From Phycisphaerales bacterium (lineage in GTDB: Bacteria; Planctomycetota; Phycisphaerae; Phycisphaerales; UBA5793), in contig JADZAS010000013.1 of NCBI GenBank assembly GCA_020852515.1, positions 62,001 through 126,000 of the forward strand: a stretch of 64,000 nucleotides of DNA, in the 5' to 3' direction. Both the position numbers and the translations under genes were made by a program. Under the pieces are notes generated by a model. It had not been told where the DNA came from. It was given only the letters and a program-made list of their open reading frames with translations, and did no database searches. Numbering within the stretch: position 1 is the stretch's first letter; every line of letters starts with the position of its first letter. This document shows, in pieces, positions 1 to 64,000 of this stretch.

Positions 1-938
1 CCGCAGGCGCTGGTGCCAACGTTGCCGCTGACCGTGCCCATGCCGCTGCCGGTTGACATGGTGCGGACGAGTTGCAACTGCATTGTGCCCAGGCCGAGCA
101 TGGTGCCGGCGCACGGCCCGCCGCCGACGGTGAACGAGCCGGTGTTGAGGGCGAAGACGATGCCCATGGTGCTGCTGGGCGTGGCGTTGGACCAGTCGAG
201 GTTGATCGTGCCCGGGCAGGCGCCCGAGACGCGAAGCCGGAACGAGCCACTGGCGCCCATGACATAGTTGAGGGCGTTGGCCATCATGACGGCGCCGTCG
301 GTGTTCGCGTCCCAGAAGTCGCTGCGTGAGAGACTCGACGGGGCGTAAAAGTTCAGCCCGACGATCCCTGCCGCAAAGCCGGGCATCTCGACGACCAGCG
401 GCCGACCGTTAGACCAGTCGGCGATGAGAATGGCGCCTGAGGAGATGCCGCCGGTGTTGTGGTAACTCGAAGTTCCGCCTGAGAAGTTCGACACGCCGGC
501 CATAACGTCGTGGCTGGGGTCGTGCACGGTCCCGAGGGTGAGCGGCGTGCCTTGAGACTGGCTCGCGGTCTGCAGCGGCGAATAGCCGCCCGAGAACCAT
601 CGCCCGCCGGGACCGACGTTCCATGAGAACGTGGTCTGCACCACGCCGCCGCCAGAGTCCACGAAGTCAGCCAGAGCGTTGCCCCACGCGGTGGGGTCGA
701 TCGGACTGGCGTCGGTGAACGAGAGCACCGCGTCGTAGGCCGAAAGATCAGGCGTGCCGGTCGTGAGATTGAACACATCGACATTCTGCCCGCCGAGCAG
801 GCCCGTAGCGACAATCGTGCTGCGGACCTCGTCGATCCACGTGCCGTTTGCAGCGCCGGCGATGAGAATGTCCGCCTGCGCGCCGCCTGCGCATGCCAGA
901 ACCGCGGCGCAGAAAGTTCCAAATCGAAGTGATGCCAT
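1..938 (-). CDS. Exported protein with shared C-terminal module, cut by window edge
   Basis: The frame opens at ATG 938 and stays open to the left edge, so 312 residues are visible. An AGGAG ribosome binding site lies about 10 nt before the start. The protein begins with a signal peptide (MASLRFGTFCAAVLACAGGAQA) and continues as a Gly/Ser/Thr-rich extracellular-type domain. Residues about 50-100 contain YDAVLSFTDASP and FVDSGGGVVQ, which resemble the glutamine-amidotransferase-like fold of exported ThuA-type or YdeG-type proteins; this resemblance is weak. From about residue 230 it carries the module VSGACPGTINLDW...ATPS...GGPCAGTMLGLG...SACG, also seen in the protein at 18634-19506. Judged by that homologue only about 20 residues are missing at the C terminus. 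The function is unknown and an extracellular location is inferred. It is divergent from the gene at 1348. Confidence 0.8.
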   Translation of the reverse strand, partial: MASLRFGTFCAAVLACAGGAQADILIAGAANGTWIDEVRSTIVATGLLGGQNVDVFNLTTGTPDLSAYDAVLSFTDASPIDPTAWGNALADFVDSGGGVVQTTFSWNVGPGGRWFSGGYSPLQTASQSQGTPLTLGTVHDPSHDVMAGVSNFSGGTSSYHNTGGISSGAILIADWSNGRPLVVEMPGFAAGIVGLNFYAPSSLSRSDFWDANTDGAVMMANALNYVMGASGSFRLRVSGACPGTINLDWSNATPSSTMGIVFALNTGSFTVGGGPCAGTMLGLGTMQLQLVRTMSTGSGMGTVSGNVGTSAC

Positions 939-1347
939 GCTGGTCTCTCCTCTTCTTGCTCTGTTGGAGCGTTTTCGTCTCCCTCGCCGCCGACCTTCGA
1001 CGGCGAACCACCTCTCAAGTCCACGCGGCGGCACACGGCGCCGAGTGGGGTGCAATCCCGCGGATTGCGGATGCGGGAACATCATACCAGAATCCTGCCC
1101 CGTTTTTGGGCACAACGAGGAGATTCGCAGGCGATAGAACGGATTGCCCGGCGTCCAGCGGGGCACCTGAGCGGAACCGGTGGGCGGTCGAAATGTCGCC
1201 CCAGGCCAGTTTCGGGACCTGCCGGAGCCGGGGGCCTGCCGTACCGTAATAGAAGCGGAGCCTTCCGACCTGAAGGCCGGAGGTCCGAGAACGGCGAGAT
1301 CGTCGGGTCATCGGGTCACATTCGCAGCAGCGAGAAGGAGAGACATC
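939..1347. other. Divergent intergenic region, no gene seen
   Basis: These 409 bases separate two divergently transcribed exported-protein genes. The open frames here are short and have no protein-like composition. The stretch near 1260-1300 can fold into GC-rich stems (CCTTCCGACCTGAAGG and nearby GGCCGGAGGTCC). I see no convincing promoter hexamers. A clear Shine-Dalgarno sequence (GAAGGAGAGA, 1334-1343) serves the start at 1348. Confidence 0.5.
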
Positions 1348-3600
1348 ATGTGGCAACGGATCGCAACGGGGTTCGTCGCGCTCGCGTCAAGCACCAGCAT
1401 CGTTCTTTCCCAGCCACCTGATGCGGCTACGGGGGACGCGCGAGTGCAATGGCAGCGCATGATCGAGTATCTCGAGAGCCTTCCTGCGTATACATTCGAT
1501 CTCACCTCGCGCAACGTCACGACTGCCGATGGGCTGCTCATGGACTACTCCATGCGCTACGCCGTCTCGATCGAGCGGCCGGGCCGCTACGCGCTGCGCT
1601 GGACGGGAGGGATGAAGGGTCCCGAGTACATCAGCGACGGCGCGAACCTCACGATCCACCTGCCGGTGGCCCAGCAGTACCAGGTGATCGACGCGCCGCC
1701 GAACGCCATCGACGCGCTCGATCCCGATCGGCTCGGATACCTCGGGGAGTTCTACGGCTCGTTCCTCGCCGACGCGCCGGGGATGCGCACGCTGCTGAGC
1801 GAGCTTCCAGCGGAATCAGCCGCGGCTCTCGCGGAGCAACTCGTCTACGTCGGCCTCGAGGCGATTGATGGCGTCGATGCCCATCACCTTCGAGTCGACA
1901 ACTCAGCGCGGGCCCACGACGTGTGGATCGCTGCGGGCGATCCGCCGCGACCCGTGCGCTTCTCATTTGAGCCCGAGTCGCCGATGTGGGATGCATCGGA
2001 CTACTGGGAAGAGCCGAAGAACGTGACCAGCATCACGCTGACCAACTGGAACGGTTCGCCGGTCCTCACGGATGAGTTGTTCGCGTTCGCGGCGCCGGAG
2101 GGAAGCGAGCAGGTGGACGATCTTTCGGAGGCGATGTTCAACATGGACATGGGTGAAACCGCAGGAGGCGAGGCCGAGCTGCTCGGCACGCCCGCGCCGG
2201 AATTCGAGCTCGAGTCGCTCGAAGGCACGAAGGTGCAGCTCGCCGGCCTGCGCGAGGGCGGCCGTATTGTCGTGCTCGATTTCTGGGCGACGTGGTGCCC
2301 GCCGTGTCGCGAGGGTCTGCCCGTCATCACCGAGACCATGGCGAACTACCCCGAGGACAAAGCCGTCTTCTACGCCATCAACGTCATGGAAGACGCCAAG
2401 ACGGTCCGCACCTTCCTCGACGACCAGAAGCTCGATATCCACGTCCTGCTCGACAGCGAAGGCACGGTCGGCGACCTGTACGGCGTGACGGGCATTCCAC
2501 AGACCGTCGTCATCGGCGCGGACGGCACCATCCAGTCGATCCACGTCGGTTTCATGCCGGGCGTGGGCGATCAACTCAAGGAAGAGATCGATACGCTGCT
2601 GGCGGGTGAATCACTCGTGGAAGCACGTGAGCGCCGCAGCGCCGAAGCGCTGGAGCTGGCGGACATGGAACAACTCTGGAGCGTGCCGGGCAACTGGCAG
2701 AGCGTGGCGGCAGATCCATCGGGCGTCGAGGTTGCGGTGGGATTCAAAGGCAATCGGCTGGCGAAGGTCAGCGCAGATGGCAAGGTGCTTTCCGAGGTGC
2801 CGGCTCAGTGCAGCGCGGGCGTGCTCCGCCTGGCCCGGCTTGTGCCCGGAGCAGTGGACCCGGCGGCAGTCGTGTTCAGCCAATGGGGTCAGACCGTCGA
2901 AGCGGTTGCCGCCGACGGCTCGTCGCTGTGGGACTACAACCTCGGCGACGGCGTGGATGACGTGTGGGCCGCCGATCTCGACGGCGACGACCTCGACGAA
3001 GTCATCATCGGCTACAACGGCTTCACCGGGCTGCACGTCCTCTCGAACGAAGGAGAACTCCGCTGGAAGAACACCAGCATCGGCAACGTATGGCACGTGA
3101 CCGCTGCGGATGTGGACGGCGACGGACTGCCCGAAGTCATCACCACCTCGGCGGAGGGCAAGGTGCACATCTTCGACAAGGACGGCAAGCGCATGAAGAA
3201 CTTCTCGCCCGGCGTCTACGCGAACATGGTCCGGGCCGTATCGCCGGGAAATGGCGCAGGCGGCGCCATTTATGTGGGCGGCTCGGCCCGGAATGGATCG
3301 GAGGCGGTCGTAAAGATGTCCATTGACGGGCAGCGGATGTGGTCGGTGGATCTGCCGGGAGAAACCTCGGCGTCGATCGACGCGATGGCCGTCAACGGCT
3401 CGGCGGCTCTGCTCGCGGTCACGACGCGAAGCGGGTCTCTTTACCTGCTCGACACGGACGCGGGAGAAATCCTGGCGCAGTATCCGGGCGTCGAACCGCT
3501 CAGCCAGATCGCGTGGATCAATGGCGACGGATCGCGGCCGACGCTGCTGCTGACATCGAGAACGGGGTTGACGGCGATCGCACGCAGCGTCGACGAGTGA
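1348..3600 (+). CDS. Exported TlpA-type thioredoxin fused to a beta-propeller
   Basis: This 750-residue protein starts at ATG 1348 behind GAAGGAGAGA, with a signal peptide ending near VLSQP. Three parts can be seen. Residues about 25-270 resemble DUF2092/LolA-like lipid-binding periplasmic proteins (DYSMRYAVSIERPGRYAL). Residues about 278-420 are a TlpA/ResA thioredoxin domain with the active site WCPPC at 316-320 (Cys317, Cys320) inside VVLDFWATWCPPCREGLP. Residues about 430-750 form a VCBS/FG-GAP or PQQ-like propeller with the calcium-binding-like loops DLDGDDLDEV (about 540) and DVDGDGLPEV (about 589). An oxidoreductase role outside the cytoplasm is likely; the substrate is unknown. It is convergent with secY, and the two stop codons abut at 3600/3601. 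Confidence 0.85.
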   Translation: MWQRIATGFVALASSTSIVLSQPPDAATGDARVQWQRMIEYLESLPAYTFDLTSRNVTTADGLLMDYSMRYAVSIERPGRYALRWTGGMKGPEYISDGANLTIHLPVAQQYQVIDAPPNAIDALDPDRLGYLGEFYGSFLADAPGMRTLLSELPAESAAALAEQLVYVGLEAIDGVDAHHLRVDNSARAHDVWIAAGDPPRPVRFSFEPESPMWDASDYWEEPKNVTSITLTNWNGSPVLTDELFAFAAPEGSEQVDDLSEAMFNMDMGETAGGEAELLGTPAPEFELESLEGTKVQLAGLREGGRIVVLDFWATWCPPCREGLPVITETMANYPEDKAVFYAINVMEDAKTVRTFLDDQKLDIHVLLDSEGTVGDLYGVTGIPQTVVIGADGTIQSIHVGFMPGVGDQLKEEIDTLLAGESLVEARERRSAEALELADMEQLWSVPGNWQSVAADPSGVEVAVGFKGNRLAKVSADGKVLSEVPAQCSAGVLRLARLVPGAVDPAAVVFSQWGQTVEAVAADGSSLWDYNLGDGVDDVWAADLDGDDLDEVIIGYNGFTGLHVLSNEGELRWKNTSIGNVWHVTAADVDGDGLPEVITTSAEGKVHIFDKDGKRMKNFSPGVYANMVRAVSPGNGAGGAIYVGGSARNGSEAVVKMSIDGQRMWSVDLPGETSASIDAMAVNGSAALLAVTTRSGSLYLLDTDAGEILAQYPGVEPLSQIAWINGDGSRPTLLLTSRTGLTAIARSVDE

Positions 3601-5001
3601 TCAGCCTCTTCGCCCGCGAATGCGATCTCCGCTGCCGCCGCCGAGGAAGCCGGAGTAGTTGCGCATGAGCAGGTTCGCCTCGATCCGCTGGACGAAGTCG
3701 AGCCCGACGCTCACGACGATGAGCAGGCCCGTACCGCCGAGGAAGCTCGAGACGACAAAGGGGATCTGCATCGAACTCGCCACGACCGAAGGGATGACGG
3801 CGATGATCGCAAGGAACCCGGCGCCGACGTAGGTGACGCGCTCGAGCACGGTTTCGAGGTACTCAGCCGTGCGCGGACCGGGTCGCAGGCCGGGGATGAA
3901 CGAGCCGTGATCGCGCAGCTGCTCGCTCATCTCCTTGGGGTTGAACTGGACGGTGGTCCAGAAGTAACTGAAGAAGTAGATGAGGATGATCTCGCAGACG
4001 ACGTAGGGGAACTTGCCCATCGTCATCGAGTCACCCAGGAATCGCGTGAAATTGATCCACCACGTCTGTTCGCTGCCCGAAGACATGTTGGCCAGGCTCG
4101 AGAAGCCCACCGAGGGGAAGATCATCAGCGACTGGGCGAAGATGATGGGCATGACGCCGCCGTGGTTGATGCGCAAGGGCAGGAAGGCCTTTTGCCCGCC
4201 GTACACCTTGCGGCCGCGGGTGTGCTTGGCCTGCTGTATGGGGATGCGGCGCTGGGCCACGGTGATGACGATGGCGCCGGCGGTGACCGCCATGAACGAA
4301 CAGATGAGAAAGACGACCGCGAGCGGGCCGTAGCGGGCGTCGCTGGTGGCGTCGAGGCTGAAGTCCTGGGCGACGAGGTTCACCGCGGTGGGCATCTGCG
4401 CCAGGATGCCGGCCGTAATGATGAGCGACACGCCGTTGCCCAGGCCGTATTTGTCGATCTGCTCGCCGAGCCACATGAGAAAAGTCGTGCCCGCAACCAG
4501 CGCCAGCACGCCTTGGATGCGGAACGACCAGAGCAACCCGGTGTTGTTGGCGATCGTGGGATAGATGAACCCCTGCGACTGCATGTAGGTCATCCACGCG
4601 AAGCCCTGGACGACGCACAGCGCAATGGTGGCGTAGCGCGTCCACTCGGTGATCTTCTGGCGACCGGTGGGGCCTTCCTTCTGAAGATCCTGCAGCGGCT
4701 TCCACGCCGAGGCGAGGAGCTGGAAAATGATGGAGGCGGAGATGTAGGGCATCACGCCCAGGCCGAAGATCGTGGATTGGCCGAGGTCGCCGCCGGTGAA
4801 CGTAGAAATGTAGAGAGCCAGCTTGGTCGCCGCGTTGCTGTCGGATTCCCTCTGACTGAAGAACTGCTCGAGTTGCGACTGATCCACGCCAGAGAGAGGA
4901 ATCCAGAAACCGATCCGGTAGATCGCGAGCATCGCGATCGTGAAGAGCAGTTTGTTCCTCAGCTCGGGGATGCGAAAGACATTGATGAAGGCCTGGAACA
5001 T
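3601..5001 (-). CDS. secY: Preprotein translocase subunit SecY
   Basis: SecY is the channel-forming membrane subunit of the Sec translocon. The 466-residue sequence has ten predicted membrane segments and family-typical stretches: MFQAFINVFRIPELRNKL at the N terminus, GLGVMPYISASII, LRINHGGVMPIIFA, and FNPKEMSEQLRDHGSFIPG with RPGPRTAEYL. A TTG at 5010 would add three residues, but ATG 5001 gives the usual SecY N terminus and is preferred. It is the last gene of the spc operon here, 88 bp after rplO. The genes adk, map, infA and the alpha operon that often follow are absent; the next gene lies on the other strand. Confidence 0.97.
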   Translation of the reverse strand: MFQAFINVFRIPELRNKLLFTIAMLAIYRIGFWIPLSGVDQSQLEQFFSQRESDSNAATKLALYISTFTGGDLGQSTIFGLGVMPYISASIIFQLLASAWKPLQDLQKEGPTGRQKITEWTRYATIALCVVQGFAWMTYMQSQGFIYPTIANNTGLLWSFRIQGVLALVAGTTFLMWLGEQIDKYGLGNGVSLIITAGILAQMPTAVNLVAQDFSLDATSDARYGPLAVVFLICSFMAVTAGAIVITVAQRRIPIQQAKHTRGRKVYGGQKAFLPLRINHGGVMPIIFAQSLMIFPSVGFSSLANMSSGSEQTWWINFTRFLGDSMTMGKFPYVVCEIILIYFFSYFWTTVQFNPKEMSEQLRDHGSFIPGLRPGPRTAEYLETVLERVTYVGAGFLAIIAVIPSVVASSMQIPFVVSSFLGGTGLLIVVSVGLDFVQRIEANLLMRNYSGFLGGGSGDRIRGRRG

Positions 5002-5089
5002 GGTGAGCAAGCCAATCTGCGAGTCAATCCTGATCGGTCAGCAGAGCCGCCCGTCGGGCCCGGCGGCACGCGAGGCGCGAGCGAGGCGA

Positions 5090-5587
5090 TTACTTCTTCT
5101 TCGACTTGGCGCCGGCGGCCGGCCGCTTCCACGTGGTCTTCATACTCAGTTCGATGCTGCCACCGGCCTGCTCGATCTTGGCGCGGGCCGTCTCGGAGAC
5201 TTTGCCGGCCGAGATCGACAGCTTTTTGGTCAGATCACCGCTGCCGAGCACTTTCACGGGAAGTTCGGTGTCGCGAATGAGCCCCTTGGCGATGAGTGAA
5301 TCGGCGTTGACGGTTTCGCCGGCGCTGAAGTGCTTCTCCAGGTCACGGACGTTGACGACGTAGAACGTCGTGGCGAAGGCCTTATTGGAGAAACCGCGCT
5401 TGGGGATTCGCCGGAAGTAGGCGAGTTGTCCGCCTTCGCGGGCGAGTTTTTCGCTCCAGCCGCTGCGGGACTTGGCGCCCTTGTGTCCGCGTCCGGAGGT
5501 CTTGCCGTGCCCCGAGCCACGACCGCGCCCGATGCGCTTGCGTGCTTTGTAGGGTTCGACGAGGCTTGTGATCTCGTGGATCATCAT
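5090..5587 (-). CDS. rplO: Ribosomal protein L15 (uL15)
   Basis: This is a 165-residue 50S protein. The Gly/Arg-rich N-terminal arm (RKRIGRGRGSGHGKTSGRGH) and the RIPKRGF motif are typical of L15. Length is slightly above the usual 145-150, with a Lys-rich C-terminal end (AGAKSKKK). It lies between rpsE and secY. In many bacteria rpmD (L30) sits between S5 and L15; here the gap is only 87 bp and cannot hold it. Two adjacent ATGs (5587 and 5584) are possible starts. Confidence 0.97.
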   Translation of the reverse strand: MMIHEITSLVEPYKARKRIGRGRGSGHGKTSGRGHKGAKSRSGWSEKLAREGGQLAYFRRIPKRGFSNKAFATTFYVVNVRDLEKHFSAGETVNADSLIAKGLIRDTELPVKVLGSGDLTKKLSISAGKVSETARAKIEQAGGSIELSMKTTWKRPAAGAKSKKK

Positions 5588-5674
5588 GATGCGAACTCTC
5601 TTTCGAACAGCCGGTCGCCATCGCGGCGGCCGCGTTGATCATTCCTGTTGCTCCGCGCGGATCGCGGAGCGAAT

Positions 5675-6367
5675 TCAGCCTGCGGGCTGCTCGGTCTGGC
5701 CGCCGCCGTCGGTCGAGCCGGTGCCGGAAGACCGGCCGCGGCGCGGTCGGCCGCGACCTCCGCCATCTCCTCCGCCGCGCCGTCCGCCTCGGCCGCCGCC
5801 CTGTTGCTCGGTCTGCTTGGGTTCCTTGCGGACGTATTCGACTTCGGGTGCGTTGGCGGTGAATTCTTCGACGTGGGTGGTTTCGATGCTCACGCCGCGC
5901 AGTTCTTCGATCTTCTTCTTGGAGCGGAGTTGCTTGAGGCCTTCCATCGTGGCCTTGACGAGATTCTTCTTGTTGGTTGAGCCGTAGCACTTGGTCAGGC
6001 AGTCGCGCACGCCGGCAAGTTCCAGGACGGCGCGGACGGTGCCGCCGGCCACAACGCCGGTGCCGGGGCTGGCCGGCAGCATGCGCACTTCGCTGGCGCC
6101 GTAGCGGCCCAGAACGGTGTGCGGGATGGTGCCCTTGATGAGTTCGACCTTGGTCAGGCTGCGGCGGGCGTCCTTCTCGGCCTTCTCGATCGCCGGGGGC
6201 ACTTCCTTGCCCTTGGCGTAGCCGTAGCCGACCCGGCCGCGCCGATCGCCGACCACGACGAGCGCGCCGAAACTGAAGCGGCGACCGCCCTTGACCGTGG
6301 CGGCCGTGCGGAACACGCCCACGGTGTTGGACTCAAAGCCTTGTGATTCGCTGGATTCGTCAATCAT
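5675..6367 (-). CDS. rpsE: Ribosomal protein S5 (uS5) with Gly/Arg-rich tail
   Basis: This 230-residue 30S protein is longer than the usual 165-170. The double-stranded RNA-binding region (VNRTAATVKGGRRFSFGAL-type, here FRTAATVKGGRRFSFGALVV) and PASPGTGVVAGGTVRAVLE are diagnostic. After about residue 180 comes a low-complexity tail made of Gly, Arg, Gln and Thr (GGGRGGRRGGGDGGGRG). The tail is probably disordered and RNA-contacting, which is an inference. It is encoded between rplR and rplO. Confidence 0.97.
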   Translation of the reverse strand: MIDESSESQGFESNTVGVFRTAATVKGGRRFSFGALVVVGDRRGRVGYGYAKGKEVPPAIEKAEKDARRSLTKVELIKGTIPHTVLGRYGASEVRMLPASPGTGVVAGGTVRAVLELAGVRDCLTKCYGSTNKKNLVKATMEGLKQLRSKKKIEELRGVSIETTHVEEFTANAPEVEYVRKEPKQTEQQGGGRGGRRGGGDGGGRGRPRRGRSSGTGSTDGGGQTEQPAG

Positions 6368-6433
6368 GTTCGTTGATCCGATTCTCTCAGCCGCGTGCGT
6401 CGCGGCGATTGGTTGCTTTCCTGTCCAGGCCGA

Positions 6434-6796
6434 TCAGAACTGAAGCCCCGCTTCACGGGCGGCGTCGGCCAGGGCCTTGACCCGGCCATGGTAGCGAAGC
6501 CCGTTGCGATCGAACTGCACCTGCTTGACGCCGGCCTGGCCGGCGCGCTGCGCCAGCAGGGCGCCGACGGTCTTGGCCGCGTTGATGTCGCCAGTCGATT
6601 CACCCTTAAACTCGGCGTCGCGCGAGGAGGCGGCGGCGATGGTGCGGCCGGCCACGTCGTCGATCACCTGGGCGTAGAGGTAGCGCAGCGAGCGGTAGAC
6701 CGAAAGGCGGGGCCGATCGGGCGTGCCGAAGATCCGCTTGCGCATGCCGCGCCTGCGGCGCTGGCGGCGGAGAACTCGATCCGATGTGCGACTCAT
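6434..6796 (-). CDS. rplR: Ribosomal protein L18 (uL18)
   Basis: This 120-residue protein has the normal L18 length. It binds 5S rRNA in the central protuberance of the 50S subunit. Family features are the basic N terminus ([22 protein letters not shown]), the [16 protein letters not shown] segment and the C-terminal [20 protein letters not shown]. It sits 51 bp after rplF and 66 bp before rpsE in the operon. Confidence 0.97.
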
Positions 6797-6847
6797 GTCC
6801 GTATCCTCCCGGGACCTGGCCCGAGTGTGTCAACTCAGCCGTCGGCA

Positions 6848-7402
6848 TCAGCGGCCGACGACGGTCTTGCCTTCCTTGCGGATGATCTGTTCATCCGTGT
6901 ACTTCACTCCCTTGCCGTTGTACGGCTCGGGCTTGCGCTTGGCGCGGACGGTGGCGGCGAACTGGCCGACCAGTTGCTTGTCAGCCGACGAGAGCGTGAT
7001 GATCTGCCGCTCAACACCGACCTTGAGCCCGGCGGGCACAGGCACTTCAACCGGCTTGGAGTAGCCGAGGTTGAGGACGAGTTTGTTGCCTTGCAGGTTG
7101 GCGTTCCAGCCCACGCCGACCACTTCGAGCTTCTTCTCGTAGCCCTTGGTCACGCCTTTGACCATGTTCTGGATGAGCGAGCGCGTGGTGCCCCAGTAGG
7201 CCTTGTAGGCCTGGTCGCGCATCCGGTTTTCCGGAATCGTGCAGACGACTTCGCGCTTGGTCGAATCCCACTCCACCGCGACTTCGGGGCGGTGGGTGAA
7301 ACTGAGCTTTTTGTCGCCCTTTTCGATGGTGACGTCTCGATTGTTGATCGTGACGTTCACACCGGCGGGGACGGCGACTGGTTTTTTTCCGACTCGAGAC
7401 AT
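6848..7402 (-). CDS. rplF: Ribosomal protein L6 (uL6)
   Basis: This 184-residue 50S protein contains the two L6 repeats. The start MSRVGKKPVAVPAGV, the GTTRSLIQNMVKGVTKGYEK segment and the C-terminal EPYNGKGVKYTDEQIIRKEG are hallmark sequences. Length is normal. It is encoded between rpsH and rplR. Confidence 0.97.
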   Translation of the reverse strand: MSRVGKKPVAVPAGVNVTINNRDVTIEKGDKKLSFTHRPEVAVEWDSTKREVVCTIPENRMRDQAYKAYWGTTRSLIQNMVKGVTKGYEKKLEVVGVGWNANLQGNKLVLNLGYSKPVEVPVPAGLKVGVERQIITLSSADKQLVGQFAATVRAKRKPEPYNGKGVKYTDEQIIRKEGKTVVGR

Positions 7403-7468
7403 GATTCAGACTCCTGCTGGGCTTGGCCGTAACTGCAGCGCGCCAGGCGCTCTCTCCGGCGGCGCGGG

Positions 7469-7867
7469 TCAATCGACCGTGGCCAGCAATTCGCCTCCGA
7501 CTTTGAATTCACGACACTTTCGATCGCTGAGCACGCCGCGGCTGGTGGACACGATGGAGATGCCCAGGCCGTCGAGCGGCCGCTTGAGGTTGTCCACTCC
7601 GGTGTAGACGCGCTTTCCGGGTTTGCTCTCGCGGCGGATGTTGTGCAGGATCGTCTCGCCGCGCGGGCCGTACTTCAGGTGCACGCGGATCAGGCCGCCA
7701 AGGCCGTTGTCGATCACGTCGTAACTCTGGATGTAGCCCTCGTCGCGCAGCACATCGCACACACCCCGGCAGACGCGGCTGTTGACGCAGTTGACGGTCG
7801 TCGATTGGTTGCGCAGACCGTTGCGGATGCGAGTGAGCAGATCGGAAACCGGGTCGTTGAATGACAT
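7469..7867 (-). CDS. rpsH: Ribosomal protein S8 (uS8)
   Basis: This 132-residue 30S protein binds the central domain of 16S rRNA and in other bacteria is the translational repressor of the spc operon. The N-terminal DPVSDLLTRIRNG and the C-terminal ISIVSTSRGVLSDRKCRE are diagnostic. Length is normal. It is encoded between rpsN and rplF. Confidence 0.97.
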   Translation of the reverse strand: MSFNDPVSDLLTRIRNGLRNQSTTVNCVNSRVCRGVCDVLRDEGYIQSYDVIDNGLGGLIRVHLKYGPRGETILHNIRRESKPGKRVYTGVDNLKRPLDGLGISIVSTSRGVLSDRKCREFKVGGELLATVD

Positions 7868-7942
7868 CAGTCAAACCCTCGTGTAGTCGTTCCATCAGGG
7901 GCCGCCGCGCGCGCCTGGGCGCTCGGAAGCGGCCGGTGTGTA

Positions 7943-8128
7943 TTACCAACTGGCCTTGCGCATGCCGGGAATGAGCCCCTGGTGCGCGAGTTCGCGCAGC
8001 ATGATGCGACTCACTCGAAACTTACGGTACACCCCGCGCGCGCGGCCGGTGATTTCGCACCGCCGCACCTTGCGCGTTGAGAACTTCGGGGGCCGCTTCA
8101 GTCTTGCCATTTGCGCTTTGGTTGCCAT
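7943..8128 (-). CDS. rpsN: Ribosomal protein S14 (uS14), short form without zinc site
   Basis: This 61-residue protein has the length and ending ([17 protein letters not shown]) of the short, zinc-binding type of S14. The two CxxC pairs of that type are broken: Cys24 remains, but the positions of the other three ligands hold Thr27, Ser40 and Met43 ([11 protein letters not shown] and [10 protein letters not shown]). It should therefore not bind zinc. It occupies the usual place between rplE and rpsH. Confidence 0.95.
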
Positions 8129-8179
8129 CGTCGATTCCTTCGCGGTCGCAGCCGCGTGCGTTGCGGATACGGATCCTGT

Positions 8180-8773
8180 TTATGACTCTTCCCGCTTGAA
8201 CGGCCAGCCGAGTTCGGCCAGAACGAATCGGCTGATCTCGGGCGTCGAGTTGCGGAAGGAGATGTTGATGTGCATGCCGTGCGAGAAGTTCACCTTGCCC
8301 ATGTCGATCTCGGGAAAGACGGCCTGCTCGTTGAAGCCGAAAGAATAATTGCCTTGCCGGTCGAAGGACGTGTCCTTGAGGCCGCGGAAGTCCTTGACGC
8401 GAGGGATCGCCAGGTGAATGAGCCGCGAGAGCAGGCCCCACATCCGCTCGCGCCGCAGCGTGACCATGGCCGCCGAGGTCGCGCCCTCGCGCACCTTGAA
8501 GTTCGCCACCGACTTCTTGGCGGTGAGCAGCACGGCCTTCTGGCCGGAGATGGTCGAGAGCGTCGAGAGCACGGTGTCGCGCACTTCCGGCTTGAGTTTG
8601 TTGTTTTCGAGTTGTTTGCCGACGCCGGTGTTGATGACGACCTTCTCGATGCGCGGCAGCGCCATGGGATTGGTGATGCCGAACTTCTCGCTCACCTTGG
8701 GGAGAACTTCGCTTTCGAACTTCTCCTGCAGGGCGGTCTTTTTCGTCGCCGGGGCTGTTGCTGCTGGACTCAT
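8180..8773 (-). CDS. rplE: Ribosomal protein L5 (uL5)
   Basis: This 197-residue 50S protein binds 5S rRNA. The segments NPMALPRIEKVVINTGVG, TVLSTLSGQKA-type TISGQKAVLLTAKKSVANFK and FGFNEQAVFPEIDMGKV are characteristic. A short Ala/Thr-rich N-terminal extension (MSPAATAPATKKTALQ) makes it about 15 residues longer than usual. It lies between rplX and rpsN. Confidence 0.97.
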   Translation of the reverse strand: MSPAATAPATKKTALQEKFESEVLPKVSEKFGITNPMALPRIEKVVINTGVGKQLENNKLKPEVRDTVLSTLSTISGQKAVLLTAKKSVANFKVREGATSAAMVTLRRERMWGLLSRLIHLAIPRVKDFRGLKDTSFDRQGNYSFGFNEQAVFPEIDMGKVNFSHGMHINISFRNSTPEISRFVLAELGWPFKREES

Positions 8774-8828
8774 GGCGTGATTCCGATTCTCGATCAGGTG
8801 CGGGCGAACGACGGTCCGCCGCGATCAG

Positions 8829-9320
8829 TTATTTCTTGGCCGTCTTCTTCTTGCTCGTCCGAGTCGAGGCTTTCTTGGCGGGCTTAGCCGGCGCCTTCTT
8901 TGCGCTCTTGCCCGCGACCTTCTTCTTTGTCGTCTTCTTCTTGGTGGTCTTCTTGCTCTGCGCGGCTCGCGCCGGCTTGGCGACTGCTCCGTTACGCGGG
9001 CCGTGCACGGCGCCGAGTTCCTGCCCGCCGCGGGCTGCCACGCGCACCTTCGAGCCGTCGGGCTTGACGGCGAAGCGGACGCGGGTGGCGCGGCCATCGA
9101 CGACGGGGCTCACGTTGGAGATGTGAATAGGCATCTCCTTGGTGATCACGCCGCCCTGCGGATTGGTCTGCGAGGGCTTGAGGTGCTTGGTGCGGGTGTT
9201 GAGGCCCTGCACGACGACCTGGCTCTTCTTGGGGATGACCTTGAGCACGGTGCCGGTGCGGCCCTTGTCGGACCCGGCCGTGACGATCACGGTGTCACCG
9301 CTGCGGACATGGGCTGGCAT
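8829..9320 (-). CDS. rplX: Ribosomal protein L24 (uL24) with histone H1-like tail
   Basis: This 163-residue protein contains a normal L24 core (KOW domain, SGDTVIVTAGSDKGRTGTVL, residues about 5-108) that starts 50S assembly on 23S rRNA. Residues about 113-163 form an extra tail made almost only of Lys, Ala, Thr, Ser and Pro (KKTTKKKTTKKKVAGKSAKK), similar in composition to histone H1-like tails. The start codon overlaps the stop of rplN by one base (TGATG), which suggests translational coupling. Confidence 0.96.
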   Translation of the reverse strand: MPAHVRSGDTVIVTAGSDKGRTGTVLKVIPKKSQVVVQGLNTRTKHLKPSQTNPQGGVITKEMPIHISNVSPVVDGRATRVRFAVKPDGSKVRVAARGGQELGAVHGPRNGAVAKPARAAQSKKTTKKKTTKKKVAGKSAKKAPAKPAKKASTRTSKKKTAKK

Positions 9321-9706
9321 CAGAGCACCTCCGTGGCGAGCGAGACGATCTTGAGGTAGTTCTTCTCGCGCAGTTCGCGAGCGACGGCGCCGAAGATGCG
9401 CGTGCCCTTGGGATTGCCGTCGTCGTTGATGAGCACGACCGCGGTGTTGTCAAAGCGGATGACCGATCCGTCGGGGCGGCGGGTCGGATAGGCGGTGCGC
9501 ACGACGACGGCCTTGACCTTGTCGCCGGCCTTGACGTCCCCGCCGGGCAGCGCCTTCTTGACCGAGCAGATGACGCGATCGCCCACGCCGGCGGTGCGGC
9601 GGGTAAAGCGACCCTTGGAGGTTGAGCCGCCGAGCACGCGGATCACGTAGGCGATCTTCGCGCCCGTGTTGTCCGCCACCTCGACTCGTGATTCCTGCTG
9701 TATCAT
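9320..9706 (-). CDS. rplN: Ribosomal protein L14 (uL14)
   Basis: This 128-residue 50S protein forms part of the subunit interface. [17 protein letters not shown] at the start and [18 protein letters not shown] near the end are diagnostic. It shares one base with the start of rplX downstream and lies 61 bp after rpsQ. Confidence 0.97.
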
Positions 9707-9767
9707 GACTTGATCCGTTCACCTCTGGTCCGCGCCGGCCGGGGCCCCGCGGCAACGTGTGTCTGCT

Positions 9768-10088
9768 TCAGGCGACCGACGCCGGGCTCTCGTCGTGCAG
9801 CCGGACTTCTCCGACGGCCTTGGCGAGCACCTGAACCACCTTCCACTGCTTGGTCTTGCTGACCGGCCGGCAGGGCATGATCTGCACCTGGTCGCCCACG
9901 CCGCTGACGTTGTTCTCGTCGTGCACGGTCAGGTACGAGCGGCGCTTGATGAACTTGCCGTACTTGGGATGCCGCACCTGGAACTCGATGCGCACGCGGC
10001 GGGTCTTGTCGGTCGAAGCGCGATCGACGATGCCCACTTCAACGCGGCGGTTGCGCTGGCGCGGCTGACTGGTCGCTTGCGTGCTCAT
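9768..10088 (-). CDS. rpsQ: Ribosomal protein S17 (uS17)
   Basis: This 106-residue primary 16S rRNA-binding protein has the S17 OB-fold features [37 protein letters not shown] and [20 protein letters not shown]. It is somewhat longer than the usual 85 because of extra residues at both ends. Its start overlaps the end of rpmC by four bases (ATGA), so the two are probably coupled. Confidence 0.97.
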
Positions 10089-10291
10089 GCCTGGTTCTGC
10101 CTTTCGATCTCGCGGCGGCGGCGCTCCGTGAGCAGCCGGGCCACGTCCTTGCGGGTCTTGCCGAATTGCGATGAATCTTCGATCTTCTCGGTGACGGCCT
10201 GCGTGCGCAGGTCGAAGAGATGCCGGCGAATGCGGCTGACTTCGACATCCACTTCTTCGTCGCTGAGTTTGTGTACTTCTTTGGCCTTCAT
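10085..10291 (-). CDS. rpmC: Ribosomal protein L29 (uL29)
   Basis: This small 68-residue helical 50S protein sits near the polypeptide exit in other bacteria. [20 protein letters not shown] and the central FDLRTQA (family consensus LFNLRFQ) with [17 protein letters not shown] identify it. It overlaps rpsQ by four bases. Confidence 0.95.
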
Positions 10292-10342
10292 TTCATCATC
10301 CCATCTGCGGGCGGCCCGGAGCCGGACGCCGCGACTCGTTCA

Positions 10343-10762
10343 TCAGACGCTCAGTCGCCTCGTGATCATGCGGCAGCGCACGGGCATCTTCATCGCCACG
10401 CGGGCCAGGGCGCCCTGGGCCGCGGCGTGCGGCACGCCGGCGATCTCGAAGAGCACCGTCCCGGGCTTGACGCGCGCTGCCCAGTAGTCCGTTTCCGCCT
10501 TGCCCTTACCCATTCGCGTTTCAATAGGCTTCTTTGAAATCGGCTTGTCGGGGAAGACGCGGATGAAGACCTTGCCTTCGCGCTGCAGGTAGTGAGCGCA
10601 GGCGACGCGGCCGGCCTCGAGCTGGCGAGCGCTCACCCACGCGGTCTCGAGCGCCTGCAGGCCGTAGTCGCCGTAGGCGACGTAGTTGCCCACCGTCGCG
10701 TTGCCGCGCATGCGGCCGCGCTGCTGCTTGCGGAACTTCATTCTCTTGGGCATCCGAGGCAT
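10343..10762 (-). CDS. rplP: Ribosomal protein L16 (uL16)
   Basis: This 139-residue 50S protein contacts the A-site tRNA region. [38 protein letters not shown] and [20 protein letters not shown] match the family along its whole length. It lies 74 bp after rpsC and 51 bp before rpmC. Confidence 0.97.
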
Positions 10763-10836
10763 CGGAATTCATCCTCTCGTTGCGACCCGCGACCCAGTGG
10801 CCGCGGCGAAACCACTCACGTCATCTGCCAACCAAC

Positions 10837-11535
10837 TCAACGGCGTCCTCTGGCGCGGGCCCGTCCGCCGGCCGCGGTGGACTCGGCTTCTTCACCCGCT
10901 TCGTAGAGGCCCTTGTAGACCCACACCTTGACGCCGATCGTGCCGGATTTGGTGAAACTCGGTGCGAAGCCATACTCGACGTTGGCCTGCAGCGTCTGCA
11001 GCGGAATCGAGCCGAGGCTCACGGTGAGGCTGCGGCTCATTTCAGCGCCGCCCAGGCGACCGGAGACACTGATCTTCACGCCCTTGGCGCCGGCCTGCAT
11101 CGCACCTTCGGCGCGCATCTTGAGGATGCGGCGGAAACTGGCGCGCTTCTTGAGCTGTTCAGCGATGCCCTCGGCAATCAGCTTCGCGTTCGTGTCGGGG
11201 CTCTTGATTTCGACGATTTTGATCGACACCTGCCGGCCAGTCATCGTCTGCAGGTCCTGCTGCAGCTTTTCGACTTCGGCGCCGCGCGGCCCGATGACCA
11301 GGCCCGGGCGAGCCGTCTTGAGCACGATCGAGAGTTCCTGGCGCGTGCGTTCGATGTGAATCTCGGAGACGGCGGCGAACGGCGGCGTGCGGTTAAGGCG
11401 CTTATCGACGTACTCGCGGATGCGGTAGTCTTCGACGAGCAGCTCGCCGTACAGCGCCTTGGGCGCGTACCACCGGCTGCGGTGCGGCTCGGTGATGCCG
11501 ACGCGGAATCCAAGTGGATGAGTCTTCTGTCCCAT
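10837..11535 (-). CDS. rpsC: Ribosomal protein S3 (uS3)
   Basis: This 232-residue 30S protein lines the mRNA entry channel. MGQKTHPLGFRVGITEPHRS, the KH-domain stretch VIGPRGAEVEKLQQDL and KGVKISVSGRLGGAEMSRS are diagnostic. The C terminus ends in a short Arg/Ala-rich tail (GGRARARGRR). The gene begins 2 bp after the stop of rplV. Confidence 0.97.
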   Translation of the reverse strand: MGQKTHPLGFRVGITEPHRSRWYAPKALYGELLVEDYRIREYVDKRLNRTPPFAAVSEIHIERTRQELSIVLKTARPGLVIGPRGAEVEKLQQDLQTMTGRQVSIKIVEIKSPDTNAKLIAEGIAEQLKKRASFRRILKMRAEGAMQAGAKGVKISVSGRLGGAEMSRSLTVSLGSIPLQTLQANVEYGFAPSFTKSGTIGVKVWVYKGLYEAGEEAESTAAGGRARARGRR

Positions 11536-11537
11536 GG

Positions 11538-12071
11538 TTACGCCACCTCCACCGCCACGCGAACGTGGCTGGATCGTTTCATAATCGGGTGCGCCCGCCC
11601 GCGGTCCTTGGGCTGGAAGCGCTTCATCGTCGGGCCTTCATCGACGCGCGACTCGCTCACGACCAGGCGGCTGATGTCCGCCTCGTTCTCTTCCGCACAA
11701 GCGATGGCCGACTCGAGCGCCTTGCGGACGAACACGGCGGCCCGCTTCTTGCTGAACTTGAGCATCGTCAGCGCCGTGTCGATGTCGCGGCCGCGGATGA
11801 GATCAGACACGAGCCTGATCTTGCGCGGCGAGATGCGGGCCCACTTGTGCGCGCCGTCGAAGCACACGATGTCGCTGACGGGCACGTTGAGCGCGGCGGC
11901 AAGCGATCGGAGGTCTTCGCGCCTGGGCGCGGGCTTGAAGTTGCCCTTGCTCCAGTTGCGCAGCGCCGAGGTCGCGTTGATGCCGGGCCGCTTGATCTCG
12001 GAGGCGAGATCTTCGGGCTTCATACCGGCCGCCTTGATCCGGGCATTGAACTTGGATGCATTGAGATTCAT
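11538..12071 (-). CDS. rplV: Ribosomal protein L22 (uL22) with N-terminal helix-turn-helix domain
   Basis: This protein has 177 residues, against the usual 110-120. Residues about 75-177 are a full L22 core ([54 protein letters not shown]), which lines the exit tunnel. Residues about 5-71 form an extra domain that reads like a Cro/XRE-type helix-turn-helix: [20 protein letters not shown], then SALRNWSKG, then [19 protein letters not shown]. The frame is continuous and has the operon's codon use, and the only Met after the start lies inside the extra domain, so a shorter ATG-started L22 is not available. Neighbours are rpsS (40 bp upstream) and rpsC (2 bp downstream). Confidence 0.93.
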
Positions 12072-12111
12072 GGTGCGTCAACCTCTTGGCAAACCGCGGT
12101 GCGCGGGGTGC

Positions 12112-12402
12112 TCACCTCTTGGCGCCTGCCGAGATGCCTTCCTTCTTATTGGTGTGGCCGCGGAACATGCGCGTCGGGCTGAACTCACCCAATTTGTGTC
12201 CCACCATGTCCTCAGTGACGAACACGTCGAGGAACGAACGGCCGTTGTGCACCTTGAACGTGTGACCGACGAACTCGGGCACGATGGTGCAGCGGCGGGC
12301 CCAGGTCTTGATCGGCTCGCGCCGGCCGGTCTGGGACATCCGCTGAACTTTGACGAAGAGGTGCTCTTCGACGAACGGACCTTTTTTCAATGATCGGGCC
12401 AT
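12112..12402 (-). CDS. rpsS: Ribosomal protein S19 (uS19)
   Basis: This 96-residue protein is located in the 30S head. [19 protein letters not shown], the [19 protein letters not shown] segment and [17 protein letters not shown] identify it. The frame can be extended upstream to 12756, but that part overlaps rplB and does not look like S19, so ATG 12402 is used. It lies 11 bp after rplB. Confidence 0.96.
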
Positions 12403-12413
12403 GATCAAAATCC

Positions 12414-13268
12414 TCAGAGAGTCAACTGGCCGTAACGCTTGCTGCGGCGACGGCGGATGATGCGCTTGTTGCTGGCGAGTTTGCGCTTGCGGGTGCGGCC
12501 GCCCTTGGCGAACACGCCGGTCTTGCCCGCCGGGGCGCGGCCGCCCTTGGACTTGCCTTCGCCGCCGCCCAGCGGATGGTCGTAGTGGTTGCGGACCATG
12601 CCGCGCGTCTTGGGCTTGCGCCCGCGGTGACGGCTGCGGCCGGCCTTGCCCAGGCGAATCTGCTGGTGGTCGGCATTGCCCACTTCGCCGATGGTGGCGC
12701 GGCACTCGACCGACACCTGCCGGATTTCGCCCGAAGGCATCACCAGCGTCGCCCACTTGTCTTCACGGTTGGTCAGGCGGGCTGACATGCCCGCGGCGCG
12801 ACAGAACTGGCCGCCCTTGCCCGGCACCATCTCGACGCAATGCACGTTGAGACCGGTGGGGATGTACTTGAAGGGCATGCAGTTGCCGACCTTGGGCTCC
12901 ACCCGGCCGCGACCGCTCATGAGCACGTCGCCGTCCTTGATGCCCTTGGGCGCGATGATGTAGCGTCGCTCGCCGTTTTCGTATTCGAGCAGCGCCAGGT
13001 GTGCAGACCGGTTCGGGTCGTACTCGACGCCGATGACCTTCGCGGAAATGTCATCGAGGTTGCGCTTCCAGTCGATGGCGCGATAGCGGCGCTTGTGCCC
13101 GCCGCCGCGACCCCAGACGGTGATCTTGCCCTGGTTGTTGCGCCCTGCCTTCTTGCTGTAAGGGCGCAGCAGCGTCTTCTCCGGGGCGGTCTTGGTTACC
13201 TCGGCGTGGATGTTGACGGAGGAGTTCCTCCGCCCCGCGCTCGTTCTCTTGTATACTCGAATCGGCAT
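12414..13268 (-). CDS. rplB: Ribosomal protein L2 (uL2)
   Basis: This 284-residue 50S protein is needed for subunit joining and supports the peptidyl-transferase centre. The segments [24 protein letters not shown]-type [16 protein letters not shown] and the highly conserved [19 protein letters not shown] containing the essential His are all present. Length is normal to slightly long. It is encoded between rplW and rpsS. Confidence 0.98.
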
Positions 13269-13316
13269 GATTCAATCCTCGCAGTCCGGACGCCGGCCGG
13301 GGGCCGACGCGCTCAT

Positions 13317-13592
13317 TCAGAACAGTTCGATCCGATCGTCAGGATGCACGCGAACAACGGCCTTTCGCAGGTCGGGTGTTTGCGTGTAGCCGAACCGCGT
13401 GCGGCGGATCTTGCCGATGCGATTGCTCGTGTTGACGCTGATGACGCGCACCTTGTAGAGATCCTCGATGGCGCGCTTGATGTCGGGCTTGCTGGCGCGG
13501 CGATCGACTTCGAAGGCGTAGCGGTTCTGTTCGGCCGCAGCCGTGTTCTTCTCGGTGACCAGCGGCCGGCGGATGACGGTGGCGGATTCCAT
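13317..13592 (-). CDS. rplW: Ribosomal protein L23 (uL23)
   Basis: This 91-residue protein sits at the tunnel exit and docks trigger factor and SRP in other bacteria. VIRRPLVTEKNTAAAEQNRYAF, the KRAIEDLYKVRVISVNT segment and KIRRTRFGYTQTPDLRKAVV fit the family. Its ATG directly follows the rplD stop codon with no spacing (13592/13593). Confidence 0.96.
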   Translation of the reverse strand: MESATVIRRPLVTEKNTAAAEQNRYAFEVDRRASKPDIKRAIEDLYKVRVISVNTSNRIGKIRRTRFGYTQTPDLRKAVVRVHPDDRIELF

Positions 13593-14267
13593 TTAGCGGC
13601 CTCCCTTGCTGCCCGCGGCGGCGCCGTTGCCGCCCGTGCAATGCTGACTGTCGATGAAGGCCTGGAGGTTGGCCTTTTCGATCACCAGGTAACGGTGGTT
13701 GAGCAGTTCGAACGCGTTCAACTGGTCCCAGCGGATCGTGTCCACGCTGTCGAGGTTGCGGGCCGAGAGGCGGGCGTTGACGTTGCCCGAGTCCAGCGCA
13801 ACCAGACAGGTGCGATCGACGCCGACCTTGTCGAGCATCGTCTTGAACTCGCTGGTGCGGGGCGTCTTGAAGTCGATCTTGTCGATGACCTTGATTTCCT
13901 GGTCAACGGCCTTGGCCAGCAGCGCGTTGCGATTGGCCAGGCGGCGCATCTTGCGGGGCATGTCCTGGCGGAAGTCGGCACCCGTGCGGCGCTTGGCGAA
14001 AGCCACGCCGCCGCCCTTCATGATGTTGGTGCGCACGGGACCGCGGCGGGCGTTGCCCGTGCCTTTTTGCTTGAAGAGCTTTCTAGTGGAGCCTTCGACG
14101 GCGGCGCGATTTCTGGTGCGGGCCGAACCCTGGCGCCGGTTCGCGTGCGAGCGAACGTAGGCCTGCTTGAGCAGTGCGGGGCGGATCTCGCCGCCGAGGA
14201 GCGCTTCGTCGACTTTGAACGTGTCGACCTGCTTGCCTGTTGAATCGTAAATGGGCAGTTCAATCAT
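13593..14267 (-). CDS. rplD: Ribosomal protein L4 (uL4)
   Basis: This 224-residue 50S protein has a tunnel-reaching loop. ALLKQAYVRSHANRRQGSAR-type loop residues, the KLFKQKGTGNARRGPVRTNI loop tip and the LLNHRYLVIEKANLQAF end identify it. In gamma-proteobacteria L4 represses the S10 operon. Here an unusually long 205-bp spacer separates it from rplC. Confidence 0.97.
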   Translation of the reverse strand: MIELPIYDSTGKQVDTFKVDEALLGGEIRPALLKQAYVRSHANRRQGSARTRNRAAVEGSTRKLFKQKGTGNARRGPVRTNIMKGGGVAFAKRRTGADFRQDMPRKMRRLANRNALLAKAVDQEIKVIDKIDFKTPRTSEFKTMLDKVGVDRTCLVALDSGNVNARLSARNLDSVDTIRWDQLNAFELLNHRYLVIEKANLQAFIDSQHCTGGNGAAAGSKGGR

Positions 14268-14472
14268 GGTGCGTTTACCTTTCGCCTATCCTCCGCCGCC
14301 GTCTGTCAATGCTCTGGCGTGGCAGGAATCGACTCGGTTCTCTGATGCAGCGCCTGGCCGCACTCCTGAATCTGTCGTCGCCGGGCAGTTCCCATTGGAA
14401 CGTCGGGCTTTCCCGGCCGAGGGGGCGGTTCGCCCCGCTCGCGTGTCTCCGTATCAACTCACCTCGTTGGGG
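14268..14472 (-). other. Long rplC-rplD spacer with hairpin
   Basis: Gaps elsewhere in the operon are 0-100 bp, apart from the 186 bp between rpsJ and rplC, and this one is 205 bp. It contains the stem GGGGCG (14422-14427), loop GTT, CGCCCC (14431-14436), and further GC-rich pairing near CCGGCCGAG. I see no promoter with both hexamers. A leader-like regulatory or processing site is possible but not shown. Confidence 0.4.
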
Positions 14473-15159
14473 TTATTTCTTCTTACTGCTGGCCGCGAGT
14501 TGCTTGGACCGGCCCAGCCGCGTCGAAGTGCGGACGAAGAGTAGGCCGCCGTTCGGGCCCGGGACAGCGCCTTTGACCAACAAAATGCTCTTCTCGGAAA
14601 GCACCTCGATCACGTCGAGGTTGCGGACGGTGACCTGCTCGTTGCCCATCTGGCCCGCCATGCGCTTGCCCTTCTTGGGCTTGGGGCCGGTGCCGCGGTT
14701 GGTGGCGTGCCCGGCGATGGAGCCCGGCGAGCGGTGCTTGCGTTCGGTACCGTGGCTGGCGGTGAGGCCCTTGAAGTTGTGCCGCTTCATGGTTCCCTGA
14801 AAGCCCTTGCCCTTACTGATGCCGATGACATCCACAAACTTCGTCTCGGCAAAGACTTCGACGGTCAGTTCCTGACCGGGGGCGAAGTCCTTGCCATCGT
14901 CCTCGAGCCGAACCTCGCGATGAAACTTCTTGGGTGAAACGCCGGCTTTGGCGTCGTGGCCGATGAGCGGCATGGTGGTGCGGCCGGCCTCGACGTCCTC
15001 AAAGCCGATCTGGATAGCGCTATAGCCGTGCGCATCCTTGTTCTTGACCTGCGTGACGAAGCAAGGTCCAGCCTGGATCACCGTTACGGGCACATTCTTG
15101 CCCTCTTCGGTGAAGTAGCGTGTCATGCCGATCTTGCGGCCCAGCAGTGCGGTGGTCAT
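14473..15159 (-). CDS. rplC: Ribosomal protein L3 (uL3)
   Basis: This 228-residue 50S protein reaches toward the peptidyl-transferase centre. [20 protein letters not shown] at the start, [20 protein letters not shown] and the [20 protein letters not shown]-like stretch, followed by [18 protein letters not shown], are diagnostic. It is the second gene of the S10 operon. Confidence 0.97.
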
Positions 15160-15201
15160 GGCGACTTGCTCCGTTCATGGTCAGAGGTCATCGGGGCGTG
15201 T

Positions 15202-15217
15202 CGGTGAACGTTCACCG
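15202..15217. promoter_or_regulatory. 16-bp perfect palindrome between rpsJ and rplC
   Basis: CGGTGAACGTTCACCG is its own reverse complement. It lies in the 186-bp spacer between rpsJ and rplC, about 45 bp before the rplC start on the transcribed strand. It could be a protein-binding operator or form a short hairpin in the operon mRNA. No known regulator motif is recognised. Confidence 0.3.
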
Positions 15218-15345
15218 CCGGTCTCCCGCGACGTGGCCGTTGCGAATCCTTGTTTTCAGGGACCTTTGGCGACCGGCATTCCGATCGCAGCCCCCACCAA
15301 TGCAAACGGCCGCCCTTTCAGGTGGCCGCTACAAACTCTATCTCA

Positions 15346-15654
15346 CTACGCCTTGATCTTAACGAACACGCCCGCGGGGACGACGAGGCGGTTGAGCGCT
15401 TCGACGGTGCGGGCGTTGGGTTCCTGGATGTCGATGATGCGTTTGTGGGTGCGGATTTCGAACTGCTCGCGCGACTTCTTGTCGATGTGCGGCCCGCGCA
15501 GCACCGTATAGCGCTCGATGCGGGTCGGCAGCGGGATCGGGCCGGACACGCGGGCGCCGGTGCGCTTGGCGTGATCAACGATCTCGCGGGCCGAGGCGTC
15601 CAGCGCCTGGTGGTCGTAGGCTTCCATTCGAATGCGGATCTTGGCTTCGGTCAT
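15346..15654 (-). CDS. rpsJ: Ribosomal protein S10 (uS10)
   Basis: This 102-residue 30S head protein (also NusE, a transcription antitermination factor) opens the operon. [39 protein letters not shown] and [16 protein letters not shown] match throughout. The str-operon genes (rpsL, rpsG, fusA, tuf) that often precede it are not here. Transcription probably starts about 145 bp upstream from the promoter at 15805-15832. Confidence 0.98.
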
Positions 15655-15804
15655 TGAGTCACCTGGATCAGTTCAATCGTTCAATTGCGACACCCGAAAC
15701 GACACGGTTTGTGCCGTCCCGCGGCCGCTGGCATGTACACCTGCTTGGCCCACCACCGACTTGTGTCGCCCGCCGCGTGGCGAGCGCGCGATGAAAAGCC
15801 CGTC

Positions 15805-15832
15805 AGTATATGGTTGGTCCTGAGCCGGTCAA
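15805..15832 (-). promoter_or_regulatory. Sigma-70 type promoter of the S10-spc operon
   Basis: On the minus strand TTGACC (15832-15827) is followed, after 16 bp, by TATACT (15810-15805). Both hexamers are near consensus, which is rare in this GC-rich window. The predicted start near 15798 gives a leader of about 145 nt before rpsJ. No other promoter of this quality was seen inside the operon. Confidence 0.65.
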
Positions 15833-15878
15833 CTCAGGCAAAGTCCCGCTCGAGGCTCCCGGCGCTGCGTCGCTCCAT

Positions 15879-16262
15879 TCAGGGCTCCAGCGGCAAGCCA
15901 CATTCCGGGCACCGGCCGGGCGAGGCGGCGCCCTGGGGCGGCGCCACCGCGTAGCCGCACTGCGGACAGCCGGTGGGCGGCATGGCGACCACCCACGCGG
16001 CCAGGCGGCGCGACAGCGCCGCCAGCACGCCGCCGACGAGCATCATGGCAATCCCGCGGTACATCGATTGCTCTTCGCCGGTGCTCTGCCATGTCTGGAA
16101 GATCAACTGGAGGTCGAAGTTGTTGCCAACCCCGAGCGCCAGGCGCTTGAGTGAGAGATACGCGCCCGTCGCGATGAGAATCAGCGCCGCGGCGCGAATG
16201 GTCCAGGTGACGATGCCGCGCACCGCGTTGACCTGCTGCGTCGAAAGTCTGCTCACGAACAT
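15879..16262 (-). CDS. Small membrane protein with C-terminal zinc ribbon
   Basis: This 127-residue protein starts at ATG 16262 behind GGAGGTCCG. Two hydrophobic segments (about residues 18-37 and 68-93) are followed by a zinc ribbon with the pairs CPQCGYAVAPP and CPECGLPLEP. Ribbons of this CPxCGY...CPECG kind are frequent in planctomycete membrane proteins of unknown function; the protein at 45552-47174 has a similar one. It is the gene next upstream of the S10 operon, but the operon promoter lies between them. No function is assigned. Confidence 0.8.
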   Translation of the reverse strand: MFVSRLSTQQVNAVRGIVTWTIRAAALILIATGAYLSLKRLALGVGNNFDLQLIFQTWQSTGEEQSMYRGIAMMLVGGVLAALSRRLAAWVVAMPPTGCPQCGYAVAPPQGAASPGRCPECGLPLEP

Positions 16263-16399
16263 CGGACCTCCGCAGATTGGGCCGCTCGCACGGGAGCGGC
16301 GCCGCCGTCGGCCGGACAGCTTGCTGGATGAAGCGGGCCGACAGTTGTGTCTCGAAACGGTAAGATGCCAGCGACCATCGCTCGCACCGGAGGCCCACC

Positions 16400-17632
16400 A
16401 TGCGTTCCAGGATCATCCTCGTTGCGTCCCTGCTGCTGGCCGTCGGATGTGCAGGCGACTCAGCCCAATGGTACAAGGGCAACACCCACACGCACACGCT
16501 CTGGAGCGATGGCGACGGCGCGCCCGAACTCGTCGCCCAGTGGTACGTCGAGCACGGCTACCACTTCCTCGTCCTTTCCGATCACAACGTCCTCTCGAAC
16601 GCCGAGAAGTGGTTCCCCGTCATCGATGCGCCCAACAGCAGCCTGACAACCGAGCGCGTCGATGACCTCGTCGCCCGCTACGGCGCTGACCACGTCGAGA
16701 CGCGCGACGTGGACGGCAAGCGACAGATGCGCCTGCACACGCTTGACGAACTTCGCGCCCGCTACGAGCAGCCCGGCGCCTTCATCTTCATCCAGGGCGA
16801 AGAGATCACCGACCAGTTCAACCGGCTGCCGGTGCACATCAACGGCATGAATCTCGTGGATCTCGTCAAGCCCCGCAGCGGAAAGAGCGTGCGCGAGGTG
16901 ATGCAGAACAACATCGACGCCGTGATCGAGCACGGCCACGAGCACGACCGCCCCACTCTCGCCCACATCAATCATCCAAACTTCGGCTGGGGCCTGAGCG
17001 TCGAGGACATCGCCCACCTGCGCGGCGAGAACTTCTTCGAGGTCTACAACGGCCATCGCAGCGTGAACAACTACGGCGACACGACCCATCCCGGCACCGA
17101 GCAGATGTGGGACGCCGCGCTCACACAGCGACTGACTGATCTCGATCTCGGCCCGCTCTACGGCCTGGCCACCGACGATGCGCATAACTACCACCAGGCG
17201 CCCGAAGGCCACTCGAATCCCGGGCGAGGTTGGATCATGGTTCGCGCCAAATCGCTCGACGCCGAGTCGATCATCGACGCCATGCATCGCGGCGACTTCT
17301 ACGCCAGCAGCGGCGTGATGATCGACCGCATCGAAAGCGGCAAGAAGAAACTAACGATCCACATCCGCGCCGAACCCGGCGTGGCGTACACGACGCGCTT
17401 CCTCGGCACGCGCTGGATGCCCGATGCGGACGGCGACGGGCAGCGCGAAGTGGGCCCGGCCGGCGAGGTGCTCGACCAGACCATGGACACCCCGGCGACG
17501 TACACGTTCACTGGCGATGAGGTCTATGTGCGGGCGGTGATCATCTCGTCAAAGCCGCATCCAAACCCGTTTGCGAAGGGCGATCTCGAAATGGCATGGG
17601 GCCAGCCGGTGGTGCCGGAAAAAGGGAAGTGA
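16400..17632 (+). CDS. PHP-domain lipoprotein (predicted exported metallo-hydrolase)
   Basis: This 410-residue protein starts at ATG 16400 behind GGAGGCCCACC. The signal peptide ends in a lipobox (LLLAVGC), so lipid attachment and location outside the cytoplasm are likely. The rest is a PHP fold with the metal-ligand motifs in order: NTHTHTLWSDG, LSDHNVLS, IQGEEITD, AHINHPNFGW, VYNGHRS and TDDAHNY. PHP enzymes hydrolyse phosphate esters using two or three metals; the substrate here is unknown. The C-terminal 100 residues look beta-rich. It is divergent from the zinc-ribbon protein at 15879. Confidence 0.88.
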   Translation: MRSRIILVASLLLAVGCAGDSAQWYKGNTHTHTLWSDGDGAPELVAQWYVEHGYHFLVLSDHNVLSNAEKWFPVIDAPNSSLTTERVDDLVARYGADHVETRDVDGKRQMRLHTLDELRARYEQPGAFIFIQGEEITDQFNRLPVHINGMNLVDLVKPRSGKSVREVMQNNIDAVIEHGHEHDRPTLAHINHPNFGWGLSVEDIAHLRGENFFEVYNGHRSVNNYGDTTHPGTEQMWDAALTQRLTDLDLGPLYGLATDDAHNYHQAPEGHSNPGRGWIMVRAKSLDAESIIDAMHRGDFYASSGVMIDRIESGKKKLTIHIRAEPGVAYTTRFLGTRWMPDADGDGQREVGPAGEVLDQTMDTPATYTFTGDEVYVRAVIISSKPHPNPFAKGDLEMAWGQPVVPEKGK

Positions 17633-17639
17633 ACAGAAG

Positions 17640-17813
17640 TCAGGTCGATGAGAGTGCTTGCTCAGGCAGCGGCGTCGAGTACTTCCCGGCGAGCCAGAGC
17701 ATCAGTGCTGCCGCCCAGGCTACCAGCAGGAGTTCGGTCCACCCGGACGCATTGGGAGGTAGGAATCGAGGAGACCATAGAGCGACGCGAATGAACGCTG
17801 CTGGCGCTCTCAC
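17640..17813 (-). CDS. Possible 57-residue membrane peptide or gene relic
   Basis: A minus-strand frame from GTG 17813 to TGA 17640 encodes 57 residues. The middle is a convincing membrane segment (WTELLLVAWAAALMLWLAGKY) followed by a polar tail. There is no clear Shine-Dalgarno sequence, and a stop lies directly before the GTG. It may be a short membrane protein or the surviving 3' end of a larger decayed gene. Its composition stands out from the other noise frames in this gap. Confidence 0.3.
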   Translation of the reverse strand: MRAPAAFIRVALWSPRFLPPNASGWTELLLVAWAAALMLWLAGKYSTPLPEQALSST

Positions 17814-18146
17814 TCAGGTCATAGCCGCATCTAGCGCACTATGCGCGTGGACCGCAGGTTGGATCCGTGAGAGTCGCATCCGCTCCCTGACTGTCCATGA
17901 GCATCATCTCCCGGGCGTGACGGTATGTTATGCTGGTGCCCGCTCACTGCGCTCGGAGCGAGGATGCCTCGAAGCGTCTTTCATGCAGGCGAACTAAGCG
18001 AATCTTGCGATGGCCTGAGAGCTGCACCAAAACGGGGAGGAATCCCCGTGGTGCTCTGGTGCGCTCATCCCGCGGGGTTTACGTATTCTCCTGTTGGCGA
18101 GTGGGCGCGGCGTTGTGCGCGTAAATCGGACATCAAATGAACCACC
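17814..18146. other. Intergenic region with a strong hairpin, no clear gene
   Basis: These 333 bases precede the DUF302 gene. Open frames here have no protein-like composition. The main structure is a two-tier hairpin at 18024-18054 (listed separately). The GC content is a little lower around 17880-18000 than in coding DNA nearby. Confidence 0.4.
18024..18054 (+). promoter_or_regulatory. Two-tier hairpin upstream of the DUF302 gene
   Basis: GCACC (18024-18028), AAA, ACGGGG (18032-18037), loop AGGAAT, CCCCGT (18044-18049), GGTGC (18050-18054) fold into an 11-bp stem with a 3-nt bulge. No U-run follows on either strand, so it is not a typical terminator. The exposed loop AGGA resembles a Shine-Dalgarno sequence. 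It may be a leader structure for the gene 93 nt downstream. Confidence 0.35.
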
Positions 18147-18542
18147 ATGGAGCCCGACATGCTCTACACCAGGGAATCCACGCGAACCGTCAAAGAAACC
18201 GGGGAGCGCATCGCCGCCGCGGCTGCAGACCACAAGTTCGGCGTACTCGGCGTCCACGATCTGCGCCAGAAGATGGCTGACAAAGGCGTCAGGTACGATC
18301 ACGAGTGTCTCGTCTACGAAGTCTGCAGTCCGCAGCAGGCCAAGAAGGTGCTCGACGCCGAGCCATCGATCTCCACCGCTCTGCCCTGCCGCATCAGCGT
18401 CTACGAAGAGAACGGCAAGGTGCTGGTGGCAACGCTCAAACCGACCATGCTGTTGGAGATGTTCGGGCAGCCGTCGCTGGCGCCGGTGGCGCAGGAAGTC
18501 GAACAGGCGATTGAATCGATCATCGATACCGCCTGCGAGTGA
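18147..18542 (+). CDS. DUF302 family protein
   Basis: This 131-residue cytoplasmic protein matches the DUF302 family: YTRESTRTVKETGERIAAAA, FGVLGVHDLRQKMADKG, YEVCSPQQAKKVLDAEP, ALPCRISVYEENGKVLVATL and a C-terminal VAQEVEQAIESII. DUF302 proteins are small alpha/beta proteins of unknown function, often found near redox or metal genes. There is no signal peptide. The start could also be ATG 18159. No strong Shine-Dalgarno sequence is seen. A strong terminator follows at 18571. Confidence 0.88.
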   Translation: MEPDMLYTRESTRTVKETGERIAAAAADHKFGVLGVHDLRQKMADKGVRYDHECLVYEVCSPQQAKKVLDAEPSISTALPCRISVYEENGKVLVATLKPTMLLEMFGQPSLAPVAQEVEQAIESIIDTACE

Positions 18543-18570
18543 AGCGCCGATTTCTTACGTGATGAAAGAA

Positions 18571-18604
18571 GCAGGCTCCCGGCACAGTCGTGCCGGGAGC
18601 CTGC
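18571..18604. terminator. 15-bp bidirectional terminator hairpin
   Basis: GCAGGCTCCCGGCAC (18571-18585), loop AGTC, GTGCCGGGAGCCTGC (18590-18604) is a perfect 15-bp stem between the convergent genes at 18147 and 18634. GAAAGAA precedes it on the plus strand, giving a short U-rich tail for minus-strand transcripts. It shares the core CCCGGCAC/GTGCCGGG with the hairpins at 58164 and 59225. Confidence 0.8.
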
Positions 18605-18633
18605 AGAACTCAGTCGAACCTGATCTCGCGAGA

Positions 18634-19506
18634 TCAGGGGATGTTGTCCACGTTACTCGTGTTGCACGAGCCGACTTCAACGAGTTGGAGATAATGGCCG
18701 CACGCGGCGGTGCCGGCGTTGCCGTTCCCCGAGCCGCTGCCGCCTCCGGTGCCGATGGTGTTGACGAGTTGCACGCCGCCCTGTACGCCCAGTTGGGTGC
18801 CGGCGCATGGTCCGCCGGGGATGATCGTCGTGCCTTGGTTCTGGCCGAAGACGATGCCTTGCTGGACGCTGGGCGTGGCGCCGCTCCACTGGACGGTGAC
18901 GGTGCCGGGGCATGTGCCGCTGACACTCAGGCGATAGCCGCCGACGGCCTCGAAGCGGACGTCGTCCATGATGGTGATGTAGCCGTTCTCGACATCCATC
19001 AGGCGCATGTAGCCGATGCCGCCGGAGGCTTCGTAGCCGACGAACACCGCCTGCGCGCCGCCGGGCATCTGCACCTGGCCGGAGTCGATGAGGTTGTTCG
19101 ACGGGCCGTAGATCTCGACGGTCCAGGTCGTCTGCACGCCGGTGGATAGCAGCATGCCCACTCGATTCGGATTGCCCGCGCCGGTGAGGTCATACTTCAG
19201 GTCCGACATGCCCCAACTGTCGGCCAGCGCGCGGCCCAGCGAGGCGCCGGGGATGTTGCTGAAATAGCTGCTCCAGTCGATGTTGCCGCGCCACCCGCCG
19301 AACCCGGTGCCGCCGCCGCTGTCGGTGACGGTAATGCCGCTGCCGATGTTGGCGGTGGGATGGCCGAGCGTCGTCATGTCCGTGGCATTGAAGTTGATGA
19401 CGGTCTCGTTGCCCGAGAAGTCACCGATGCCAATAAACCCGTCGGCGAGAGCCGCCCCCGACAGCGCCAACACCGACGCACCTGCAAAAACAAACTGCTT
19501 CATCAT
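18634..19506 (-). CDS. Exported protein with shared C-terminal module
   Basis: This 290-residue protein starts MMKQFVFAGASVLALSGAALA, a clear signal peptide. The middle (residues about 22-190) is a beta-rich domain with GNETVINFNATDMTTLG, FGGWRGNIDW and YMRLMDVENGYITIMDDVRF; it looks like a carbohydrate-binding or PEP-CTERM-type passenger domain, but I cannot name the family. Residues about 195-290 carry the module VSGTCPGTVTVQW...ATPS...GGPCAGTQLG...AACGHYLQLVEVGSCNTSNV. The same module occurs in the proteins at 1-938 and 44421-45539 and, in a variant form, at 58228 and 59288. An extracellular structural or adhesive role is possible but unproven. Confidence 0.85.
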   Translation of the reverse strand: MMKQFVFAGASVLALSGAALADGFIGIGDFSGNETVINFNATDMTTLGHPTANIGSGITVTDSGGGTGFGGWRGNIDWSSYFSNIPGASLGRALADSWGMSDLKYDLTGAGNPNRVGMLLSTGVQTTWTVEIYGPSNNLIDSGQVQMPGGAQAVFVGYEASGGIGYMRLMDVENGYITIMDDVRFEAVGGYRLSVSGTCPGTVTVQWSGATPSVQQGIVFGQNQGTTIIPGGPCAGTQLGVQGGVQLVNTIGTGGGSGSGNGNAGTAACGHYLQLVEVGSCNTSNVDNIP

Positions 19507-19708
19507 TGCTCCCTCTCTTCCTTTCCTGCCTGTCCTTGCGGACCACGTTGGGCTTGAGCCGGTCGAAAAGCGACGGGACCCTCAGGATCGGCGACCGGCT
19601 CAGATCAGGCCGAACCCGCGGTGCGGACAGTCTACCACGTTTCGCCGCGCTGGCGGGGCAAAACCTCGCAAGTGCTGCACAAAAAACATCGGATTCACGC
19701 GCGCGGCA

Positions 19709-20467
19709 TCAGAACGGCGCGAAAAAGTCCCATGGCGCCTGCCAGTCTTCCCCCTTGCGGAAGTAACGGTCCTGATGCTGGCGCAATCTCAGTCCGCGCG
19801 AGCGGCCGCGCAAAAGGCGGCCCAGCAGACGGGTGCGCCCGAGCCGGCCGTAGTTCACCGGCAGTCCGGCGTCGATCTCCTCGTACTTGCGGTGCGACTG
19901 CACGAAGCCGATGGTCTTGTCCACTCCCGCCATGCCGCAATCGTTGAAACCGACCACCCCGCCTACGGGCATCATCCGGTCGAGGTACCAGAAGTCGAGT
20001 AGCGCGTGGTCGAAGGTGTGCCAGCCGTCGATGTAGCCGAAATCGACGCGGAGTCCCAGGCGCAGCAGCGGCGGCAGGGCGAGGTAGTCGGGCTCGGCAA
20101 TGAGTTCGTGATGCTCGCCGTAGCCGGCGCGTTCGACGGCGGCGCAACCCGCGCCGCGCCACTTCTCCTTCTGTTTGGGATCAATCGAGATGAGTTTGCC
20201 GCCCCCCGCCGCCTCGAGTCCGGCCAGAATTGCCAGAGCCGACGTGCCCAGCGCCATGCCGATTTCCACGCAGACCGCTGGCTTGAAACGGGCAACGGTG
20301 CGAAACAGCGCTTCGGCGTAGGCGGCGGGCAAGTGCGAGTGGATGGCCATCGGCGCGCCGTCCGCAGCCGTGGTTTCGCCGGCTTCGTACATCTTTGCCA
20401 GCACGGGGCAGGCCTGCAGGACGGTGGTCACGACATCTCCCCATTGCGGTCGCGAAGCGAAGTTCAT
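19709..20467 (-). CDS. SAM-dependent methyltransferase, class I (Methyltransf_24-like)
   Basis: This 252-residue protein has the Rossmann motif I as VCVEIGMALGTSALAILAGL, followed by GGKLISIDPKQ (acidic residue of strand beta-2) and DFGYIDGWHTFDHALLDFWY. This pattern is typical of class I methyltransferases of the Methyltransf_24 type that often act on sugars or small molecules. The open frame extends to 20794, but the upstream part is low-complexity and Arg/Ala-rich; ATG 20467 (MNFASRPQWGD) is the likely start. The C terminus is very basic (LLGRLLRGRSRGLRLRQ). The substrate is unknown. Confidence 0.78.
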   Translation of the reverse strand: MNFASRPQWGDVVTTVLQACPVLAKMYEAGETTAADGAPMAIHSHLPAAYAEALFRTVARFKPAVCVEIGMALGTSALAILAGLEAAGGGKLISIDPKQKEKWRGAGCAAVERAGYGEHHELIAEPDYLALPPLLRLGLRVDFGYIDGWHTFDHALLDFWYLDRMMPVGGVVGFNDCGMAGVDKTIGFVQSHRKYEEIDAGLPVNYGRLGRTRLLGRLLRGRSRGLRLRQHQDRYFRKGEDWQAPWDFFAPF

Positions 20468-20805
20468 GCTATCCGCGCCGCCTGCTCGCGCGAACAGATC
20501 CTCGGTGGGCTTCTTCGCTTCGGCACCGAAGCCTCGCCTCCTACCATTGGCCAGGGCTTCGCCGGAATCGCGCTGGGTCAGCGAACGATCGCGACGGGTA
20601 ATCGTCACTGCGGTGATAATCGCAGTGCTCATGGTCGTGCTGGCGCTGGCCTGGTGGATGGTGGCCGCGCGAACCGGGTCGCCGCGGCAGGGTTTTTTTG
20701 ACAAGGCTCCGGCGAGACTGGCCTCTGCGCCCGCAAGAGCGCCCCGCCTCTGGCCGATAAGACGCGAATCTCGCAGACTGATTGTAAGCGACAAGGAGAA
20801 GGGTG
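20468..20805. other. Divergent intergenic region
   Basis: These 338 bases lie between the methyltransferase and a divergent exported-protein gene. Both strands are open for long stretches. A plus-strand frame encodes a hydrophobic segment (VIVTAVIIAVLMVVLALAWW, about 20601-20660) but lacks a ribosome binding site and runs into the next gene. I do not call a gene here. AAGGAGAA at 20793-20800 is the Shine-Dalgarno sequence of the gene at 20806. Confidence 0.4.
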
Positions 20806-22278
20806 ATGGGCAGATTTGAACCGATGATGCGTTGCGCCGCCGGTGCGGTCATGGCCGCGGTCATCTGCGGCGCGGCGGCGCAGAGCCGCGGGCAGGATCC
20901 CAAGCCGGCCGAGCCGGTGACCACGCTGAGCAGCACAATCTACGACGAAGAGAGCGTCGGCCTGACCATGCGCCTGCCCGAAGGCGTACGCCTGACGCGC
21001 AACCCGCAATCGACGCAGCGCGTGCTGGTCGAGACGTTTGACATGTCCTGGGTGGGAACGCTCGAGGTGATCCAGACCCGCGATGAGAACGAGACGATCA
21101 AGTCCGTCACCGACCGCGCCATCGAGGCGAACAAAGGGTCAACCGATCCCGAAAAGAGCCGCGTCAAGGAGTTCAAACTCGCCAGCCGCGAATCGCTCAC
21201 CATCAACGGCCAGGCGGCCGAACAGTTCGTGATCGACATGACCTTTGAGACGCGCGGCGGGCTCATGCGCGAGGTGCGCATCTATACGATCTTCAAGCCG
21301 CTGCCCGGGACGTTTGTCATCTACAGCGTGCGCGGCGACGGCACGCAAAGCGAGGCGATCATCAAGGCGACCAAAGCCAGCGTGGACACGTTCACCTTTC
21401 GTGATCCCGCGGTCGTGGCGCGGGAAATCCAGGAAGGCATCGACGCCACGAACAAAGCGCTGTCGCGCCTCAGTGCCGATGCCTACAAGAAGATGCTCGT
21501 GACGGACGCATGGTACCGCGTCTACGGGAAAGGCGATGTTGCCGAGCGCGAGATCGCGTACTACCGGATCCAGGAAGACACCGGCCCGCGCGGCGCGCTG
21601 AGTTCGAGCCGCGATTCATCGAAGTTTTCCGCGGCCGAATCGGAGGAAGGCCTGCTCGTGAGCCAGTCGGCGCGGTTCATTGCGCCTTCGGAGACGTCGG
21701 CCGACGAGTTTATCTCCGAAGTCGAGAGCCTGGCGTGGATGGCCTTTGATCGCAAGACGGAGGTGTGGACCACGCAGCAGGTGACGTATCAGAAGACCCC
21801 TCGCGGCTATCGCGTGGCATCCCGCTCGTCCATCAGCGGCACGCGCGAGAACGGGCGCATCAATGTCATCGTGACCGTGGACGGCGCCAATGTCGCCACG
21901 CCATCGTTCGCCACGCCCGATGCGTACCTCTCGCAGGCAGAGCAGCACCTGATCTACCGCATCCTCAATCCCGGGCAAGCCGGATCGTACGAAATGTACC
22001 TCTTCCGGCCGCAGTCTTCGGACGTGAAGCGGCGCAGCGAGATCATCAAGGCCACGGAGAATCCGGATCGGTTCGCCGTCGAGTCGCGCCAGGACCCCTC
22101 GCAGCCGGCAACGATCAAGACGATCACCGCCAAGGGGGAGATCCTGCGCATGGTTTCGCCGGAGGGCCAGATCACCGAGCAGAGCAACCCCGCCGACCTG
22201 CAGCAACTCTGGCGCGCCAAGGGTCTGCCAACGGGACCAATCCGGCCCATAGTCGAACCCGCCCGGCCCGGCGGCTGA
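20806..22278 (+). CDS. Exported protein with PsbP/DcrB-like N-terminal domain
   Basis: This 490-residue protein starts at ATG 20806, 7 nt after AGGAG. The signal peptide ends near CGAAAQSRGQ. Residues about 45-205 (VGLTMRLPEGVRL, VGTLEVIQTRDENETIK, KEFKLASRESLTINGQ, FKPLPGTFVIYSV, ATKASVDTFTF) read like the Mog1/PsbP/DcrB fold of small exported proteins that handle short-term surface stress or lipids; this is inferred from pattern, not a search. The second half (YEMYLFRPQSSDVKRRSEII and others) is a separate beta-rich domain I do not recognise. It is convergent with the DUF1573 gene, with 13 bp between stops. Confidence 0.75.
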   Translation: MGRFEPMMRCAAGAVMAAVICGAAAQSRGQDPKPAEPVTTLSSTIYDEESVGLTMRLPEGVRLTRNPQSTQRVLVETFDMSWVGTLEVIQTRDENETIKSVTDRAIEANKGSTDPEKSRVKEFKLASRESLTINGQAAEQFVIDMTFETRGGLMREVRIYTIFKPLPGTFVIYSVRGDGTQSEAIIKATKASVDTFTFRDPAVVAREIQEGIDATNKALSRLSADAYKKMLVTDAWYRVYGKGDVAEREIAYYRIQEDTGPRGALSSSRDSSKFSAAESEEGLLVSQSARFIAPSETSADEFISEVESLAWMAFDRKTEVWTTQQVTYQKTPRGYRVASRSSISGTRENGRINVIVTVDGANVATPSFATPDAYLSQAEQHLIYRILNPGQAGSYEMYLFRPQSSDVKRRSEIIKATENPDRFAVESRQDPSQPATIKTITAKGEILRMVSPEGQITEQSNPADLQQLWRAKGLPTGPIRPIVEPARPGG

Positions 22279-22291
22279 GCCGCAGGAGGCG

Positions 22292-23128
22292 TTACGGCCG
22301 CTCTGACTTCATTGTTTCGTCCGCATCGCCGCCGGGCGCATCATGCGCGATCTGGATCGGACCCGAAGTGGGCCGCCGCTGCCGGAGCTGCTGCTCGAAC
22401 GAGCGCGCCAGCGCCGGCGTTCGGACGACCAGTTCGGTCGGCAGGACATCGGGCATGGCGGGCAGCGCGAACGAGGCACGGCCGATTTCGTCGATGGCGC
22501 CGGTGAGCTGGACGCTGACCCTTGCCGAGTAACGCGCCGCCAGGCCGCGCTGACGGTCGCCGGGCAGCACCTGCTGCCATGGTCCGATTTCAACGTCGAG
22601 CGCTGGCGATCCCTCCAGCGAGATCGCGCCGGGCTCCTCGCAGCGCTGATCGATGTAGGTCAGAATCAGTTCACGGTGCTCGCCCGGCTCGAGGTCGAGG
22701 CTCATCGCCGAGAGCGAAAGTTCGCGGCTGATGATCACGAATGCGCCGAGCAGGTACTGCGTCTGCTGCCCGGTTGACCAGTGCACGGTAACAAGAGTGG
22801 AGAACTGGCCGGATGCGTGGAGATTGGCGGTCGCTTCGAGCCAGCCGGTCTGGCCGGGCTCGAGGGTGCGGATCGGCGCTTCGATGGCCGTGCAGCCGCA
22901 CGCGGGTTTGATGGCGGTGATTTCGATCGTCTGGTCGGTGTCGTTGATGTATTCGAAGCGGTGCTTGAGTTCGCCGGGCAGCATGACGAGTGTCTCGCCG
23001 GCGTCGAATCGCTGCTCGACGGCGTAACTCGGCGCCGGCGTCCCGCTGCGCTGGGTCATAAGGATGCACGTTCCCGCCAGCAGCGCCAGTGCTGCGACAG
23101 CGCCGAGTGTCTTCGTGAGTTGCTTCAT
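22292..23128 (-). CDS. DUF1573 domain exported or membrane-anchored protein
   Basis: This 278-residue protein begins MKQLTKTLGAVAALALLAGT behind GGGAGAGAATCG. Residues about 50-130 match DUF1573, an ASH/Ig-like domain: FEYINDTDQTIEITAIKPAC followed by GCTAI and LEPGQTGWLEATANL. The cysteine pair in PACGCT is the hallmark of this family, which is abundant in Planctomycetota and Bacteroidota. A second Ig-like part follows (LDLEPGEHRELILTYIDQRC). The N-terminal hydrophobic stretch may be a signal peptide or an anchor. The function is unknown. Confidence 0.82.
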   Translation of the reverse strand: MKQLTKTLGAVAALALLAGTCILMTQRSGTPAPSYAVEQRFDAGETLVMLPGELKHRFEYINDTDQTIEITAIKPACGCTAIEAPIRTLEPGQTGWLEATANLHASGQFSTLVTVHWSTGQQTQYLLGAFVIISRELSLSAMSLDLEPGEHRELILTYIDQRCEEPGAISLEGSPALDVEIGPWQQVLPGDRQRGLAARYSARVSVQLTGAIDEIGRASFALPAMPDVLPTELVVRTPALARSFEQQLRQRRPTSGPIQIAHDAPGGDADETMKSERP

Positions 23129-23290
23129 CGATTCTCTCCCGTATGCCTGATCTGCCGCGCCGCTTCGACGCGGCGCCTCTCGCATGTCAACGGCGCGCCA
23201 AGTGCGCGCGAATTGCAAGTGCGGCCGCGCTTCCCGCGGCTGCAGGTGCTTGAGTTGTTCAGACCACCCTCGGGCGAACAGCCCGTTGAA

Positions 23291-24466
23291 TTACCGCCCG
23301 CCAAAGCGGTGGCGGAAGAAGAGCACCGCCGCGCCCACGGCCCCGGCGGCGACCATGACATACCCCGTCAGGCGCATCCAGTCGCTAAGCGTCTTGGAGC
23401 CCGGCGTCTTTGAATCAGCCAGCGCGGGTTCGACGATCGGCGTCGCGCCCAGAGTGGCCTCGACGTACCGAGACGGGGCGATCGGCTCCTCGATGACGTG
23501 CGGAAGTTGATAGAGACGGCCGCCCATCAATACCACGTCTTCGCCCAGCCGGTAGGTGCCGCCCCAGCGGGCGTCGGCGATCTGGCTGTGAGGCGGAAGC
23601 GATGCAAGATCGACCGTGAAATCGGAGTCGGACCACTCCGGGTTCAGCTGGATCGAGGTGATGAGTGTCACCATGTTGAAGTCTTCCGAGTCGCTTTGGC
23701 CCGGTCGGAACGTGCTGTGGTTATCGAACCGGCCAGGCATCCACACCCCGTCCACCTGCGTGAACTCCGACGCCGTGATCCGCGAACGGAACAGCTGCGG
23801 CCCCTGTTCGAGCGGCTGGCCCTCGATAATGGTGTGGCCGAAGGTGTCGCGCTCGAGCAGCAGCCATTGCCGCGCGGGGTCGTACTTGAATACGAGAATG
23901 GCGGACGGCACAAACTCCGGCCCGACAATCTCCACTTCGACAACCGGTGTCCCGTCGAGCGTTGCATGACGGACTTCGGCATTGATGTCCGGATCAGCCA
24001 GGAGTTCGCCGACGGTGGACTGAGTCCGCCAGCAGCGGATGCCCAGGGATGGCCCGAGTTCGTCCGTCTCATCGAGAGGCGGGTACTGGTCGCTGACAAC
24101 GACGTTCTGGCGATGCGTCGGCGGCGCGTCAGCGAAGACGAACTTCTGATACGCATTCTCCCCATCCCAGGTGTCGATCTGCACGACGCGCTGGGTCTCT
24201 CCGGCCGAAGGTGGCCGGGTCGTTTCCTGGTAGTATCGGCCGCGACCGTCCGCCAGGCGCCACACGTAGGTCCGCTGCGCCTCAGCCGGGCGCTGTCCGG
24301 CGCGGAACATCGGCTCATAGTCAACGCGAAGGCAGGCCCGCAACGCCTCGGCCTCGCGCAGAGCGCGTCCGACCTCGGACCGGCTGAGTTCCTGCCCGCG
24401 GGCTGATGCCCCGATCGCGGCAACAACCATCGCCAAGAGAATCGAACCGGTTCGGCCCTGCGTCAT
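23291..24466 (-). CDS. Exported LolA-like protein with C-terminal membrane anchor
   Basis: This 391-residue protein starts at ATG 24466 behind GGGAGCACATC and has a signal peptide (LLAMVVAAIGASARG). The body contains TYVWRLADGRGRYYQETTRP, WDGENAYQKFVFAD and VFKYDPARQWLLLERDTFG, a pattern like LolA/DUF1571-type lipid-binding exported proteins with many aromatic beta strands. Near the C terminus is one membrane segment (LTGYVMVAAGAVGAAVLFF) followed by RHRFGGR, so the protein is probably anchored with its body outside. The family call is tentative. Confidence 0.7.
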   Translation of the reverse strand: MTQGRTGSILLAMVVAAIGASARGQELSRSEVGRALREAEALRACLRVDYEPMFRAGQRPAEAQRTYVWRLADGRGRYYQETTRPPSAGETQRVVQIDTWDGENAYQKFVFADAPPTHRQNVVVSDQYPPLDETDELGPSLGIRCWRTQSTVGELLADPDINAEVRHATLDGTPVVEVEIVGPEFVPSAILVFKYDPARQWLLLERDTFGHTIIEGQPLEQGPQLFRSRITASEFTQVDGVWMPGRFDNHSTFRPGQSDSEDFNMVTLITSIQLNPEWSDSDFTVDLASLPPHSQIADARWGGTYRLGEDVVLMGGRLYQLPHVIEEPIAPSRYVEATLGATPIVEPALADSKTPGSKTLSDWMRLTGYVMVAAGAVGAAVLFFRHRFGGR

Positions 24467-24560
24467 GATGTGCTCCCACTGAAGGCGAGGTGCGGGCGCG
24501 GAACCTCCGGCGCCGCTCCCCCATCATCGGCTCAAGACCGACGCCGCATTTTACGGCAAT

Positions 24561-24962
24561 TCACGGATTGCCACCACCGCAATTGAGAATGCGGCACTTG
24601 TCGGGACTGGAAATGTCGCCGAAGCAGTACTGCGAGACGCAGATCCCGACGATCTTGGGGCCGCAATCGAACGGGATCTCGCTGTCGGGCGTGCAGGTAA
24701 AGTCCGTCCGCCGCACGCAGTTGGCCCTCCCCAGCACCGTGTAGGGGCAGCGGAAGCAGGACGTACCGTCTGGCTCGTTGTAGCACTGCGGGTAGTAGTT
24801 CACATTGCAGATGCGGTTGGTCGCAAACCAGCAGTCGTAGTCCTCGAGCGCTACCGGTGGCCTGGCTTGCGAACGGCCGGACACGGCGAGCAGTCCTGCC
24901 CCAACGAGCACGAGCATGGCCAGACCATAGCGGGTCAGCGGTCGTCTCTTCACGTTCGACAT
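24561..24962 (-). CDS. Small cysteine-rich exported protein
   Basis: This 133-residue protein starts at ATG 24962 behind GGGGGAGATACTG. A signal peptide or anchor (LAMLVLVGAGLLAVSG) is followed by a mature part of about 105 residues with 12 cysteines, for example CWFATNRICNV, CYNEPDGTSCFRCPYTV, CGPKIVGICVSQYC and CRILNC. An even number of cysteines in an exported protein suggests six disulfides. I do not recognise the family. Upstream is the prepilin-like gene at 25290, divergently oriented. Confidence 0.72.
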   Translation of the reverse strand: MSNVKRRPLTRYGLAMLVLVGAGLLAVSGRSQARPPVALEDYDCWFATNRICNVNYYPQCYNEPDGTSCFRCPYTVLGRANCVRRTDFTCTPDSEIPFDCGPKIVGICVSQYCFGDISSPDKCRILNCGGGNP

Positions 24963-25289
24963 CAGTATCTCCCCCATCCCCTCCCGTTCCGGAGGGCGTC
25001 CGACAGACCGCACGCGCAGCCATGGCGCCCCGAAGTCACAATGCGGGGGTCAAGAGCGGTATCGCACCTTGACGTAAGGCGCTGCGCCAGATTCGCCGCA
25101 GCACCCGCGCCCGCCGCAAGTTGGCGGACGACGAATATGCAACAAGATACACCCGCTCGCGCGAATGTGAAGCCGCGATTTCGAAAATAGCATCAAATAT
25201 CACCCTGGTCACTGGCCCGGTTCAGGTTATAGCGCATGCTGTATGCTGCGTCGGCGCCGCTGCGCCGCCGGATGGTCCGAGGCGCTTTC
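24963..25289. other. Divergent intergenic region with an AT-richer patch
   Basis: These 327 bases separate the cysteine-rich protein and the prepilin-like protein. Around 25170-25205 the sequence is clearly richer in A and T (TTTCGAAAATAGCATCAAAT), a likely promoter area for the plus-strand gene. TTATAG and TATGCT occur near 25227-25245, but no matching -35 hexamer is certain. I see no gene in it. Confidence 0.4.
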
Positions 25290-26066
25290 ATGCGACACCA
25301 CCACTCTCATATGCGTGCGTTCTCGCTGATCGAGTTATTGGTCGCGTTGTGCATAACCATGATGCTCGTCGGCCTGCTGCTGCCCGCCCTGGCCACCACG
25401 CGCGACGCCTCAATTGCAACCACATGCGCATCAAACCAGCATCAGATCGGACTCGCCGTTACCCAGTTTGCCGGCGATCACTTTGACCTGCTGCCGCGCG
25501 AGGGCATCTCTCCCTGGGCCGGCTCTCTTGCCGAGAGTAAATATATACCCTGGGTTAACGCAATACAATCTTATATCGCTCACCCCGGGGGCCGGACCGA
25601 CCTCGCTTCGCCCATCCTGCTCGACCCCGCACATCCGAACCCGAACCACCAGATCCAATACGTGGTCAACGGCATTGGCTTTCCCAACCTGCCGCGCGGT
25701 CTCGACGTCGTCGGCTCCGATCGCCGCCCCGCGTCGCCGCTCTCGCTCCTGCACCGGCCGACCGAGATGATGTACCTGACGGCGTTTACAGAAGACGCCG
25801 ATAACAGCATCGCACTCAACGCCCTGACCGGCGATCTCAACCAGGACGCCGGGCTCTATGACGTGTGGAATCTCGCGCACCTGCTCGGCCCGGACCATGG
25901 CTCCGACTCGATCGCGCGCAGCGTGCGGCGCGTCGGAATCAACCGGCACGGAAACGGCAACAACGTCCTCTTTGCCGACGGGCACGTGGACGCCCGGCCA
26001 ACGGAGTTCATCCAGCGGCCGCACGAATGGTACGACGGCCTGACCTGGACGCCCGACGCGCCTTGA
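25290..26066 (+). CDS. Prepilin-like protein (type II secretion pseudopilin, planctomycete type)
   Basis: This 258-residue protein has an N-terminal class III signal, RAFSLIELLVALCITMMLVG, in which prepilin peptidase would cut before Phe; the residue before it is Ala instead of the usual Gly. After the helix comes CASNQHQIGLAVTQFAGDH, then a variable part, and near the end NNVLFADGHVDARP. This combination defines the large planctomycete group of pilin-like proteins with a FADGHV tail. Starts at 25290 (MRHHHSHMRAF) and 25311 (MRAFSLIE) are both possible. No pilus assembly genes are nearby. Confidence 0.85.
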   Translation: MRHHHSHMRAFSLIELLVALCITMMLVGLLLPALATTRDASIATTCASNQHQIGLAVTQFAGDHFDLLPREGISPWAGSLAESKYIPWVNAIQSYIAHPGGRTDLASPILLDPAHPNPNHQIQYVVNGIGFPNLPRGLDVVGSDRRPASPLSLLHRPTEMMYLTAFTEDADNSIALNALTGDLNQDAGLYDVWNLAHLLGPDHGSDSIARSVRRVGINRHGNGNNVLFADGHVDARPTEFIQRPHEWYDGLTWTPDAP

Positions 26067-26107
26067 GCACCGCGTCCGCGCGGGACTGTTGCACAAGGTG
26101 CATCAGC

Positions 26108-26238
26108 ACCGTCATGCCTGCGCAGGCAGGCATCCACGAGCGTGCAGGCGGGTGCGATTGGCGTCTGGTTGCGAATGATGCATCGTGGATTTCCGCCGCG
26201 GCCTTCGCTCGAGGCAAGCTCTGCGCGGGAATGACGGT
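26108..26238. repeat. REP/MITE-like palindromic element
   Basis: The element begins ACCGTCATGCC and ends GGGAATGACGGT, so ACCGTCAT and ATGACGGT form 8-bp terminal inverted repeats 131 bp apart. Inside the left end GCCTGCGCAGGC is a small palindrome, followed by AGGCATCCA. Such GTCAT...ATGAC ends with GCGGGAA are typical of REP-like intergenic repeats in many bacteria. It lies between the convergent genes at 25290 and 26260. Only one copy was seen in the window. Confidence 0.5.
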
Positions 26239-26259
26239 TTGAGCAACAGACCCGCGCCG

Positions 26260-27438
26260 CTACGGCTCCTGCACTTCTTCGATGTCGATCGGCGGGGCGT
26301 CGTGCGCATCGCGCGCCGGCGGCGGCTCAGCCGGCGTTTCGGCCGGCATTTCGTCTTCCTCGTCAAGCCACTCGTCGAGTTCCACGTCCGCTTCATCATC
26401 CTGAAGATAACTCGGAAGCGGGAAGCGCTGCGGGTCAATCTTATAGAGTTCTTCGTCAAGTTGGCGCGTGCGCGACGCCATGCCGGGAATGATGTACCAG
26501 CGTTCACGATATTGAGTCGTTTCGCCGGGCGGGATTTCGGTGATCGGGCCGAGCATGGCCGCTTCGTGGCGCAACATGCCGAAGTTAACAGCCACTTCGA
26601 CCGGTCCGTGGCCGGCTTCGGTCAGCGTCGTATCCGCCTCGGCGGTCCACGGCTCGCCGATGCGCACGAGCCAATAGCCGCGCCGGTGGATCGCAATGAC
26701 CCGGTCCGAGGGAATCGTCGCCTTGAACGTGCCGCCCTTGCCCATCCAGTTGTAATAGCGCTTGGTCCGGATGAGCGTCCAGCGGCTGCGGGTGCGCGTG
26801 ATGTTGTCCCACACCTCTTGCGCACCGGGGTGCGTGCTGAGCTTGATATCGCGATCGCCTTCGGGCGTGAGCACCGCGATGACGGAGCCGGGGATGGCGG
26901 CGGTGCTCAGCCAGACGCCGCCCCACTGCGGCTGATCAGTGGTGTTCTTCAGACCGTTGGTGATGAGTCCCCGCGGGCCGTAGGAATCCCGGCCGAGCTG
27001 AACGCTCTTGATCTCCTGCAGGCCGGACTCGAGGACGGGCCCGACCGCCTCGAACTCGTTGAGCCCGTGCAGCGTGGCGAGCGTCGGGCCGGCGTCCATG
27101 GCGACGGGCGGCGGCCACGGCTGGGCCTGGCCCTGCTCATCGGTCCACGCGCTTTGCGGGCTGACCCAGGAGTACATTCCGCCGAAGTAGGTGTAATCGT
27201 CTCCCTCCGCGGGCGCTTCATCGAGGTCGCGGACCCAAAGGAGATTGAAAATGGCCCGCGGCCCGAACCGCACCAGACGGTCGTGCGTCGTGTCGTACTC
27301 GGCGACCAGGCCCGAGCCGACGATGCGCTGGTTGATGCGCGGCTTGTACGGCCCGTAACAGCCTGCGGCGGTCAGCGCCAGCGCGGCGGTTGCGGCCAGT
27401 TTCACGGCGCGGCAATACGTCCTGCGAGACCCCTTCAC
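26260..27438 (-). CDS. Lipoprotein with mutarotase-like (DUF4380-type) body
   Basis: This 392-residue protein starts at GTG 27438 behind GGGAGGAGTCG. The signal peptide ends in a lipobox (LALTAAGC). The next region, VAEYDTTHDRLVRFGPRAIF followed by NLLWV, resembles the start of galactose-mutarotase-like DUF4380 proteins, in which a beta-sandwich body follows; this is an inference. The C terminus is acidic and Pro-rich (LDEWLDEEDEMPAETPAEPP), probably disordered. A surface lipoprotein of unknown role. Confidence 0.7.
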   Translation of the reverse strand: MKGSRRTYCRAVKLAATAALALTAAGCYGPYKPRINQRIVGSGLVAEYDTTHDRLVRFGPRAIFNLLWVRDLDEAPAEGDDYTYFGGMYSWVSPQSAWTDEQGQAQPWPPPVAMDAGPTLATLHGLNEFEAVGPVLESGLQEIKSVQLGRDSYGPRGLITNGLKNTTDQPQWGGVWLSTAAIPGSVIAVLTPEGDRDIKLSTHPGAQEVWDNITRTRSRWTLIRTKRYYNWMGKGGTFKATIPSDRVIAIHRRGYWLVRIGEPWTAEADTTLTEAGHGPVEVAVNFGMLRHEAAMLGPITEIPPGETTQYRERWYIIPGMASRTRQLDEELYKIDPQRFPLPSYLQDDEADVELDEWLDEEDEMPAETPAEPPPARDAHDAPPIDIEEVQEP

Positions 27439-27536
27439 GCTCGACTCCTCCCGCGATCGGCGCGCCGCGGCTGCGTCGGCAGCGTGGGCGGCGCCTTCGA
27501 TTCAGTCTAGCACGCCGGGACAGGTTTCGGCGCAGG

Positions 27537-27899
27537 TCATCCCGCTTCGGTCGGCGCGGCGGCTTCTTCCGGATCCAGCGCCGGCACCCGAGCCGCCCCG
27601 GCCGGCTCGACGGCTTCCTCCTCCTCGAGGGGGCGGCCGGACATGGCGTCGATGCGCTCGCGCAGGTCGCCCACATAGGAGATGCGGATGCCGAAATTCT
27701 CAGTGATCTTCACCGCCGATCCCACGCCGATGGGCACGTTGTTGACGAGCAGCTCGAGTTCCTCGTCGGCGTTCTTGCCCATCTCGATGATCATGCCCGG
27801 CACCCACTGGACGACCTCATCCACGTGCATGGCCCGTTCGGCAATGCGGACAATCAGTGGGACCTCGAGCTTGAGAATGGACCGGATGTCGGACTTCAT
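27537..27899 (-). CDS. FliN/SpoA-domain protein
   Basis: This 120-residue protein begins MKSDIRSILKLEVPLIVRIA. Residues about 8-85 form a complete SpoA (surface presentation of antigens) domain: VVQWVPGMIIEMGKNADEEL, LLVNNVPIGVGSAVKITENF and GIRISYVGDLRERI. FliN forms the C-ring of the flagellar switch; YscQ-type relatives serve injectisomes. The C terminus is an acidic Ala/Pro-rich tail. No other flagellar gene is in the window, so its partner is unknown. The open frame extends to 28160, but ATG 27899 matches FliN length. Confidence 0.85.
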   Translation of the reverse strand: MKSDIRSILKLEVPLIVRIAERAMHVDEVVQWVPGMIIEMGKNADEELELLVNNVPIGVGSAVKITENFGIRISYVGDLRERIDAMSGRPLEEEEAVEPAGAARVPALDPEEAAAPTEAG

Positions 27900-28116
27900 G
27901 GCTCTGTCTCTATCGGATAACCGGCCGCGGTACGCGAAGAAAAGGGGGGAGGCAAAAGCACCGAAGCGAGGGAGCAAGGCATCGAGGCTCAAGGCACCAA
28001 GGCTTGAGGCCGTAGCGTAGACGTCGGCGGAAGCCGACAGTTTCAGCAGGAGCCACCCAGCGCGACTCGCTACTGTCCATCGACACATACCTTCGCCGCG
28101 GGCTGCGAACCGGCTG

Positions 28117-29319
28117 ATGGCTGAAAAGTTCGACATCATCGTCATCGGAGTGGGCAGCATGGGGGCGGCGGCGTGCTATGAGCTGCTGCGACGCGAGCCT
28201 TCGCTGCGCGTGCTCGGGCTGGAGCAGTTCGAGATTCCCAACGCCCGCGGGAGCCACCATGGTCATTGCCGCGCGTTTCGCACGGCGTACTTCGAGCACC
28301 CGGATTACGTGGCACTGCTGCGCCGCGCGCTTGAACTCTGGCGCGAGTTCGAGGCGGAGGCCGGGGCGAGCCTGCTGCATCTCACCGGCGGGCTGTACAT
28401 GGGTCGGCCGGACAGCGCCCTGGTCCGTGATTCCATCAGTGCGGCCAGGCTGCACCACGTGCCGCACACGCTGCTCAGCCTCGCTGAACTCGCGGCCAGG
28501 TTTCCGCAGTTCTCCGTTGATGATGACGCCGTGGGCTTCTTCGAAGAGCACGCCGGGTACGTGCGGTGCGAGAAGGCCGTGCAGGCGTATGCGACCGCCG
28601 CGCGGCAGCGCGGGGCCGAACTTCACGAACGCGAGTGCGTGCAGTCGTGGAGGGCCGGATCGTCGGGAGTCTCGGTCAGCACCGATCGCGCCAACTACGA
28701 CGCGGATCACTTGATCATCGCGGCCGGACCCTGGGCCGGGCGGATGGTGGCCGGCCTCGGCGTGGAACTCAAGGTGACAAGGCAGGTCGCAGGGTGGTTT
28801 CGGCCCGTCGCCGCCGAGCCGTTCGCGAGCGAGCGCTTTCCCGTCTGGAGCATCGATCCCGGCGTCGACGGTCGGCCCTGCGGAATCTGGTACGGCTTTC
28901 CGCCCGTGCCTGAGCGTCCGGGCCTGAAGATCGCCCACCACTGGCCCGGCGAGTTGTGCGATCCGGACACGGTCGATCGCAGTGTAACGCCTCAGGAGAC
29001 AACCACGTTGCGCGAGGCGATGGGCCGCTACCTGCCGCAGGGCCGTGGCGAACTCCTCGCGGCGCAGGTGTGCCTCTACACGAACAGCCCCGACGGGCAC
29101 TTCATCATCGACAGGCACCCGGATCCGGCGCTGCACCATCGGGTGACGATCGCGTGCGGCTTCAGCGGGCACGGGTTCAAGTTCGTCAGTGTCATCGGAA
29201 AGGCGCTCGCCGGACTGGCGCTGGAAGGCAAATCAAACGAGCCGATCGACTTCCTGGGGCTGGGGAGGTTCGGCGTCGGCGGCGATGCACGCCCCGCCGC
29301 TGAGCACACAGGGCGTTGA
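28117..29319 (+). CDS. FAD-dependent sarcosine/N-methyl amino acid oxidase (SolA/MSOX family)
   Basis: This 400-residue flavoenzyme oxidises N-methyl amino acids such as sarcosine or N-methyltryptophan, giving an aldehyde, the free amine and H2O2. The N-terminal FAD motif is IIVIGVGSMGAAACYELLRR. GSHHGHCRAFRTAYFEHPDY matches the flavin-contacting region of monomeric sarcosine oxidase. Cys319 in VCLYTNSPDGHFIIDRHP is the residue that binds FAD covalently in that family (Cys315 in the Bacillus enzyme). The length is normal. The exact substrate cannot be told. The VWA-protein gene follows after 12 bp. Confidence 0.9.
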   Translation: MAEKFDIIVIGVGSMGAAACYELLRREPSLRVLGLEQFEIPNARGSHHGHCRAFRTAYFEHPDYVALLRRALELWREFEAEAGASLLHLTGGLYMGRPDSALVRDSISAARLHHVPHTLLSLAELAARFPQFSVDDDAVGFFEEHAGYVRCEKAVQAYATAARQRGAELHERECVQSWRAGSSGVSVSTDRANYDADHLIIAAGPWAGRMVAGLGVELKVTRQVAGWFRPVAAEPFASERFPVWSIDPGVDGRPCGIWYGFPPVPERPGLKIAHHWPGELCDPDTVDRSVTPQETTTLREAMGRYLPQGRGELLAAQVCLYTNSPDGHFIIDRHPDPALHHRVTIACGFSGHGFKFVSVIGKALAGLALEGKSNEPIDFLGLGRFGVGGDARPAAEHTGR

Positions 29320-29331
29320 TACACTCTGCCG

Positions 29332-31350
29332 GTGTCCCTGCTGAGCCCTTTCACAGCGCTGCTGGTGGCCGGGGTGGCTGTTCCCGCCCTGCTGCTGCTC
29401 TATTTTCTCAAACTGCGCCGCAAAGAAGTCTGGATCGGCTCGACGATGCTGTGGAGCAAGGTCGTCGAGGACCTGCAGGCGAACACCCCCTTCCAGCGGC
29501 TGCGGGCGTCCTGGCTGCTGTTTCTGCAATTGCTGCTGCTGCTGGCGCTTCTACTGGCCCTGGCCCGGCCCATCTTCGGCACCCGGCAAGGCGAGGGCGG
29601 CCAGCGCATCATTCTGCTCATCGACGTCAGTGCTTCGATGGGAGCGCGTGATGCGAAGGCTCAGGCAGCCTCTGCGGCGAACGACAACGCGGGCGGCCAA
29701 TCGGCAACAAGACTGGATCGCGCCAAGGCAAGCGCGAACGAGATGCTCGACCGACTCAGGCGCAGCGGCGACGAAGTGCAGGTGATGGTCGTCGCATTCG
29801 CCACGCGGGCGCGGATCGCTCAAACCTTCACTTCGGACCTGCGCTTCGCCCGGGCGGCGATCGATGCGCTCGATGTCCTTGAAGAGCCGGGTCTTCTCGG
29901 GCCGGCGCTGCGTCTGGCCGAAACGTACGCGGGACCGGAGCAGGCTGGCGGCGGCGCAGCGCCGGTGCGAACCGTGCTGCTGGGCGACGGCCGCTTCGGC
30001 GATGACCAGACGCCCTCCTATGCGGCCGGCGAGGTCGAATTCATCTCCGTCGCCGCGCCAGGCGATGATTCCCCCGACCCTGACAACGTCGGAATCACGT
30101 TCCTCGCAGCGCGGCGCGACCTTCTCGACCCGTCGCAGGTCGATGTCCTCTGCGGCCTGCTCAGCACCGCCGCGCCCCTCAAGACGGTCCAGGTCGAGTT
30201 CGCGCTGGACGGCGAGCCGCTCGACACCCAGGCCATCGCGCTCGAAGCGCGCGATCCCAGGCGGCCGGCCGAGGGACTGGCTCGCCTGCGCTTCACCAAC
30301 CTCGCCGGCGGCGTGCTGCGCATCAGCATTGCGCGCAGCGACGACTTGGCGACTGACAACACGGTCGGCCTGCTGCTGGCGCCGCCGACGACGGCGACGC
30401 TGCTCGTGGTCTACCCCATCAGTGACAGCGGGCCCGACGAGTATCTCATGAGCGTCGTGAACGAGTTGCCGCTCTACGAGGTAGAGACGTGGCCCGCTGA
30501 TCGGTTCGAGGCGGCGCTCGCCGGCGGCGCGGTGCGGTCCGGCGATGAGCACGAGTTCAGCGCGATCATCTTTGATCGCGTGTCACCCGGCGCTGTGCCC
30601 GAAGCGCCCAGCCTGTCAATCGGTGCGCGGCCGCCGATGCCGGGCCTGAGCCTCGCGCCGTCGGAAGTGGAGAACCCGAGCCGGCGCGTGCTCAGCTGGA
30701 GCCGGCAGCACCCGATCATGGCCAGCGTGGGACTGGACACGATCGCCGTCGCCGATGGGCGGCGCATTTCGTTGCCGGATGAACACAGCGAAGCCCTCGC
30801 GCTGGCGGAGGGTGGACCGATCATCGGCGTGGTGGAGCCGCGGCGCGGGCGGCGGCACCTCATCGTGAGTTTCGATCTGCGGCAGAGCAATTGGCCGTTG
30901 CACGTGAGTTTCGCCATCTTCATCCAGAACGCCGTGGATTACCTCACGCAGCGCGGCAGCGCCGAAGCCGGGCAGATGATCCGCACGGGCGCGACGATGA
31001 CGCTGCGCGCCGAGCCCGGCGCGTCGCAGGTAAGACTGACGGGGCCCGACGAGCGGACCATTCCGGTGCGCGAAGACGGCACGGTGACGATCGGGCCGCT
31101 CGATCGCGCGGGCGTCTATGAAGCGCAGGGACTGCCCGCCGAGAGCGAGCCGATCATCGCCAATCTGCTGAGCGAAACCGAGTCGAACCTGCTGCCGGTC
31201 GATGAAGTCGCGATCGGACATGACGCGGCGCCGGCGCAGGCGCTCGACCGCTCAACGCCGCGCGAATTGTGGCCGTGGCTCGTTGCGCTGGCGTTGGCCA
31301 TTCTGGGCATCGAGTGGGCCGTGTATCTGCTGCGCGCGAGATGGCGGTGA
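29332..31350 (+). CDS. BatA-like membrane protein with von Willebrand A domain
   Basis: This 672-residue protein starts at GTG 29332. The N terminus matches the aerotolerance-regulator (BatA) N-terminal domain: two membrane helices around FLKLRRKEVWIGSTMLWSKV. Then comes a VWA domain with a MIDAS motif (IILLIDVSASMGARD) and a long beta-rich exported part. A last membrane helix (LWPWLVALALAILGIEWAVY) precedes LLRARWR. Such proteins are common beside MoxR-type ATPases in Planctomycetota; none is adjacent here. TACACT at 29320-29325 lies 6 nt before the start and there is no Shine-Dalgarno sequence. Confidence 0.85.
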   Translation: MSLLSPFTALLVAGVAVPALLLLYFLKLRRKEVWIGSTMLWSKVVEDLQANTPFQRLRASWLLFLQLLLLLALLLALARPIFGTRQGEGGQRIILLIDVSASMGARDAKAQAASAANDNAGGQSATRLDRAKASANEMLDRLRRSGDEVQVMVVAFATRARIAQTFTSDLRFARAAIDALDVLEEPGLLGPALRLAETYAGPEQAGGGAAPVRTVLLGDGRFGDDQTPSYAAGEVEFISVAAPGDDSPDPDNVGITFLAARRDLLDPSQVDVLCGLLSTAAPLKTVQVEFALDGEPLDTQAIALEARDPRRPAEGLARLRFTNLAGGVLRISIARSDDLATDNTVGLLLAPPTTATLLVVYPISDSGPDEYLMSVVNELPLYEVETWPADRFEAALAGGAVRSGDEHEFSAIIFDRVSPGAVPEAPSLSIGARPPMPGLSLAPSEVENPSRRVLSWSRQHPIMASVGLDTIAVADGRRISLPDEHSEALALAEGGPIIGVVEPRRGRRHLIVSFDLRQSNWPLHVSFAIFIQNAVDYLTQRGSAEAGQMIRTGATMTLRAEPGASQVRLTGPDERTIPVREDGTVTIGPLDRAGVYEAQGLPAESEPIIANLLSETESNLLPVDEVAIGHDAAPAQALDRSTPRELWPWLVALALAILGIEWAVYLLRARWR

Positions 31351-31354
31351 GGGC

Positions 31355-32170
31355 TCATGGCCTCGCGCCGCGCAGACGGTCCTCCCACACGCACAGCAGC
31401 CCGTGGTCGGTGAGATCGAAATGCAGCGGAGTGATGGTGATGTTGCCGGCGAGCATGGCTTCGACGTCGCTGCCTGTGGCCGTGTCCGAGAAGTCCATGC
31501 CGTCGCCGACGCACCAGTAGTAAATCTGCCCGTTGGGCGCCACGCGACGTTCGTAGCGGTCGGTCATGCCGCCGAGGTTCATCGGCACGACCTTGATCGG
31601 CGGCAGCGGGCCATCGCTCGTCGTTGACGGGATGTTAATATTGAGAACCGATCGCGGCTGAAGCGGGCCGTGTTCAAGGCAGCGCTCGATCGCCTGGCGC
31701 GCGTGGCGGGCGGCCACGTCCCAGCGCACCTTCTCGTACGCGCGGCGGTTCAGTTCGCTCTCGACGAACAGACTCACCGCAATCGACGGCAGGCCCAGGA
31801 ACGCCGCCTCGATCGCGGCGCCGACGGTGCCGGAGTAGATGACGTGAATGCCCACGTTGCAGCCCATGTTCATGCCCGACACGACGAGGTCGGGGCGCGG
31901 GTGGCCCGGGTGATGCTCGGGCCAGACGTTCTCGATGGCGAGCTTGACGCAGTCGGCGGGCCGGCCGTCGATGGCGAAGCCGGTCATGCGATCGTTGATG
32001 CGCATCTGCCGACCCATGAGCGGCACGTTGAACGTTACACTGTGGCTGGTGGCGGACTGCACCTGAAGCGGCGCAACGGTGAACACCTCGCCGAGGTGGA
32101 GCAGTTCGGCGTGCAGCGCCTCGATGCCCGGAGCCTGCAGGCCGTCGTCGTTGGTCAGAAGGATGCGCAT
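31355..32170 (-). CDS. surE: 5'/3'-nucleotidase SurE
   Basis: SurE removes phosphate from nucleoside 5'- and 3'-monophosphates. The 271-residue sequence begins MRILLTNDDGLQAPGIEAL with the metal-binding Asp8-Asp9, and has DLVVSGMNMGCNVGIHVIYS (consensus SGINxGxN) and SGTVGAAIEAAFLGLPSIAVS. Length is normal. TAGAAT lies 8 nt before the start on the minus strand with no Shine-Dalgarno sequence, so the mRNA may be leaderless. It is convergent with the VWA gene (4 bp between). Confidence 0.95.
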   Translation of the reverse strand: MRILLTNDDGLQAPGIEALHAELLHLGEVFTVAPLQVQSATSHSVTFNVPLMGRQMRINDRMTGFAIDGRPADCVKLAIENVWPEHHPGHPRPDLVVSGMNMGCNVGIHVIYSGTVGAAIEAAFLGLPSIAVSLFVESELNRRAYEKVRWDVAARHARQAIERCLEHGPLQPRSVLNINIPSTTSDGPLPPIKVVPMNLGGMTDRYERRVAPNGQIYYWCVGDGMDFSDTATGSDVEAMLAGNITITPLHFDLTDHGLLCVWEDRLRGARP

Positions 32171-32289
32171 GGGCCGCGATTCTAGCGCGATGCAGCGCCC
32201 GGCAGTCTGCTGAGACCTGGCGCAGAGGGGCGAGGCGCGCTATGGTGTCGCGCCGGCTGTGCACCGTCGCGCCGGTCAGGGAGGATCGC

Positions 32290-32754
32290 ATGTCTGTCTA
32301 CCAGCGTCTGGCCGAACTCGGCCTCGAACTGCCACCGGCGCCCAAGCCGGTGGCGGCGTACATCCCGTGGGTGCGCACGGGCAATCTCATCTATACGAGC
32401 GGGCAGGTGCCGCTGGTCGATGGCAAGCCACTGTGCGTGGGCGTCGTGCCCACCGAGATCCCGCCGGATAAGGCACAGGCCGCGGCAAGATTGTGCGCGC
32501 TCAACACGCTCGCCGTACTCCACGCCGCCACGGACGCGGCGCTCGACCGCGTCACGCGGGTCGTGCGCCTGGGCGTGTTCGTGGCGTCGAGCCCGGGATT
32601 CACGGGTCATGCGCAGGTCGCCAACGGAGCGAGCGAACTGATGGTCTCGGTGTTCGGCGAGGAGATCGGCCGGCACGCCCGCTCGACGGTCGGCTGCAGC
32701 AGCCTGCCGCTGGGGGTGCCCGTCGAGGTGGAGGGGCTCTTTGAGATCCGCTGA
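32290..32754 (+). CDS. RidA/YjgF family protein
   Basis: This 154-residue protein starts at ATG 32290 behind GGGAGGATCGC. RidA proteins hydrolyse reactive enamine/imine intermediates of PLP enzymes. Matching features are PWVRTGNLIYTSGQVPLVDG, ALNTLAVLHAATDAALDRV and the C-terminal STVGCSSLPLGVPVEVEGLF. The conserved catalytic Arg of canonical RidA (in RxxV/ARS near the end) is here represented by HARSTVGC. It belongs to the longer subgroup related to atu1953-like proteins. Confidence 0.88.
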   Translation: MSVYQRLAELGLELPPAPKPVAAYIPWVRTGNLIYTSGQVPLVDGKPLCVGVVPTEIPPDKAQAAARLCALNTLAVLHAATDAALDRVTRVVRLGVFVASSPGFTGHAQVANGASELMVSVFGEEIGRHARSTVGCSSLPLGVPVEVEGLFEIR

Positions 32755-32787
32755 TCGGGGCGGATTGCTGAATTGGCCCGGCCGGGA

Positions 32788-32815
32788 TTGCCCGCGCGGC
32801 GCAGCCGTTTACAAT
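32788..32815 (+). promoter_or_regulatory. Candidate promoter of the ferredoxin gene
   Basis: TTGCCC (32788-32793), a 16-bp spacer and TACAAT (32810-32815) lie 80 bp before the ferredoxin start. Predicted transcription start is near 32822, leaving a leader of about 75 nt that contains the Shine-Dalgarno GGAGAG. Confidence 0.45.
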
Positions 32816-32895
32816 GGGCGCGACTGTCAGCCATCGGTCCCGGCAAGGCCGCCCGAGCCGAACGAAACGCACGCCAACCGCGGAGAGTGCATCCC

Positions 32896-33231
32896 ATGAC
32901 TCATATCGTCGCCGAGCCCTGCATCAAGTGCAAGTACACCGACTGCGTGGATGTCTGCCCGGTGGACTGCTTCCACGAGGGCGTCAACTTCCTCGTCATC
33001 GATCCGGATGTTTGCATCGACTGCGGCCTGTGCGTTCCTGAATGCCCGACGCAGGCGATCTTCCCCGAAGAGGACCTGCCAGAGAAGTGGGCTGAGTACG
33101 TCGAGATCAACGCGCGGCTGGCGCCGGACTGGCCGGAGATCACCGCCAAGAAGGACGCCCTGCCCGAGGCGGAGGAGTTCAAGAGCGTCGAGAACAAGCG
33201 CAACCTGCTTGACGAGAGCGCCGGCGGCTGA
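32896..33231 (+). CDS. fdxA: Seven-iron ferredoxin (3Fe-4S/4Fe-4S)
   Basis: This 111-residue electron carrier matches the FdxA family. [18 protein letters not shown] (Cys9, 12, 17, 21, 25) and [12 protein letters not shown] (Cys40, 43, 46, 50) provide ligands for one 3Fe-4S and one 4Fe-4S cluster. The C-terminal acidic segment ([20 protein letters not shown]) is typical of the group. ATG 32896 follows GGAGAGTGC. It is cytoplasmic; the partner enzyme is not evident from neighbours. Confidence 0.95.
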
Positions 33232-33325
33232 GGCCGGCCCGACACAACCTGTGACCTGCTGATCGATTGCTCCGGGGAGGATGATCGTCCGTTCTGACCG
33301 CGCTGTGCGCCAGGAGATGACCATC

Positions 33326-33709
33326 ATGACCAGCAGTCCCGCCGCTCCGCCGCGAATCCTCACCGACCAGGATCGGGCTCAACTCAACACCATCGCCAGG
33401 TGGCAGAAGTTCCTGCTGTGGGGCGTGCTGCTCAATCTTGCCACAATCGCACTGACGATGGCGGTGGACCCTGTGTTCGGACTCGTCAACCTTCTGGTCG
33501 GACTCGCGCTGATCGTATTGGTGGCCAATCTGGGAGCAGCCTTGGGCGATAACATAGTCTCCCGGATTCTCTACTGCATCGGCCTGCTCTTGCCGCTCAT
33601 CAGCCTCATCATCCTCGTGGTTCTGAACCAGCGGGCCACGAGCATTCTCAAGGCGCACGGCATCCCCGTCGGCCTCATGGGCGCGAGGATTCCCAGAACT
33701 GCGGCGTGA
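33326..33709 (+). CDS. Small four-helix membrane protein
   Basis: This 127-residue protein starts at ATG 33326, with AGGAG at 33312-33316 supporting this start over ATG 33317. After a polar N terminus (SPAAPPRILTDQDRAQLNTI) come four predicted membrane segments, including FLLWGVLLNLATIALTMAV and LYCIGLLLPLISLIILVVL. It ends ATSILKAHGIPVGLMGAR. I do not recognise the family. A hairpin terminator follows directly. Confidence 0.65.
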   Translation: MTSSPAAPPRILTDQDRAQLNTIARWQKFLLWGVLLNLATIALTMAVDPVFGLVNLLVGLALIVLVANLGAALGDNIVSRILYCIGLLLPLISLIILVVLNQRATSILKAHGIPVGLMGARIPRTAA

Positions 33710-33714
33710 AAAAA

Positions 33715-33736
33715 CCCGCGCCCAATTGAGCGCGGG
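33715..33736. terminator. Hairpin terminator between convergent genes
   Basis: CCCGCGC (33715-33721), loop CCAATTGA, GCGCGGG (33730-33736) form a 7-bp GC stem. AAAAAA just before it on the plus strand gives a U-run for minus-strand transcripts, so it can end gap transcription; it probably serves the plus-strand gene as well. Confidence 0.65.
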
Positions 33737-33780
33737 GCTGGCACTTCTCGAGTCTGTTTCAATCGATGGGCCCGGCGGGG

Positions 33781-34917
<1,137 letters not shown>

Positions 34918-34973
34918 TCAAACCGTCAATACAGGACTGTGCCGGATATCAAGCCGCGCATACGCTCTTGCCC

Positions 34974-36194
<1,221 letters not shown>

Positions 36195-36310
36195 ATTCTC
36201 GCACTCGGCCGCCAGATGTTGCACCCAATCGCTCCCAGCTTGCGTCTTTTCTGGTAGACTGACTCGAGATCGAGAAGCGCCGGCCCGAGACGGTGCGGGA
36301 AGGAACTGCG

Positions 36311-36904
36311 ATGAAGCGATGGCTGCTGGCAAGCCTGGCGATCGTCATTCTCATGCTCGTCGCGCTCGTGTTCGTGGTGCGGGCGTTCATCGAGACGCCG
36401 CCGCCCGCCGTCGAGGTTCTGTCCGATGCGCGCCTGGCGCTGCACATCAACGAGATCGATCTCGCAACGTCGGGCGTGATTCTCGTCAGCATCGACAACC
36501 TGACCCAGCGCGACATCGACATCAACGCGATGCAACTGGGCAGGGCAATCTCCCGCTCGCTGCGCCTGTTCGACCCGACTGGCAACGAATACCACTGGGT
36601 GGACAGCAAGGGCCGGGTCGTGCGCGACGCCATCGCTTCAGACGAATCGTGGCAGTGGACCTGGGGCGGGTCTTCAGGCGACCGCACGCGCATTGAGGCC
36701 GGCCGCACGGAGAACTTCACCCTGGTCGTAAATCCCGAGAACGGTCTCGCGGCGAGCGAGTGGGTAGCACGCCTTCGCCGCACCCCGCCCTGGCTCACCT
36801 ACGTCATCGACTGCGAGATCCCCACGGTCGATCCGCAGACGGGCCAACCGGAGAACATCCGCACCACAGCCACCGGCGAAACCACCTACCTGCCCCGGCC
36901 GTAG
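36311..36904 (+). CDS. Membrane-anchored protein of unknown function
   Basis: This 197-residue protein starts at ATG 36311 behind GGGAAGGAACTGCG. A single N-terminal anchor (WLLASLAIVILMLVALVFVV) is followed by an exported domain of about 165 residues with an Ig-like look: INEIDLATSGVILVSIDNLT, LGRAISRSLRLFDPTGNEYH and RIEAGRTENFTLVVNPENG. It ends TTYLPRP. I cannot assign a family. TAGACT at 36255-36260 may be its -10 element. Confidence 0.68.
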   Translation: MKRWLLASLAIVILMLVALVFVVRAFIETPPPAVEVLSDARLALHINEIDLATSGVILVSIDNLTQRDIDINAMQLGRAISRSLRLFDPTGNEYHWVDSKGRVVRDAIASDESWQWTWGGSSGDRTRIEAGRTENFTLVVNPENGLAASEWVARLRRTPPWLTYVIDCEIPTVDPQTGQPENIRTTATGETTYLPRP

Positions 36905-37013
36905 CGGGCCGGCGAGGCGGTGATGCGTTGCAACCCCGCGGGCGATTGAGTCGAATACGCTGTCGGGCTCGCGACGGCATACTTCGACACGTCGCTGGCG
37001 ACGGGAGGCTTGC

Positions 37014-38603
37014 ATGCGAACACGGGCGCGACACTGGCTGGCGGTGCTGGTTGCGGCGGCGGCGGCGTGGGCGGCGTCGCCGGCGATGGGCGATGGCAAG
37101 TACTTCCGCACGCAGGTCGTGGCGCGCGACCCTTCGATCCCCCACCAGGCGGCGCTGATCTCGTACCGGGACGGCATTGAGACGCTCGTCGTGCAGTCCG
37201 CCGTGCAGGCCGAGGGCGAGCATGTCGCGTGGGTGCTGCCGCTGCCGGCGCAGCCGACGGCCATCGAAGCGGCAAGCCCGGGCACGATTGCGACGCTTCA
37301 ACAACTCGTCCAGCCGCGGCTCGTGCTCGAGCGCAACGTGACGCCGTGGATATTTGTGGCGCTGGCGGCGCTGGCCTGCTGCGGCATGATGCTGGTGGTG
37401 TCGCGGGCGCTGAGCAAGCACTCGGCTTGGGCACGCATTCTCATCTACGTGATTGCGTTCCCTTGCGTGCTGCTGGCCACTTCAGTGGGCGTACTTTTTC
37501 CGACCCTCGTGGCGAAGCCGCGCAGCATGGCGGCGGCCAATGCACAGCCGCAGCGCGGCGTTTCGATTCTCACGGATGAAACCGTCGGCTCGTACACCGT
37601 GACCGTGATCGCCGCCGAGGCGGGCTCTGAAGTGCGCGACTGGCTCAGTGAGAACGGGTTTGCATGCGATGATGCTGCCGGCGTGGTCATCGATCGGTAC
37701 GTCGCCGAGGGCTGGTGCTTTGCGACGGCGAAGATCCGCTGGTCGCCGGGGCAGACGCTCTCGCCGCACCCGCTCAAAGTCGTGTTTCCCGTCGACGAGG
37801 CCGTGTACCCGATGCGGCTGACGGGGGCAGGCGCCACGCAGCCGCTGGCGCTGGACCTGTTCATCATCGGCAGCGAGATGGCGGCAGCCCGCGATCTGAA
37901 GCAGTGGCGCTGCGAACGGCTCGTGCGCGATGCGGCTGCGAAGAACTGGTTTGACGAGGACGCGATCGTGTACGAAGGCGACCTAACGCAACTGCGCATC
38001 GGGCATCCGGTCATCGCGGCCTCGCTATGGGATGGCGCGACACTGACGCACTTGAGCGGGATGCTCTCACCGGCGCAGATGGCTCGCGATGATGTGCAAC
38101 TTCGATGGGAGCCGGCTCGGCCCTACCACCGCACTTTCTTCATCGGCCAAGCTGCGACCCTGCTCGGGGGCGTGGTGGGGATCGGCTTGGCGGCGCTGGC
38201 GTTTCTCGCCGCATCGCTGGCGGCGCTGCGCACGTCCTGGCGATTTGGAGGCGTCTGCAGATGGACGCTCGCACCTGGCTTAGCCGTGGCGGCGTTTTGC
38301 GCCCCGGCGTTCGCGTTACTCGCGCCGTCGGTTGAGACGGCGACGGAGCCGCACCATCCCATCGATCGGAAGATGGCGCAAAATCACGTGATGTATGAGT
38401 GGGACGATCTGCGCGAGCGCGGGGCTCTTGAGCGCGAGCAGTTCATTGCCCGGCTCCGAACAGAGTGGCCCGAGCACCTCCCGCGTGGCGATGTGCCCAT
38501 GGGCCTGGACATCCGCGAGGACGATTCAGGTTGGGACCTCATCTTCCACGACCGCGATGCAACGCCGACGGTGATGCGTCTCGACAGAGAACCGCCCGGC
38601 TGA
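37014..38603 (+). CDS. DUF2330 domain membrane protein
   Basis: This 529-residue protein starts behind GGGAGGCTTGC with a signal peptide (AVLVAAAAAWAASPAMG). The first part matches DUF2330: PHQAALISYRDGIETLVVQS and VAWVLPLPAQPTAIEAASPG. Membrane segments follow at about 105-160 (IFVALAALACCGMMLVV, IYVIAFPCVLLATSVGVLFP) and 375-450. The segment between is a second beta-rich exported domain. DUF2330 proteins are exported or membrane proteins of unknown function. Confidence 0.78.
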   Translation: MRTRARHWLAVLVAAAAAWAASPAMGDGKYFRTQVVARDPSIPHQAALISYRDGIETLVVQSAVQAEGEHVAWVLPLPAQPTAIEAASPGTIATLQQLVQPRLVLERNVTPWIFVALAALACCGMMLVVSRALSKHSAWARILIYVIAFPCVLLATSVGVLFPTLVAKPRSMAAANAQPQRGVSILTDETVGSYTVTVIAAEAGSEVRDWLSENGFACDDAAGVVIDRYVAEGWCFATAKIRWSPGQTLSPHPLKVVFPVDEAVYPMRLTGAGATQPLALDLFIIGSEMAAARDLKQWRCERLVRDAAAKNWFDEDAIVYEGDLTQLRIGHPVIAASLWDGATLTHLSGMLSPAQMARDDVQLRWEPARPYHRTFFIGQAATLLGGVVGIGLAALAFLAASLAALRTSWRFGGVCRWTLAPGLAVAAFCAPAFALLAPSVETATEPHHPIDRKMAQNHVMYEWDDLRERGALEREQFIARLRTEWPEHLPRGDVPMGLDIREDDSGWDLIFHDRDATPTVMRLDREPPG

Positions 38604-38810
38604 ACCGAACGGTTCGTGGTGCGCCCGGCACATCTTGGCGCAGAACGACTCGATGCACATCAAGCACCCGGGGCGGAGCAACGGGCTCATGCACCCCTTA
38701 CGCTTTGGCCGACAATGCACGGGCGCGCGTATCATCGACTGGCGCGGCACCATGAACTATCGGACCGCCAGACACTGACAACAGTCCCACCTCGGGGAGG
38801 ATGGCTCGAG

Positions 38811-39521
38811 ATGACCTTCAATCCGTTCCGCAGTGCCTTCAATCCTGATCAGTTCGACCCGGCTCATCCGGCGTCGAGCGATCCGCAGATCGCCGCAGCG
38901 GCCGTGCAGGCCCTGCCGCACCTGACCAACTCCGTGCACTACCAGCGCACGCGCGAGATGACGATCGATGAACTGCTGCTCGAAAACCGCGTGGTCTTTC
39001 TCATCGGCGAGATCAACTACAGCAGCGCGGCCCGCGTCATGATGCAGATGCTCTATCTGGACAACCAGAAAAAGGGCCAGGACATCAACCTCTACGTCAA
39101 CAGCCACGGCGGAACCGTGGATGACACCCTGGCGATCTACGACACCATGCAGTTCCTCTCGGCTGACGTGGCGACCTACTGCATCGGCCGGGCCTACTCG
39201 GGCGGGTCGATCATCCTCGCAGCCGGCACCAAGGACAAGCGCTACATCCTCCCCCACGCCAAGGTGATGATCCATCAGCCGCTGGGCGGCGTGGGCGGCC
39301 AGGCCGAGGATATCAAGATCCAGGCGGAGCAGATCATCAAGAGCAAGCGCATGCTCGCCGAAGTGCTCGCGAGCCACACCGGCCAGAGCGTCGAGCAGGT
39401 GCTCGCCGACTCGGAGCGCGACAAGTACTTCAGCGCCGAAGAGGCGAAGAACTACGGCCTCGTCGATGAAGTGCTCGCATTCGAACTCGACAAGGGCAAG
39501 AAGAAGGCGGCGTCGAGCTGA
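38811..39521 (+). CDS. clpP: ATP-dependent Clp protease proteolytic subunit ClpP1
   Basis: This 236-residue serine peptidase is about 30-40 residues longer than usual because of an N-terminal extension rich in Asp, Pro and Ala. The triad is complete: Ser130 in RAYSGGSII, His155 in VMIHQPLGG and Asp204 in SERDKYFSAEEA, with the same spacing as Ser97/His122/Asp171 of E. coli. The nucleophile elbow is unusual (YSGGS in place of ASMGA). ATG 38811 follows GGGGAGG. A second clpP follows after 81 bp, so the two probably form one transcript and perhaps a mixed tetradecamer. Confidence 0.95.
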   Translation: MTFNPFRSAFNPDQFDPAHPASSDPQIAAAAVQALPHLTNSVHYQRTREMTIDELLLENRVVFLIGEINYSSAARVMMQMLYLDNQKKGQDINLYVNSHGGTVDDTLAIYDTMQFLSADVATYCIGRAYSGGSIILAAGTKDKRYILPHAKVMIHQPLGGVGGQAEDIKIQAEQIIKSKRMLAEVLASHTGQSVEQVLADSERDKYFSAEEAKNYGLVDEVLAFELDKGKKKAASS

Positions 39522-39602
39522 CCGTCGCCGCGCGATCTCTCCCGCTTCACTGACCCACCCGCGGCAGCGCCCGCCGCGCCGCGATCACGCAAGGACCTGA
39601 AC

Positions 39603-40220
39603 ATGCCCAATCTCATTCCGATCGTCGTCGAACAGACCGGCCGCGGCGAACGCGCCTACGACATCTACTCGCGACTGCTCAAGGACCGCATCATCTTCCT
39701 CGGCGGAGGCGTCGATGACGAGGAAGCGAACGTGATCGTCGCGCAACTGCTCTTTCTCGCCAACGAAGACGCCAAGGCCGACATCCAGTTCTACATCAAC
39801 TCGCCGGGCGGCAGCGTGACGGCGGGCCTGGGCATCCTCGACACGATGAACTACATCCCCTGCGACGTAGCGACGTACTGCGTCGGCCAGGCGGCGTCGA
39901 TGGGCGCCGTGCTGCTCGCGGGCGGCACGCCGGGCAAGCGCTACTGCCTGCCCTCCAGCCGCGTGCTGCTCCACCAGCCGCTCATCGGCGGCGTCATGGA
40001 GGGCCAGGCAACGGACCTCGAGATCGAAGCTCGCGAGATGCTCCGGCTGCGCGAGATGCTCTACAAGGGACTGGCCAGAGCTACGGGTAAGAGTTTCGAG
40101 CAGATCGAAGCAGACTGCGACCGCAACAAGTGGCTCAGCGCCGACGAAGCAAAGCAGTACGGCCTGATCGACTCCGTGCTCACGCACACCGACATGGTGG
40201 GGACGAAGAAGGGCGAATGA
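39603..40220 (+). CDS. clpP: ClpP2, catalytic Asp replaced by Asn
   Basis: This 205-residue subunit has the normal ClpP length and the classic elbow [14 protein letters not shown] (Ser99) and LLHQPLIGG (His124). The position of the catalytic Asp (E. coli Asp171, in TERDRFLS) is held by Asn175 in DCDRNKWLS; a two-residue insertion after HQPL accounts for the offset. A Ser-His-Asn triad is known from Listeria ClpP1, which depends on a partner ClpP for activity. By analogy this subunit may need ClpP1 encoded upstream. AAGGA precedes the start. clpX is not in the window. Confidence 0.95.
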
Positions 40221-40334
40221 CTCGAGTCGGCGCCGCGCCTGATCGCACGGCGCACCTTCCGGCTCCGCGTGAGATGGTTTTCCTGCCGCACGATCGGCTC
40301 TGGCGGCCGAGGTGATCCACGATATACTTGCCGC

Positions 40335-40586
40335 ATGGCGTGGACGGCTGGCAGGAATCGGGTGGCGTTCGGTGTGCGGCGCGCGGCGGCGCTGGCGGCA
40401 GCGGTGAGCGCGTGCGTCGCGATAACTTCGCTCACCACCGGCTGCACCAAGCCTCTGTTCCCCGATAATTACTCCCGGACCCAGTTCGACCAGTACGACC
40501 GCCTGCGCGGCGACTACGTCGAAGCGCGTCAGACGGACATGTACGGCAAGCCCGTGCCGGCGCTGAGGCAGCGGCTGCGACCGTAA
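40335..40586 (+). CDS. Small predicted lipoprotein
   Basis: This 83-residue protein has a signal peptide (AALAAAVSACVAITSLTTGC) ending in a weak lipobox with Cys. The mature part is short and polar: PDNYSRTQFDQYDRLRGDY and DMYGKPVPALRQRLRP. Similar short lipoproteins with an RTQYxxYDRLR...YGxxxPALRxRL pattern recur in Planctomycetota as far as I recall; function is unknown. TATACT at 40323-40328 lies 6 nt before ATG 40335, with no Shine-Dalgarno sequence, so the mRNA is probably leaderless. Confidence 0.7.
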   Translation: MAWTAGRNRVAFGVRRAAALAAAVSACVAITSLTTGCTKPLFPDNYSRTQFDQYDRLRGDYVEARQTDMYGKPVPALRQRLRP

Positions 40587-40749
40587 TCGCACCGGCGGCG
40601 GGAGCGAAGGTCCGATGAAACGGCGGGTTTGCCCGTGCGGCGCAAAATGGCCGGACCTTTCGCATTTTCGGAAAATCACAAAGTTTTTTCGTCGGCGGCG
40701 ACGATAGTTCCTTGGCGACCTGCACTGGTGGGGTACACTGAACGTGTCC

Positions 40750-41412
40750 ATGATTCCGACGAGCCGTTTCGACTTCGCATCCCGGCCGCACCGCCGCGCG
40801 CTGACGGTGTGGGCATCGTTCGTCGCGACCATGACGGTGCTCGGCGGCGTGCTGCTGCTCACCGATCAGGGCCCCCTGCCGCGCCTGGGTTCGAGCCAGC
40901 CGGCCTTGGGCGTCAACCTCGGCGCCCGCGCCATCGGCAGCGTGCTCGACACCGCGGCCCCGCTCAAGCAGGATCAGTGGCTCGAAATCGTGATCCACGA
41001 TTCAGGCAGCCAGCACGGCTCGGTCGAGAGCCTCGCCCGCCAGGCCCGATCGCTCGGACTCAAGGGCCTGGGCTACCACTTCGTCATCGGCAACGGCAAC
41101 GGCATGGGCGACGGCGAGCTGCACGTCGGCTACCGCTGGAACGAGCAGTTGGCTGGGGCTCACGTCGCCGGCCCCGATGCGGCGTGGCACAACGTGCACA
41201 GCGTGGCCATCTGCCTCGTGGGCAACGGGGAAGCCTCTCAATTCACCGACCGGCAGATGGCGCGTCTGGTCGATCTGGTGCGCGGTCTGCAGGAGCGGCT
41301 GAACATCGATCTCGACCATGTCCTGCTCAACTCGGCGATCACGGGCCAGTCCAGCCCCGGCCGACATTTCCCCGAGCAGCGATTTCGCGACCAACTTCGC
41401 TTGAACGGCTGA
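40750..41412 (+). CDS. Membrane-anchored amidase_2/PGRP-like protein, zinc site incomplete
   Basis: This protein has about 220 residues. One N-terminal membrane segment (ALTVWASFVATMTVLGGVLL) is followed by an amidase_2/peptidoglycan-recognition fold: LEIVIHDSGSQHGS with His83, GLGYHFVIGNGNG and VAICLVGNGEASQFTDRQM. In active amidases the last zinc ligands are His and Cys in GHxxxxxxxCPG; here that region reads LNSAITGQSSPGRHF, with Asn194 and Ser202. The enzyme may therefore bind but not cleave peptidoglycan. A GTG at 40744 is an alternative start, but TACACT at 40734-40739 fits ATG 40750 better. Confidence 0.82.
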   Translation: MIPTSRFDFASRPHRRALTVWASFVATMTVLGGVLLLTDQGPLPRLGSSQPALGVNLGARAIGSVLDTAAPLKQDQWLEIVIHDSGSQHGSVESLARQARSLGLKGLGYHFVIGNGNGMGDGELHVGYRWNEQLAGAHVAGPDAAWHNVHSVAICLVGNGEASQFTDRQMARLVDLVRGLQERLNIDLDHVLLNSAITGQSSPGRHFPEQRFRDQLRLNG

Positions 41413-41433
41413 GAATCGTCGCCTCGATCACCG

Positions 41434-41439
41434 TATAAT
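41434..41439 (+). promoter_or_regulatory. TATAAT -10 element upstream of the kinase
   Basis: A perfect TATAAT stands 176 bp before the kinase start. No good -35 hexamer lies 16-18 bp upstream; TTGAAC occurs 27 bp upstream, which is too far. Transcription from here would give a leader of about 170 nt with hairpins at 41480-41494 and 41520-41533. It also lies 7 nt before GTG 41447, which opens a 72-codon frame without protein-like composition. Confidence 0.45.
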
Positions 41440-41615
41440 CGGCTGCGTGGTGAGAGAAAGGCGATCCCCCGGCACAGGGTCTACGCCCCGTAGAGGTTTG
41501 GCATCAAGTCGTACCCGGATGGGACCGATCCCAAGGGATGGGCGTGGAAGTATCAGTGTCGGCAGGCTTGACCGGGAAAGCAGTGCGGCGTTAATGCCCC
41601 AAGCAGGACTGAGAC

Positions 41616-42518
41616 GTGAGTCAATCAGCGGTACAGCGAGAGTACACTGTGGCGCCCGGTACTGAGATTGCAGGCTTTCGCGTCCTCAAGGAACTCGGCA
41701 CCGGCGCCGCCTCGTTCCTGTACCTCGTCCAGGACCCTCGCTCCAAGCAGATCTGGGCCCTCAAGCACGTCCGCAAAGAGACAGAGAAAGACCAGCGCTT
41801 CCTCGATCAAACCGAGATCGAGTACTCGGTCGGCACGCAGCTGCGCCACCCGCACATCCGCCGGATCGAGCGCCTCATCAAGAACCGCCGCGTCCTTCGC
41901 GTCAGCGAGATGTTCCTGCTTCTCGAACTCGTCGATGGCATCGCGCTCGACAAACAGCCGCCGACGACCTTCATCGAGGCCGCCGACATCTTCACGCAGG
42001 TGGCCGACGGCCTGCTCTACATGCACAGCCGCGGCTTCGTGCACGCGGACATGAAGCCCAACAACGTCATCGTCACCGACGCCGGGCAGGCGAAGATCAT
42101 CGACTTGGGCCAGTCGTGCGCCGTGGGCACGATCAAAGATCGCATCCAGGGCACCATGGACTACATCGCGCCCGAGCAGGTCCACCGCCGCGCCATCACG
42201 CCCGCCACCGACGTGTACAACCTCGGCGCCACGATGTACTGGTGCGTGTGCGGCCGACACATCCCCACCGCCATGACCGATCGCACCGGTCTGGGCGTGG
42301 CCAAGGACGATCACCAGATCGACCGGCCGATTCCGCCCATCGAGATCAAGCCGAACATCAGCCAGGAGTTCAGCGATCTCATTCTCGACTGCGTCGATCC
42401 CGATCCGGATCGCCGTCCGACGATGGAAGCCGTGCGCAACCGGCTGCAGGTGATTCACCTCCGCCTCGAGACGGCCGAACGCCGGGCCAACGGGCTCATG
42501 CCGCCGACCGCAGACTGA
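41616..42518 (+). CDS. Serine/threonine protein kinase-like protein
   Basis: This 300-residue cytoplasmic protein starts at GTG 41616 behind CAGGACTGAGAC. It has a whole kinase domain: Gly loop LKELGTGAASFLYLV, the Lys of strand beta-3 in IWALKHVRKE, the catalytic loop FVHADMKPNNVIV (HAD at 143-145 in place of HRD), the metal Asp163 in IDLG (DLG in place of DFG), GTMDYIAPEQ and TDVYNLGATMYWCVCGRHIP. All catalytic residues are present, so it is probably active. There is no membrane segment or sensor domain, unlike many planctomycete kinases. Its target is unknown. Confidence 0.92.
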   Translation: MSQSAVQREYTVAPGTEIAGFRVLKELGTGAASFLYLVQDPRSKQIWALKHVRKETEKDQRFLDQTEIEYSVGTQLRHPHIRRIERLIKNRRVLRVSEMFLLLELVDGIALDKQPPTTFIEAADIFTQVADGLLYMHSRGFVHADMKPNNVIVTDAGQAKIIDLGQSCAVGTIKDRIQGTMDYIAPEQVHRRAITPATDVYNLGATMYWCVCGRHIPTAMTDRTGLGVAKDDHQIDRPIPPIEIKPNISQEFSDLILDCVDPDPDRRPTMEAVRNRLQVIHLRLETAERRANGLMPPTAD

Positions 42519-42588
42519 TCCGAAGCACCGTTCGATTGAAGTGATGTCGAAAGCCGATGGTCTCCCACCCTCTGCACACGACTCGCGG

Positions 42589-44013
42589 TCAATGCGCGTT
42601 CGGATGTCGGAATCCACGCAGGGCGGTCAGCCAGAGTATGCGCAGGTCGAACAGGACGGACCAGTTGCGGATGTAGTACAGGTCGTACTGGAGCCGCTTG
42701 CGGAGGCTCGTGTTGCCGCGCAGCCCGTTGACCTGGGCCCAGCCGGTCATGCCGGCCTTCACGTTCTGGCGGAGCATGTAGCCGCGCCAGTCTTCGCGGA
42801 AGTGTTCGAGCAGATCGAGCCGCTCGGGCCGGGGTCCGACGAGCGACATGTCGCTGCGAATGACGTTGAAGAGTTGTGGCAGCTCGTCGAGACTGGTATG
42901 GCGGAGCCAGGCGCCGATGCGCGTGATGCGCGCGTCGTCGCGCCGGGTCCACTCCTGCGTGCCGCGGCCGTTGACCGGCTCGACCGCGCCTGGCTGCATG
43001 GTCCGGAACTTGTAGATGCCAAAGGGACGCCCGCCCATGCTCGCGCGGTCCTGGCGGAAGAGCACCGGCCCGCCGTCTTCGAGCTTGACCAGCGCCGCGA
43101 TGAGCAGCATGAGCGGCGCGAAGATGATCAGGGCCGCGAAGCCGATTCCCAGATCGACCAGCCGCTTGGCGACCGCCCCGTAGCCGCTCAGCGGGCTCTG
43201 GCGCACGCTGAGCACCGGCATGCCTTCGAGTTCTGAAATGGCCAGATTGATGGGCATGTAGCGCGGGCTGACGTCGGGGATGATCCTCACCTCGACCGGA
43301 AAGCGCGACAGTTTCATCAGCACGCTGGGCAGCAGGTGCGAGCGGCTCTGGGGCAGGGCGATGATCACACCGTCCACCGGCCGCTGCTCGAGTATCGATT
43401 CAAGCGCATCGAGCCCGCCGCGCACCGGCCGCTCGAGGCACTTCTCGCGTCGGGTGGTGTCGTGATGGCTGATGAAGTAGGCGCAACTGATGCCGGTCCA
43501 ACTGTTGCGCAGGAACGTGTGGCAGGCGATCTGGCCAAGCCGGCCGGTGCCGATGATGGCCATGTGCCGCCGGTTCCAGCCGTGTTCGCGAAACGTCCGC
43601 AGCACGAGCCGGAACGAATAGCGGTGCACGGTCAGGCACGCCATGAGACACAGCGGCAGGGCGATGATCTCCAGCGTCGCCGTGTCGGCCTTGGCGTACG
43701 CGGGCAGGACGAGATTCCAGGCAAGAATGGTCAGCCCCCAGCCGACGAGCACGGCCTTGCCGATGTCAAGCAGTTCGCTGTCGAAACTGCGATCCCGACG
43801 CGGACGGTAAAGCCCGAACGCGGCCATGCACGCGAGCAGGATCGGCACGCCCGCCGTCAGCGCCAAGATCGACTGGCGGGAGAAGACGAGCACATGATCG
43901 CCCGACACCATCTTCCGGGCCAGCACGTGCGCGAGCGTGAAGCCGGCCACGAGGACGATAGTGTCAATCGCGCTGAGCAGTGAGACGAAGACGCGATGGC
44001 GTTCTTTGAGCAT
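42589..44013 (-). CDS. Undecaprenyl-phosphate sugar-1-phosphate transferase (WcaJ/EpsE type)
   Basis: This 474-residue membrane enzyme starts polysaccharide repeat units on undecaprenyl phosphate. The N-terminal half has four to five membrane helices and a CoA-binding-like domain (WNRRHMAIIGTGRLGQIACH). The C-terminal half is the bacterial sugar transferase domain: KRLVDLGIGFAALIIFAPLM, GGRPFGIYKFRTM, RRTSLDELPQ-type LRHTSLDELPQLFNVI, MSLVGPRPER and VKAGMTGWAQVNGLRGNT. The sugar donor is not clear. No other polysaccharide genes are adjacent. ATG 44013 follows GGAGAGAC. Confidence 0.92.
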   Translation of the reverse strand: MLKERHRVFVSLLSAIDTIVLVAGFTLAHVLARKMVSGDHVLVFSRQSILALTAGVPILLACMAAFGLYRPRRDRSFDSELLDIGKAVLVGWGLTILAWNLVLPAYAKADTATLEIIALPLCLMACLTVHRYSFRLVLRTFREHGWNRRHMAIIGTGRLGQIACHTFLRNSWTGISCAYFISHHDTTRREKCLERPVRGGLDALESILEQRPVDGVIIALPQSRSHLLPSVLMKLSRFPVEVRIIPDVSPRYMPINLAISELEGMPVLSVRQSPLSGYGAVAKRLVDLGIGFAALIIFAPLMLLIAALVKLEDGGPVLFRQDRASMGGRPFGIYKFRTMQPGAVEPVNGRGTQEWTRRDDARITRIGAWLRHTSLDELPQLFNVIRSDMSLVGPRPERLDLLEHFREDWRGYMLRQNVKAGMTGWAQVNGLRGNTSLRKRLQYDLYYIRNWSVLFDLRILWLTALRGFRHPNAH

Positions 44014-44420
44014 GTCTCTCCAACCCTGTCATCGGCGCGAGCGGCGCTCGGCGGCCAATGTTCGCCCTGCTGGGCTTGCGCGGATGCGCTCCGACGGCCC
44101 GGCTCGGATTGCACCTGGTTCTGCGGCCGAACGTGGCGCTCCGCAGGCGGCAAGCGTGCGGAGGTGCGGCCGGGGCGGGAAGGGGCGGCTGCCCACTCTC
44201 CCGTCTCAACAGCGCCGACTCGGTCGGCACTGCCGTGGCGAGGATAGCCCGCGGCGCCGCATCACTCCACCGACCGGTGATCAGGGAAAGCAACCTGAAG
44301 AAACGTTAATCTCCTCCTCCGGCAAGACATCGCGTCTAGACTGCATCGAACCGCGGCCGCCGCGAGCCTTCCAGCAAGACTGCGGCGGACTGCAAGTGAA
44401 AGAGATACGGGGAGAATGAC
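44014..44420. other. Divergent intergenic region
   Basis: These 407 bases separate the sugar transferase and a divergent exported-protein gene. The section 44040-44270 is very GC-rich with no plausible gene. Around 44285-44340 it becomes less GC-rich (AAGAAACGTTAATCTCC), a likely promoter region for the plus-strand gene, though no full hexamer pair is clear. GGGGAGAATGAC just before 44421 is a Shine-Dalgarno sequence. Confidence 0.4.
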
Positions 44421-45539
44421 ATGGCGGCAATCCAAATCTGCTCGCGCGCGGCGCGAGCCATCGGGACACTTCTGCGCGACCGTCTCACGCCCGCTACCGC
44501 ATGCGCGGCCCTGCTGGCGGCGACGGGTTCGGCGGCGGGGCAACTCTTTGTCGGCCTGGAGGGCTCCGCGCCGCCGACCCGCTCGACCGATCTCTCCGGC
44601 TTTCCAAATGTGGTGTGGGACGACCACTTCGCCTTTGACGTGAGCGGCGCCGCCGCGTCGCCCGATGGCACGCTCTACCTGTGCAACGGCGCCTTCACGA
44701 CGAAGTTGTACACCTCGACCCTGAACGGGCCGCCGGTGCTCCGCGCCACGCTCGATACCGACATGCACGCCCTGGCCTTCGGCCGCGGCCGGCTTTATGG
44801 CTACTCCAACTTCGCCGCGATCAAGGGCATCTACGAAATCGACATCAACACGGGTGTCTGCACGCTGGTGCTCGACGTCTACACGAACACCGGCTTCCGG
44901 TACTTCGGCCTCGACTACAACCCCGCTGATGATCTTTTCTACGGCTACACCGAGTACGGCGACAGCGGGTTGTATTCGATCAACATCGACACGGGCGCAC
45001 AGACGAAAGTCGTCGGACCGATCCCGGCGTCCAACTCGCAGGGCCGCGGCCTCGCCGTGGGCCGCAACACCGTTTACATCACCGCCACGCGCGGCGACGA
45101 CGGCATCCCGCAATACGCCTACGACCTTTCGCAAGGGCCCAACGGCACCTGGGTCGCATTCACACAGCCGTACCCGAACGACCACGCCACAGGCGGCGCG
45201 GCGTATATCCCGCGAGCCGGGTACGACATCGCGCTGCATCTGACGGGCGAGTGCCCCGGCCAGTTGCGCGCCGCCGTCACCGGCGCCACGCCCGGCGGGC
45301 GCGTCGCGTTCATCTACGCGCGCGGAGCGGGCTCAGTGCGCATTCCGAACGGGCCCTGCACCGGCACGCAGCTGGGTCTCGATGCCAGCGCGACACTCGC
45401 GGCGCTGCTGACGGCCGATGGTGGCGGAAACGCGGCGCTGATGCGCAGCGTGGGGGCAAATCTCTGCGGCGGGGCCGTGCTGCTTCAGACGTTGGATGCC
45501 ACTACCTGCACACCGTCGAACGTGGCGGCCACGCCGTAG
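44421..45539 (+). CDS. Exported beta-propeller-like protein with shared C-terminal module
   Basis: This 372-residue protein has an N-terminal signal region (ACAALLAATGSAAGQ). Residues about 45-270 are repeats of the type GTLYLCNGAFTTKLYTSTLN, GRGRLYGYSNFAAIKGIYEI and PADDLFYGYTEYGDSGLYSI, which fit a beta-propeller. Residues about 272-372 carry the shared module: LTGECPGQLRAAVTGATPGG, VAFIYARGAGSVRIPNGPCT, GTQLGLD, CGGAVLLQTLDATTCTPSNV. An extracellular role is inferred. It is convergent with the zinc-ribbon membrane protein (12 bp between). Confidence 0.85.
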   Translation: MAAIQICSRAARAIGTLLRDRLTPATACAALLAATGSAAGQLFVGLEGSAPPTRSTDLSGFPNVVWDDHFAFDVSGAAASPDGTLYLCNGAFTTKLYTSTLNGPPVLRATLDTDMHALAFGRGRLYGYSNFAAIKGIYEIDINTGVCTLVLDVYTNTGFRYFGLDYNPADDLFYGYTEYGDSGLYSINIDTGAQTKVVGPIPASNSQGRGLAVGRNTVYITATRGDDGIPQYAYDLSQGPNGTWVAFTQPYPNDHATGGAAYIPRAGYDIALHLTGECPGQLRAAVTGATPGGRVAFIYARGAGSVRIPNGPCTGTQLGLDASATLAALLTADGGGNAALMRSVGANLCGGAVLLQTLDATTCTPSNVAATP

Positions 45540-45551
45540 CGCCTCGCGCGG

Positions 45552-47174
45552 CTACTGAGTGACTTCGATGGTGTGAGTGAGATCGACGGGGATGACGCGG
45601 ATTTCATCGCCGGGCAGCACCGGCGTGTCATCGGCCTTCCAGTCCAGCGTGTATCCGAAACCGCTGGCGCTGGGCCGGATGACGATGAACGCCGTGAAGT
45701 GAATCGTGTGCCGGCCGGGCTTGTCCCACTTGAGAATCGCAACCGGCGGCACGCGGTCGTTCTGCGGGATGCCGACCAGACGGTCGCGCACCAGATAGCC
45801 GCGTATCCGCGTATCAAACTCGGTGTCCATCCTCCACTTGCCTTCCATTCCGTGGAAGGTCTCATGATCATCGGTGCGAAAGCCTGCGACGGCCACTTCG
45901 GCGCGCCACGACGACTTGCCGCTCAACCGGCGTGCGCCCTCGACGGCCACCGTGCACTCCTCGCCGACTCTTGCGCTTTCTGGCCCGTCGAGTCGAAGGG
46001 CCAGCGCTTCTCTGAAGAAGCGCTCCGTAAGTTCAGCCGGTAGGGTTCCGGCGCTGATCTGGCTTTCGATCCACGCCGCGCCGTCAGTGGCGGAGAAATA
46101 CGACACTTCGAGCCGTTGATCGAGAAGCAACTCGGCCAGGCGGTCGCGCTGCTCGGGCGCCAGCGTGCGGTTGCCGAGTTCGACCCAGTCAGCGGCGCCG
46201 CCTGCGGTTGATGAGCCGAGGGTGGCAATCAGCGCTGAGGTTGGGGTCGCGCTCGCGAACCACGCGGATATCGGTCCGGTCTGCGAGGCCTGGAATCCGG
46301 ACATTCCCAGCACGAGCAGGATGGCGCCGGCGACGAGCAGCGGCGGCTTGGAGGAGATCGTGCCGCGCACGGTTCCACCCGGGGCATTCCACGCAGCACC
46401 GCATTCAGGGCACAAGGATGTCGCGCTTTCCTGCGACACCGCCCGTTCGTACTCGCACCGGGCGCAGTGAGGCTCGCTTCCGCGGCGTTGCTTGCCGCCC
46501 AGCGCGAGGCAGATCGCGCCAGTGGCGACTATCCACATGAACGGCGCAAAGCGCAGCGCTTCCAGTCGATAAGAAGGGATCACCAGCGCCAGCACGCCGC
46601 AATACACCAGGGTCATCAGCAACGGCACAGTGGTAAAGGCAAGTACAGGATGGCGCTGGATCCACTCACGGTGCCGTCCCATGACGTCCCAACGCCGGCG
46701 CTCATGTCGTCGCCGTTGCTCGGCCAGCGTTCGCCACGAGGCCATGCGCGCGAGGCCGAATTGCTCCCAGAACTGCCGAAGTTCAGTGCGGGGCCAGACG
46801 GCGTGTCCCTTCGGGCATTGCACGTTGTCACCGCCTGCGTGCTCCATCGTGCTCAGGCACTTCGGGCACACCATGGCGTCGAACTCGGGCACGCGATGGA
46901 GAATCCGCCACTCGCGAAGCGCCTGTCGAATTGAAAAGATCGCGATTGCTCCGTTGAGCGCCACCGGGACGATCACCGACCATCGGATGGCTGAGAACAT
47001 CCTGGATACGTCGCGCGGCTGCCCAGAGACGCCTGGCAACGAGTCCATCATGCGCGACGTCATGATGATCAGGAAGGCGACGAACAGGACGAGTGCGACG
47101 GTCAGCGCCGCCATGATCCAGGCGAGGCGCTTCTGCTTCTTGACCCACAAATTGTCCGTCCGGTCCCAGGCCAT
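45552..47174 (-). CDS. Multi-pass membrane protein with zinc ribbons
   Basis: This 540-residue protein starts at ATG 47174; the frame could extend to 47237, but TACAGT at 47186-47181 lies 6 nt before ATG 47174, so a leaderless start is likely. Two membrane segments (IMAALTVALVLFVAFLIIM and WSVIVPVALNGAIAIF) are followed by the ribbon CPKCLSTMEHAGGDNVQCPKGH, two more membrane segments, a second ribbon HCARCEYERA...CPECGAAW, a fifth membrane segment and an exported beta-rich C-terminal half. The function is unknown. Similar ribbons occur in the proteins at 15879 and 47236. Confidence 0.75.
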   Translation of the reverse strand: MAWDRTDNLWVKKQKRLAWIMAALTVALVLFVAFLIIMTSRMMDSLPGVSGQPRDVSRMFSAIRWSVIVPVALNGAIAIFSIRQALREWRILHRVPEFDAMVCPKCLSTMEHAGGDNVQCPKGHAVWPRTELRQFWEQFGLARMASWRTLAEQRRRHERRRWDVMGRHREWIQRHPVLAFTTVPLLMTLVYCGVLALVIPSYRLEALRFAPFMWIVATGAICLALGGKQRRGSEPHCARCEYERAVSQESATSLCPECGAAWNAPGGTVRGTISSKPPLLVAGAILLVLGMSGFQASQTGPISAWFASATPTSALIATLGSSTAGGAADWVELGNRTLAPEQRDRLAELLLDQRLEVSYFSATDGAAWIESQISAGTLPAELTERFFREALALRLDGPESARVGEECTVAVEGARRLSGKSSWRAEVAVAGFRTDDHETFHGMEGKWRMDTEFDTRIRGYLVRDRLVGIPQNDRVPPVAILKWDKPGRHTIHFTAFIVIRPSASGFGYTLDWKADDTPVLPGDEIRVIPVDLTHTIEVTQ

Positions 47175-47235
47175 CGACCAACTGTAGAACGCCACTCCCG
47201 CCCGGCGTGGCTCGACGGCACCTAACATGGGACAC

Positions 47236-47802
47236 ATGGCCGATCGCCCTGCGCTGCAATCCTCTTCGCCGAACCTGCGCCAGCCGTGCCCGCATTGTGG
47301 CTACGACATTCCGCCGGGCGCGATGTTCTGCCCGCACTGCACGCGGCGGGTGCTGGCCTACGAGTATTGCTCGGAGTGCCGAGAGCCGGTGTCGATCGAC
47401 GCGAAGTACTGCCCCTACTGCAGCCAGCGCATTCGCCACGCCCGACCCGATTCCGCCGCGCCGACCATCGATGCGAACATCGAAATCCGCGCTTCGCGCC
47501 TCGGGTGCTTTCTCACGACGGGGAGTCTGACGGCCCTGTTTCATCCGCCGGTCATTCACGCGGCCGGCGATCGCGTGCGGATGACGAGTTGGTCGATGCT
47601 CGGCCTGCGCATCCACGACCAGGAAATCCGCATCGAGCGCATCGCCTCGGTGCGCACGACCAAGGGCATCTTCTGGGATGCGCTGATCATCGAAACCTTC
47701 GGCGGCACGCTGGATGAGATCGGCCAGCGCGGCCTGCGCAAGAGCGACGCGAGGCGCTTGGCCTCCATCATCAAGGCCGCACTTACTGACGGAAGCAAGT
47801 AG
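47236..47802 (+). CDS. Double zinc-ribbon and PH-like domain protein
   Basis: This 188-residue protein has four CxxC knuckles in residues about 15-65 (CPHCGYDI, CPHCTRRV, CSECREPV, CPYCSQRI), a double zinc ribbon. Residues about 80-185 look like a bacterial PH domain (VIHAAGDRVRMTSWSMLG, IRIERIASVRTTKGIFWD, LRKSDARRLASIIKAAL). An upstream ATG (47227) exists, but TAACAT at 47223-47228 suggests that ATG 47236 is the leaderless start. It is divergent from the membrane protein at 47174 with only 61 bp between, and the next gene starts 2 bp after its stop. Confidence 0.78.
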   Translation: MADRPALQSSSPNLRQPCPHCGYDIPPGAMFCPHCTRRVLAYEYCSECREPVSIDAKYCPYCSQRIRHARPDSAAPTIDANIEIRASRLGCFLTTGSLTALFHPPVIHAAGDRVRMTSWSMLGLRIHDQEIRIERIASVRTTKGIFWDALIIETFGGTLDEIGQRGLRKSDARRLASIIKAALTDGSK

Positions 47803-47804
47803 TC

Positions 47805-49223
47805 ATGCGAAACGAACACGTGTGTAATGCGACTCCTCGTGCCTCGGTGATCGCCATGGCGCTGAGCGCATCGACCATCGCAGCGCCCCCGCAGCGCGCG
47901 GAGACCACGCGCGGGCCGGTCGTATTGGCCGCCACGGAACTCTCGTCCCCGGCAGGTCCCGGCGCCATGGCCCCGCACGTCGCGGAAGATCCCGCCGGGG
48001 GAATCTGGCTCACCTGGCTCGAACCCATCGCCGCGCCGCCACCCGGGGAACCCGGCAGCGCCAAGCCTGAAGCAGCACCGGAACCTCAGCGGCTGTGGTC
48101 CCTGCGGACCGCCCACCTCGATGCGCACTCGAACTGGTCGCCGGCGTCAACCATCGCCGCGGGCAGCGAGTTTTTCGCCAACTGGGCCGACACGCCCGGC
48201 GTCACGCCCGCCCCCGGCGGCGCGCTCTACGCCCACTTCCTCGAACGCATCGACAGCAGTTCGCCCTACGCCTATGGCGTCGTCCTGATTCGCAGCGACG
48301 ATCGCGGCGGCTCGTGGCTTCGCCTCGGAACGGCTCACACCGATCACCGCCCCGTCGAGCACGGTTTTGTCTCGACTCTCTCCGGCCCGGATCGGCTTTC
48401 CATGGTGTGGCTCGACGGCCGCGCCATGACGGGAGATGGACACGGCGAGGAGGCGGCCGGCGACATGGCGCTCATGGCGCGCACCATTGTGCCGGGGCAG
48501 GAACACCTCGTGGATGAAGTCCCCCTCGATCCGCGCACCTGCGAATGCTGCAACACCGGCATGGCGATGACCTCGCGCGGCCCCATCGTCGTCTACCGCG
48601 ATCGCGGCGATGACGAGCGGCGCGACATCTCCTGCGTGCGCCTGGTTGACGGCAAGTGGACCGAACCGCGCGATGTCGCGCGCGATGGGTGGATTCTGCC
48701 AGGCTGCCCGGTCAACGGCCCGGCCGTCGCCGCCTCAGGCGGAACGGTCCTCGTGGCCTGGTACACGGCGGCCGACGGGGGAGCTCTCATCAAGGCGGCC
48801 CTCTCGACCGACTGCGGCGAGACGTTCCGCGAGCCGATCGTGATAGCGGATGAACTCGGAGCCGAGCGCCGTACGCCGCACGGCCGCGTCGCCGCGGTCA
48901 TCGATCCCGATCGCCGCGCGGCGTATGTCCTGTGGCTCGGCGATGCGGGTCCTGACGAGGCGGCGGATCTGCCTCTGGCTGCGACACGCGATGCCGCGGA
49001 GCCGGGTTACGCGAAGACGCCAGCCGGGGCGCTGCGACTGACCGGCATCGACCTCGATACGCAGGCCGTCGGATCGTCGCGGACGATCGCGCTGGCCGAC
49101 GCCTCGCGCAGCGGCGGCTTCCCGCGCATCGCCCGACTTGACTGGGACCGTTTGTTCACCGCGTGGACGGACACCACCTCGGGGCGCCAGGTGCGCACCG
49201 CCATAGTTTCTCTGGACGACTGA
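47805..49223 (+). CDS. Exported BNR-repeat (sialidase-like) protein
   Basis: This 472-residue protein has a signal-like N terminus (IAMALSASTIAAPP). The body contains sialidase-type Asp-box/BNR motifs: RSDDRGGSWLRLG and STDCGETFREPIVIADEL, within repeated strands (GPDRLSMVWLDGRAMTGDGH, GGTVLVAWYTAADGG). It also has a CECCNTG cluster. The six-bladed propeller of BNR proteins often binds sugars or peptides; catalytic sialidase residues were not identified, so enzyme activity should not be assumed. It begins 2 bp after the zinc-ribbon gene and is probably cotranscribed. Confidence 0.8.
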   Translation: MRNEHVCNATPRASVIAMALSASTIAAPPQRAETTRGPVVLAATELSSPAGPGAMAPHVAEDPAGGIWLTWLEPIAAPPPGEPGSAKPEAAPEPQRLWSLRTAHLDAHSNWSPASTIAAGSEFFANWADTPGVTPAPGGALYAHFLERIDSSSPYAYGVVLIRSDDRGGSWLRLGTAHTDHRPVEHGFVSTLSGPDRLSMVWLDGRAMTGDGHGEEAAGDMALMARTIVPGQEHLVDEVPLDPRTCECCNTGMAMTSRGPIVVYRDRGDDERRDISCVRLVDGKWTEPRDVARDGWILPGCPVNGPAVAASGGTVLVAWYTAADGGALIKAALSTDCGETFREPIVIADELGAERRTPHGRVAAVIDPDRRAAYVLWLGDAGPDEAADLPLAATRDAAEPGYAKTPAGALRLTGIDLDTQAVGSSRTIALADASRSGGFPRIARLDWDRLFTAWTDTTSGRQVRTAIVSLDD

Positions 49224-49257
49224 TTCAGCACGATCGCCTTCGACTACGATTTACCGC

Positions 49258-49830
49258 ATGAAACTCTACACCCGCACCGGCGACGATGGATCGACAGGGC
49301 TGCACGGCGGCGCCCGCGTGCCCAAGACCGACTCCCGCGTCGAGGCGTACGGGCAATGCGATGAACTCAATGCAGCGCTTGGCCTGGCGCGAAGCGCCGC
49401 TGATGCGATGCATTTCGGGTTGATCGTCGAGTGTCTCGAGGAGTTGCAGCGGCTGCTCTTTGAGATCGGCGCTGATCTCGCTACGCCCTGCGATTCATCA
49501 GCGCGGCGAAAGGTGAGCCCGGTCACCGATGCGGACATCACAAAGCTCGAGCGGTGGATCGATGCGGCCAGCGAGCAGTGCGAGCCGCAGAAGACGTTCG
49601 TCCTGCCCGGCGGAACCGAACTGGCGGCCCGGCTGCACCTCGCACGAACGATCTGCAGGCGCGTCGAGCGGCGCGTCATCGCGCTCGATGAAGCTCGCGG
49701 GGATCGGCCGGCGCCGGATCAGAACGTGATCTACCTCAACCGCGCGGGCGATCTCCTGTTCGCGCTGGCGCGGCTGGCGAACCACCTTGCGGGCGTTTCG
49801 GATGTGCCGTGGCATCCTCGCGGGAAGTAG
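49258..49830 (+). CDS. Cob(I)alamin adenosyltransferase, PduO type
   Basis: This 190-residue cytoplasmic enzyme transfers adenosyl from ATP to cob(I)alamin to form coenzyme B12. MKLYTRTGDDGSTGLHGG is the ATP-binding N terminus; SRVEAYGQCDELNAALGLAR, FVLPGGTELAARLHLARTIC and RRVERRVIALDE with VIYLNRAGDLLFALARLAN are typical of the PduO/CobA2 family. Length is normal. TACGAT at 49245-49250 lies 7 nt before the start without a Shine-Dalgarno sequence. No other cobalamin genes are adjacent. Confidence 0.95.
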   Translation: MKLYTRTGDDGSTGLHGGARVPKTDSRVEAYGQCDELNAALGLARSAADAMHFGLIVECLEELQRLLFEIGADLATPCDSSARRKVSPVTDADITKLERWIDAASEQCEPQKTFVLPGGTELAARLHLARTICRRVERRVIALDEARGDRPAPDQNVIYLNRAGDLLFALARLANHLAGVSDVPWHPRGK

Positions 49831-49846
49831 CGGGTGTGACGGAACG

Positions 49847-49865
49847 CACCGCTCCGGGCGCGGTG
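49847..49865. terminator. Weak hairpin between convergent genes
   Basis: CACCGC (49847-49852), loop TCCGGGC, GCGGTG (49860-49865) form a 6-bp GC stem between the adenosyltransferase and TPR genes. There is no U-run, so the call is weak. Confidence 0.3.
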
Positions 49866-49884
49866 TCTCCACTCGCACGCCGTG

Positions 49885-50766
49885 TCAGACACCGCCGAGT
49901 TCGGCAAGGCGATTGATGCGATCGGGCTCACTCTCGGCGAGCCAGGGTTCTTTCGAGAGTTCTGTGTGGGCTCTGGCGAACCACGGCTTGGCCTCTTCGG
50001 CGCGGCCGAGTTCGAGCAGACACTCGCCGAGTTCTTCGAAGACGTAGCCGCTGGTCGTGCCGCGCTGTTCCTGCTCGCGAAGCAGTTCGCGCTGGATGTT
50101 GAGCGCCTCATCGAGACGGCGCATGGAGCGCAGACAGCGCGCGACGCACCATCGGGCGATGCCGATCTGCTCCTCGTCCCGCTGTTCGATCCGAGCCGCC
50201 AAGGCTGCTTCAAAGTGAGCCAGAGCCTCGTCGTAACGACCCATGGGGTGGAGCGTCCAGCCGAGGTTGTTGTGCAGCGACCCGGCCCAGCGGCGAGCCC
50301 GGGAACAGGACGACGCCTCGGCCATGGCCAGAGCCTTGAGGTTCCACTGCATCGCCTCGTCGCCGTCGCAGGTGATCGCCACCATGTGCGCTGCATCCAC
50401 CGCGAGATCGTCTTCATCATGGCGCGCGGCGAGTTCGCACGCCTGTTCGAAGAGTGGCCGGGCCCCTTCGCGCTTGCCCGATGAATTGAGCACCCGGCCG
50501 CGCTCGAGCAGCAAGCGCACGCGCACGAATGCCGGCAGGTCGCCCATCGCTTCGACTTCGTCGAGCGTCGCGTTGGCGTCATCAAAGCGGCGCTGCAGGC
50601 CCCGGGCTCGGGCGATCTGTGTCAGGAGCTCAGCCCGCGCGTGCGGGCTGGTCAGTCTGGTCAATTCCTCGACGAATCGCTGCTCGCTTGCTGCCGGATC
50701 GCCGAAGTTCCACATCGGCCGCCAGTCGCGCGAGAACGGGGCATGGTGCTGGTCGGTCATGATCAA
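49885..50766 (-). CDS. Tetratricopeptide-repeat protein
   Basis: This 293-residue soluble protein is almost all helical repeats of the TPR type, for example ALFEQACELAAR-like units, AGSLHNNLGWTLHPMGRYDE followed by ALAHFEAALAA, and EELGECLLELGRAEEAKPWF. No catalytic domain is seen. It starts at ATG 50766 or 50760 and follows a strong terminator, so it has its own promoter. A protein-interaction role is likely. Confidence 0.8.
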   Translation of the reverse strand: MIMTDQHHAPFSRDWRPMWNFGDPAASEQRFVEELTRLTSPHARAELLTQIARARGLQRRFDDANATLDEVEAMGDLPAFVRVRLLLERGRVLNSSGKREGARPLFEQACELAARHDEDDLAVDAAHMVAITCDGDEAMQWNLKALAMAEASSCSRARRWAGSLHNNLGWTLHPMGRYDEALAHFEAALAARIEQRDEEQIGIARWCVARCLRSMRRLDEALNIQRELLREQEQRGTTSGYVFEELGECLLELGRAEEAKPWFARAHTELSKEPWLAESEPDRINRLAELGGV

Positions 50767-50807
50767 CTCGCCCGATTACGATCGTGAAGCGGCGCGCATT
50801 GGAACAG

Positions 50808-50847
50808 ACACGAGCCGGACGGGGCATTCTACCCGTCCGGCTCGTGT
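50808..50847 (-). terminator. 16-bp terminator hairpin after the VWA gene
   Basis: ACACGAGCCGGACGGG (50808-50823), loop GCATTCTA, CCCGTCCGGCTCGTGT (50832-50847) form a perfect 16-bp stem. It lies between the VWA-protein stop (50880) and the TPR gene, both on the minus strand, and should end the sigma factor/VWA transcript. Confidence 0.75.
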
Positions 50848-50879
50848 GCCGGGTCTGCTCTCGCGCCGTATGGGCGGGA

Positions 50880-53330
50880 TCATTCCGACTTCGGATCCAT
50901 GATCTGCTGGGCGCGATCGACGAGTTGCACGAACTGCTGGCGATAGCCCTGCTTGTCGGCGCCTTCGCCGGCGCGGGCCCAGTCCATGACGGCGTTGAAC
51001 GTCGCGCTGCCCTTGTACGCCGAGTCGCGCAGGATCATGCCGTAGGCCGCGACGGCCGCGGCGAACTTGAAGTCACCGCTGGCCGCATCCCACGATTTGC
51101 CTTGGTCGGCCACGGGAAACTCGACGAGCGTGCTCGTGTCGCCGTCGGGCTGCTTGTAGCGGAGTTTGACGGTCAGCAGCTCGCCGCTCGATGTCGCCAG
51201 ATCGGTGAGCACCGCCGGCGCCTGGTAGCGCAGAGGATCGATTGTGGACTCCGCGTGGTCGGGCTGCTCAGCCTCCTGCTGCGCCGCGGCGCCGGCGCCC
51301 TCGGCGCTCTCCAGAGCGTGATCGGCGCCGCCGCGCGACGGCTCGGCCGGCGCGGCCAGCCCCGGCTCAGCCAGTGCCAGCGTTGCCGCTGGTTCAATCT
51401 CGTAGAGCGCCGTCACGCTGTGACCCGCGCCGATCTCGCCGGCGTCCTTGGTGTCATCATTGAAATCCTGCGCCGCCAGCGCGCGGTTCTCGTAGCCGAG
51501 CAGGCGGTACGACTTGACCACGGCCGGGTTGAACTCGACCTGGATCTTCACGTCCTTGGCGATGGTCACGAGCGAGCCGGACATCTGGTCGATCAGAACC
51601 TTCTGCGCCTCTTCGATGGTGTCGATGTAAGCGCACATGCCGTTGCCCTTGTCGGCGAGTTGCTCGAGCATGGCGTCGTTGAGGTTGCCCATGCCGAACC
51701 CGAGCGTGGTGAGGAACACGCCTGACTTGGCCTTGTCTTCGATGAGGCGGATGAGATCACCCTGGCTCGTGACGCCGACGTTGAAGTCGCCGTCGGTGGC
51801 GAGAATGACGCGGTTGACGCCGTCCTTGATGAAATGCTCCTGCGCCACCTGGTAGGCCAGTTCGATGCCGGCCCCGCCGTTGGTCGAGCCGCCGGCGCTG
51901 AGTCGATCGAGCGCGCCGAGGATGGTGTCCCGTTCGGAGACAAACGTCGAATCGAGCACCAGGCCCGACGCCCCGGCGTAGACGACGATCGCCACGCGAT
52001 CATCGACGGTGAGGTTGTCAACGAGGCGCATCAGGCCTTGCTTGACCAGCGGCAACTTGCTCGGCTCGTTCATCGAGCCGGACACATCGAGCAGGAAGAC
52101 GAGATTCGTCGCCGGCCGATCGTCGCGGGGAATCTCCATGCCCTTGATGCCGATGCGCACGAGGCGGTGCTCCGGCTGCCAGGGGCACGCGGCCACTTCG
52201 ACGTTGGCGCGGAACGGGTGATCATCGCCCGGCGAAGGCGCCTCGTAGTCGTAGTCGAAGTAGTTGATCAACTCTTCGAGGCGCACCGAATCGGGCGAAG
52301 GCCGGCGGCCCTCGCGCAGCTGTCGCCGGACCATCGAGTAGGACGCCGTGTCCACGTCGATGGAGAAGGTGGAAAGCGGCGCATCGATCGGGGCGAGGAA
52401 GGTGTTCTCGACGATGGGATTGAAGCGGTCGCGCGAGGCGAGATCGCCGTCGAAGAAGTCTCGCTCGCCCTCCTGAACAGTGCGGCCATAGTAGAGCTGT
52501 TGAGACTCGTCATCATCTTCGCCCGCAAACCTTGCAGGCGCGAGGTTTTGAGTAAGACGTCGTTGGCGCACCTGCGCACGGCTCGTGCTATCGAGCAGCG
52601 AGATCGAGTTGGTCGATGGGCGCAGCGGCTGGTCGCGATTCAGATCACTCCATCGTTGCAGATCCTCAAGTTCCTCCCTCGCTTCAACATACCCGGCAAT
52701 GTACAGCGCATCGTCCTTGGCCTTCTTGAGTTCGGAATCGGGCGCGCCGGCCTGCCAGGGAAACGCAGTCTCAGCCGGCGCATCGGTTGGCTTCACCTCG
52801 TCAACGATGGCGTGCAGTTCTTCGCTCTCGCGGCGGGCGGCCTCCAGTTGCGTACCAAGTTCATTGGACAGGTCGGGCCCCCGACTGTCGCCTGCCGCGC
52901 TCGTCGGCTCCGTCGGCGCGAGCGCATTGTCGCGCGACTCGATGGCGAGTTCGCCGCTGCGACCCCGGCCGCGCATCATCATCGGCAGGGCCACGCCAAG
53001 CAGCAGCACGGCCGCAGCGCCGCTCACGCCGGCGCGCCACCACCACGCGGCGGGCCGGAACGTGCGATCGTCTTCGCCCACGAGCCGCAACGATGGCGCA
53101 TCCTGCGCCCTGGCCCGGATCGCATCGCGCTGCTTGCCCGAGAGCGCCGGGGCCGGCTCACTCATGAGTTCTTCGTGCAATTCGCCCGCGAGGCTGCGGA
53201 TCGCATCCACCTCAGCGCGCAGGTCCTGGCGATCGGCTAGGAGCGACTCAAACTCCGCTCGCTCGGCGTCATCGAGTTCGCCAAGGGCATAAGCGGTCAG
53301 TCGCGGGTCGTTGTTGGTCATGTCGTTCAT
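50880..53330 (-). CDS. YfbK-type VWA protein with anti-sigma-like N terminus
   Basis: This 816-residue protein starts at ATG 53330 behind AGGAACTCTCCC. Residues about 8-75 (DPRLTAYALGELDDAERAEF and on) resemble the cytoplasmic anti-sigma domain that follows ECF sigma genes, without zinc ligands. A membrane helix lies at about 97-119. The exported part has the YfbK N-terminal region (TFSIDVDTASYSMVRRQLRE, RLEELINYFDYDY), a VWA domain with MIDAS Asp415 in FLLDVSGSMNEPSKL, and a DUF3520-like C terminus (LLTVKLRYKQPDG). It lies 39 bp after the ECF sigma gene, so it probably controls that sigma factor from the membrane. Confidence 0.88.
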   Translation of the reverse strand: MNDMTNNDPRLTAYALGELDDAERAEFESLLADRQDLRAEVDAIRSLAGELHEELMSEPAPALSGKQRDAIRARAQDAPSLRLVGEDDRTFRPAAWWWRAGVSGAAAVLLLGVALPMMMRGRGRSGELAIESRDNALAPTEPTSAAGDSRGPDLSNELGTQLEAARRESEELHAIVDEVKPTDAPAETAFPWQAGAPDSELKKAKDDALYIAGYVEAREELEDLQRWSDLNRDQPLRPSTNSISLLDSTSRAQVRQRRLTQNLAPARFAGEDDDESQQLYYGRTVQEGERDFFDGDLASRDRFNPIVENTFLAPIDAPLSTFSIDVDTASYSMVRRQLREGRRPSPDSVRLEELINYFDYDYEAPSPGDDHPFRANVEVAACPWQPEHRLVRIGIKGMEIPRDDRPATNLVFLLDVSGSMNEPSKLPLVKQGLMRLVDNLTVDDRVAIVVYAGASGLVLDSTFVSERDTILGALDRLSAGGSTNGGAGIELAYQVAQEHFIKDGVNRVILATDGDFNVGVTSQGDLIRLIEDKAKSGVFLTTLGFGMGNLNDAMLEQLADKGNGMCAYIDTIEEAQKVLIDQMSGSLVTIAKDVKIQVEFNPAVVKSYRLLGYENRALAAQDFNDDTKDAGEIGAGHSVTALYEIEPAATLALAEPGLAAPAEPSRGGADHALESAEGAGAAAQQEAEQPDHAESTIDPLRYQAPAVLTDLATSSGELLTVKLRYKQPDGDTSTLVEFPVADQGKSWDAASGDFKFAAAVAAYGMILRDSAYKGSATFNAVMDWARAGEGADKQGYRQQFVQLVDRAQQIMDPKSE

Positions 53331-53369
53331 GGGAGAGTTCCTCAGAGCAGAGGCACAAGGCACTTGGGA

Positions 53370-53951
53370 CTAGGCATTAGGGATAGAGGCGCTGCGCTTG
53401 GGGTCCGTCGAGCCCGTCATCCGCTGCCGAAGCGTTTGGATGCCGGTGTGAATGAGCACTCCGACGTGGCTCACCGTGAGGTCCATGATCTCGGCGATCT
53501 CGCGGTAACTCAGGTCGCCCTGGAACTTCAGACGCAGCACCTCGCGCTGCCGCTCGGGCAGGTCGGCCACCATCACCAGCAGACGCGATCGCGCCTCGGG
53601 CTGCTGCGCCTGCTCGCCGGGCTCTTCGCGGGCGCCGTCATCCGAGGCATGTCCGAGCCGGCCGTTGCGATCTGGTGCGTCAGGCAGTGAGGTCTGCATG
53701 CGTTGCTCCTTGCGTATCCGATCCAGCGCCCGGTTGCGGCACACCCGGTAGAGCCACGGCGCCAGATGCCCCTGTACCGACGATCGCTCCTGCTGGATGA
53801 GCCGGACGAAGGCGTCCTGCACGACGTCGCGGGCGGCTTCGAGGTCGCCGTTGAGCAGCCGCACGGTGTAGCGCAGCAGCGGACCTTCATACCGCTCCAG
53901 TGCGTCGCACACCCACTGCTTCTGAGCCGTCGCCGGACTGGAAGAGTCCAT
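53370..53951 (-). CDS. ECF-type RNA polymerase sigma factor
   Basis: This 193-residue protein has sigma-70 region 2 (LLRYTVRLLNGDLEAARDVV, QDAFVRLIQQ, HLAPWLYRVCRNRALDRIRK) and region 4 (LPERQREVLRLKFQGDLSYR, EIAEIMDLTVSHVGVLIHTG), joined by an acidic linker. Region 3 is missing, as in all ECF factors. GGAGG precedes ATG 53951. The next gene encodes a membrane protein with an anti-sigma-like N terminus, a typical pair. Confidence 0.93.
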   Translation of the reverse strand: MDSSSPATAQKQWVCDALERYEGPLLRYTVRLLNGDLEAARDVVQDAFVRLIQQERSSVQGHLAPWLYRVCRNRALDRIRKEQRMQTSLPDAPDRNGRLGHASDDGAREEPGEQAQQPEARSRLLVMVADLPERQREVLRLKFQGDLSYREIAEIMDLTVSHVGVLIHTGIQTLRQRMTGSTDPKRSASIPNA

Positions 53952-54106
53952 CGAGCCTCCGTTCGCCGCCGGGATCGGGCGGGGCGGGTCGTTTCGCCTC
54001 GCCGTGAGTAGAGACGCACGAGCCGCGCGGGTCTTAGTGCTTTCTGCAATTTCCCCGGCCCGGCAGCAGCGAATCGCATGGCGAGGGCGAGTGGGACCGA
54101 AAAAAA

Positions 54107-54136
54107 CGCAGGCCCGGACACGCGTCCGGGCCTGCG
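54107..54136 (-). terminator. Intrinsic terminator of the AGCS transporter gene
   Basis: CGCAGGCCCGGAC (54107-54119), loop ACGC, GTCCGGGCCTGCG (54124-54136) form a perfect 13-bp stem. On the minus strand it is followed by TTTTTT (complement of 54101-54106), a textbook intrinsic terminator 41 bp after the transporter stop. Confidence 0.85.
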
Positions 54137-54177
54137 GGAATCCTCATTGGCTCAAGACCTGATGCCTTTGAGCCGTC

Positions 54178-56145
54178 TTACTCGACATCCTTGCCTTCCA
54201 TGACATCCTCGAGCGGCGGCGCCTTGTGCGGCCCCTCCATCTCGCCTCGCGCCATGCGGCCGAAGTAGTCCTTGAACGCCCGCATCGCCTGGTAGCCCAT
54301 CGCCACAATGATCGGCACGTTGGCCAGCAGCATGACCCCGGTTCCGAGGTCGGCCAGGACGCCCAGTTGGGCATCGGTCTTGATGAACGCGGGTATGCTC
54401 GCTACGACCGCGAGGAGACAGAAGATGACCTTATACGTCAGCACCGCCCAGGTGCCAAAGAGAAACACCACGCCCTGCTCGCCGTAGTATGACCACGAAA
54501 TCATCGTCGACAGCGCAAAGAGCCAGCAGGTCAGCGTAACGAGCCACTTGCCAAGGCCAGGGATTGCGCGATCAAAGGCATTGCCCGTCAGCGAAGCGCC
54601 GACAAGATCGCGATAAATACCGGTGCTGACCAGTCGCACTTCCGTGCCGTCAGGGGTAACCGGTTCACTCCAGTCCTTCGGGTTTAGCGTCAGACTTGAC
54701 CACGACACGTAGAGATCATCCGTCTTGATCCCGGCTGCCTCGAGACTTTCCTTGAGTTCCCGATGCAAGCGTGCCTGCTTGGGCTTAAGGTCGGCCGGCG
54801 CCTCGCTGAAATCATCCTCGGTTGCCTTCTTGATCTCTCCACCGATGCGAATCCGATTCTGATGCGTGCTCTTGTTCTGGTTGTTCGGCACTTCCGCAAG
54901 CAGGAACAGTCGATTCCCCGGGAGCCAGGCGTCCGGCGCCGGCAGTACGGGAATCTGGTCGAGCCTCGGGGAGGCCTGAACGGTCCACTCCAGTTGCGTC
55001 TTGGCTTCACCGGCGTCGTCCAGCACTGGCTGGTCGTCGTCATCGAGCACGGGCGACACGGCCCTGATGAGTGAGAGGTCGCCGGCGTACTCGCCTTCCG
55101 CTTCACGATTCCAGGTGTTGGTCGAGAGAATGACCAGCGCGGTGAGTGTGCAGACCATGCAGGTATCAACGAAGGGCTCCAGTCCCGCCACGACGCCTTC
55201 GCGCACCGGCTCATCCGTCTTCGCAGCCGAGTGGGCGATAGGCGACGAACCCTGACCGGCTTCATTCGAGAACAGGGCGCGTCGCAGGCCGGTCGTCAGT
55301 CCAAACCACGCGGAAGCACCGAGGAACGCGCCGCCAGCCTCGGTCGGGCTGAAGGCGTCCTGCACGATAAAGAGGAGCATGCTCGGGACGTTCTTGCCCT
55401 GCATGAAGAGCACCACGATGCCCGCGATGATGTACATGCCGCACATGAACGGCACGAGTTTGCCGGCCACCGCGCCGATGCGCTTGATGCCGCCGATGAT
55501 GACCATGGCTGTCAAACTCGCCAGAACGATCCCGGTCGCGATCTGCGGAATGCCGAAATACTGATTGGTGATATTGGCCACATTCCAGACCTGGAACATG
55601 TTGCCGCCGGTGACGGTCGAGATGAGCAGCGTCACGCAGAAGATCGCGCCGATGATCCACGCAATCGGCTTGGCCGCTCCGCCCACCCGGTCACCGAACC
55701 CGCGCTTGATGACCCACATCGCCCCGCCGTGCGGATTGTCCGGATCACTCGTATCCCGGTACAGCATCGCCAGCGTCACCTCGACGCTCTTGATCGCCAT
55801 GCCCAGGAAGCCCACGACCCACATCCAGAAAACCGCGCCTGGCCCGCCGACGGCCACCGCCACGGCCACGCCGCCGATGTTGCCCAGTCCGACAGTCGCG
55901 GAAAGCGCCGCCGACAGAGCCTGAAAGTGGTTGATGGCGCCCGGATCGTTCTTGTCGTCGTACTTGCCGCGGATCACGGACACGCCGTGCGTGAGGGCCC
56001 GGAACTGGATGAACTTGCTCCAGATCGTGAACAGCAGGCCGACTCCCAGCAGCACCACAAACGTGTGCTGGCCCCAGAGAATCTCGTCCACGAAAGTCGG
56101 CACGTACCTGTTGTACAGATCGAGAAACGCCTGCAGTGGATTCAT
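54178..56145 (-). CDS. Sodium:alanine symporter (AGCS family) with extra domain
   Basis: This 655-residue membrane protein imports alanine or glycine with Na+. AGCS features are FRALTHGVSVIRGKYD, FQALSAALSATVGLGNIGGV, GPGAVFWMWVVGFLGMAIKS and LRRALFSNEAGQGSSPIAHS. The family usually has 450-550 residues; here residues about 355-515 are a polar insert between membrane helices (DDDDQPVLDDAGEAK, RLFLLAEVPNNQNKSTHQNR, RELKESLEAAGIKTDDLYVS). ATG 56145 follows AAGGAGTATCGC. It is divergent from an NSS transporter gene. Confidence 0.92.
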   Translation of the reverse strand: MNPLQAFLDLYNRYVPTFVDEILWGQHTFVVLLGVGLLFTIWSKFIQFRALTHGVSVIRGKYDDKNDPGAINHFQALSAALSATVGLGNIGGVAVAVAVGGPGAVFWMWVVGFLGMAIKSVEVTLAMLYRDTSDPDNPHGGAMWVIKRGFGDRVGGAAKPIAWIIGAIFCVTLLISTVTGGNMFQVWNVANITNQYFGIPQIATGIVLASLTAMVIIGGIKRIGAVAGKLVPFMCGMYIIAGIVVLFMQGKNVPSMLLFIVQDAFSPTEAGGAFLGASAWFGLTTGLRRALFSNEAGQGSSPIAHSAAKTDEPVREGVVAGLEPFVDTCMVCTLTALVILSTNTWNREAEGEYAGDLSLIRAVSPVLDDDDQPVLDDAGEAKTQLEWTVQASPRLDQIPVLPAPDAWLPGNRLFLLAEVPNNQNKSTHQNRIRIGGEIKKATEDDFSEAPADLKPKQARLHRELKESLEAAGIKTDDLYVSWSSLTLNPKDWSEPVTPDGTEVRLVSTGIYRDLVGASLTGNAFDRAIPGLGKWLVTLTCWLFALSTMISWSYYGEQGVVFLFGTWAVLTYKVIFCLLAVVASIPAFIKTDAQLGVLADLGTGVMLLANVPIIVAMGYQAMRAFKDYFGRMARGEMEGPHKAPPLEDVMEGKDVE

Positions 56146-56174
56146 GCGATACTCCTTGACGACACGGACGCCTC

Positions 56175-56211
56175 AGGGACACGGGGGCGGTGTAGGGACA
56201 CGGGGCGGTGT
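56175..56211. repeat. Tandem duplication of a 18-19 bp unit
   Basis: AGGGACACGGGGGCGGTGT (56175-56193) is followed directly by AGGGACACGGGGCGGTGT (56194-56211), differing by one G. It lies in the 213-bp region between the divergent transporter genes, close to the AGCS start. It could be a pair of regulator sites or replication slippage. Confidence 0.45.
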
Positions 56212-56358
56212 ATGGTCTCCGACCCGCGCGGCCGAGTCAATCCCGATCGCCATTTGCAAAGCCCGACACGCCGCCTTGGCCGATACGCTTATAGTGCCGC
56301 CCAGCCCCGATCACGGCGCCTAATTCATCGTTCATCCATCGCGAGGAGTCAGCACGAC

Positions 56359-58128
56359 ATGGCAGAATCACGTGGCCAGTGGGGATCTCGATTCGGCTTC
56401 GTCCTCGCCGCCGCCGGCTCGGCCGTCGGGCTCGGGAACATCTGGAAGTTCCCCTACATCACCGGCGAAAACGGCGGCGGACTCTTCGTCCTCATCTACC
56501 TCATCTGCATCGCGCTGGTTGGCATACCCATCATGATGGCCGAAATCATGATCGGCCGGGCCGCGCAAAAGCAGCCCGTCGCCGCGTTCCATACGCTCCA
56601 GGGCGGCCGCAGCGCCTGGGCGGGCGTGGGCTGGCTGGGCCTGCTCGCCGGTTTCATCATCCTGTCCTACTACATCGTCGTCGCAGGCTGGGCGATGGAC
56701 TTCACCCTCAAGGCCGCCGCCAACTTCACCCAGCCCATCAGCGAGGTCGCCAACCTCGAGGCGACCAGGTACCGCGTCGACACGCCCGTCGCTGAAATGC
56801 GCGACACGCTTGTGCAGCGCCGCGCGGCCGATCTCTCACGCGACCCCATCAGGACCATCCAGGCGGAACTCAGGCCTTCCGTATGGAAGACCTACGGCCT
56901 CTTCGAAGCCGTCGTCAAAGGGTCCGGCGATCCAGAGGCGGCTCGCGCGATCCTCCTCGAAGAGCCCGAATTCCGCGCGGCCGTCCGGGCGGTGGAGGAA
57001 CTCAGCCCGGCAATTGACGAAGTCGAAAAGAAAGCCGAGCAGAGCGCGATCGATGAATACGCCGGCTCGACTGACACGCAGATCCGTGATCAAGCCGAGA
57101 CCGTCAAACGCCGCGCCGTCGTCTTCGATCGGGTGCAGGCGGCGTTTCTCGACGTGGCGCAGGACGGCTGGACCAGCATGTTTTGGGCCGCCATCTTCAT
57201 GCTCATCACCATCCTCATCGTCGCCGCCGGCGTCAGCGACGGCATCGAACGATCCTGCATGATCATGATGCCCGCCTTGCTGCTGCTCATCCTCGCCATG
57301 GTCCTCTACGGCATGACGACCGACGGGTTCGGCCAGGCCGTGAGCTTCATCTTCAAGCCCGACATTCACAAGCTCAAGCCCAGCGGCATCCTCGAAGCGC
57401 TCGGCCACTCCTTCTTCACTCTCTCGCTGGGCATGGGCGCCATGATCACTTACGGCTCATACCAGAGGACCAAAGGAGGACTGCTCGGTCAGTCCGTCGC
57501 CATTGCCGGCTTCGATACTCTCGTCGCCCTGCTTGCCTGCCTGATGATCTTCCCAATCACCTTTGCCTACGGCCAGGAGCCCAGCGCGGGACCCGGCCTG
57601 GTCTTCATGAGCATGCCACTGGCGTTTGCCGAGATCGGGCGCGGCGGCATGCTGCTGGCCATCATGTTCTTCTCGCTGCTCACCTTCGCCGCCCTCACCT
57701 CTTCCATCTCGCTGCTCGAAGTCGTCGCATCCTACTTCATCGACGAGCATGGCTGGAAGCGCCACCGTGCTGCGTGGACACTGGGCATCGTCATCTTTGC
57801 CTTCGGCGTGCCCTCTGCGTTTGCCATGTCTTCCAGCTTCCCCATGCACGGCTGGCAGCCGAGTTTCGGCAAGAACTTCTTCGACACCATGGATTACCTT
57901 GCGTCCAACTGGATGCTGCCCCTCGGCGGCCTGTTCATCGCCCTCTACGCAGGCTGGGTCATGCCCGCGCGATTGCGCGACGCGGAACTCACTGGTATGT
58001 CGACTGCCCTCGCCATGGGCTGGCTCATGCTCATCCGTGTGGTCGCCCCGCTGCTTGTCATCATCGTGCTCATGCAGAAAGTCGGCCTCCTCGACGCGGA
58101 TGAGTTCTTTTACGGACTCGTGCATTGA
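56359..58128 (+). CDS. Na+-dependent transporter of the NSS/SNF family with long loop
   Basis: This 589-residue protein starts at ATG 56359 behind GCGAGGAGTC. The start GQWGSRFGFVLAAAGSAVGL followed by GNIWKFPYI is the NSS signature for Na+-coupled uptake of amino acids. Helix 1-3 features (GGGLFVLIYLICIALVGIPI, AEIMIGRAAQKQP) and GMGAMITYGSYQ are typical. Between helices 3 and 4, residues about 125-268 form a charged, mostly helical insert, far longer than the usual loop of bacterial members. The open frame extends far upstream to 55231, but that part overlaps the divergent gene and is rejected. Confidence 0.92.
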   Translation: MAESRGQWGSRFGFVLAAAGSAVGLGNIWKFPYITGENGGGLFVLIYLICIALVGIPIMMAEIMIGRAAQKQPVAAFHTLQGGRSAWAGVGWLGLLAGFIILSYYIVVAGWAMDFTLKAAANFTQPISEVANLEATRYRVDTPVAEMRDTLVQRRAADLSRDPIRTIQAELRPSVWKTYGLFEAVVKGSGDPEAARAILLEEPEFRAAVRAVEELSPAIDEVEKKAEQSAIDEYAGSTDTQIRDQAETVKRRAVVFDRVQAAFLDVAQDGWTSMFWAAIFMLITILIVAAGVSDGIERSCMIMMPALLLLILAMVLYGMTTDGFGQAVSFIFKPDIHKLKPSGILEALGHSFFTLSLGMGAMITYGSYQRTKGGLLGQSVAIAGFDTLVALLACLMIFPITFAYGQEPSAGPGLVFMSMPLAFAEIGRGGMLLAIMFFSLLTFAALTSSISLLEVVASYFIDEHGWKRHRAAWTLGIVIFAFGVPSAFAMSSSFPMHGWQPSFGKNFFDTMDYLASNWMLPLGGLFIALYAGWVMPARLRDAELTGMSTALAMGWLMLIRVVAPLLVIIVLMQKVGLLDADEFFYGLVH

Positions 58129-58163
58129 CGGCGAAGTGAACCGCTGTCAAGTCGGAAGACGAC

Positions 58164-58192
58164 AAGGCCCCGGCACGGTGTGTCGGGGCTTT
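58164..58192 (-). terminator. Terminator hairpin after the gene at 58228
   Basis: AAGGCCCCGGCAC (58164-58176), loop GGT, GTGTCGGGGCTTT (58180-58192) pair over 13 bp with two G-U pairs. It shares its core with the hairpins at 18571 and 59225. It lies between convergent genes and may serve both. Confidence 0.7.
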
Positions 58193-58227
58193 GGGCGGGT
58201 GTCGAACTCTGAATCGGCGCGCAATCG

Positions 58228-59112
58228 TCAGTTGAACGTGAAATCAACCAAGTTGCTCACCTTGCAACTCGACTGCTCAACCGCCTGCAGAAGCACGCGC
58301 CGACCGCTCGCGGCGGGCGGGACGAAGCGGGTGAGATCCGTGTCGCCGAACACGTCGGCCACTTGGCTGCCGGCGATGATCGGAGCGTTCATTCCCACGG
58401 TCACCCCTGGGCAGCCGGGAACGTTGGTCGATCCGCTTCGCAGCCCATAGATGAAGTGCACCCGCGCGCCCGGCGTGGCGCCGTGGGCTGAGAAGACGTT
58501 GTTCACCCCGGCCGTTCCCGGCGACGGTGCATCAAGCGCAAAAGTCCCAAGCCGGACTGTCACGGTGTCAATCAGGATGTACACCACATCATCGCCGCTG
58601 GGCCCGGCGGAAAGGAGCAGTTCATCGAACTCGGCTCCGCCCAGCGAAAGAAGATTGTGTCGCACGAATCCTCCCGTCGAAAGCGTCACAGTGTCGCTGG
58701 CGACGAGTTGGCCGCCGAGAAACGCTTCCAGCGTGAGGGTGCGGTTGTTGTGCAGGTTGCCGAAGTCGTACACGTGAATGCTCGCGGTGTCGGCGCGCCC
58801 GGAGACGGGTTCGATGTGCAGCGAACCGAACTGCCCGAATGACGCGGCGTTACCCGGCACCCACCCGCCGAACGCCAGCGCATTTGGAGCGCTGAAGCCC
58901 GGCTGACCCGCAAGCGTTCCGTCGGCACGGTCAGCCATCATCATGCTCGGCGGGGGCTCGCTGCGATTGTCGTACTCGAAGAACCGCATTCCCGCTTCGA
59001 CGAACTCTTCGCCACCCGCCCCTTCCGGATAAGCATCAAACGTGGCGGTCTGTCCCATTGCGGCTGCAGAGCCCAGCAGCAGGGCTGCTGCAATCGAGAT
59101 TCCCGACTTCAT
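58228..59112 (-). CDS. Exported protein, tandem paralogue 1
   Basis: This 294-residue protein starts at ATG 59112 behind AAAGGGGAACAGG with signal peptide MKSGISIAAALLLGSAAAMG. The body is beta-rich: TATFDAYPEGAGGEEFVEAG, FFEYDNRSEPPPSMMMADRA, SLHIEPVSGRADTASIHVYD. It resembles the next protein (59288) along its full length. The C terminus (about residue 200 on) has a variant of the shared module: HGATPGARVHFIYGLRSGST, VPGCPGVTVGM, VLLQAVEQSSCKVSNLVDF. The function is unknown. Confidence 0.83.
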   Translation of the reverse strand: MKSGISIAAALLLGSAAAMGQTATFDAYPEGAGGEEFVEAGMRFFEYDNRSEPPPSMMMADRADGTLAGQPGFSAPNALAFGGWVPGNAASFGQFGSLHIEPVSGRADTASIHVYDFGNLHNNRTLTLEAFLGGQLVASDTVTLSTGGFVRHNLLSLGGAEFDELLLSAGPSGDDVVYILIDTVTVRLGTFALDAPSPGTAGVNNVFSAHGATPGARVHFIYGLRSGSTNVPGCPGVTVGMNAPIIAGSQVADVFGDTDLTRFVPPAASGRRVLLQAVEQSSCKVSNLVDFTFN

Positions 59113-59224
59113 CCTGTTCCCCTTTCTCTGACGGAGGTGCGCCCGCGGCGAGGTCGCATCAAGCAAGTGTGCGCTCCAGAACTGGTTTCAACAACGGGGA
59201 AACGGCCGCGATTGCGCGAATCGA

Positions 59225-59253
59225 AAAGCCCCGGCACTCCGTGCCGGGGCTTT
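59225..59253 (-). terminator. Terminator hairpin after the gene at 59288
   Basis: AAAGCCCCGGCAC (59225-59237), loop TCC, GTGCCGGGGCTTT (59241-59253) form a perfect 13-bp stem with U-rich ends on both strands. It is nearly identical to the hairpin at 58164, matching the duplication of the gene it follows. Confidence 0.85.
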
Positions 59254-59287
59254 GGATCGATACCGAAATCTGAGCGGACCGGCGGCG

Positions 59288-60184
59288 TCAGTTGAACGTG
59301 AAATCAACCAGGTTGCTCACCGTGCAGCTCGACTGCTCCACCGCCTGGATCAGCACGCGCCGGCCGCTGGCGCCGCCGGGCACGAACTTGACGAGCACTG
59401 CATCTCCAGTGTTGCTCGCGATGGCGCTGCCGGCGATGGCCGGCGAGGCCATATCCACCGTCACGCCCGGGCAGCCGGGCACGTTGGTCGAACCCGTGCG
59501 CAGGCTGTAGACGAAGTGGACTCGGGCGCCGGGCGTGGCGTCGTGCGCCTCAAAGGTGTTGTTGACGCCGGCGTTTCCCGGCGCCGGCGGATCAAGGGAG
59601 AGTTCGCCGCCACCCTGGAAATTGACGGTGACGGTATCGACAAGGATGAACGCGACGTCCGTCGTGTTGGGCCCGGCGAACATCCGCAGGTGGTCAAACT
59701 CAGGGCCGTCGATGTTCAACTGGCTGTGCCGGATGGAAAACCCGCTGGGCAGGTTGATGGTATCGGTGCCCACGACGTTGCCGTTGAGCGTGGCTTCGAG
59801 GTTGAGCGTGATTCCCGGGTCGTTGCCGAACGAGTAGATGTTGACAATCGCCAGGTCGGCCGTGCCGCTGACGGGTTCGATCTCCATCGAGCCGAAGCGC
59901 GTGAACGCGGCGCCGTTGCCGGGCGAATAGCCGCCAAAGCCCAGCGTGTTGGGCGGGGTGAACTCCGGCTGGCCGGTGAGATTGCCGTCGGCCCACTCGG
60001 CGACCATCATGCTCGGCGGCGGATCGAGGCGGTTGTCGTACTGGTAGAAGCGGATCCCGCCGTCGGTGAAGTCGCGGCCGATGGCGCCCTCCGGAAACGA
60101 GTCGAAGTTGGCCACCTGCCCGAATGAAGCGCCGGCCGCAGCCAGAAGCGCAGCGAACGCCAGAGATGCCCTTGCCTTGATCAT
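59288..60184 (-). CDS. Exported protein, tandem paralogue 2
   Basis: This 298-residue protein starts at ATG 60184 behind GGGAGAAAAAG with signal peptide IKARASLAFAALLAAAGASF. It is a clear paralogue of the protein at 58228: VANFDSFPEGAIGRDFTDGG, FYQYDNRLDPPPSMMVAEWA and SMEIEPVSGTADLAIVNIYS match that protein position by position. The C-terminal module reads HDATPGARVHFVYSLRTGST, VPGCPGVTVDM, VLIQAVEQSSCTVSNLVDF. The two genes lie in tandem with 175 bp between, and each has its own terminator. Confidence 0.83.
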   Translation of the reverse strand: MIKARASLAFAALLAAAGASFGQVANFDSFPEGAIGRDFTDGGIRFYQYDNRLDPPPSMMVAEWADGNLTGQPEFTPPNTLGFGGYSPGNGAAFTRFGSMEIEPVSGTADLAIVNIYSFGNDPGITLNLEATLNGNVVGTDTINLPSGFSIRHSQLNIDGPEFDHLRMFAGPNTTDVAFILVDTVTVNFQGGGELSLDPPAPGNAGVNNTFEAHDATPGARVHFVYSLRTGSTNVPGCPGVTVDMASPAIAGSAIASNTGDAVLVKFVPGGASGRRVLIQAVEQSSCTVSNLVDFTFN

Positions 60185-60335
60185 CTTTTTCTCCCTTTCC
60201 TTGGTGTGTGAGCGGAGCGAGCGGCCGGGCGCCTCTGCAGCGCCCGTCGCCAATGAAGAGAGTGTCGCCGATGCGCGACGCTTCGTCAATAGGAAAAGCA
60301 ACTGAATCCCCGTTTCGCGCCGCCGATGGGAGAAT

Positions 60336-60701
60336 TCAGCTGACCACGAACGTCGCTTCGCAGCCTGGCGCTTCGGTGACGCTGACGCGATCGAGCCGCA
60401 CGCCCGCGGGCAGACCGGGCCGCAGCCGCTCGGCGATGTGCTGGGCGACGCGTTCGGCCGATGCGTTTCGCCCCCGAAAAGCCTCGGCGTCGTTGAGATT
60501 CGCATTCTGAAAGGGTGCGATGACGGCGTCAATGACCTCTTCCAGAGCGTGGAAGTCGCACAGCAAGCCGTCCGCGTCCAGACGATCGCCGGCGACGATG
60601 ACCGTCACGCGCCAGTCGTGGCCGTGCAGGGGCTCGGCAGCGCCGCCGAGCGTCAGGGCGTGGGCGGCTGAAAACACCCGTTTCACACTGAGTTGGAACA
60701 T
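60336..60701 (-). CDS. 6-pyruvoyltetrahydropterin synthase family, PTPS-III-like
   Basis: This 121-residue enzyme has the PTPS/QueD zinc site: His14 in FSAAHAL and His26/His28 in EPLHGHDW. QueD and eukaryotic PTPS use a catalytic Cys in CxxxHGH; here there is no Cys and the motif is ExxHGH with Glu23. That motif marks the PTPS-III group, known to replace FolB (dihydroneopterin aldolase) in folate synthesis in diverse bacteria. The C-terminal VSVTEAPGCEATF contains the substrate-binding Glu. TACGAT lies 6 nt before ATG 60701, so the mRNA is probably leaderless. Confidence 0.9.
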   Translation of the reverse strand: MFQLSVKRVFSAAHALTLGGAAEPLHGHDWRVTVIVAGDRLDADGLLCDFHALEEVIDAVIAPFQNANLNDAEAFRGRNASAERVAQHIAERLRPGLPAGVRLDRVSVTEAPGCEATFVVS

Positions 60702-60825
60702 GGGCGGATCGTAGCGCGGCAAAAAGCCGCTCTTTTGCGGCCGGCTTCCGAGTTGCCGCTCAATCGGGCCTCATTATCGGCCGATGGGCTGTGGGAAACG
60801 TCACCCCAGCGGGCGAGAAGACCAG

Positions 60826-62238
60826 ATGCGAGAGATCACCATTCACAATCTGCGCGCGGGCAACGTGCTGCCGCTCGATCTGTACTCGATCTACGGCATC
60901 AAACTGCTGGCGCGCCGGACCACCATCACACCGGCGCTGCTCGAACACCTTTCGACAATTGGGCCTCGCTTTTACCTCGCCGACAACGCCCGGGCCTTCG
61001 CCCCGCTGGCCGTGCTGCGGGAAGTGCACCCGGCGGATCTGAAGCGCAACGACCGGGCCAGGAGCGATCTGGTCGGGCTCGGCGGGCGCGTCACGGCCCA
61101 GGCCGGCGCCGTGCTCGAGCCGCACCATCTCGATGCGCTCGCCTCCGGGGCCTTTGAAGTCGTGCGCAGCGAGCCCGAGCACATCGCGGCCTGGCGCCGC
61201 AAAGTGTCCAATGAGATTCTCGAGCGTCGACAGCACCAGTGGCTGACGCTCGATCAGAACGCGCCGGTGGAGGATGATGCGCTCGGCCTGGGCAAGAGCA
61301 CCCAAGGGAGCTGGCCGGGCATCGAAGAAATCATCGCTTGGCGCGACGAGCGCGTGGACCTGCTGCGCGGACAGTACGCGCGCCTGCTGGCGGGGCTACC
61401 CGTGGAACTCGCGCTGCTCTACCGGATGGTCGATGAACTCATCGGCATGCTGCGTCGAAGCCCGAGCCACTATGCGCAGATCGCGCTGCTGTGCCCGCGC
61501 GCCGCCGACTACCTGCCCGACCACGCCCTGAGCACCGCGGCCCTGGCGATCAGCATTGCGGCGCGGCGGTCCTGGCCGGTTGAGCACATCCGCTTGGCCG
61601 GCCTCGCCGGCCTCGTGCACGACGTCGGCATGCTCCTGCTGCCTCAACGCCTGCGCACGGAAGCTGAAGACCTCGATGAGGTGGACCGCGCCCGGGTGCT
61701 GCGACATACGGCCTACTCGGTCGCCCTGCTCGACGACGTCATCGACCTGCCTGACGCAGTGGTCTGCGCTGCCTACCGGCATCACGAGCGCGACAATGGC
61801 AAGGGTTACCCCGAGGGCCTGCGGGCGCGCGGGATCGGCGATCTCGCCCGGCTGCTGGCCGTGGCCGACATGGCCGCCGCGCTCAATGAGCCTCGCCCCT
61901 TCCGCCCCCAGCCGCTGGCGCACGAGGCAATCCAGACGATGGTGCAGTACGGCGTGGATGGGTTCATCCACCGGCCGCTGGTCCGGGCTCTCGTCGAGAC
62001 CGTCGGCCTGTATCCGATCGGCAGTTACGTGCGACTCTCGAGTGAGCGCCTGGCCCTGGTCGTGGGCATGCACATCGATGCCCCGGACCGGCCCATCGTG
62101 CGGCTGTGCGACGAGCACGGCTGCATGCACGGCGACGTGATCGACCTGACGCGCAACGAGCCGTGGGAACTGTTCGTTCTGGACGGCACGAAAGGTCCGG
62201 GCGAGGAGTTGGCGCGCCGGAACCGGCTGGCCGGCTGA
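60826..62238 (+). CDS. HD-GYP domain protein, predicted c-di-GMP phosphodiesterase
   Basis: This 470-residue cytoplasmic protein starts at ATG 60826 behind GAGAAG. Residues about 1-220 are an N-terminal part without receiver or PAS features (REITIHNLRAGNVLPLDLYS, LARRTTITPALLEHL). Residues about 235-400 hold the HD-GYP domain: GLAGLVHDVGMLLLPQRL with His265-Asp266, AAYRHHERDNGKGYPEGLRA (HHE at 319-321, GYP at 327-329). HD-GYP proteins hydrolyse c-di-GMP; all metal ligands seem present. A short C-terminal PilZ-like or beta domain follows (YPIGSYVRLSSERLALVVGM). The regulatory input is unknown. Confidence 0.9.
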   Translation: MREITIHNLRAGNVLPLDLYSIYGIKLLARRTTITPALLEHLSTIGPRFYLADNARAFAPLAVLREVHPADLKRNDRARSDLVGLGGRVTAQAGAVLEPHHLDALASGAFEVVRSEPEHIAAWRRKVSNEILERRQHQWLTLDQNAPVEDDALGLGKSTQGSWPGIEEIIAWRDERVDLLRGQYARLLAGLPVELALLYRMVDELIGMLRRSPSHYAQIALLCPRAADYLPDHALSTAALAISIAARRSWPVEHIRLAGLAGLVHDVGMLLLPQRLRTEAEDLDEVDRARVLRHTAYSVALLDDVIDLPDAVVCAAYRHHERDNGKGYPEGLRARGIGDLARLLAVADMAAALNEPRPFRPQPLAHEAIQTMVQYGVDGFIHRPLVRALVETVGLYPIGSYVRLSSERLALVVGMHIDAPDRPIVRLCDEHGCMHGDVIDLTRNEPWELFVLDGTKGPGEELARRNRLAG

Positions 62239-62280
62239 CCGGCTCACCGGCCAAACCTGCCCGCCTATGCTCCGCACGTC

Positions 62281-63666
62281 ATGTCAGCGAACCTCGAAGC
62301 AGCATTGATGCTCTCCGTTTCCGGTGCGCGCGGCATCGTCGGCCGGTCGATGACGCCCGCGGTGGCGGCGCGGCTGACCCGCGCCTTTGCCCAGGATCTG
62401 ATCGACCGCTCAGCACGCCGCGGAACCGTCGTCATCGGCCGGGATGGCCGGCCCTCGGGAGCCGATCTCGAAGCGGTGGCAGCGGCAACGCTGGACGCCA
62501 TGGGCTTCCAGCCCGTTCGCCTGGGAGTCGCCACCACGCCCACCACCGCCATCATGGTCGCGCACCTCGGCGCCGTCGGTGGAATCGTCATCACGGCCAG
62601 CCACAACCCCATCGAGTGGAACGGCATCAAGTTCCTCACCGCGCGCGGCTCCGCGCCCGGCGCTATCGACGCTCAGCGCATTATCGATCGATTCAGAAAC
62701 TTCGAGGGAGATGACGCAACGCCGCAGGCGGGCGCGAGCGCTGCTCGTGATGAGTCCGCCGCGCGCGTTCACGTCGAGCGCATCCTGGCGCACATCGAAC
62801 CGGCGCCGATCGCGGCGCGGCGCTTCAAGGTCGTGCTCGATTCCGTGAATGCGTCAGGTGGCGCGGCGGGGCGTCTGCTGCTCGAGCGACTCGGCGCCCA
62901 GATCGTTCACCTCAACGGCGAGCCGACCGGCGTCTTCGCGCACACTCCGGAACCGATGCGCGAAAACCTGACCGACCTCGCGGCTCAGGTCGCCGCACAT
63001 GAAGCCGACGTCGGTTTCGCCCAGGACCCGGATGCCGACCGCCTGGCCATCATTGACGAACGCGGTCGCTACATCGGCGAAGAGTACACATTCGTTCTGG
63101 CCGCTGAGCAAGTGCTGGCGCAGAGCGGTGGCGGAAAAAGCGTCGCGGTCAATCTTTCTTCGAGTCGCATGATCGACGACGTGGCGGCCAGCCACGGCTC
63201 GCGCGTCTTCCGGACTCCGGTAGGCGAGGCGAACGTCGTCGAGGCCATGGTGCGGCACGGCTGCGCCCTCGGCGGCGAAGGAAACGGCGGCGTGATCTGG
63301 CCCGAGATCTGCTTCGTGCGCGACAGCCTCAGCGGCATGGCGCTGGTCCTGTCGCTGCTGGCCCGGCGCGGCACGGCTCTGAGCGAGATCGTTTCCGCCA
63401 TGCCGTCTTATGCCATCGAGAAGAGCAAGTGCGCCATTCGACCGGGTCTGGCGCAGCGAGCCATCGACGCCCTCGCCTCGCGCTACCGCGAAGCGCGGCA
63501 GGACACCCAGGACGGCCTGCGCCTCGACTGGCCTGACCGCGGCTCATGGCTGCACGTGCGCGCCAGCAACACCGAGCCGATTCTGCGGCTCATCGCCGAG
63601 GCGCGCGACCAGGCAAGCGCCTCGCAGCTCGTGCGCGAGGCCCAATCAATCGTCGCGTCGCTCTGA
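62281..63666 (+). CDS. Phosphoglucosamine/phosphohexomutase
   Basis: This 461-residue enzyme of the alpha-D-phosphohexomutase family has all four motifs: VITASHNPIEWNG with phospho-acceptor Ser107, the metal loop DPDADR (Asp249, Asp251, Asp253), GGEGNGGVIWPE for sugar recognition, and RASNTEPILRL for the phosphate. The sugar loop GEGNGG is nearest to GlmM/ManB-type archaeal and planctomycete enzymes; glucosamine-phosphate and mannose-phosphate are both possible substrates. TATGCT at 62266-62271 lies 9 nt before ATG 62281 and no Shine-Dalgarno sequence is present. Confidence 0.92.
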   Translation: MSANLEAALMLSVSGARGIVGRSMTPAVAARLTRAFAQDLIDRSARRGTVVIGRDGRPSGADLEAVAAATLDAMGFQPVRLGVATTPTTAIMVAHLGAVGGIVITASHNPIEWNGIKFLTARGSAPGAIDAQRIIDRFRNFEGDDATPQAGASAARDESAARVHVERILAHIEPAPIAARRFKVVLDSVNASGGAAGRLLLERLGAQIVHLNGEPTGVFAHTPEPMRENLTDLAAQVAAHEADVGFAQDPDADRLAIIDERGRYIGEEYTFVLAAEQVLAQSGGGKSVAVNLSSSRMIDDVAASHGSRVFRTPVGEANVVEAMVRHGCALGGEGNGGVIWPEICFVRDSLSGMALVLSLLARRGTALSEIVSAMPSYAIEKSKCAIRPGLAQRAIDALASRYREARQDTQDGLRLDWPDRGSWLHVRASNTEPILRLIAEARDQASASQLVREAQSIVASL

Positions 63667-63670
63667 GCGG

Positions 63671-64000
63671 TCAGCGACCCGGATTGGCGCCCTCGCGTTC
63701 CTGCTCGGCCTCTCGCGCCATGTCCTCGCTGAATTGCATGGTCTGGCGGAGCATGCTGCGAATCTGCCGCAGCGCCTTCTGCTGCTCGGTTTCCTCCGGC
63801 ACGTCGGGCTTGGGCGCCCGATCCTGCTGGGCCGGGTTGAGCACCGCGGCGATCTGTTCGATGGCCGCGACCACGTAGCCGCGCTTCTGGCGGTAGAGGT
63901 CATCCTGCTTCTGCTGCTGCTGCTCATCCATGAGCAGGTCCTTGGCGTCAAAAGGCATCTGCTCTGCGGAGACGGCTTCGTCGGCAAAGGCCGCCATGCC
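63671..64000 (-). CDS. Gln-rich coiled-coil protein, cut by window edge
   Basis: A minus-strand frame runs from the right edge to TGA 63671; about 110 residues are visible. It contains DEQQQQKQDDLYRQKRGYVV, PKPDVPEETEQQKALRQIRS and FSEDMAREAEQEREGANP, typical of a charged coiled coil. An ATG at 63997 could be the start, but the frame is open to the edge, so the true N terminus may lie outside. No family is recognised. It is convergent with the phosphohexomutase (4 bp between). Confidence 0.6.
   Translation of the reverse strand, partial: GMAAFADEAVSAEQMPFDAKDLLMDEQQQQKQDDLYRQKRGYVVAAIEQIAAVLNPAQQDRAPKPDVPEETEQQKALRQIRSMLRQTMQFSEDMAREAEQEREGANPGR

Follow-up and report, generated by a model that had tools for sequence, protein, structure and literature searches.

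The window, a stretch of 64,000 nucleotides from a contig of a Phycisphaerales bacterium, carries on its minus strand a planctomycete S10-spc ribosomal operon, in which rplV, the gene for ribosomal protein L22 (uL22), is flanked by rpsS and rpsC. This rplV is the only match in the window's genome. Residues 76–175 of its 177-residue product match Pfam Ribosomal_L22 (PF00237; E = 1e-35, 122.5 bits against a cut-off of 28), and the product also matches TIGR01044 (E = 4.6e-34, 116.8 bits against a cut-off of 73.65). The L22 part of the predicted structure matches solved L22 chains in Foldseek. In our own alignment with the E. coli sequence, residue 69 presumably corresponds to residue 1 of E. coli L22; L22 itself thus appears complete, since the N-terminal domain stops where the E. 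coli protein starts. The L22 hairpin loop (residues 149–163 of the window's protein) differs little between Phycisphaerae with and without the extension and is unlike that of E. coli (MKRIMPRAKGRADRI). Elsewhere in the window, L24 (8829–9320, minus strand, 163 amino acids) has a tail of roughly 60 residues that is rich in Lys and Ala and histone-H1-like in composition.

Table 1. Features of the rplV locus and of the S10 leaders (window coordinates unless a locus is named).
Feature	Position	Strand	Basis
rplV, HTH-L22 fusion protein, 177 residues	11538..12071	-	ORF, ATG start; Pfam and NCBIfam L22
N-terminal domain of predicted Cro/C1 (XRE) fold, residues 1-71	11859..12071	-	AlphaFold2, Foldseek, Pfam HTH_31/HTH_3 in relatives, conservation
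Helix 1, residues 5-15	12027..12059	-	DSSP on model
Helix 2, residues 19-25	11997..12017	-	DSSP on model
Helix 3 ('recognition' helix), residues 33-41, invariant N39-W40	11949..11975	-	DSSP on model; 76/76 sequences
Helix 4, residues 51-61	11889..11921	-	DSSP on model
Short helix 5, residues 65-68	11868..11879	-	DSSP on isolated-domain model
Complete uL22 core, residues 72-177	11541..11858	-	PF00237, TIGR01044, Foldseek to solved L22 chains
Shine-Dalgarno-like AGAGGT ahead of rplV ATG	12081..12086	-	Sequence; SD-like sequence also at the same start in extended relatives
Inverted repeat CCTGAG-TTGACCGG-CTCAGG (6+6 bp, N8) around S10 -35 box	15819-15838		
RNA element, example	L207:1402-1461	+	
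RNA element, example	L203:586-641	-	

By prediction and homology, residues 1–71 would form a compact five-helix domain of the Cro/C1 (XRE) type, which is otherwise typical of phage repressors. AlphaFold2, run on the family alignment, gave a mean pLDDT of 90.3 for the full protein and placed the domain directly ahead of an L22 strand (residues 69–78) into which it passes without a break; the domain modelled in isolation reached a pLDDT of 85.5. Compared with the PDB, this isolated domain matched the 434 repressor, P22 c2, 434 Cro, C.Csp231I and SinR with TM scores of 0.59–0.73 and probabilities of about 1.0, and almost all of the top matches were Cro/C1 proteins or contained such a domain. Among the matches were ribosome-bound Mbf1 (9f9s_CN) and EDF1 (7o81_AU). 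The Foldseek E-values were weak (0.05–0.3), which we attribute to the small size of the domain. Profile searches gave weak matches of HTH_3 (E = 0.008) and HTH_26 (E = 0.019) to residues 11–69 of the isolated extension, and the window's protein falls below the Pfam gathering threshold (14–17 bits for HTH_3 against 23). Among 27 extended relatives, HTH_31 matched 17 (best E = 5.8e-6), HTH_26 eight (best 1.5e-4) and HTH_3 six (best 3.9e-4). Our assignment of the predicted fold therefore leans on the uniformity of the structural matches and on the independent profile evidence, not on E-values. A likeness to the N terminus of PheRS-beta and to nonstructural RNA-binding protein 34, seen in a PDB sequence search, was partial and low-scoring and was judged to be chance. 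The initial annotation had proposed from sequence a Cro/XRE-type helix-turn-helix fused to a normal L22. The model, the fold search and the Pfam helix-turn-helix profiles in relatives agree with that proposal and with the limits it gave for the domain (about residues 5–71); the two parts were placed as in Table 1.

In close pairs of extended genes dN/dS was 0.10–0.40 for the domain and 0–0.13 for the L22 core. The N-terminal domain is thus under purifying selection, and the extension is translated and maintained at the protein level. The frame was open up to an equivalent ATG or GTG in all 26 extended relatives taken from the genome collection, and a purine-rich SD-like sequence preceded the upstream start in 26 of the 26 extended homologues listed.

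Whether L22 is extended elsewhere in the Planctomycetota had been left by the initial annotation as a check, and the extension does recur. We searched 397 genomes of the class Phycisphaerae, 379 of which gave an L22 match, and counted by hand, among the matches listed, at least 136 with the extension. These belong to two separate clades. Clade 1 consists of two families of the window's order, f1 and f2, in which, among the matches listed, every genome has the fusion (4/4 and 44/44). The contig WYBR01000096.1 carries an rplV that is 86% identical to that of the window. Clade 2 is a Sedimentisphaerales-like group. Families f12, f17, f19, f22, f23, f25 and f26 account for at least 88 extended genomes among the matches listed. 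In f3, f4 and f5, sister families within the window's order, the genomes whose rplV was read have ordinary L22s of about 109–115 residues; two f4 genomes (G243 and G193) have a non-extended rplV, and a third (G149) has a low profile score that, as a score only, resembles theirs.

The domain appears to be confined to L22. A profile of it returned 24 matches in 392 genomes of the phylum, of which 22 were rplV, all in Phycisphaerae. The other two were weak and resembled a Cas3-like helicase and a HAD-like hydrolase, so that they were set aside as chance, and no free-standing copy of the domain was found in this sample. A profile built from clade 1 recovered clade 2 with E-values down to 6e-20 and found no other XRE protein in the same 392 genomes. 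The domains of the two clades share 33% mean identity and the same three invariant residues. In a tree of the neighbouring genes (L2, S19, S3 and L16) the extended genomes split into two groups, and their union as one clade was rejected (AU p = 1.7e-38). In the L22-core tree, clade 1 groups with its non-extended order mates (98/87), and the corresponding AU test (p = 0.185), taken alone, is compatible with a single clade of extended genomes. Transfer of the whole rplV between the clades is not favoured, given the neighbour-gene test and the placement of the clade 1 core. On these sequence comparisons, two independent fusions seem less likely than one origin with later losses or than transfer of the segment that encodes the domain.

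Conservation within the domain is uneven. N39, W40 and P47 are identical in all 76 extended sequences from both clades. Positions that are invariant, or nearly so, are for the most part structural ones of the Cro/C1 fold (leucine L22, A23, W40, G43, P47 and A58), with N39 in addition, and in clade 1 the loop between helices 3 and 4 is conserved as R-D-H-P-R-C. The average charge of the domain is positive (+5.7 and +3.2), with some clade 2 members near zero or negative (range −4 to +7). In lambda-type repressors helix 2 opens with a Gln that contacts the DNA backbone. The equivalent position 19 is V, R, A or P in clade 1 and V, L, A or I in clade 2, and the helix 3 positions expected to read bases vary among the extended sequences. 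The turn between helices 2 and 3 is enlarged (55 residues aligned to 49 HTH_3 positions); its loop has seven residues in the model and is about three residues longer in most f2 members. The varying contact positions, the missing helix 2 Gln and the enlarged turn argue against conserved sequence-specific reading of DNA.

We consider it reasonably likely that the domain is a permanent accessory module of the ribosome, docked at the surface of the 50S subunit on rRNA or on a protein. uL22 is an essential protein of the large subunit, with its globular part at the surface near the tunnel exit, so each ribosome of these bacteria should bear a single copy of the domain near that exit. In some ancestral member of the Phycisphaerae, a Cro/C1-type domain would have been joined in frame to an otherwise ordinary uL22, directly at its first residue, and then retained as a fixed part of the ribosome, attached through the extended first strand of L22. 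There it may hold on to 23S rRNA close by or to an adjacent protein, in the way that Mbf1/EDF1 grips 18S rRNA with its Cro/C1 domain, and this docking could stabilize assembly or help to position something at the tunnel exit. Membership of uL22 implies that the domain is located on the ribosome, not the contact; from the evidence above we infer the location, the docking and its benefit. Points counted for docking include the upstream start shared by relatives, the confident predicted fold with Mbf1 and EDF1 among its matches, the spread over at least 136 genomes, the invariance of N39, W40 and P47, purifying selection, the restriction of a single-copy domain to L22 and the positive mean charge. 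Against it stand the dispensability of the domain for ribosomes in general, its absence from the closely related f3, f4 and f5, and the neutral or negative charge of some clade 2 members. Also counted against it is a comparison of 23S rRNA from seven extended and nine non-extended genomes, which revealed no indel or nucleotide that separates the groups. A co-evolved 23S feature was therefore discarded, and the rRNA partner, if there is one, is probably an ordinary conserved helix. One 23S rRNA gene (L148, genome G018) contains about 285 extra bases at E. coli numbering 1869–1877, an insertion or intron-like element.

Cro/C1 domains usually act as repressors that bind DNA, and autoregulation is common among ribosomal protein operons; both facts speak for an alternative in which unassembled HTH-L22 binds the promoter or leader of the S10 operon and represses its own synthesis. 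The promoter region offers a possible site: the −35 box (TTGACC, with TATACT at −10) sits in an inverted repeat (Table 1) of which the window's genome has only one further copy. The repeat is kept in two genomes of the same genus (L170 and L172, the latter with a compensatory change) but is broken in a third (L171) and was not seen in the f2 leaders that were read, which confines it to three of four same-genus genomes. A regulon was rejected, as the genome has only two sites.

Clade 2 offers a different potential target. Its S10 leaders begin, just downstream of the promoter and 200–410 nt before rpsJ, with a 60-nt structured RNA element of consensus cAGCCGnAGCGAGC-[stem]-GCGunnCGAGUUGGgCUg. 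It was found in 13 of 15 loci, the S10 leaders of clade 2 genomes L193–L207, with compensatory changes at nine of 15 predicted pairs and one copy per genome in five single-contig genomes. It had no match in Rfam 15 and is a candidate for a new ribosomal-protein leader. In the leaders compared, it was absent from f12, from the window's clade (f1 and f2) and from non-extended genomes, so that no one target accompanies the domain throughout. Comparison of the S10 leaders of extended genomes yielded no operator common to them. Since neither repeat nor RNA leader tracks the domain in all extended genomes, and the longer helix 2–3 turn, the V, A, R, P or L in place of the helix 2 Gln and the variable base-reading positions of helix 3 also count against it, autoregulation by this domain is not favoured, and we regard it as unlikely. 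Of the two functions offered by the initial annotation, an extra ribosome- or rRNA-binding element fits better with N39-W40-P47, the single L22-only copy and the Mbf1/EDF1 precedent; the autoregulator is little supported, its DNA-reading features being eroded and a shared operator lacking. Docking is thus favoured over a DNA-binding autoregulator.

The domain might instead have lost nucleic-acid binding and serve as a protein-docking surface (a hub for exit-site factors or the membrane) or as an aid to the folding or assembly of L22 (a cis chaperone). The N-terminal position near the tunnel exit would suit such a role, as would the pattern in which mostly core positions are invariant and surface positions of helix 3 vary. 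Enzymes such as HppE among the fold matches indicate that Cro/C1-type domains are also found in non-regulatory proteins. In contrast, N39 is invariant though not a usual core position, and this residue together with the conserved clade 1 loop suggests one specific contact; we find a pure recruitment role rather unlikely. A bifunctional uL22, whose repressor-type domain would sense or control some process at the tunnel exit or on nucleic acid of the S10 operon and so couple the state of the ribosome to gene expression while on the ribosome, is in our view quite unlikely. Very improbable is a mis-annotated start, in which translation would begin at about residue 69–74 and the upstream frame would be leader sequence with a chance similarity: an in-frame GTG at codon 69 would yield a normal 109-residue L22, but it has no SD-like sequence ahead of it, 36 of 76 extended sequences have no ATG, GTG or TTG at residues 64–79, a junction start codon with an SD-like sequence occurs in only five of the 76, and the extension has a dN/dS well below 1, invariant residues and a confident predicted fold. 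With it falls the start near residue 74 that the initial annotation had set against its own reading, the SD-like sequence lying at the upstream start. An assembly artefact or a misbinned contig is ruled out because more than 130 genomes have the fusion, some of them assembled as single-contig chromosomes.

On the docking interpretation, a complete repressor-type domain would have become a fixed part of a highly conserved machine in two bacterial clades and not in their sister lineages, and the extended lineages and their non-extended sisters provide a clean comparative system for lineage-specific extensions of ribosomal proteins. We found no earlier description of an L22/uL22 with a helix-turn-helix fusion in the open-access literature. 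The L22-fused domain shares with other Cro/C1 (XRE) domains (Pfam HTH_3, HTH_26 and HTH_31) the predicted five-helix fold, the L-A motif of helix 2, the motif I/V-x-x-W-x-x-G...P after helix 3 and L-A-x-x-L-G-V at the end of helix 4. It differs from them in its longer helix 2–3 turn, a helix 2 without the starting Gln, variable contact positions, fusion to a ribosomal protein and the lack of a known dimer partner.

Extensions of bacterial ribosomal proteins are common and mostly without known function; in Mycoplasma pneumoniae they are mostly predicted to be disordered, with secondary structure in those of S6, L22 and L29 (PMC9534751). The M. pneumoniae L22 and the NCBIfam model PRK12279, which is named 'L22/unknown domain fusion', resemble the Phycisphaerae protein in being uL22s with a lineage-specific extension, whereas the Phycisphaerae L22 has a complete, recognizable domain at its N terminus. 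The closest functional parallel is eukaryotic and archaeal Mbf1/EDF1, a ribosome-associated Cro/C1 domain whose helix-turn-helix is sandwiched between helices h16 and h33 of 18S rRNA (PMC7486125); the fold match is consistent with a comparable contact of the L22 domain. Mbf1 acts as a separate factor, bound to the small subunit where the mRNA enters, and has an N-terminal MBF1 domain of its own. In contrast, the L22 domain is covalently part of a 50S protein, has neither an N-terminal MBF1 nor a zinc-ribbon domain, and is preceded by nothing in its reading frame. The fusion would thus be another route, besides Mbf1, by which a Cro/C1 domain has been brought onto the ribosome.
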